Position numbers and translations under genes: made by a program. Under the pieces are notes generated by a model. That model made no database searches and had not been told where the DNA came from. It worked only from the letters and a program-made list of their open reading frames with translations. From Heterotrichella gracilis (Eukaryota; Sar; Xanthophyceae; Tribonematales; Xanthonemataceae): DNA of 28,791 nucleotides. The DNA lies in the NCBI GenBank assembly GCA_032358255.1, contig JAULBX010028460.1, forward strand, positions 1-28,791, given 5' to 3'. Positions 1 through 28,791 of the stretch are shown here, piece by piece. Numbering within the stretch: the stretch's first letter is position 1; each line of letters begins with the position of its first letter.

Positions 1-330
1 TGGTGGTGGTGGTGGTGGTGGTGGTGGTGGTGGTGGTGGTGGTGGTGGTGGTGGTGGTGGTGGTGGTGGTGGTGGTGTCAGCTTTCTGGATGGCGGTGGT
101 GGTGGCGGTGGTGGTGGCGGCGGTGGTGTAAGATTTTCGGACGGTCCCGGCAGCAGTGACATTGGGGGTGGAGGTGGTGGGGGGTTTTCAGATAGCGGCA
201 GCGGTGGCGGTGGTGGTGGTGGTGTTCGATTTTTGGATGGTGGTGGTGGCGGCGGCAACACCCCCCTCCACGCTGCCAGCGGAGGTGGTGGTGGCGCGGC
301 CAGTGGGCGGGGGCGGCTGTGGCTGGTGCG
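1..330. repeat. TGG/GGT microsatellite and degenerate Gly-codon repeat
   Basis: Positions 1-76 are an uninterrupted GGT trinucleotide repeat that runs off the left edge. From 77 to about 330 it becomes an interrupted GGT/GGC tract. In the frame starting at base 2 it reads as glycine runs punctuated by short motifs of the form V-[SR]-F-[LS]-D (GVSFLDGG, GVRFSDG, GVRFLDGG), so the tract is a coding repeat with a spacer motif rather than plain noncoding microsatellite. Confidence 0.85.
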
Positions 331-3300
331 GTGGTGGGCGGGGATCATGCAGGTATGAGGGCAGTTTTGTAATTTTGCCTTTGTTTTTTGGGGGGGTGGC
401 CTTGCATGAGTGTCGTTGCACTGACTGAATGTAGTGCGTCATTGTACCCATGTTCTTACACTGTATGTGTGGTTGTTTCTTCAACTGGTTACCTGTTTCA
501 TGGTGGTTGTTGACTTGATGTAGATTTGGCTGCTGATATCTTATAATTAACATTATTCTCTTAATTTTTCCATGCATTTTCTTCACCATTTGTGCTGTTT
601 CTGCAGGTGCTGGGCACGCATGCTGCCAGGCGTGAGCTCAAGCGCGCCAACCTGGGTAGCGTGCTGGGGGAGGGCTTCCTGGCTGCCAGGCCGACCCTCC
701 TGCAGGTGTGAACCCTGCTGATTATATTTGAAAATTTAAAAAACATATATATAATTAGCAGGTGCGACCAAACCCTGCTGATGATCTCCATGTTATAGCC
801 AATAATAATACCTGGGTACATGGGCAGGTCTAATAACGAGGGCGTACAACTTTTAAAGCAATATCAGTAATCAGATTCAACCTGGGCCTCCTGAAAGCCA
901 ATCAGGTGTGGAGCTGGTATACCCCGCTTAGGATTGCTAGGAATGCGCCTAAGTGTGTGGCGAGATCATGTTCCATCAGTGCTCCGTACCATGGGACTGG
1001 TGTAGGGTAGGGGCATGCCCATGTCTGCCTTGAATGCTGTCGCCACATGTATGCACCATGCATATGGCCATTGGAATGCAAATGGCACCAGCGCCCGCCC
1101 CTGGATCTCATCCAAGCGTCCAATTTTATTTGCATCGGTGATAGACCGCATGAGCGCTATGGTGGCACTCTTTCCCGAGGCAGCAGCCGAGAAGGACTAC
1201 TATCACCGATACCACCCCGGCAGCGAGTTTAGTTTCCGAGGCCTGAAATTGACCGATGCAATTCCACCCATGCATTTTTCCTACATCATTACATATATCG
1301 CCCCTTGTGGCAGGTGATTGACAACATGAGCGCCATGGTGACCCTCTACCCTGAGGCCGCCGCCGAGAAATACTATTACTACCCTGGCAGCAAGTTCAGC
1401 GTTTCAGAGGCCTCCAAATTGGACCATTTGATGGCCCAGCTCACCGATTCCTTTGTGCTCCTCATCTACATTACCGACTCTGCAAGGGGGCTGATTCCTG
1501 ATGAGGAGTGGGGGGAGGGGGGGGAGGGGGATGCTGCCCTGCGCGCGTTCCTGCTGCGGGTGGAGGGGTTCAGGCAGCGGATGGTGCAGGTGGGGCGGTG
1601 GCGCGTGGGAAAGGGTGAGCTGGGGGGTCTTTTAGGGTTGGAATTGTGGGGGAGGGGTGGGGGGGTGGGATCATGTGTGCGGGTGCAGGCTAGGGTGCAG
1701 TTGGGGACGTAGGGGTTGGAGTTGGGTTCAGTCCAACTCCTGGCCCCACCCTACTCAAAACCAACCTCTACATCCATCCCTCTACATCCGATCACCGCCA
1801 CAACCATCACAACCACCACCCTCTATATGCACATCATGTGTTGCCCTCCCGCCCACTCCCTTTACCTCTCACCACCCCCACAATCCCCACCTAGGTGCTC
1901 CACCTACTCAGCCGCACGGCCTCAGGTGCTGGCCATGCCCACCCTCCATGTCGACCCTGGACTGTGCTAACATCCCCCCCTCCTCATCCCCCCCCAAAGG
2001 ACAGGCTGCGTAGATATTTACTTATTTGTTTATTTCCATTAACCCCCACCCCCAATCCCAGGTGCTCCACCTACTCAGCCGCAGGCGCCGTGCCCCTAAT
2101 ACCACCCTGCACGCTCCATGCCCATCTCTAGAATTAAATTAATAGTCTATTGTATAAAAAATCATTTTTTTTAACTTCTTAGAGTTTTCTCACACCCCAC
2201 ACACCCCACCCCAGGTGCTCCACCTCCTCAGCCGCACAGCCGCAGGCGCCGTGCCCCTCACCACCACCCTCCATGCACTCATCGCCCTGCGCACCCAACT
2301 CCAAAATTAAAAAAAAAAACGGTTTCTATGTATTGAAAAATTGTGAAAAACTTTTGATCCTTTTTTTCCTTACAACCATCCCAGGTGCTCCACCTCCTCA
2401 GCCGCACGGCCGCAGGCGCCGTGCCCCTCACCACCACCCTCCACGCGCACATCGCCCTGCGCACGCAACTCACTGCCATCCTCTTCCACGACGATTCCCT
2501 GCTGCGCCCTGACTCGGGTGCCATCCACCCTGAGAGGCGTGTGTATGCAGCGTCGGTGATGGCGGTCATGCTCACTGCCACTTATACCATCAGGTGAGCC
2601 TGGTTTTTACTGTGTCTGTGATCTAGTTTTGCTGATACGTTGAGTCTCTTAAGGACAAGGTAACATGGGTGATTTTGGTGTTTATTTGGTCGCAACTGTA
2701 AGAGGGAGCACATGGGCTGACCAAGATATCGGGGAACTCCAATTCCAAACACATAAACAATTGTATTTCAACAAAGACACAACAGACCCGCCTGGCGCTT
2801 TGTGTGCAAGGTTGTTCGGTGATCTTGCTGTCTGGCGGCAATCACGGAAGAAAATGTCGGGAACAAATGATGGATTAGCAATCTCTGGCAGCAACGCAAG
2901 TCGCTGAGTGTGTGCCCTATCCCTCCAGGTTGATGGTGCTCCCCCTGTGCTTGCTGCACCTGGATGGGGTGGCTGTGCGGGAGCTGCGGAGGGGGATGGT
3001 GGGGGTGGGGGGGGGTGGAGGCGGGCAGCTGAGTGACGGGGAGCTGATTCGCCTGGCGGTGGATGGGGTGCTGGACCCGCTGGAGATTGCCAGCAACAGG
3101 TGAGGGGCATGGCTTTTTACGTGTCTTTGGGCTAATTTAGCATGAATATGTGACGTGGTCTGATGTGATGTGATTGAATCGGACTGCTCTTATTCAACTT
3201 TTGCCAGTACAGCCATGTGTCACTCGAGCTAGTATTATAGCAAAAACAAAGCTATTCACAATAATATAATGTCTATTTATTTAATGAGCTACATTGATTC

Positions 3301-3520
3301 AGTATCAATCAATTCGTCAAATTTGAATTTATCAATCGTTTGCTTATAAGGGTTTAGGGTTTAGGTTACAGGGTTTTTGCTATGATACTAGCTCGAGTGA
3401 CCCTAAACCCTAAACCCTAAACAGTACTTATAAGCCATGTGTGCGCTGTGCAGGTATGTGAATGCGCTGTCCCACATCAACATGTGCTGGTACAGTCAAG
3501 TCATTGGAGCAACCTACTGA
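2..3520 (+). CDS. Multi-exon protein of unrecognised family, 3' part (left end outside window)
   Basis: Six exons fit one reading frame: 2-352, 607-705, 1314-1589, 2385-2593, 2929-3099 and 3454-3520. The phases (0,0,0,2,2) agree at every junction, giving 390 residues and a TGA at 3518-3520. The first exon is open from the window edge and is almost pure glycine with VRFLD-like inserts; it ends in LWLVRWWAGIMQ before a GT donor. The rest is helical and hydrophobic (for example VIDNMSAMVTLYPEAAAEKY and LMVLPLCLLHLDGVAVREL), with glycine-rich inserts in exons 3 and 5. I do not recognise the family; the composition would suit an alpha-solenoid or scaffold protein, but that is a guess. The last exon is the least certain, because an alternative donor exists at 3490. 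A TGTAA signal at 3732 supports an end near here. Exons 3 and 4 are preceded by degraded copies of themselves. Confidence 0.6.
759..790 (+). repeat. Short copy of exon 607-705 donor region
   Basis: The sequence around the donor of exon 607-705 (CAGGTGTG followed by AACCCTGCTGAT) recurs about 60 bases downstream as CAGGTGCGACC followed by AACCCTGCTGAT. This is a small 3'-edge copy inside the next intron. Confidence 0.45.
1138..1250 (+). repeat. Degraded upstream copy of exon 1314-1589
   Basis: Translated in the matching frame this stretch reads VIDRMSAMVALFPEAAAEKD then YHPGSEF, against VIDNMSAMVTLYPEAAAEKY then YPGSKF in the exon that begins at 1314. The copy has a short insertion, and its acceptor has decayed: the base pair before it is CG instead of AG. 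It is therefore a partial 5' copy of the exon lying in the preceding intron. Confidence 0.85.
1895..2302 (+). repeat. Three tandem partial copies of exon 2385-2593, each with an AG acceptor
   Basis: The 5' end of exon 2385 (CCAG then GTGCTCCACCTCCTCAGCC) recurs at 1895, 2062 and 2215. Spacings are about 167, 153 and 170 bases. Each copy keeps an AG immediately before it. Similarity falls with distance: the copy at 2215-2302 differs from the true exon at only about seven of 87 positions by eye, the one at 2062-2128 is shorter, and the one at 1895-1955 is the most diverged. An AT-rich spacer follows each copy except the most distal. Confidence 0.9.
3211..3441. repeat. Inverted-repeat element carrying telomeric repeats, inside an intron
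   Basis: A 29-base arm at 3219-3247 (GTCACTCGAGCTAG... to GCAAAAAC) is the reverse complement of 3373-3401 with one mismatch. G-strand TTTAGGG repeats lie just inside the right arm (3349-3372) and C-strand CCCTAAA repeats lie just outside it (3401-3421). The 9-base string GCCATGTGT occurs at 3212-3220 and again at 3434-3442, a possible target duplication around the whole structure. It has no coding capacity. A MITE-like insertion or a foldback formed at a repair site are both possible. Confidence 0.65.
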
Positions 3521-4900
3521 TGGCAACACAAGGAGCACTTCTACCACGTATGCACAACACAGCTGTACATGTTATTTTTATTACTCTGCTGCATTTTACC
3601 AAGTGGGGGTCTGATGGCTGGGTGTGCAAACCTTGGGGGGACAAGAGGAGCCACGGCAGTTTATGGCTTGCAATTGTTTGCAATACATTGACACTCCAAT
3701 CCGCTGGCATTGGCAGCGTTGCGCAATAACTTGTAACAGGTATCGATACGGTGTTATTATTTCCAGTTGGATTTCAATGTAGGGTTGATTCAGATCCCTC
3801 ATATACATTAGAATGTAGGACCTCCTCGGTGGCATTGCCAGCCGGGTAGGTGATGGGAACGATTGACACAGATTTGTTGGTGATGCATCTAGGCCAGAAG
3901 CTGTTGCAGTGTGTGGCCTTCATGGCTAGAGGTACTAGTTCAGCTGGCGCCGCATATGGAACTTTAAGTTACCCCTAGAGGATCCTAATCAGTCCAGTCA
4001 GTCAGTGGGCCCAGGGGTGCGTCAGGCCAAAGTCGGCAAGCCTAGGATACTATTATTATTACCAATGTGGCATGGGGGGTCATTGAAACAGTTGCTAGGT
4101 TAGTGTCACGAACCGCTGCTGCCTAAAGTAACAGTTGAGCGGGATATATTTCAGGGGAGCGCGGAGCTATTGTTCAGTGTGTCAATGAATCCTTGATAGG
4201 ATCTGAGACGAGTGTAACCTCAAGTTGATACTGTTGCCTGCCATGCCAAATTGTACGGTGCCTGCAGTGGCAGCAATGCGCTGCGTTGCCCTGGGCAGTT
4301 GAGATTGACAGGGTTCAACCCTAAGCTTAGGGTTGTACGGATCCCTGGGGTGAAAACAAAGGCGCCCAATTTTCTCCTGCGTTGCAGAGCCTGCATGTCG
4401 CATTTCGTGTCGTGCCAGTACAGCGAGCAAGCATATCCGATACGGGGCCCGTGCTTACACATCGCGTGTGATGCGAAGTACCCCTAAACTTCAGCCGTAA
4501 GTGTACAGTTGCGTGCTACACTGCTGAGCAGTCGATACAACCGCACAAGCTGTTGCCAATAGCTGAATAGTTGACCCGCCCGACAGCCTCAGAGGCTGCG
4601 TTGGGTTACAGTCACTGACATTGCTGGAACAGGGAGCGTGTGAGGTCAGTGTGCCTTTACTAGCTACGACGAGATACTATGTCGTAAAACATTCAACGCT
4701 GTGTCCGATACTTTCAGTGTGAGTTACAGTGCGAACTGCATGCATACCTTGGCTGTCACAATTGCCTGTAGACTAAGTCTGTAACTCACTAGCTGCACGT
4801 CACCCCGGCCACGTAGACTTTCAGTGATGATCTTGACCGTTACAGACCACTGACAGCCCACACTGACCCACGGGGGGCATGCTGTTGCAGGCTCAGAGGC
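3521..4900. other. No supported gene
   Basis: Apart from the TGTAA signal at 3732, I see no exon chain, transposon protein or RNA gene in this stretch. A short cysteine-containing open frame ending near 4487 has an acceptor-like GCAG before it at about 4387, but nothing links it to either neighbour. Confidence 0.5.
3732..3736 (+). terminator. TGTAA polyadenylation signal candidate
   Basis: TGTAA is the usual poly(A) signal of volvocine green algae. It lies about 212 bases after the TGA of the first plus-strand gene, a normal 3' UTR length for such algae. The motif is only five bases long, so on its own it is weak evidence. Confidence 0.4.
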
Positions 4901-4901
4901 T

Positions 4902-5414
4902 GTGACTGGTCCCACTTGCACCACTCCAGACCCCTCCCCTGCTCACCTCCATGGCTTCCCTTGCCACCTCTGCCTCACTGGCCCTGCTATGCATACGCCT
5001 GCTGTGCTGTGCTGTGCTGTGCTGTGCTGTGCGCCTCTTGGCTTAACGCAGCCTGTGGGTGGCGCCACCGCACCTGCCCCCAGCCAGGTACGCAAAACTA
5101 GGGTTTAGGGTTTACTTGGGTTCACACACAGGACTGCCTGCGCACCCAATGTAAGTGCAAGGAACCTTGAGCACCGGACATGGTCAACAAATCTAATCAG
5201 GAAGGTTTACTCCCCAACTTTCCATACCGCGTCAACCAATTTCCCTGCCTTGCCTCCTTTGTTCTGAATATGCATGCATTGCGGCAATCATGAAGGTGTA
5301 CCCTGAGCTTTCTGTAATGCATTCCCAATAGCTACCTTGCTCTCTTTATCTCAATGTGCATGCATTGCTGCAGCCATGCAGGGTGGTGTTGGCATGAAAA
5401 TTTACACAGCCAAT
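4902..5414 (+). CDS. Candidate 5' exons of the cysteine-rich secreted protein gene
   Basis: Three small blocks have good splice sites and matching phases: an open frame from 4902 to a CAG|GTACGC donor at 5087, a 19-base exon 5131-5149 (DCLRTQ) before GTAAGT, and 5374-5414 (MQGGVGMKIYTAN) before GTAAGC. The chain leaves in phase 0, as the final exon at 6289 requires. A second frame from ATG 4951 gives a classic signal-peptide-like start (MASLATSASLALLC followed by Leu/Cys-rich residues) but hits a stop at 5043 just after a pentanucleotide repeat. Which start is used cannot be settled from sequence alone. Small exons of this kind can arise by chance. Confidence 0.28.
5001..5032. repeat. Pentanucleotide microsatellite (GCTGT)6
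   Basis: Six perfect GCTGT units lie at 5001-5030, within the hydrophobic open frame that starts at ATG 4951. Because the unit is five bases, each gain or loss of a copy changes the reading frame. Confidence 0.9.
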
Positions 5415-5476
5415 GTAAGCATCCGATGAAGTACCCCTCAATAAATACGGGCGTCACTTGGGAACTCTTGTATCCA

Positions 5477-5502
5477 GGCATGGGCATGGGCATGGGCATG
5501 GG
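5477..5502. repeat. Hexanucleotide repeat (GCATGG)4
   Basis: Four tandem GCATGG units follow a CCAG. GCATGC/GCATGG words are common throughout the window, so this is probably simple sequence in an intron. Confidence 0.8.
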
Positions 5503-6288
5503 CTCAGGCATGCATTAAATATGCAAGCTTTTGTAAGCCTGTAGGGCTTCCTTTGGTGCCAGGCAGCCTTAAAGGTAGCCTGAATTTTTTGCTGTCGCTC
5601 CTCACATGTGCTCCCTACTATGGGCCTCGCCAACGCATCCGCACGGACCCTTATGAGTTCATGTATACTGTCCTGCTTGGTTAGTCATTATTTTGCGGCC
5701 GATAGAAAGCCCGTTTGTAGCAGGTGTAGGGTTAAGGAGTAGGGGTTCAGGCTGCCACACGCCACTTGTAGCCCATCCAACATGCTGTACCTGTACCCAG
5801 GTTTAGTAACCTAGATTAGGGTTTTAGGGTTGCCACGCGCCACCCACAGCACACCCAGCACACTCGCCTCACATGAGCCCCTTGGCAGGTGCATGGGGTC
5901 ATGGTCATGGGTTTAGGGTTTAAAGTTTAGGGTTGTCATGCCTGCACAGGGCAGCTGCAGGCATCACACGGCACCCCTCAAGGTGAGACTCAGCGAGTGA
6001 TGGCATTGGCACAATGTTTGCAACGAGGTGGTGCCCCATGGCATGGTCTTAGATGATGCTCAGGGCAGGCGCTGTGCTGCCTCGGCAGGCGGCCCACAAC
6101 CGCATATGGTATACCACATGAGGCTTCTATTAACTCTACCATTACCATAGTTATTATAAAAGCCATCACACTATTTTATCAGAAGTGGGGCTTTTCATTG
6201 TATGCAGGATGATGGTTCTATTATCGTTATCATTCTTCACTAGCATGAGCTCAATTGAGACTCGGAGTATGTGTGGTGCCCACTGCAG

Positions 6289-6711
6289 GCCGCCTTCATC
6301 CCGCCACCTGTCAGCCCGCCCGCGCAACCCCCACCGCCACCACCACCAGCAGCAGCAAAGCCTGTGTGGCCGCAGACCCCCTTTGAGTGGGACAACCTCT
6401 CCGACAGGTGTATCAGCGCATGCGGCTTTGGCACAAGCTACTTTTGCTGCCATGTGGCGTACCAGTTCATTGTTGCAGGCGATGACTTGAGTCCCTGCTA
6501 TGACCAGGGCCAAGGTCAGTGCAGTTGCTACTACAGGACCATCTCCAGGGATGCAAATGTGGTAAAATCGTGCCCCCAAGCTGGCCCAGGTGGTGAGGCA
6601 TGCGACCCATGCCTGGCTTGCTGCCTGAACAAGGCCACGACCCCACAGGGAGGCATCCCATTCACAAGCAGCAACTTGGGCTCGTGTGAGGTTGGCAGCC
6701 TGTGCGCTTGA
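6289..6711 (+). CDS. Final exon of a proline-rich, cysteine-rich (14 Cys) probable secreted/cell-wall protein
   Basis: The exon follows a pyrimidine-rich CACTGCAG acceptor and stays open to a TGA at 6709-6711, giving 140 residues. It begins with a proline spacer (AAFIPPPVSPPAQ then seven prolines), as in algal hydroxyproline-rich wall proteins. A compact domain follows, with 14 cysteines including adjacent CC pairs (FCCH, ACCL) and CDPC and CSCYY motifs. An even cysteine number suggests disulfides and an extracellular place. The plan (Pro-rich rod plus Cys-rich globule) recalls pherophorins and related extracellular matrix proteins, but I do not see a clear pherophorin signature and do not name a family. 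Plausible upstream exons lie at 4902-5414; the rest of the 5415-6288 region would be intron. Confidence 0.65.
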   Translation, partial: AAFIPPPVSPPAQPPPPPPPAAAKPVWPQTPFEWDNLSDRCISACGFGTSYFCCHVAYQFIVAGDDLSPCYDQGQGQCSCYYRTISRDANVVKSCPQAGPGGEACDPCLACCLNKATTPQGGIPFTSSNLGSCEVGSLCA

Positions 6712-7699
6712 AGGGCGCATACATTGAAGCAACACAACTCATGTTCACATGTGTGTCAGCAAAATGCCATGCCATTTTACAAAATAGTTGAATCGAGTAA
6801 AAAATCCAGTTCAGCTTGGTTACATGCGTTCTAGCATTTTGGATCAGCAAGATTAGCAGTCAATCATGAATGCTTGCGCCACCCACTCCTGTGGTTAGTA
6901 GCTCTCAAGTAACTGTTGGGAGCGTTCTAAACATGGATTGCTGGCCATGCATCTAAGGAGGAGCTGTTCAAGTCTGCCTAGCTAGGCCCTAGTTTGGGGC
7001 ATCGATCGTGTGTTTCCAAGACGATTTACACAAGCCATTCAGGCGGTGCCGCATCATGTTTCCGAATTGGAACACCGAAACAACACACTTAGTGGCGGGT
7101 TGCCTAGCCGGGTGTACCCAGTATCACATTATACGTATGAAATCTCAGTGAGGCCACTTGTTCCACATAAAAATGCAAGGATGCCATGTGGGCATACTCA
7201 CTGTGGGCATAACCTTTCCAGGTGACATGACCTGATGCAAGGCAGTCTGGCAATCCCCACACATTCAACAAGAGCACCAGCGCCAAGCTGCTTATGTTGG
7301 CCAGCGTAGTTGCTTCCACCAACAGGCTGTCATCAAATGGTGAACCCAACTTGAAACCTGCTTATTGTCCTATTCTCCTGTGCGACAACAAATCAATGTC
7401 AGTTAAAGCCTGCTTCAATACACACCACCACATAGTAAAATATGCTCCATAGAATAAAACATGAAAATACGCCATCTCATCAAACGCCATCTCAAGCTCA
7501 CTACACCCAACTTCAAAGAACTCGTAGCATACGGTGCAAAGTCTGCAACTCAAGTGGTACTGGCATGCACTTCCAACCGTTGCAACCTTTCCAAGTGGTA
7601 GTACTGTACCTGCGTCCACCACTTCTTGGCTGCACGCACTGCACCCGCCGCGATCCGCACTGGCCAGCTAATCCGATTGGCTGGCTGGCAGCTGATAGC
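6712..7699. other. Spacer with one possible minus-strand exon
   Basis: Most of this stretch shows nothing. On the minus strand, about 7355-7220 gives an open hydrophobic stretch (LLVEATTLANISSLALVLLL, then NVWGLPDC) that could be a membrane exon downstream of unit A. At about 7620-7520 lies a decayed copy of the unit's YYFGFELQ exon. Neither has a confirmed splice context. Confidence 0.3.
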
Positions 7700-9230
7700 T
7701 TATGAGGCCCAGCCGCTGCAGGGTGCATCAAACACATGCCCTTCCTTCTCAAACTGCTGAATGACTTCCTCAAAGGTAGGCGTGAACCTAAATGGGCGGG
7801 GATACTGGCCAAACTCTGGGAACTTTCCAATGAAACAGTAGCCAGCTAGCTGTGGGTTCTCATAAAAAGGTTGGTAATAGCACTTGATGGCGCACGTCCT
7901 TTGAGCCAAGGTGGTGATGGGAATGAAAGAAGCACGTGCTTGCTCTTGGTTCTTGCACGTGTGCATGCCCTATCTGATAACGTCTAGACGTCTTGACGTT
8001 TAGATAAGCACTTGCGTTCCAATACATCTTGTGCAGTTTCTACTTGTCTGCTACAGCTCAGCAAAACCAACAAGCATGTCTGCATTGCTATGGAAGTGGT
8101 CCTGTCACAGTACAAATGAGGAAGGCCATGCGCATGCATCATGGGATCTCCTAGACCACCATGCTGACTGTTGCACGTATACTGCAGTAGGGTGCGGGGT
8201 GGCTTTATTGATTGTGCGTACGGGTGCGCAGCAGAGCGTGGGGTGGCGATAATCATTCGATTTGTAAAGGTGCGTGGTGGGTTCTCAACTTTCCGATACC
8301 AAGCTTGCAACTCAAAGCCAAAGTAGTACCCGCACGCCCTTCGATCGTACCTGCATCCACCACCAAGATGTGTGGCTGTCCCCAATTGAGAGCGCTTTGG
8401 CAAACTTGTGGTGCCAGCACGTGCCCTTGCAAGGAATCTCACAAGCAAGCACAATAATATTGGGTATACAATAACCGCAAGCCGGGTTGTAATGTTCACC
8501 ATGAGAATCTGGGGCAGTGGAACAGCTTTGTCAACAACTGACAGGATGATCCTATCAGATTCAGCACACACTTACAGTTACATTTCAGTTGAGGGCATCC
8601 CAAATGCACAGGAACAGTCCACCCAGCCGTCATCTCACCTGCGCCTTCATATGCGCTATCTTCTCCTGGTTAGCCTTTATCAACTCCCGTTTGCGCTGTA
8701 ACTCCAGATCCGCCTCTTGCGTGCTTGGCAAAGGACCTTCAATCAGGGTGCGGGGCAGACAATTTCAGGGGTGCGCGGGGCGCAATGGCGCGGGATAATG
8801 CTTTCATATTATATTTTAATCAATATGATCAAATTCAACCATATTAAATAGCATAAGTTTCGTAACTAAGCACTATTTACACGACTGCCGCTTGTACAAA
8901 TTTATTTAAATGGTAAGCAAGTAAGTATTTGCTTTCCAGCTTTAAAGCCAGGTTAGCATGTCTGGGTATGCCTCACCCCAGTCCTAGAGCCAAGGCTTAA
9001 CTGACACTGTTTCCAGTGTGGATGGTGGCCAACCAGTCGTGCCGCTTATATTTAAATGGTAAATATAATTTAATGGAAATAATTTGTTTTTACATGCTAA
9101 ACGTGTTGCTTGACATCCCTACACGCACCAGCCAAGCCTGCTCTTGCCAGCGGTGGCCGCATGCAGGTGCTCAGTCCAAGGACAAGCACCAGGAGGGCGA
9201 ACAGGGCGCCACTTAACGCATGCCGCTGCG
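7700..9230 (-). pseudogene. Unit A copy of a duplicated membrane/secreted protein gene, possibly without a start
   Basis: Exons recognised by comparison with unit B, in transcription order: leader to 9129 (LFALLVLVLGL then TCMRPPLARAGLAG), charged helix 8736-8639 (LQRKRELIKANQEKIAHMKA), membrane plus YYFGFELQAWYRKVENPP exon from 8508 to at least 8266, and a C-terminal exon to a TAA at 7700 (PRPFRFTPTFEEVIQQFEKE). Phases between leader, helix and membrane exons agree. Many differences from unit B are at third codon positions, which supports coding descent. However, the ATG used in unit B is missing: here the aligned sequence reads ATGCGTTAAG, which stops at once in its own frame. Either an upstream exon supplies the start or this copy is dead. 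Function is unknown. Confidence 0.5.
7971..8006. other. Imperfect palindrome with three ACGT cores
   Basis: The stretch reads TATCTGATAACGTCTAGACG followed by TCTTGACGTTTAGATA. It contains the perfect 10-base palindrome CGTCTAGACG at 7981-7990, nested inside longer imperfect arms (TATCT...AGATA). Three ACGT cores lie in under 25 bases. It lies between the last two exons of unit A. A hairpin or a bZIP-type binding cluster are both possible. Confidence 0.5.
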
Positions 9231-9354
9231 GCTGGCCGGGTACCTCGGGGGACAGCTGTGCCTGCACAGCCTGCACAGCAAGGCTGCGTGAGGGTCAACA
9301 CAACCACTAATCATCCCAGCTGGCGTTGACTTGCAATTGTTCAAAAATGGAATT

Positions 9355-9396
9355 GGTTTAGGGTTTAGGGTTTAGAGTTTAGGGTTTAGGGTTGGG
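9355..9396. repeat. Interstitial telomeric repeat tract, unit A only
   Basis: About five TTTAGGG-type units (one variant, TTTAGAG) lie at this point. The aligned place in unit B (about 13060-13085) lacks them, so the tract was gained in A or lost in B after the duplication. Confidence 0.85.
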
Positions 9397-9429
9397 TACT
9401 ATTAATTATTGGTGGGTTTTATGTGATGT

Positions 9430-10140
9430 ACTTGGTTATTATTCCCCCAAAAAAGTGTGGGCAGGTCACGCGATATGCAGCGCAGTGTGCGCCAGCTGAG
9501 TCCACACATTGCACCAAAGTGGCACATACCGGAGCTTGTGGTGCAACCGGTGCAGGCACCTGAGTGAAACTTGGGCAAGCATCCCTGCCCTCGGGAAATA
9601 GCCTAAATAGGCCATCCCTTGGCTGCATCTGCGCTTGGTGGGTTAACCCTGCAGGGTAAAAACAGCGCACACCGTGAAGCTTTGAGGGATGGGGCAATAA
9701 ATACCGCACGTTTGTTACCACACAAACTGCACAGTGCTCACCGTTGCCACTGCCTACACTGCCCTGCGGCTGGGTGGTCCTCTGCCTTTCTGTTGTGTGT
9801 GCCATGGCTGAGTGGACACTGCCTGCTGTGGTGCACGACAACAAGGGTAAGAATGGCAAGGGGACACATACCTCTGTGAGGACAGCAAAACCTTCGTCAG
9901 GATGAGAAGCTGCACCCATAGTACCTAGTGCAGGTCGCTGGCACTGAAGGGACGAACGAGCAGTGTGGGCGTGGCTGCGCCTGTGGAACCCTAGGCCTAG
10001 GTGCGTACGCGTGGGTGACAAGCCAGGCGCTGCAACACACGCCATGCTTCCACAATAGCCACCTGCAACTACCAACAGAGTCCAACTACCGCAACGGGCG
10101 ACACCAGTAAACTTGCAGCACGGGTTCTTGCGACGGCAAA
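9430..10140 (-). other. Conserved upstream block of unit A, possible further exons
   Basis: This block aligns with 13100-14110 in unit B. Two short segments show codon-like differences between the copies. A segment at about 9870-9890 reads GFAVLTE before a GAG|GTATGT donor (B: GFVVLTE, synonymous changes, donor lost). Another at about 9545-9640 reads AQVSLRCL in both copies. Frames are broken in one or other copy (a stop before the second in A, a one-base shift before the first in B), so I cannot assemble a gene. Confidence 0.35.
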
Positions 10141-10639
10141 CAAAAGGGGTGGATACCAGTCTCGGATGGGTTCAAAAACAAAGCCCCGGAACTTCAACGT
10201 ATGTGGGTGATGAGGGCAAGTTCAACGACGGTGTTAACGTATCAACGGTTTTTGACGGGTGCTAGCTTTAGCAATACACTGCCCGAAGCAACCTTGGTTG
10301 ATGGCTTCCAATCTATCTGTAAACGGATACACAGATTATTTCAGTTTACCCTAGCAGTAGGGTTTCCAGTAGCGTTTCCCTCGTTGCCGGTTGCAGGCAG
10401 CATGGTCTTTACACTGGAAACATAGCTTAGTTGGAGAACACCATACGGACGTGTGTATACATATACTATTGTACGCTTCCAGTATGTTGCACGTGCTAGT
10501 ACTCCCCGGACAGCAAGCAGCTTGCCTTGTCAGTGTTGTTTGTGAAGAAGAAAGAAAGAAACAAAACGCCCCCACACACGGCAGCACACCACAACCGGCA
10601 ATGTTAAAAACACAGACAGGCCGGGCAGCAACCAGTGAG

Positions 10640-11030
10640 AAAGAACAGGTCCTCAAGACCAAGTTACTGAAGGGTATGCTACTACTACACAAAAACTCAA
10701 AATACTCACTCCATATGACATCAAGTTGAAAAGTACTCGCTGCATGCAGATATAGCTGATAGCGGCAGATACACTACATAGTAGAAAGAAAGAAAGAAAC
10801 AAAGTGTCCCCACACAGGGCAACACACCACAAGCCAGCAATATAGCTTGTCGATAATTGTAATATGCTACAGCTATGTGCAGCCTGCCACGCCATGCCAT
10901 TCAACGCCAAGTTGGCATGCGGCATCAATTTAAATACATCAGATCAATTTTAATTTGCTAAAAGTTTGCCCGCTGCCGGTGGTGATCAACTACTATAATT
11001 CTCCTCTAGAATCTATCTGATATCTGGTAG
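10640..11030. other. Spacer between units A and B with a third copy of the unit-end motif
   Basis: Positions about 10781-10843 repeat the GAAAGAAAGAAACAAA block followed by CCCCACACAGGGC and CACACCACAA, a degraded third copy of the motif that ends both units. Nothing else is recognisable here. Confidence 0.6.
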
Positions 11031-11154
11031 CATGTGGTACAAAGTTTGCACCTCATGTAATGTTGGCATGCCCTCCTGCCATTGGTAGTACCTGTGTCCA
11101 CTATTACTTATTTGCACACGCTCCATCCGCTAACCCAGCTGGTATAGCTGGTAC

Positions 11155-12940
11155 CTATGTGGCCCGGCCGCTGCAGGATTTATCCGATGTTTGAAACACA
11201 CACCCTTCCTTCTCAAACTGCTCAATGGTTTCCTTGAAGGCTGGCATGAACCTGAATGGCCGTGAACGCTGGTCAAACTCTGGTAACTCTTGAATGAAGA
11301 GATCGCCAGCTGCCTGTGGGTCCTTGCGAGCTTGGTAATAGCATCTGATGGCGCATATCCTCTGAGGCAGGGTGCCACCTGGCACCACGGTGGAGGTGAA
11401 GGTAGTGAAGGTGGCAGCATGCAATTTCTCTTTGTCCCTGCACATGCGCAATCAATATTGTCTAACCACTTGCGTGACCTTCAAACCTGCAGTTTTTACA
11501 TCTTCGTTGTCATACCCATACATGCTTGCTTGGACCCAGCTTCAAAAAATTGCAACATTTTGAACGCTGGGTGTGCTAGCCTGACAGAACCCATCACTGA
11601 TTGAAGCTGTATTTCTACATCATGCAGAAAAGCAGTGCACTAGTGCAGTTTTTAAATGCAGAGTGGCAGAGTGGCCAGTGTTCATCTCCACCCATGTGGA
11701 ATGAGGATGCGCGCAAGATCAATTGAACCAATCAGGCTTTCCGGCACACAGTAAGGAGGGGGTAGCTTTATTACTTATGCGCATGGGTGCGCAGCAGGGT
11801 GTGTGGTGGTAATAATAATATGAAGGTTTTTTTTGAAGGTGCGTGGTGGGTTCTCGACTTTAGGGTACAAAGCTTGCAACTCAAAGCCAAAGTAGTACCG
11901 GCATGCCCTTCCAACATACCTGCGTCTATCACCAAGCTGGGTGGCAATCCTTAAGAGCGCTTTGAAGGGATTGGGACGGGGGCCATATGGATATGCGATC
12001 ATGTGCACAATCATGCACAGGCATAATGGCCATACAACAACAATAATCTCGGTCGTAACCTTCACCTGGCGAATCTGGGGCAGTGGAAAAGCATTGTCAA
12101 AAAAGAGAGGCCGGGCGACGATATCAGATGCAGCACACACATTTACAGTTACGGTTGCAAACTAACGCCACATTCATTAACTGACGGTTTGTCAACTCAT
12201 TAAGAGCACTTTTAACACACAGGAACATGTTGTACACATTACCCATGACTTTGTGACAGGATGACATCTCACCTTCTCCTTCGCGCGCGCTACCTTCTTC
12301 TGGTTAGCTTTTATCAACTCCCGTTTGCGCTGCACCTCCTGACGAGCCGCCTCTTGCGCTCTTGGCAAAACACCTGCAACCAGGGTGCAGGGCGTGGACA
12401 TTCTCAAAGGGGCGCGCGAGATAATTATACTTGAAACTATAATTAACATAAATAAAATCATGTTAATTAGCATATACTACCTGATCAAGACTATTCAAAT
12501 ACTACAAATTCGAATATCACTTTATATACATGTATATACTAGAATTAAAATTTATATCCGCGCCCCATTTGTGCCCCCGTACAACACACAATTATGCACT
12601 TGACCATCGTTGCTTGTGTAAGTCATCACTTTCCGGGAGCAGCTGTACTCGTCGAGCTGTACTCTTTGGTGGTCTAATTGGGAACCTATCATCCATGGCA
12701 GTTGGCTGACCAGTGGTCCGCAATCAGCTGCAACCTGCCAGATAAATGCTTACTTATAATATTACTCCAGGTCCGAGGTGCTGTGGGTGCAAGCCATGCT
12801 CAGTCATGCTATGCATGTTCCTTGATATGCACGCACGCACCAGCCAAGCCTGCTCTCGCCAGCGGTGGGCGCATGCAGGTACCCAGTCCAAGGACAAGCA
12901 CCAGGAGGGCGAGCAGGGCGCCAACACACTTTGCTGCCAT
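11155..12940 (-). CDS. Unit B gene: leader, charged helix, membrane segment, conserved C-terminus; family unknown
   Basis: Exons in transcription order: 12940-12841 (starts ATG; MAAKCVGALLALLVLVLGLG then TCMRPPLARAGLA), 12373-12273 (charged helix containing EVQRKRELIKANQKKVARAK), 12074 to at least 11835 (VTTEIIVVVWPLCLCMIVHM membrane segment, then ACRYYFGFELQALYPKVENP), and 11437-11155 (CAIRCYYQA..., PFRFMPAFKETIEQFEKEG) with a TAG stop. The first three junctions are phase-consistent; the junction into the last exon is not resolved, because the frame after position 11835 meets a TAA at 11775. The leader could be a signal peptide or a first membrane anchor, so the product is probably membrane-bound. 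A copy of the YYFGFELQ exon sits beyond the stop at about 11107-11030. I do not recognise the family. Confidence 0.5.
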
Positions 12941-13099
12941 GCGTGCCTGCTATGCCGGCCGTGTACCCTAAGGGACTGTTGTGCCTGCACAAGAAAGGCT
13001 GAGTGAAGGCCAACACAACCACTGTCCACCCTAGCTGACGCTGACTACTGCACATTTTGGAATAGTTGATGTAATAGTTTTATTATTTACCATGACTAG

Positions 13100-14230
13100 G
13101 TCCGTTTCTAAAACAGTGGGGGCCAGGTCACGCAGTGTGAACCAGCTGAGTCCCATATATGTTGCACATACCGGAGCAAGTGTGGCCAATACAGGCACCT
13201 GAGTGACACCTGGGCAGGCATCCCTGCCTTCGAAACATAGGCCATCGCTTGGCTGTATCTGCGCTTGGTGGGTTGACCGGCACCCACAGCAAACCCTAGC
13301 ATGGGTAATTCTGCTGCCAACAGAACCCTAAGCAGGGTAACTGCAGGTTAGTTGGCAGGTTAGTAGCTGCATCCAACTAACCTTGCCATACCCTACGCAG
13401 GGTATTGCATGTTGTTGGAGGGTTAGTACTAGGGTTAGTACTAGGCGCAGCCAACTAACCTTGCCAAACCCTACACAGGGTAATGGAGGTTAGTAATGCG
13501 GGTTAGTATCGGTGAGCACTAACAAATGTACTAACCCTGGGATGTTAGTATATCTAACTAACTTATAGGGTTAGTATACTAACCAAGTGGCCGTGTGGTG
13601 ACCCTGCAGGGTAACCAGCGCGCTGTGAAGCTTTGAAGGATGGGCAACAACACAGCAGCTATAGTACCATATAAGCTGCACAGTGCTCACCTGAGGACAC
13701 CCTGCCCTGCATTTGGGTGGCTTTCTGCCTGTTTGTGGGTGCCACAACTGAGTGTACTGAGTAGCTACAGGCACTGCCTACACTGCCTGCTGGTGTGCAT
13801 TGCAAGTTGCAACAGGGGTTAGGCTGGCAAGGAGACATACATTTCCGTAAGGACAACAAAACCAGCGCTGGGTTTGACAAGCTGCACCCATAGTACCTGG
13901 TTAAGGTCGCTGGCACTGAAGGGACGAACGGGCATTGTGGGCGTGGCTGCGCCCGTGGGACCCTAGGCCTAGGTGCCTGGGCGACAAGCCAGGCGCTGCA
14001 ATACACGCCATGCTGCAGTAGCCAACTGCAACAAACAATCGAGTTCAACAGCCGTGACGTGCGACGCCAGTAACCAGGTAGCACGGGTTCTTGCAAACAG
14101 AAGTGATGGGTACCAGTCCCGGCCAGTCTCGGGACCGGTTGCAACCAACTGGGTTCAAAAACAAAGCCTCGGAACTCAAGATGTGCAAGCGGCGAGGTTC
14201 AACCCAGTACGTTAACGAGGGTGTTGACGT
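13100..14230 (-). other. Conserved upstream block of unit B, possible further exons
   Basis: This is the counterpart of 9430-10140. It includes an open segment at about 13290-13180 (QPTKRRYSQAMAYVSKAGMP, then AQVSLRCL). A second, at about 13760-13692, reads QYTQLWHPQTGRKPPKCRAG and ends in a CAG|GTGAGC donor shared with unit A. The GFVVLTE segment near 13860 is preceded by a one-base insertion relative to A. Coding is suggested by third-position differences but not shown. Confidence 0.35.
13279..13603. mobile_element. Insertion of about 320 bp in unit B rich in GGTTAGTA motifs, flanked by TGACC
   Basis: Unit A reads GGTGGGTTAACCCTGCAGGG where unit B has GGTGGGTTGACC, an insert, then TGACCCTGCAGGG. 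TGACC is repeated at 13274-13278 and 13599-13603, as expected of a 5-base target duplication. The insert contains many GGTTAGTA/TACTAACC words in both orientations, a perfect 16-base palindrome GGTTAGTATACTAACC at 13569-13584, and two copies of AACTAACCTTGCCA with CAGGGTA. It has no ORF and no clear terminal inverted repeat. Confidence 0.65.
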
Positions 14231-14479
14231 AACCGACGGTTTCTGACGGGTGCAAGCTTCGCCAATACAGGCAACCTTGTTGATGCTTCCATTTTGTCTG
14301 GGTTCTGGGTTACCCTGCAGAAGGGTTTCCACAGCGCCCTCGTTGCCAGATGCAAGCCAGCATTGCAGTACCCGTTACAAGAAAGAAAGAAAGAAACAGA
14401 ACGCCCCCACACACGGCGGCAAACCACAACCAGCAATGTTGAAAAACACAGACAAGCCGGGCAGCAACCAGTGGAACAT

Positions 14480-16140
14480 GGCGTGGGTTACAATGGAGAC
14501 ATAGAGCTGAGGAACACCATGGTGCACCCCGGACGTGTGTCTACACAATCCCATGCCTTGAACATGTTGCAACGGTGCAACTCATCAGTTGAAGGTGATG
14601 CTGCATGCATTGCATCAATGATGGAATGTTGCCTGTGCCCGGCCAAGTTAACTATACCTTTCTTAGCTGCCAATCTAGTGGGCATGAACAGCTGCCAGTG
14701 TATTTACAATATTACTGATATCATGTAGAGTATGGAATACTTGTAAACTACAGTACTGGCACTGGCAGTGCGGCGTTGCACAATACAATGTATGTCGACC
14801 GGGCCCCTAAAGAGTTAGGGCTAAGCTGAAGGCTTCCCGTTACGGTAAGGATACTCTAGAGTCGCCTGCCAGTTGCAGTTTTCCCCAAATGCAGGAGTTC
14901 ACTTGAGCTATGAGCAAGTAGTTTTCAGTTTTCGCTAGCTGCATCTCTTAGTAATACTAAATTTAACTAACAATAAAATGCACATGCCAACGACCCCAAG
15001 AGTGCAGGTCGTTGACAGCCAAGGTCAGTTACTTGTAAACCTTAAGCCAAACCTCATTGACCGGACCTGGTCACCACCCTGGGTTAAACCCGCATGCAGC
15101 AAAAAAGGTGCCCACTTGGCAGTGCGAGGCCACTGTTTGGCATACAGGGATTTGGAAATTTAGAGACAGGCGACAGGCACTATAAGATGCTCCACAGGGA
15201 GCAAACACTCATTGAGAAAATCCACAGCAAACCAGAAATCCACAGCTGCCAGTGCTAATTAAAACGGTACACTAACCAGTACTTCCTGCATTAACAGTAA
15301 ATTAACAGTACTTCCACAATTTTGTACTCATGGGAACTGGAACTCTTGAAACTGGATGGAAAAAGGACCCATCCCTATGGTCCGATGCGGTACGCACAAA
15401 CCAAGTGCTGGGAAAACGCAAAACTATGTGCTGGGAATACAGGCTTGCTCGCTGTCTACTGCCTACTTTCTGCTAGCTACTTCCCTCTTTATTAAAACCT
15501 CCAAATGCTGCAAAATCACATGCATCGATGTTGTTTTTGAACAGGGGCTTTGATGCCTACGGCACCAAAACTGAAGCGCCCTTGTATGCCACGCGTATCG
15601 CACACAGGCTCCTACATATTACTGATAGAATACAAGTCACTAAAAAACACCAGTGCTAGCTGCAAGGAAAAGCATGCAAGCAAGCTAGCCGTGTGTATGC
15701 TGCAGCACAAAAGGCCGCATGCGCGGCGCAGCCGGGGATCACCCCCAAATCCTAAAACCATAAACAGTAAATCCCTGAAGTTCCTGCTAAACTCCTGCAG
15801 CCGAACAACCCTAAGTACCCCAAAACCCTAAACGTAAACCCGTGAACTTTCCAGCATGCTCGCCCAGTACGCCCCCTGGCACACGGCATGGTGCAGAGCA
15901 CATCACACACAGCCCCAAAACCCTAAACGTAAGCCCTTACCCTCCAGCTTGCTCCCCAGTTGCAGCGCCTCTAAAAGTACATCACACACAGCCGCAGCAA
16001 CCTCTACTGTGCCTTTGCGCCAAGCAACCACACGGGTCTCGTGCATGTCTCCAGCATGTCCCCAGCTGCTAGCATGGCTTCGGCATGGCTCCAGCTGCAA
16101 ATATGACTTATGAACCAATACCGTGCACCCTCGGCATTGT
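14480..16140. other. No supported gene; short CCCTAAA-containing repeats near the right end
   Basis: There is no exon chain on either strand. Between 15730 and 15960 the phrase CCAAAACCCTAAACGTAA recurs, each time followed by CCAGC(A/T)TGCTC-like sequence, a short tandem repeat with telomere-like words. The rest is unremarkable. Confidence 0.5.
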
Positions 16141-16148
16141 TTCCTGCA

Positions 16149-16290
16149 CTCCAAAAGGCTGTCGGATGACCTCAAGCACAGCCACCCCTCTGCTGTGTAC
16201 CTGCCCCCAGCAACTGCGCTCCAAAGGCTGTTGGATAACCCTTGTGCACAGCAGCCCCGCTGCTGTGTGTACTGTGCGCTTGCCCCCAGC
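16149..16290. repeat. Two tandem copies of about 70 bp just past the stop of the RING gene
   Basis: CTCCAAAAGGCTGTCGGATG with the following CACAGC...TGCCCCCAGCA at 16149-16215 recurs at 16219-16288. The second copy abuts the stop codon of the minus-strand gene, so this is tandem duplication in the 3' UTR. Confidence 0.8.
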
Positions 16291-16294
16291 ACCC

Positions 16295-16465
16295 TCACGA
16301 GGCATACACAGGCCTGACAAGGGACTGGCACTTTTTTCCGCAGCGGGGGCAATCCGCCGGGGGGTTGTTGGCGTTACCACACCCGGCGCACAGTATCCAG
16401 CACATGCACGGCACAGACACAAAGCTGGTGTGCGTGATCCGGCCCTGCTTGGCGCACTCCATGCA
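16295..16465 (-). other. C-terminal RING domain with an all-cysteine ligand set
   Basis: The spacing is C-x2-C-x15-C-x-C-x3-C-x2-C-x9-C-x2-C, then a hydrophobic tail ending in RPVYAS. In IAP/MUL1-type terminal RINGs the central motif is PCGH; here it reads PCMC, so the usual histidine is replaced by cysteine. All eight ligands are present, so zinc binding should be kept. Confidence 0.75.
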
Positions 16466-19400
16466 GCGCTTGCTCTCGGGTACCACGGGCGGCGGCGGGG
16501 GGGCGGGTGGCGCCACTGGAGGTGTGGCGGGGGGTGGCGGGCGGGGCGCTGCCTGGGTTACTGTGGGCCTGAGGGCCGCCCCCATGGGGTTGTATGCGCG
16601 GACGCCGGGGTTGTAGGGGGCGCGCGCGGCCGCCACGGGTGGTGGTGTGGACACCGTCGGGCGCATGGATGCTTGCGCCACGGGGGCGCGCACTAGGGTA
16701 GTCTGCGGCTGCGCCCCAAGGACCACAGGGGGCCTGGGGTTCGCCTTTGCGGCAGCGGTTGGTGAGCCTCTGAACATCACCGGGGGCTGTGGTGGGGGGC
16801 GTGTGGTGGGTGGTGACGTCACTGGCGGCCTGACCGGGGGTGGCGCGGTGGGGGGTGCCGAGACCGGCGGCCAGGGTGGTGGGGGTGCGGGTGGTGCCCC
16901 CACCGGCGGCTTGGGTGGTGCGGGTGATAGGGCGGTGGTGGTGGTTGACACTGGTGGCCTCCCCGTGGGGAACAGGTGCGCAAACATGTTTGACAGCAGG
17001 GGGGCTGGCTTGCTGGTGGAGGCTGCGGGTGGCTGGGGGGGTGGACGAGACGAGGCCGCCGATGGCGGCAGTGGTGGTGGAGGTCGAGGTGGGGGTGCGG
17101 CGGGTGGGGGGCGCGCATTTGCCACTGGGTGTGCTGCTGCGGGGGGCCTTGCGTGGCCGTTGGCGGCTGGTCGTGGTGGCGCTGCATGAGGGAAGACACA
17201 GGATTAGGGTTTGAGGTTGAGGGTCTTGGTAATTTTGCGGGGCCGTTGGCTGGCCGTGGTGGCACTGCATGCATGAGGGACCACAATGAGTTATAGGTTG
17301 ACTGCTCGAGAGTTTAGGGCTGAGCTTGGTTGTGGATGTGTGGGGATGCAACCAGGCACATGGGGGTAAACGGTGGTGCCCTAGCAGAAAGACTGCCAGC
17401 TAGTTCCACGCCTGTGCACATGGATGCATTGGGGTTGCGCATTGTAGGGCTTAGGGCTTAGGATCCACAGTTTAGGGTGTAGGGGCATGATGTACTGCAA
17501 AACAGCTGCGTACCCGGCAGGGGTGGTCGCCTGGCCACATCGAGCTTAGACTTTATATCAAATTTAGGGTTCAGGGGTCAGGTTACCCTAAAATCCACCC
17601 TGCGTACCTGGCGGGGGTGGTCGCCTTGCTGCCCCTGCGAACGAAAACTCCTGCTGGTGCTGCGCCTGCTCAATGGCATGCATGTGCCTGGTAGCCTCCC
17701 TGCAGAGTGGAAGGTGTAGGGTTTAGGGTTTAGGGTTACCAGGGCATGCATGTCCTGGACGCCATCCCGGGAGAACTGCTGCTGATGCTGCGGGCATGCA
17801 GAAGTACAGGGGTGTTTTAGCACACCTGTCTGTTTCCAGCTGCAGGCTCCTTGCAAACTCCTCATCCGCCTGCTCCTGCTCCATGCGCCTCGCTGCATCC
17901 TCTGCTGCCAGCCGCTCAGCAACCTCCCTCGCAGCCTGGGGTTGTACAGGGCACTTTAGGCACAATCTAGGTACAATATGAAGACACTCTTGAGTCCGGT
18001 GGAATGTCAGCGCTTCAATCAACTGTAATGGAGCTGATCAAACCTTACAGTGTGATTCCAGCCCCTGCGACGAGTCTTAGATTAGCCCGGTGGGTCAGCG
18101 CTTAAATCAACTGTTTTAGGGTTTAAGGCTTTAGGGTTTAGAGTTTAGGGTTTAGCTGATCAAACTGTTCAGTGTGATTCTAGCCCACTGCGACGAGTCT
18201 TAGATTGGCCCGGGAGTGGGCAGACTGTTGCAAGGGTTTCATTGGCGCTTGGCAACGCGTTGGGCCCAATGCGTGCTATAGAATTCCATAGCCCGTGAGG
18301 TTGGGGCTGGGGTAGATAGAGTGGTGACTCGTGTCCCAAGCCCACCGCTGCTCACCGGCTGCAGCGACGTGGTCCACCTGCCTCAGCTCACCACACTGGG
18401 AATCAACGTTCAGATGCTAGGCCAGGGTTCAGGGTTTACATGTAGTGTTGATTCACGCCTCAAACTCACCCGCTGCTCCTCCTCCTCCTGTTCCCTCACC
18501 AGGTGCAGCTATAATGCCCACCCGCCTCACCCCACCAGATGTAGGCTTTCCAGTTCAGATGCCAGGCCAGGGATTAGAATTTTGATGCAAAACTCTTGAA
18601 TTTGGGTGAATAGAGTGTTAATAGGGTTTATAATGCCAAGAGCAACTCACCCGCTGCTCCTCCTTCTCCTTTTCGATCACCAGGTGCAGCGACGAGGTCC
18701 ATCCGCCTCAGCTCACCAGATGTTGGGTTTACAGGTCAGATACCAAGTCAGGGTGTAGGGTTTGGCTTTAGGTGAATACAGGGTTCATTTATGCATCAAA
18801 CTCACCCGCTGCTCCTCCTTCTCCTTTTCAGTCACCAGGTGCAGCGACGAGGTCGGTCCACCCTGCGCCTCAGCATCCACTGGCCCAAAGCCATTCGCCA
18901 GTCTGGCTACAGCTGGGGTGTCTTCCACCGAGGTCGGGGAGTGCGGGCATGAGGGGTCTGTGGGTAAGGAACAAGCGAACACATTTTATTCGTCTCCTTT
19001 TAAATCAAATATCAAAGCTTCAATCTAAGTATAGTGGTTGGATAGTGGAATACGACGAAGGATCCAAAGCAAGTCCAGGGGTGCATCGGTGAGGGAGTCC
19101 TCATTGTTGCATTAATTGTACTTAATGATGAGGTGCGTTGGCCTTACAATGACTCGATGATTATGATTATGGCATGTCCTGGGGAAGGCCTGGAACACGC
19201 CACTAAGCGCACCCTACATGGCAACAATTGTATTTGTATAATCACATATATCATAATGATGCATCCCCCTGTGTCCCTACCCTAGGTCCCCAGCAGGTCC
19301 TCCTCCCTGTGCGTGGGGGTCAGCGCCCATGCCTCTTGTATGAAGACTTTATACTGTATACTGTTTTTATAGTATAGAGTATATGTTCTATAAGTTCTAT

Positions 19401-21683
19401 ACTGTATATTGTTTTTATAGTATCTATATGTTCTTTACTGTATACTTCCTTTTATACTACAGAGTATAGAGTCTTTCATGAAGACTCTATACTCTATACT
19501 GTTTTTGGGCGAGGCCAGGATCACAGCCACTAAGCGCACCATGCCAATGGCTGCAATTACATGCCTACTAATCTCTGCGATTCCTACCAATTACTGCGAT
19601 CACGATTATGAACTTTTCATCTCCATTCCAACCTACCCTGGGTCCCCAGCGCATGCTCTCCCCTCTGTGGGGGTCAGCGCCCATGCCTCTTTTATGAAGA
19701 CTCTATACTGTTTTTGGGCCAGGCCGGATATAAGCCACTAAGCGCACCATGCCAATGGCCGCATTACATTCCTACCAATCACTGCGATCATAATTATGGA
19801 CTTTTTATCCCCATCCCCCCCTACCCTTGATCCCCAGCGGGTGCTCCTCCCGCTGCGTGGGGGTCAGCGCCCTGGGCGATGCCTGGAACACACCCACTAT
19901 GCGCACCAAACCACCAAACCACTGGCTGCGATTGAGTCTGTAATTGCGCTCCCAATCATGATAATGATTGTGATCACAAATGCATCCCTACCCTTGATCC
20001 CCAGCGGGTGCTCCCCCCGTTGCGTGGGGGTCAGCACCCTAGGCGAGGCCTGGAACACCGCCACTATGGCGCGCATCTCCTGGGGGGTGTAGTGCTCCTG
20101 GACGAGGATGGTGTTGTCCACGGGGTTGCGGTGCAGGTGCTCGATGAACTCGACCTCGCTCTGGCTCCACTTCTCGAGCGGCCTGCGCATGTGGTGAGGT
20201 ACCATCAGTACTTTCAAAGACAAAACTGGTGTCACACACAGCCCCTCCAGCGGGCGCGCCTCCGCTTTGTACCCGACTGCACCGCAAGCAGCAGCCCCGC
20301 ACCACATCCAGGCCCTTGACCAGGGTTTAGGGTTTGTCTAGGGTTTTCAGAACGAAGTCCCGCTTACCTGAAGCACATCTGGTTGGGGGATTGCGCCGCG
20401 GCCCGGTTCCTGATCGTCACGTCGGCATCCGTGGTCACCCACAGACCCTCCAAGGTGCGCGCCTCCGCGTTGTACAGCAGCAGCGCAGTGCGCACATCCA
20501 GGCCCTTGTTCAGCTTGCTGCTGAAGTGGTTGATGGCCAACATGAACATGGGGTTGTCGCGGTACACGCGCAGATGCTCCTCGTTGGTGGCAATCACCTC
20601 GCCGCCGCCGTCGAACTCGAAGCGTGCGGGGTCGGGCGCAGGCGCGCTGGAGGCGCGGCTCAGCTGCCTGCACAGCGGTGGGGTTTTTCTAAGGGGTTTA
20701 GGGTTTAAGGTTTAGGGTTGATGGTCAGCATGAACATGGGGATTTTCGCGGTACAAGCGCAGGTGCTCCTCGTTGGTGGCAATCACCTCGCCGCCGCCGT
20801 CGAAATCGAAGCGTGCAGGGTCGAGCGCAGGCGCGCTGGAGGCGCCGGATACCGCCCGGCTCAGCTGCCTGCACAGGGTTAGGGTAGGTTTTGTTTTAAA
20901 CCGAGTTTATCAGAGTGATCTCAGCAGGGTTAATAAGGGGTGATTTTAGGGTTGTAGCGTGGGGTGGAATAGGGTTGCTTGCAGCTCGAGGGCACGGGGG
21001 CATATCAGGGCCTGTAGCAGGGTCCTTGCCAGTGGTGGCAACCACATCGCTGCGCCACCCGCCCTTGCAGACTGCTTGGGCAATGCCGCTCCCCACCCTG
21101 CCACCACTCACATCGAGAGCACAAAGTTCCTGCCAGCAACGCACAGCGAGGGAATCCTAGCCTCTGTTTGGACCTCTAAACCAAAACCCTTGTTTTGGCA
21201 AAGTAAACAACACCTTTGTCTATGGCAAACCATTGCGGGCACGCCCCCACTGCACAGCGCAAGGGCTGGTGGTGTGAATATCGGGATTGCTCACCTGGAT
21301 CCTCCCTCGTTGATCGCCTGCCCAAGGCCGCCCGCTGCCCTGCCGCCACTCCCCGCCGAGGTCGAAGGCACAAACTCCCTTGCGGCAATAGATAGCGCCG
21401 GCATCCTAGATGGCACAAACTCCTATTATTATAATTATTATTATTCAAAATCATCATCATTATTAGAAACTTGTTTAGCTTTTTCGGTAGTAAATGTGGG
21501 GCCAATGTGGCTCCATTAATTCACAGACTTTTTAGTGAGCGGGGTGACTTCTTTAAGCGCCTCCAACAGTCTCGCGAGCCCGGGTTGGCTCTTTAAATGT
21601 GACTGTCAAATAATCTTGTAATCTTGTAACCTTGTAATTATTATTATTATTACAAGCATACCGGCATCCTAGCAGGCACAAAC

Positions 21684-21720
<37 letters not shown>

Positions 21721-24700
21721 AAGCATACCTAGGTGGCACAAACTCATTTGCAGTACCCGAAAGCGCGGCCCGACCCAAGCTGCCCCCCTGGGAAGACCCT
21801 GGCGAGGGTGTGGCGTGCGCCTGCTTGCCCTCCGCCACGGCAGCCGCTGTTGTGGGTACGTTGATGGGTTGTGTGCGGCGGGTGGGGGATGGGGCGGTGG
21901 GTGGCGGCTGGTGGTGGTTGCGTGGGGATGCGGGTGGGGATTCGCCGCCCAGGCGTTTCAGCTCCTGGGATGTGGGCAGGCGCTGCATGTACTCCACCAC
22001 AATCTTCTTGTTGCCGATGGTGCGGTTGTCGTTCAGGGTCCTCGACTGCAGCAAGGGTTTGGTGGTTAGGGTTTAGGGTCTTTAACTCCACCACGATCTG
22101 CTTGTTGCCGATGGTGCGGTTGTCGTTCAGGGTCCTTGACTGCAGCAAGGGTTCAATGGTCAGGGTTTAGGGTTTTTAACTCCACCACGATCGTCTTGTT
22201 TCCGATGGTGCGGTTGTCATTTAGGGTCCTTGACTGCAGCAGGGATAGAGGAAAATGATGCTTTACTAGTTGGTAAAAGTAGTAAAGCTTTACGGCTTTA
22301 AAATTTAACAAAGGAGGGGATTCAGGGGTTTAGGGCTTAGGGTCTGTTGATTCCACCACGATCTTCTTGTTGCCGATGGTGCGGTTGTCATTTAGGGTCC
22401 TCGACTGCAGCAGGGGTTCAAATGTAAGGGTTTAGGGTATTGACTGCAGGTAGGGTGAAGGGTTTTGGGCTCTGGACTGCAGCATGGGCATGATGGGGAA
22501 TTCAACATACTGAGTTTTACAGGTAGGATTGAGCAGGGCCCTTTTGAGGCGCACCATGTAGGGTTCAGCAAAGGACTGTAGGTTTTCTGAAATAGGGTTC
22601 AGAAGGCGCAAGTATGGTTCAGGAAATAGGGTAAACTTTACCACAATTCATCCATTCTACATTGCCCATGTTTGTTGGTGGTTGATAACACAGCAACTAA
22701 CTGTTTGCCATTATCATTACTTACTTCCCGTTTTGTTGTTTAGTATTGCCATTTCGAGAATCTGCACAATAGAATGAAGCTAGATTTGAATTCAATGCAT
22801 GCCCCGCACCAGCATGGCGTGCTCCTTGCCCGTGTCGTCCCCCGCAAAGGCCACCACCGCTGCCTCCTGCACCAGGTACATGTGCACGCTCTGCACAAGC
22901 AGCTCGCCCTCAGCGAAGAACCTGCACAAGTGAGGCTTTTATTCAATATTGCTAAGGATTTGAATATGTAATTCATACCTTTATTAATAATAAACCTTGA
23001 AAAAATGTAAGTGTACGTTCTGCATCCGAAAACATTCTATGCATTAATTGCCAACGTCGTTACTCTACATCAAGCACCCCAAAACAGGCAGATTAGTTTT
23101 CGTAATATGAACTCGATTCAATTCTATTTTAGTACATTTATGTAAATGAGGATATTGTTCTTTTAAGCACCGACCTGCGCAGCTTCCTCTCGGGGTTGCC
23201 CTGTTAAGAATTTAGTATTTAGTATTTAGGGTTCAGGGTTTAAGGGTGAAGAAGTATGTGCACTGACCTGCGCAGCTCCCTCTCTGGGTTCCCCGCCATC
23301 TGCAGCGACCTCACATCCAGGTTGCTGACCAGCAGGAAGGGGGTGACGGTAGGGTCATTCACGTCTGAAGCAGGGGGGGGAGGGCAATGAGGGGGGGGAT
23401 AATATTTTTAACCACAGGGAAAGGGAAATAAGGTTGCTGACCAGCAGGAAAAAATCACGATGCTCTATGTTGCAATCGTAGCGCCAACTGCCCGCCTGGG
23501 ATGGCGCATGGTCAACCTCGCCACGTCATATCGGGACAACATGATTCCACCACCTGTGTCTAATTTCGACAAGGTGCAAGGCGCAATGAAGAATTTGCAT
23601 GAACGATGAATGAATTGTTTTGCCACCCGCGTATAGCCTAAGCCAAACCGTTTAGGCATATGTACGCACCAACAACTGAGATGCATGAGCACCCGGTGCA
23701 GAGGTGGCCACCTCCAGACACCATAAACACAGACCCAAACCCCTAAACCCTTGACCCTAAACCTAACCCCGCTTGCAAATTCCCGCACCAACAATGAGGT
23801 CCCTGAGCAGCTGGTGCAGCGGGTCAGCCTGGAAGATGGAGATGCCCCGCTGCGGCAGGCGATGGCGGCTTGGATGCTGGGGAACACCTTGGAGTTGTAG
23901 CCCTAAACCCACAACCCCTTACAAACTAACAATGGACCCCTCACGCACTAGCAGTAACCCCCTCACGCACCGACGATGAGGTCCCTGAGCAGCTGGTGCA
24001 GGGGGTCTGCCTGGAAGATGGAGGTGGCAGGCATGGCAAGCGGCCCATTGCCCCCTGCGGCAGGCGGCGCAGCATGGATGCTGGGGAACTCCCTGAAGTT
24101 GTTCCCCATCTGGGGTGCGCGCGCGGGCGCCTGGGGATGCGCCAGGTCCCCATCCACGTCCTCTGCAGATACCATGTGCCGCAGCGCGTCCTCCTTGCGC
24201 CGCATGTCTGCCAGTGGGGTGACCCCCACAAACTGGTCCAGCCGCATCTTCATGCCCTTGGCTTTCTTCTTGTTGGGCTGTGGCAAGCAGGCCAAGGTGA
24301 GCACGATGAAGAGTAAAGGAAAAAAGGGGGAGCATGCAACCTAAGGGCTAGACCAGCCATTGGATGTGTTCAGGGTTTAGGGTGTCCTCCTTGAGCCATG
24401 CACGTACCCCAAACCTCTCATACCCCAGACCGCGCAGCCATGCAAAAGCGCCCACCTTGTGTAAGGCTGATTGATGATCTGACTTTCTTGCCGACATGCA
24501 AGTAATACATCATTAAAGCGCCCACCTTGTTTTTGTCGTCGATGATCTCCGCAGCCTTGCGCGGGCCCTCGGGCTGCTTCTTCTTCTTCTTCACAGCAAA
24601 CATCTCATCCCGGTCCTCCTTCTGGTGCAGCACAAGCCTCTCGGAGTCAGGCAGGGCATGCGCGTGCTCCTCAACCGCGGCGGGGGCGGGGGGCGTCTCA

Positions 24701-27700
24701 GCGGGGTCCTGTAAGAAAAGTTAGGTTTCAGTGGTTAGGGTTCAGGGTCCAGTGTTCATAATTTTACGTTCGTCGTTCAGGTCTGGGGCTCGGGGTTCTG
24801 TGTTAAGACTTTAGGTGTGGGGCCAGCTTGTCGGTGTCAGTAACAAGGTCGGCAAGGGTTGTGAAACCCTAAACCCTAAACCCTAAACCTCCCTGGGTTA
24901 GGTTTCCTCCCACTATGTGCGCAATACCTTTGCGGCGTCTGCCCTGGAGGGCGGCCTGCTGGTACCTTGAGTGAAGGAGGGCTCCCCCACAACCTAAGGA
25001 CGCACGGTGTGTGCAAGCAATGCTGCTGACCAGGATAACGTAATCCATACAACAACAGCATCGTGTGCATTACCTTTGCAGCATCTGCACTGGTGCCGGG
25101 TGCGAGGGAGGGCTCTTCCACAACCCTGTCCAGGAAACCCATGGTGTCCTCAATATCTGGGCCCTGCGCCTTGGCCTGCGCTTGCTTGCCCTTGCTAGCC
25201 AGGGATTGCTCAGCGGCAGCAGATTCCTTCTTCGCTGGGATCCCCGCGAGAGGCGCGGCTGCGGGCATGGGGATGACGGGACAGTCAGGCCAAATGGGAT
25301 AAAACTGGTAGGGGTTTAGGGTTTGGGGTTGAAGTGTTCGATTTAAGGTACATGGTTTACAAGTTAGGGTTTAGGGTGTAAAATTCACCTGGCTCTGCAG
25401 CCGCCTCCCTGGGCTCCCTGTCCTTCCTCCCCGTCTTCTTGACCTCCTTCTCCTTCTTCCCCTTCCAGGCTACAGCATGCGGGCGCTCCTCCACCGTCGC
25501 ACCAGCCGCCGCACCAGGCTTTGGAGGCTCCACGGGGCCATACACCACGTAGTTCACGTCCCCGTTTCGGTTCACAGACGTGATGTAGCCGTCGCACCCT
25601 TCCGTGATGCACTGGAACCATGTGGCTGCCTGCATGTGGCAGCGAATGCATGTGGCTTAGCACCTGTCACCTGCGTGCTCAATAGTGTGCTGCATGAGAT
25701 GTCCATGTGGAGGCAGATGCAGTATTGATGGTGTATATAAGTGTCTGGTGCATGGGAGCTCCTGGCTAGCCCAGCCCCCAACGCTACAACATGAGAGGCA
25801 GCAGCAGCCTGGATGATACATACAAATGTGCCTGGATGTGCTGTATCGATACCAAGGTGATGCATCCTTTGCATCCCTCTGTGATGCGGCTGACCCACAT
25901 GATCACTTGACCATCTAGTGATTGAATAGGAGAGACAGTGATGAGGTGTGAAATGAGGTCATGTAGCCACACCCTTCTGCAATGCAATGGAACCACATGG
26001 CTGCCTGCTTGTGGTGGTAAGGCATGTCAGTAGATATGTCCATCGCCTGCATGCCCTCGAAACGAATGCATGGCATGCCTATGCAGTCAGCCCTGCATTT
26101 AACCAGGATAGCATGTGGATAGTGGCATGCAGGTGCAGGGAAGAACAAAAGGCAACAAGCACACATGTTGCCACCATAATCACTTGTTCCATGAGGCTAC
26201 CTTCTTGCCGCAGAAGCCCCCCGCTAGGTGGTACTGCGGATCAAGCTCCTCCTTGACCTTCCTCCAGCATGACAAGTGGTAGTGGAAGGAGCAGCCAGCG
26301 TTGCATTTGACCTCCACGCGTGCCTCGTTGGCTGCCAATGACACAAGCCCACGCTCACAATCACCGCAAGGACCGGCAAAGAAGTGCAGCAGGGATGAAT
26401 TATGATAACAAGGAGACGTACTTCGTCCCTGCCGAATCATAACACTCCAGGGATGATAGTAAATACTAATGGTTTGTCACATGGAGACAGGGGATGACGA
26501 CTAACACACTTTGGTGCTTGCCCTGCAAGCTTTCCCTTCCTTTCTACAAATGTCCAGCACACACCAGCACACACCTACCCACCCACAGCACAACCATCTG
26601 AGACCAGCCACAGCACATGCCACTCACATTTCACTTTGTAGTGGTCCTCGGCCCTGGTGCAGCGCAGGTTGTTCAGAACCCCTCGCAGCGCACAAGTCCC
26701 GATGTCCTCAGCATCGTCCTTGTGCTTGTCCTTCTCAATCAAACCCATTTCTTTCCTGAGCCTCTCCATCTCCCTGTCACAACATGAACATGCTTGTTGC
26801 CAGTTTCAATTTTGCTTTCAAAGGTTGATGTATCAGTGCCAGGGCCTCAGCAATGTGCCCTGACATACAGTGCCACCCCTGTTCATATATTGGTATGCTG
26901 AGCATAATACCTTGAGATCAAGTCAAAATTGCTCCTTGCCAATCAGGTTACTACAGGGAGCCTACTTACAAACAACTTAACGAAAGGCATTCCCAGCCAT
27001 CATCGGCTCATTGCCTTGGCGGTCCCCCCTGGCGGGCACGCATTTTGGACACTAAATCCACAATGTCATGACTCGTAGAGTGAGTAAAAGATGCCTCGCA
27101 GGCTAGAGACATCAGAGAGCTCACTTACGCTTGCTGTTGCTGCAGGTACTCCTCCCCAGCGTGCCTGGCTTCAGCTGCCTCGCCCATGGGCTCCTGCTGG
27201 GGTACCTGTGTGTCCATGGCACAAGGTCAGGTTGGGTGGAGACAGCAAGGACACTCTTGCCAGAGGATACAGGACCTATTTGGTACTGGACCATGGGTAC
27301 AGGGCCAAAGGGATTAGGGTACAGCGTACAGGGTACAGGACTAACGGGTACAGAGCTAGAGGGTACACGAACAAAGGGTACAGGACCCTAGGGTACAGGG
27401 TACAGGACCACTGGGTACCTGTCTTCGGGGCCTCCACGGCTTGTTCTTCTTGGGCTTTGCAGCATCCTCGTCACTGGATGAATCCTCTGAGTCCTGTCAC
27501 AGGGCAAGGTTAAGGGTTAGCCTCGCTGATCTTGCAAACAGGGATGTGTGAGGAGGCAGGGGCAAGTTTCAGACAGCTGGGTGCAGGCACACGTACCCCA
27601 TCAAAGCCACCGTTTGCTTCTCCCTTGCCACGCTTGCCTCCCTTGGCCTGGTTCTTCTTGTTGTCTGCAGCAAGGGGTGAAGGGTGCCACTGTCAGCAGC

Positions 27701-28437
27701 ACAGACAACCCAATTGCGTGATCCAGGGAAGACGGCTGCTGTTACGCAACAACTTGGCACCGGCACTCTTCAGCACCAAATGGGTCATGCATGCACCTGC
27801 TAGTGGGGCATGCATGTGGGCATGCAAGTGGGCATGCACTCTTCACCTGCAAGTGGATGACCTTGTATGCACCAAAGGGTAAAAAACCTGCAAGTGGGAC
27901 ATGCATATGCCCCTGCCCACCTCCCGGCAAGAAGTCATCGTCGTCTGAGTCCTCATCATCCCCATCCCCAGGGAACTTCCCAGCTGGAGCTCCCTGCTGC
28001 TTTTTCTTCTTTTTCTCCTGCTTCTGCTTCAGCTTCTCCTCCAACCTCCGCTCCTGCCTGCTTGCCTTCACGGGCTTGGCAGCCCCTCTGGCCCCAGCGG
28101 CAGCTGGAGACCTGCCTTGGGAGGGTCCAGCAGCTGGCAGCTCATCCTGCTCAAAGTCGCTCTCGCTGGAGATTGAGGGGGCCTCCTCGTCTGACGAACG
28201 GATCTCGTTGTCGGAAGCCAAGGAGGGCATGCTGGCCTCGTCATTGCCTTCACCGTCAGAGTCTTCTGCTCCTTCATCTGGGATGTCTTGGTCTCCATCT
28301 GGGTCGCTGGCCAGGCTCCCAGGCTCGCTTCCCTCGTCTCCATCCTCGCCAGATTCAGAGCCAGAGGTGTCTAAGCTTTCGGGCTCCGTTTCATCTTCCG
28401 ATGGGCATAAGCTAGGCAAGCTCTGACACTCTGACAT
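16295..28437 (-). CDS. RRM-, DCD-like- and RING-containing probable E3 ubiquitin ligase, 20 exons, 1432 aa
   Basis: Exons: 28437-27921, 27664-27597, 27493-27419, 27205-27129, 26773-26628, 26331-26201, 25629-25389, 25258-25074, 24708-24526, 24277-23971, 23364-23268, 22921-22810, 22045-21729, 21405-21295, 20667-20368, 20182-19992, 18957-18806, 17935-17826, 17699-17608, 17181-16295. All introns are GT-AG, all phases match, and the sum is 4299 nt. Residues 1-170 are acidic and Ser-rich and end in a Lys/Glu helix. Residues 300-355 carry zinc-type ligands (KCNAGCSFHYHLSCW, then CITEGCDGYI), resembling TTC3/DZIP3. Residues 652-733 fit an RRM (FLLVSNLD, ERELRRFFAEG, AVVAFAG, KKIVVEYM). Residues about 880-956 are DCD-like (ALLLYNAEARTLEGLW ... 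PNQMCFR). Residues 1058-1125 are helical with DEEFARSLQLE (UIM-like). Residues 1138-1370 are proline-rich. Residues 1377-1432 form a C-terminal RING. RING and zinc region point to ubiquitin transfer, the RRM to RNA. The assembly is strong; the DCD and TTC3/DZIP3 assignments are from memory of motifs. Confidence 0.8.
17232..17275 (-). repeat. Partial 5' copy of exon 17181-16295
   Basis: ATGCAG followed by TGCCACCACGGCCAGCCAAC mirrors the true acceptor region, ATGCAG then CGCCACCACGACCAGCCGCC. The copy lies in the intron just upstream of the exon and keeps the AG. Confidence 0.8.
17505..17537 (-). repeat. Partial 3' copy of exon 17699-17608 with donor
   Basis: GGCGACCACCCCTGCCGG before GTACGCAGC repeats the true exon end (GGCGACCACCCCCGCCAG before GTACGCAGG) about 85 bases downstream. 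Another partial relative of the same exon, with a GTAACC donor, is at about 17740-17795 on its upstream side. Confidence 0.75.
17717..17738. repeat. Interstitial TTTAGGG tract
   Basis: Three consecutive TTTAGGG-type units lie between exon 17699-17608 and the copy of it at 17740-17795, that is, at a copy junction. Confidence 0.8.
18028..18215. repeat. 58-bp direct repeat around a telomeric tract, intron only
   Basis: AGCTGATCAAACCTTACAGT and the following GTGATTCCAGCCCCTGCGACG... at about 18031-18090 recurs at 18154-18213 with few changes. A degenerate TTTAGGG tract (18114-18155) lies between the two copies. No exon sequence is included. Confidence 0.8.
18345..18720 (-). repeat. Three tandem copies of the 3' end of exon 18957-18806
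   Basis: Copies of the exon end (GAGGAGCAGCGG before GTGAGTTTG) with the preceding CACCTGGTGA lie at about 18648-18720 and 18469-18540; a more decayed one lies at 18345-18400. Two keep a GTGAG donor. The copies share intronic sequence (CAGATGCCAGGCCAGGG-like), so the repeat unit spans the exon-intron boundary, with a period of roughly 130-180 bases. Confidence 0.85.
19175..19908 (-). repeat. Three tandem copies of the 3' end of exon 20182-19992 with donors
   Basis: The block that on the plus strand reads (T/C)CCCCAGCGGGTGCTCC...GTGGGGGTCAGC(G/A)CCC recurs at about 19290, 19640 and 19830 in addition to the true exon end at 19992. Each has TACCC where the true donor (GTAGGG on the minus strand) lies. 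Units are about 150-350 bases apart and include CACTAAGCGCACC (true exon: CACTATGGCGCGC) and intronic sequence. Two of the copies also carry ATGAAGACTCTATACT-type AT-rich sequence, expanded at 19340-19505. Confidence 0.85.
20221..20325 (-). repeat. Internal copy of the DCD-like exon in the following intron
   Basis: AAGGGCCTGGATGTG, then GCGGAGGCGCGCCCGCTGGA and GGGCTGTGTGTGAC, mirrors exon 20667-20368 sequence encoding KGLDV...AEARTLEGLWVT. The copy is frame-broken. A TTTAGGG tract (20322-20345) joins it to the true exon end. Confidence 0.85.
20731..20877 (-). repeat. 5' copy of the DCD-like exon (20667-20368)
   Basis: The first roughly 135 bases of the exon, including the acceptor (GTGCAG before GCAGCTGAGCC), are repeated upstream with few changes. 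The copy has a 15-base insertion and ends in a TTTAGGG-type tract at 20697-20717 before the true acceptor. Confidence 0.9.
21041..21165 (-). repeat. Diverged copy of exon 21405-21295 in the following intron
   Basis: CTAG then GATTCCCTCGCTGTGCGTTG, and further TTTGTGCTCTCGATGTGAG and GGTGGCAGGGTGGGGAGCGG, matches the true exon (CTAG then GATGCCGGCGCTATCTATTG, TTTGTGCCTTCGACC, GGCGGCAGGGCAGCGGGCGG). The copy has a stop in the corresponding frame. Confidence 0.7.
21655..21720. repeat. Copy of the exon 22045-21729 3' end plus a TTA microsatellite
   Basis: On the minus strand TTTGTGCCTGCTAG repeats the exon end TTTGTGCCACCTAG. Between them is an uninterrupted ATT/TAA microsatellite at about 21685-21718. 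A second TTA-rich stretch is at 21424-21450, just before the next exon. Confidence 0.75.
22082..22490 (-). repeat. Array of acceptor-plus-exon copies of exon 22045-21729
   Basis: CTGCAG followed by T(C/A)(G/A)AGGACCCT... and AACCGCACCATCGG(C/A)AACAAG, GTGGTGGAG is repeated at about 22082-22146, 22176-22242 and 22343-22415, all with the AG intact, upstream of the true acceptor at 22045. Two shorter relics (GACTGCAG) follow at about 22440 and 22478. TTTAGGG tracts sit at 22066-22080, 22160-22172, 22326-22340 and 22425-22437, one at each junction. Confidence 0.9.
23171..23212 (-). repeat. 3' copy of exon 23364-23268 with donor
   Basis: CAACCCCGAGAGGAAGCTGCGCAG before GTCGGTGC repeats the true end (GAACCCAGAGAGGGAGCTGC, GCAG before GTCAGTGC). 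A telomere-like tract lies between (23214-23245). A 20-base fragment of the same exon (TTCCTGCTGGTCAGCAACCT) also lies upstream at about 23431-23450. Confidence 0.85.
23775..23895 (-). repeat. 3' copy of exon 24277-23971 with donor
   Basis: The last roughly 110 bases of the exon (TTCCCCAGCATCCA..., CTGCACCAGCTGCTCAGGGA, CCTCAT) are repeated downstream, ending in a GTGCGG donor. The copy has an internal deletion that breaks the frame. CCCTAAACCC-type tracts lie on both sides (23735-23770 and 23901-23907). Confidence 0.85.
24448..24490 (-). repeat. 3' copy of exon 24708-24526 with donor
   Basis: AGATCATCAATCAGCCTTAC then ACAAG before GTGGGCGCTTT repeats the exon end (AGATCATCGACGACAAAAAC then AAG before GTGGGCGCTTT) about 75 bases downstream. 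Confidence 0.8.
24864..24890. repeat. Interstitial CCCTAAA tract
   Basis: Three to four perfect CCCTAAA units lie next to the copy of exon 25258-25074. The tract is in the opposite orientation to most TTTAGGG tracts of the window. Confidence 0.85.
24918..25012 (-). repeat. 3' copy of exon 25258-25074 with donor
   Basis: GGTTGTGGGGGAGCCCTCCT and, after a short insertion, GCAGACGCCGCAAAG before GTATTGCGCA repeats the true end (GGTTGTGGAAGAGCCCTCCC, GCAGATGCTGCAAAG before GTAATGCACA). Confidence 0.85.
25308..25378. repeat. Two short TTTAGGG tracts downstream of exon 25629-25389
   Basis: GGGTTTAGGGTTTGGGG at about 25312-25328 and AGGGTTTAGGG at 25366-25377 lie in the intron between exons 25629-25389 and 25258-25074. 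Confidence 0.75.
25832..26025 (-). repeat. Two 5' copies of exon 25629-25389
   Basis: Translated, the copies read QAAMWFHCIAEGCGYMTSFH (about 26016-25955) and QVIMWVSRITEGCKGCITLV (about 25905-25840), against QAATWFQCITEGCDGYITSV at the true exon start. The two CxxxxC cysteines remain only in the first copy. The true acceptor CATGCAG is not kept intact before either. The copies lie in the preceding intron. Confidence 0.85.
27206..27418 (-). repeat. Intron with nine repeated GTACCC words matching its own donor
   Basis: The intron between exons 27493-27419 and 27205-27129 starts GTACCCAGTGG. It contains eight further GGGTAC (plus-strand) words at irregular 8-20 base spacing. The exon after its acceptor begins GTACCCCAG. 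Both boundaries therefore read ACAG|GTACCC, a direct repeat across the intron ends. Confidence 0.8.
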
Positions 28438-28791
28438 CGTGCGATCCCTTGCTTAGAACATTCTGGAAAAAAGAGGTACTTGCTTGGCGGTAGTCACCCA
28501 CTGAAGGCCGCAGAAGCGAGTGTTGGGTGGTGACCTTATAGACTTGCAGCGTTATGGGGTGTGTTGGCAGCGTGTTGGTGTTTCAAACACTGTTTTGAAC
28601 GGCTGCTTTGCCTGCTGTGCCAGCTGGTCGAAATGGCACCCTCCAACTGGCAAGAGAGTACTGGTTAGAAGGGTTGTCCGCCCAGTTTATAGAGGCAAAA
28701 GGGGTGCAACTTAGAATGAGTATGACGACGGCAACGTGCCTTATCACATTTTATCCGCTAGATACTTTTCGCCCACATGGGTTTTCTAGGC
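28438..28791 (-). promoter_or_regulatory. Upstream region of the E3 ligase gene with a perfect heat-shock element
   Basis: GAACATTCTGGAA at 28456-28468 fits the three-unit heat-shock consensus GAAnnTTCnnGAA exactly. It lies only 19 bases before the ATG, so it would fall in the 5' UTR or very close to the start of transcription. No clear TATA box was identified, and no other gene is visible to the right edge. Confidence 0.4.

Follow-up and report, generated by a model that had tools for sequence, protein, structure and literature searches.

Why should the introns of a single gene carry degraded copies of the edges of the very exons that they adjoin? The question arises from a 28,791-nucleotide contig of Heterotrichella gracilis (JAULBX010028460.1, assembly GCA_032358255.1; hereafter the window), for which an earlier note had described partial copies beside at least 12 of the 20 exons of a minus-strand gene, attributing them to a recurrent local mutational mechanism or to tolerated arrays of competing splice sites.

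Exon-edge copies in the host gene

The host gene was modelled by hand as 16 exons (a–p) running from 26773 to 16295 (Table 1), 11 of which were predicted exactly by a self-trained gene finder. The gene finder also placed four extra exon-like segments upstream of exon a (27128–28230), which together with the 16 modelled exons would give the 20 previously counted. A homologue search with the predicted protein returned no match at E ≤ 0.001.

Local alignment of the exons and introns of this gene confirmed that the copies are real: 12 of the 30 adjacent exon–intron pairs scored at least 30, as against one of the 210 non-adjacent pairs (Mann–Whitney p = 3.6e-7). Queries spanning the exon boundaries, aligned against the remainder of the same intron with a shuffle control, reached the shuffle floor (p ≤ 0.003) at 17 of the 30 edges, a count that includes a probably trivial match of the 3′ edge of exon c (score 23, 14 bp). 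At 16 edges, spread over 12 of the 16 modelled exons (c, d, e, f, g, i, j, k, l, m, o and p), the score was at least 28. Each interval listed in the earlier note holds a copy to within a few bases, although the copy of exon e, given there as 24448–24490, is short (at the shuffle floor), and of the several copies reported at 25832–26025 one was recovered, our searches finding no others. The copy abutting exon j provides the acceptor AG of that exon, and the reading frame needs this acceptor. For the first two copies of exon m the intron side is repeated as well. The piece of exon o at 17771–17792 stops short of the exon edge.

Table 1. Exons of the host gene and copies of exon sequence in its introns (positions in the window; fractions are identical over aligned bases).
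Feature	Position	Strand	Evidence or remark
Host gene, exons a–p	16295–26773	−	single frame open across every junction to the stop
Exon a	26628–26773	−	
Exon b	26201–26331	−	
Exon c	25389–25629	−	
Exon d	25074–25258	−	
Exon e	24526–24708	−	
Exon f	23971–24277	−	
Exon g	23268–23364	−	
Exon h	22810–22921	−	
Exon i	21729–22045	−	
Exon j	21295–21405	−	
Exon k	20368–20667	−	
Exon l	19992–20182	−	
Exon m	18806–18957	−	
Exon n	17826–17935	−	
Exon o	17608–17699	−	
Exon p	16295–17181	−	
c, 5′-edge copy	25955–26014	−	score 60, shuffle p ≤ 0.003; 41/50
d, 3′-edge copy and donor region, two matched pieces	24917–24994	−	28/36 at 24959–24994; score 37 at 24917–24947
e, short 3′-edge copy with donor	24445–24460	−	score 32, shuffle p ≤ 0.003
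f, 3′-part copy with internal gap and frameshifts	23781–23898	−	96/107 at 23791–23898; boundary query to 23781
g, internal piece copied upstream, edge not reached	23431–23450	−	20/20
g, 3′-edge copy with donor	23167–23201	−	score 50; 24/27
i, three 5′-edge copies with acceptor	22085–22404	−	tandem array, 94-bp period
i, single 5′-edge copy	22085–22139	−	52/55
i, single 5′-edge copy	22179–22233	−	49/55
i, single 5′-edge copy	22352–22404	−	50/53
Composite copy, i 3′ edge and j 5′ edge	21637–21691	−	scores 57 and 44
i, copy of last 17 bases abutting j	21406–21422	−	16/17
j, degraded copy	21081–21109	−	23/29, shuffle p ≤ 0.003
k, 5′-part copy with acceptor	20716–20885	−	121/129 at 20716–20845; boundary query to 20885
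k, internal piece copied downstream, edge not reached	20231–20318	−	64/74
l, 3′-end pieces, five copies	19178–19901	−	boundary query takes first copy to 19819
l, copy 1	19819–19901	−	70/77
l, copy 2	19637–19682	−	38/46
l, copy 3	19508–19532	−	22/25
l, copy 4	19281–19328	−	40/48
l, copy 5	19178–19205	−	25/28
m, three 3′-end copies	18352–18707	−	intron sequence between
m, single copy	18644–18707	−	52/57
m, single copy	18470–18509	−	36/40
m, single copy	18352–18387	−	34/36
o, degraded piece, upstream	17743–17792	−	19/22; score 30
o, 3′-edge copy with donor	17506–17535	−	score 45, shuffle p ≤ 0.003
p, 5′-edge copy with acceptor	17235–17271	−	score 49, shuffle p ≤ 0.003; 27/29

Frequency, direction and position across the assembly

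Gene models sampled across the assembly held a copy in 49 of 340 introns, about one in seven (introns below 60 bp are among the 340 but were not searched; 321 were). Thresholds were set during inspection of the first loci and reused unchanged on those fetched later, where 4 of 42 introns held a copy. Loci with GC ≤ 0.45 (L003, L012, L015 (bacterial-looking reading frames) and L037) were excluded, as were two obtained through a search (L001 and L002); low-complexity and telomere-motif-rich alignments were filtered out, and three loci lacking gene models (L008, L024 and L031) were classed as intergenic, which makes the 86 kb of intergenic DNA a loose set. Forty-three chlorophyll a/b-binding matches identify a photosynthetic eukaryote. 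With copies in many genes, a single duplication is insufficient, as the earlier note had argued, and a recurrent local process is needed.

Across 46 gene spans, repeat pairs no more than 1.5 kb apart comprised 113 direct and three inverted ones. Copies of 3′ edges lay downstream and those of 5′ edges upstream in 49 of 49 cases; the same held for 6 of 6 in the later-fetched loci, where edge copies were found on the acceptor side alone, and an earlier scan gave one wrong-way edge among 35 matches (a copy in L017 predicted as an exon by the gene finder). The description of copies as 3′- or 5′-edge is mostly right, except that 15 of 64 sampled copies are pieces stopping short of the edge. The frequency of copying peaks at the exon–intron junction (48 of 532 windows, 9%, or about one junction in 11), symmetrically between donor and acceptor sides (24 each), dropping to roughly 2% once 60 bp inside the exon or 20 bp inside the intron is reached. 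Edge copies lie 29–793 bp from the matched exon, with 60–1021 bp of intron beyond; source and copy are mostly shifted by 80–360 bp and the copied exon pieces span about 18–129 bp.

A scan of the kind that the earlier note had proposed as a refuting test came out in the note's favour on this sample, copies being scarcer in intron interiors and intergenic DNA than at exon edges. There were 31 intron–intron pairs, 23 of which depend on an exon copy, leaving 8 independent; intergenic duplications were also rare in the loose set. Intron-only duplications are fewer than a model of random duplication predicts, unless intron sequence decays at about three times the rate of the copies inside it. Duplication striking everywhere at random, with edges made conspicuous by lethality inside exons and by the conserved exon, and with intron and intergenic pairs decaying fast, is a possible but doubtful account. 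The one-way rule follows from such survivorship alone, intergenic pairs would vanish likewise, and introns decaying two to three times faster give a simulated ratio of edge to intron-only duplications of 0.7–5.0, close to the 49 introns and 8 independent pairs counted here. At equal decay, however, the predicted ratio is 0.2–1.4, against 49:31 even when the dependent pairs are included, and neutral-looking copies share the same introns, so their slower decay requires a cause of its own. Exon pieces also measure 31/48/68 (10/50/90%), against approximately 34–39/79–85/153–164 in simulations with the observed shifts, a comparison qualified by the gene finder's possible labelling of longer copies as exons. 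An edge bias exceeding simple survivorship is supported; it may reflect junction-prone breaks, or persistence in which the conserved exon keeps copies recognisable or re-templates them.

Coding state and decay of the copies

Judged from their sequence, the copies look like non-coding passengers: they carry stops and frameshifts, the inserted lengths show no preference modulo 3, and splice dinucleotides are lost at a near-neutral pace. The reading frame is broken in 24 of 64 copies, indels break the frame in 28 cases and keep it in 4, and source–copy shifts fall evenly among the three residues modulo 3 (23, 22 and 19). GT or AG is retained in 39 of 49 edge copies, where 38.6 are expected under neutrality. 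Mismatch between copy and source is 0.075, 0.083 and 0.183 at the three codon positions.

It is unlikely, on these figures, that selection maintains the copies as decoy splice sites or as parts of alternative exons. Such a function would accord with retained copy splice sites scoring as high as used ones, with 22 of 36 downstream copies having an AG no more than 4 bp from their start (61%; 39% at control positions), and with a ratio of third-position to first- and second-position change of 2.7 in open copies, where neutrality predicts about 1.7; that excess means that some copies may have been constrained, and in one kinesin copy all five differences from the exon fall at third positions. Against it stand the broken frames, the random insertion lengths, the neutral GT/AG retention and the frequency of strong second sites (acceptor score ≥ 1 in 4 of 36, 11%; control 10%). 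The earlier suggestion of tolerated competing splice sites fits the scores of the kept sites and their neutral retention, but a splicing function is unsupported; a cassette-exon reading was rejected and a stwintron reading is doubtful, strong second sites being at control level, though a bare AG at the start of the copy exceeds it.

Could the copies be artefacts, unmerged overlapping allelic pieces having been placed end to end? Such overlaps would yield a repeated exon edge with differing intron, and the draft assembly comprises 903 contigs, some bacterial-looking. Yet all 49 edge copies differ from their sources, which excludes k-mer overlaps; read error is excluded by the preponderance of mismatches (343, as against 32 indels) together with the codon-position bias; the frame-broken copies are not functional alleles; arrays reach five copies; and neither the window nor 20 sampled loci contain any N. 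We consider this origin very improbable. Recombination between diverged haplotypes, which would leave two genuine splice sites beside introns that differ, is a further candidate. Introns too diverged to align would, however, call for a larger synonymous difference than there seems to be, and a second full copy was absent from the assembly for the one exon searched.

Proposed mechanism

We favour, at a probability of about 0.6, a recurrent process of break repair that duplicates short stretches locally, in direct orientation and across the junction, the exon usually acting as donor. Across genes of the sampled assembly, short direct duplications would repeatedly span an exon–intron junction during repair of DNA breaks, either by fill-in of staggered ends or by copying of the sister, followed by end joining that sometimes adds filler DNA. 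Where such a duplication starts on one side of the junction and stops on the other, the exon would stay intact and a spare edge with its splice site would come to lie inside the intron, which accounts for the one-way rule. The copies would then drift as non-coding passengers, losing splice sites at about a neutral pace.

The intron flank of edge copies is repeated for more than 30 bp in 18 of 49 and aligned for at most 12 bp in 26 of 49; it is alignable over at least 60% in 12 of 49, where 39–46 would be expected had a full tandem unit decayed no faster than the copy itself, so plain tandem duplication seems insufficient. In the five-copy array of L006 any pair of copies shares 0–1 changes, as if each derived from the exon, and the youngest copy is not the nearest; in arrays i, l and L018 changes are shared between copies. 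A stronger proposal, that mutation in this lineage is directed at junctions and exon edges repeatedly donate direct copies to the flanking intron independently of survivorship, we hold only tentatively and think rather unlikely; splicing or transcription may, for example, render junctions break-prone.

Other sources were considered and judged less probable. For mobile filler, two intervening segments were searched in the assembly, one proving unique and the other having one extra 65-bp match (82%). For gene conversion from the exon, mismatch clustering was only mild (mean percentile 0.614 over 54 copies). Among intron 7-mers, enrichment is strongest for AAACCCT-type heptamers (AACCCTA, 139 observed and about 9 expected), and loci richer in them also hold copies more often (Spearman 0.63, p = 0.0007), a link that persists within length bins (p = 0.007). 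As a cause, such telomere-like sequence was rejected, no such link being seen within loci (p = 0.46; length halves p = 0.096); the distance from copy junctions to the motif is barely below the random expectation (mean rank 0.434). The heptamers are an unexplained companion of the copies.

Relation to known systems

Short local copies with breakpoint filler, including partial exons and splice sites near their source, are likewise described in human DNA (PMC2671141, 2009), where partial exon/intron donors number 4 of 824 and one exon was captured in opposite orientation; here, in contrast, most copies are of exon edges and nearly all are in direct orientation. Fill-in by CST–Pol alpha-primase and end joining produces small tandem duplications (Schimmel et al. 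2021, PMC8355091), and patch-mediated breaks are reported in rice (Vaughn and Bennetzen 2014, as cited in PMC7407515). Common to both and to our case are direct, at least partly tandem, local duplications from nearby opposing-strand breaks, whereas an exon-edge preference is not described in the available parts of those sources.

Exonic duplication near splice motifs giving rise to intronic sequence is also found in PMC2891723 (2010), although there the duplication makes a new intron with the copies as its ends, whilst here an existing intron lengthens with the copies inside. In Lipomyces stwintrons (PMC7138796) the donor region is likewise duplicated and asymmetric-break repair has been proposed; those duplications, however, are of 4–7 nt and yield nested introns with two-step splicing, as opposed to the far longer exon pieces seen here, with strong second splice sites no commoner than in controls. 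Introner elements share sequence among many introns; of the only two intervening segments compared here, one matched itself alone and one had the single 65-bp match given above. The earlier note's view that no named system resembles this one holds for the exon-edge bias, for which the literature searched gave no name, but the wider kind, local duplication by break repair, already has a name and is known (PMC2671141, PMC8355091).

Significance

These copies show one route of intron growth, in which copying lengthens introns and leaves decaying spare splice sites; both intron lengthening and the origin of spare splice sites have so far been inferred mostly from rare cases. As about one in seven sampled introns carries an edge of its adjoining exon in datable, copied form, many replicate events are at hand, which could measure the rate of duplication, the decay of unused splice sites and the tolerance of competing ones. 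The acceptor of exon j is one copy already supplying a real splice site. If the junction bias is mutational, splicing or transcription would be linked to the sites of faulty break repair; and should mutation indeed be directed at junctions, it would drive intron growth directionally and keep spare splice sites constantly available.

Exon-edge copies in the host gene

The source assembly comprises 68.5 Mb in 903 contigs, with the window numbered C594:1-28791. The host gene (16295..26773) was modelled by hand as 16 exons on the minus strand, with a single open frame that runs over all junctions and ends at a stop. Its protein has a TTC3/DZIP3-domain match of 25.8 bits, slightly below the family cut-off of 26.9; no relatives at E<=0.001 were found among 7991 candidates scored.

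When each exon of this gene was aligned locally with each of its introns, 12 of the 30 adjacent exon–intron pairs scored at least 30, compared with 1 of the 210 non-adjacent pairs, which bears out the proposal in the earlier note that exons are copied in their own neighbouring introns; the coordinates it gave for the copies were correct to within a few bases. With boundary-spanning queries, 17 of 30 exon edges reached the shuffle floor. The reading frame requires the AG of the copy adjoining exon j (21295-21405) as the acceptor of that exon, so this copy appears to have been recruited as a working splice site.

Features of the window associated with copying or repetition
Feature	Position	Strand	Context
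Copy of the final 17 nt of exon i (21729-22045)	21406-21422	-	Adjoins exon j
Two tandem 39-bp units (13 codons)	16850-16926		Within exon p (16295-17181); in-frame coding duplication
TGG-type array	1-222		At beginning of contig stretch
Perfect TTA microsatellite, 12 copies	21684-21719		In intron i-j

Copies across the sampled assembly

The sample consisted of 20 stretches of 10 kb and 10 kinesin loci of 4 kb, with 10 further stretches of 4 kb added later. Exons were predicted by a gene finder seeded from the window gene and then retrained on the sample, which was exact for 11 of the 16 hand-modelled exons. At 17 loci with GC above 0.45, a copy lay within 1 kb of 31 of 189 exons; when control flanks were used instead, none of the 189 had one. 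Pooling all models (46 genes, including the window gene in its hand-built form), 64 copies were present in 49 of 340 introns; the pattern thus recurs in many genes, and a single duplication does not explain it, as the earlier note had maintained. Of 31 predicted exons backed by kinesin homology, 3 had a copy at a score of at least 32. In the later loci 4 of 42 introns were copy-bearing, and six of their nine copies were edge copies, all six being 5′ edges positioned upstream.

At three loci (L003, L012 and L015) the contigs have a GC of 0.33-0.37 and carry long, bacterial-looking reading frames that lack introns, from which it follows that the assembly is from a non-pure culture. L037 (GC 0.26; 40 telomere-type 7-mers in 4 kb) differs from algal-like and bacterial-looking loci alike. 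The gene finder found no exon in L008, L024 and L031 (GC 0.48-0.50), despite kinesin matches in the latter two; these loci have either a different codon usage or a different organism of origin.

AAACCCT and its rotations, on both strands, are the most enriched intronic 7-mers in the window gene and sampled loci of GC above 0.45. Per kb, AACCCTA occurs 1.31 times in introns, 0.34 times outside gene models and 0.11 times in exons, and the density of telomere-like heptamers tracks copy frequency between loci.

Orientation and edge bias

Local repeats within gene spans comprise 113 pairs in direct and 3 in inverted orientation; the 86 kb outside gene models hold 3 of each. The 64 copies divide into 27 of 3′ edges lying downstream of the exon, 22 of 5′ edges lying upstream, and 15 that do not reach an edge; none of the 64 in the pooled models shows the wrong-side edge. 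An earlier scan gave the wrong edge in 1 of 35 hits, an L017 copy that was itself called an exon by the gene finder. When scan windows were placed along the exon–intron boundary, those centred on the junction formed a sharp peak (48/532 with an intronic copy), declining on the exon side (-20, 44/511; -40, 27/476; -60, 8/437; -140, 0/237). Intron-side values were 9/485 at +20, 7/517 at +40 and 2/537 at +60, then 10-15 of 439-555 per position from +80 to +180; inverted controls gave 0-2 per position. The source-to-copy shift modulo 3 is random (23, 22, 19).

Some excess at edges is expected from survivorship, since duplication within an exon is usually harmful, whilst one crossing a junction can survive. 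A simulation of random duplications, run on the actual gene structures under neutral decay, yielded 0.2-1.0 edge events detected for each intron-only event (0.3-5.0 under alternative decay settings). The observed figures are 49 copy-bearing introns against 8 independent intron–intron pairs (31 including dependent pairs), with 1 independent pair in the later loci. Compared with the simulated ratios, these counts indicate that the edge bias is real in this sample. The simulation nears the data only if introns decay approximately three times faster than the copies inside them, and fast intron decay could account for much of the bias.

Decay of the copies

Mismatch rates between copy and exon at codon positions 1, 2 and 3 are 0.075, 0.083 and 0.183. 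A neutral copy opposite a constrained exon should give a third-position ratio of approximately 1.7; the ratio is 1.9 in the 24 broken copies and 2.7 in the 40 open copies, the latter suggesting possible constraint or inherited synonymous difference, with heterogeneity over all copies not significant (p=0.28). Indels are frame-breaking in 28 cases and frame-keeping in 4, and 9 of the 64 copies contain an in-frame stop. GT or AG is retained in 39 of 49 edge copies (38.6 expected), and the retained sites score like used ones.

Origin of the copies

The intron side is also repeated for >30 bp in 18 of the 49 edge copies, as in exon m (18806-18957), where a unit recurs in tandem; in 26 it is alignable for <=12 bp. 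It aligns over most of its length in 12 of 49, against 39-46 expected at the copy's own decay rate, and in only 6 of 18 young-looking edge copies. With so few alignable intron sides, a further factor is needed: filler, insertion at a later time, re-templating from the exon, or far faster intron decay. The five copies at L006 each differ from the exon and have 0-1 changes in common per pair, as if the exon had been the source of each or had re-templated it; some common changes occur in the window arrays of exons i and l (19992-20182), and in L018.

Among titles and abstract openings, in a search largely confined to open-access papers, no description was found of a genome-wide pattern in which introns contain copies of the edges of their neighbouring exons, so this absence is weak evidence of novelty. 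Direct duplications of this sort arise when breaks are repaired by fill-in and end joining (PMC8355091). In vertebrates, repair is also known to capture sequence together with filler, with partial exon/intron donors in 4 of 824 cases (PMC2671141). We infer that a break-repair process akin to fill-in/end joining or filler capture probably produced the intronic edge copies.
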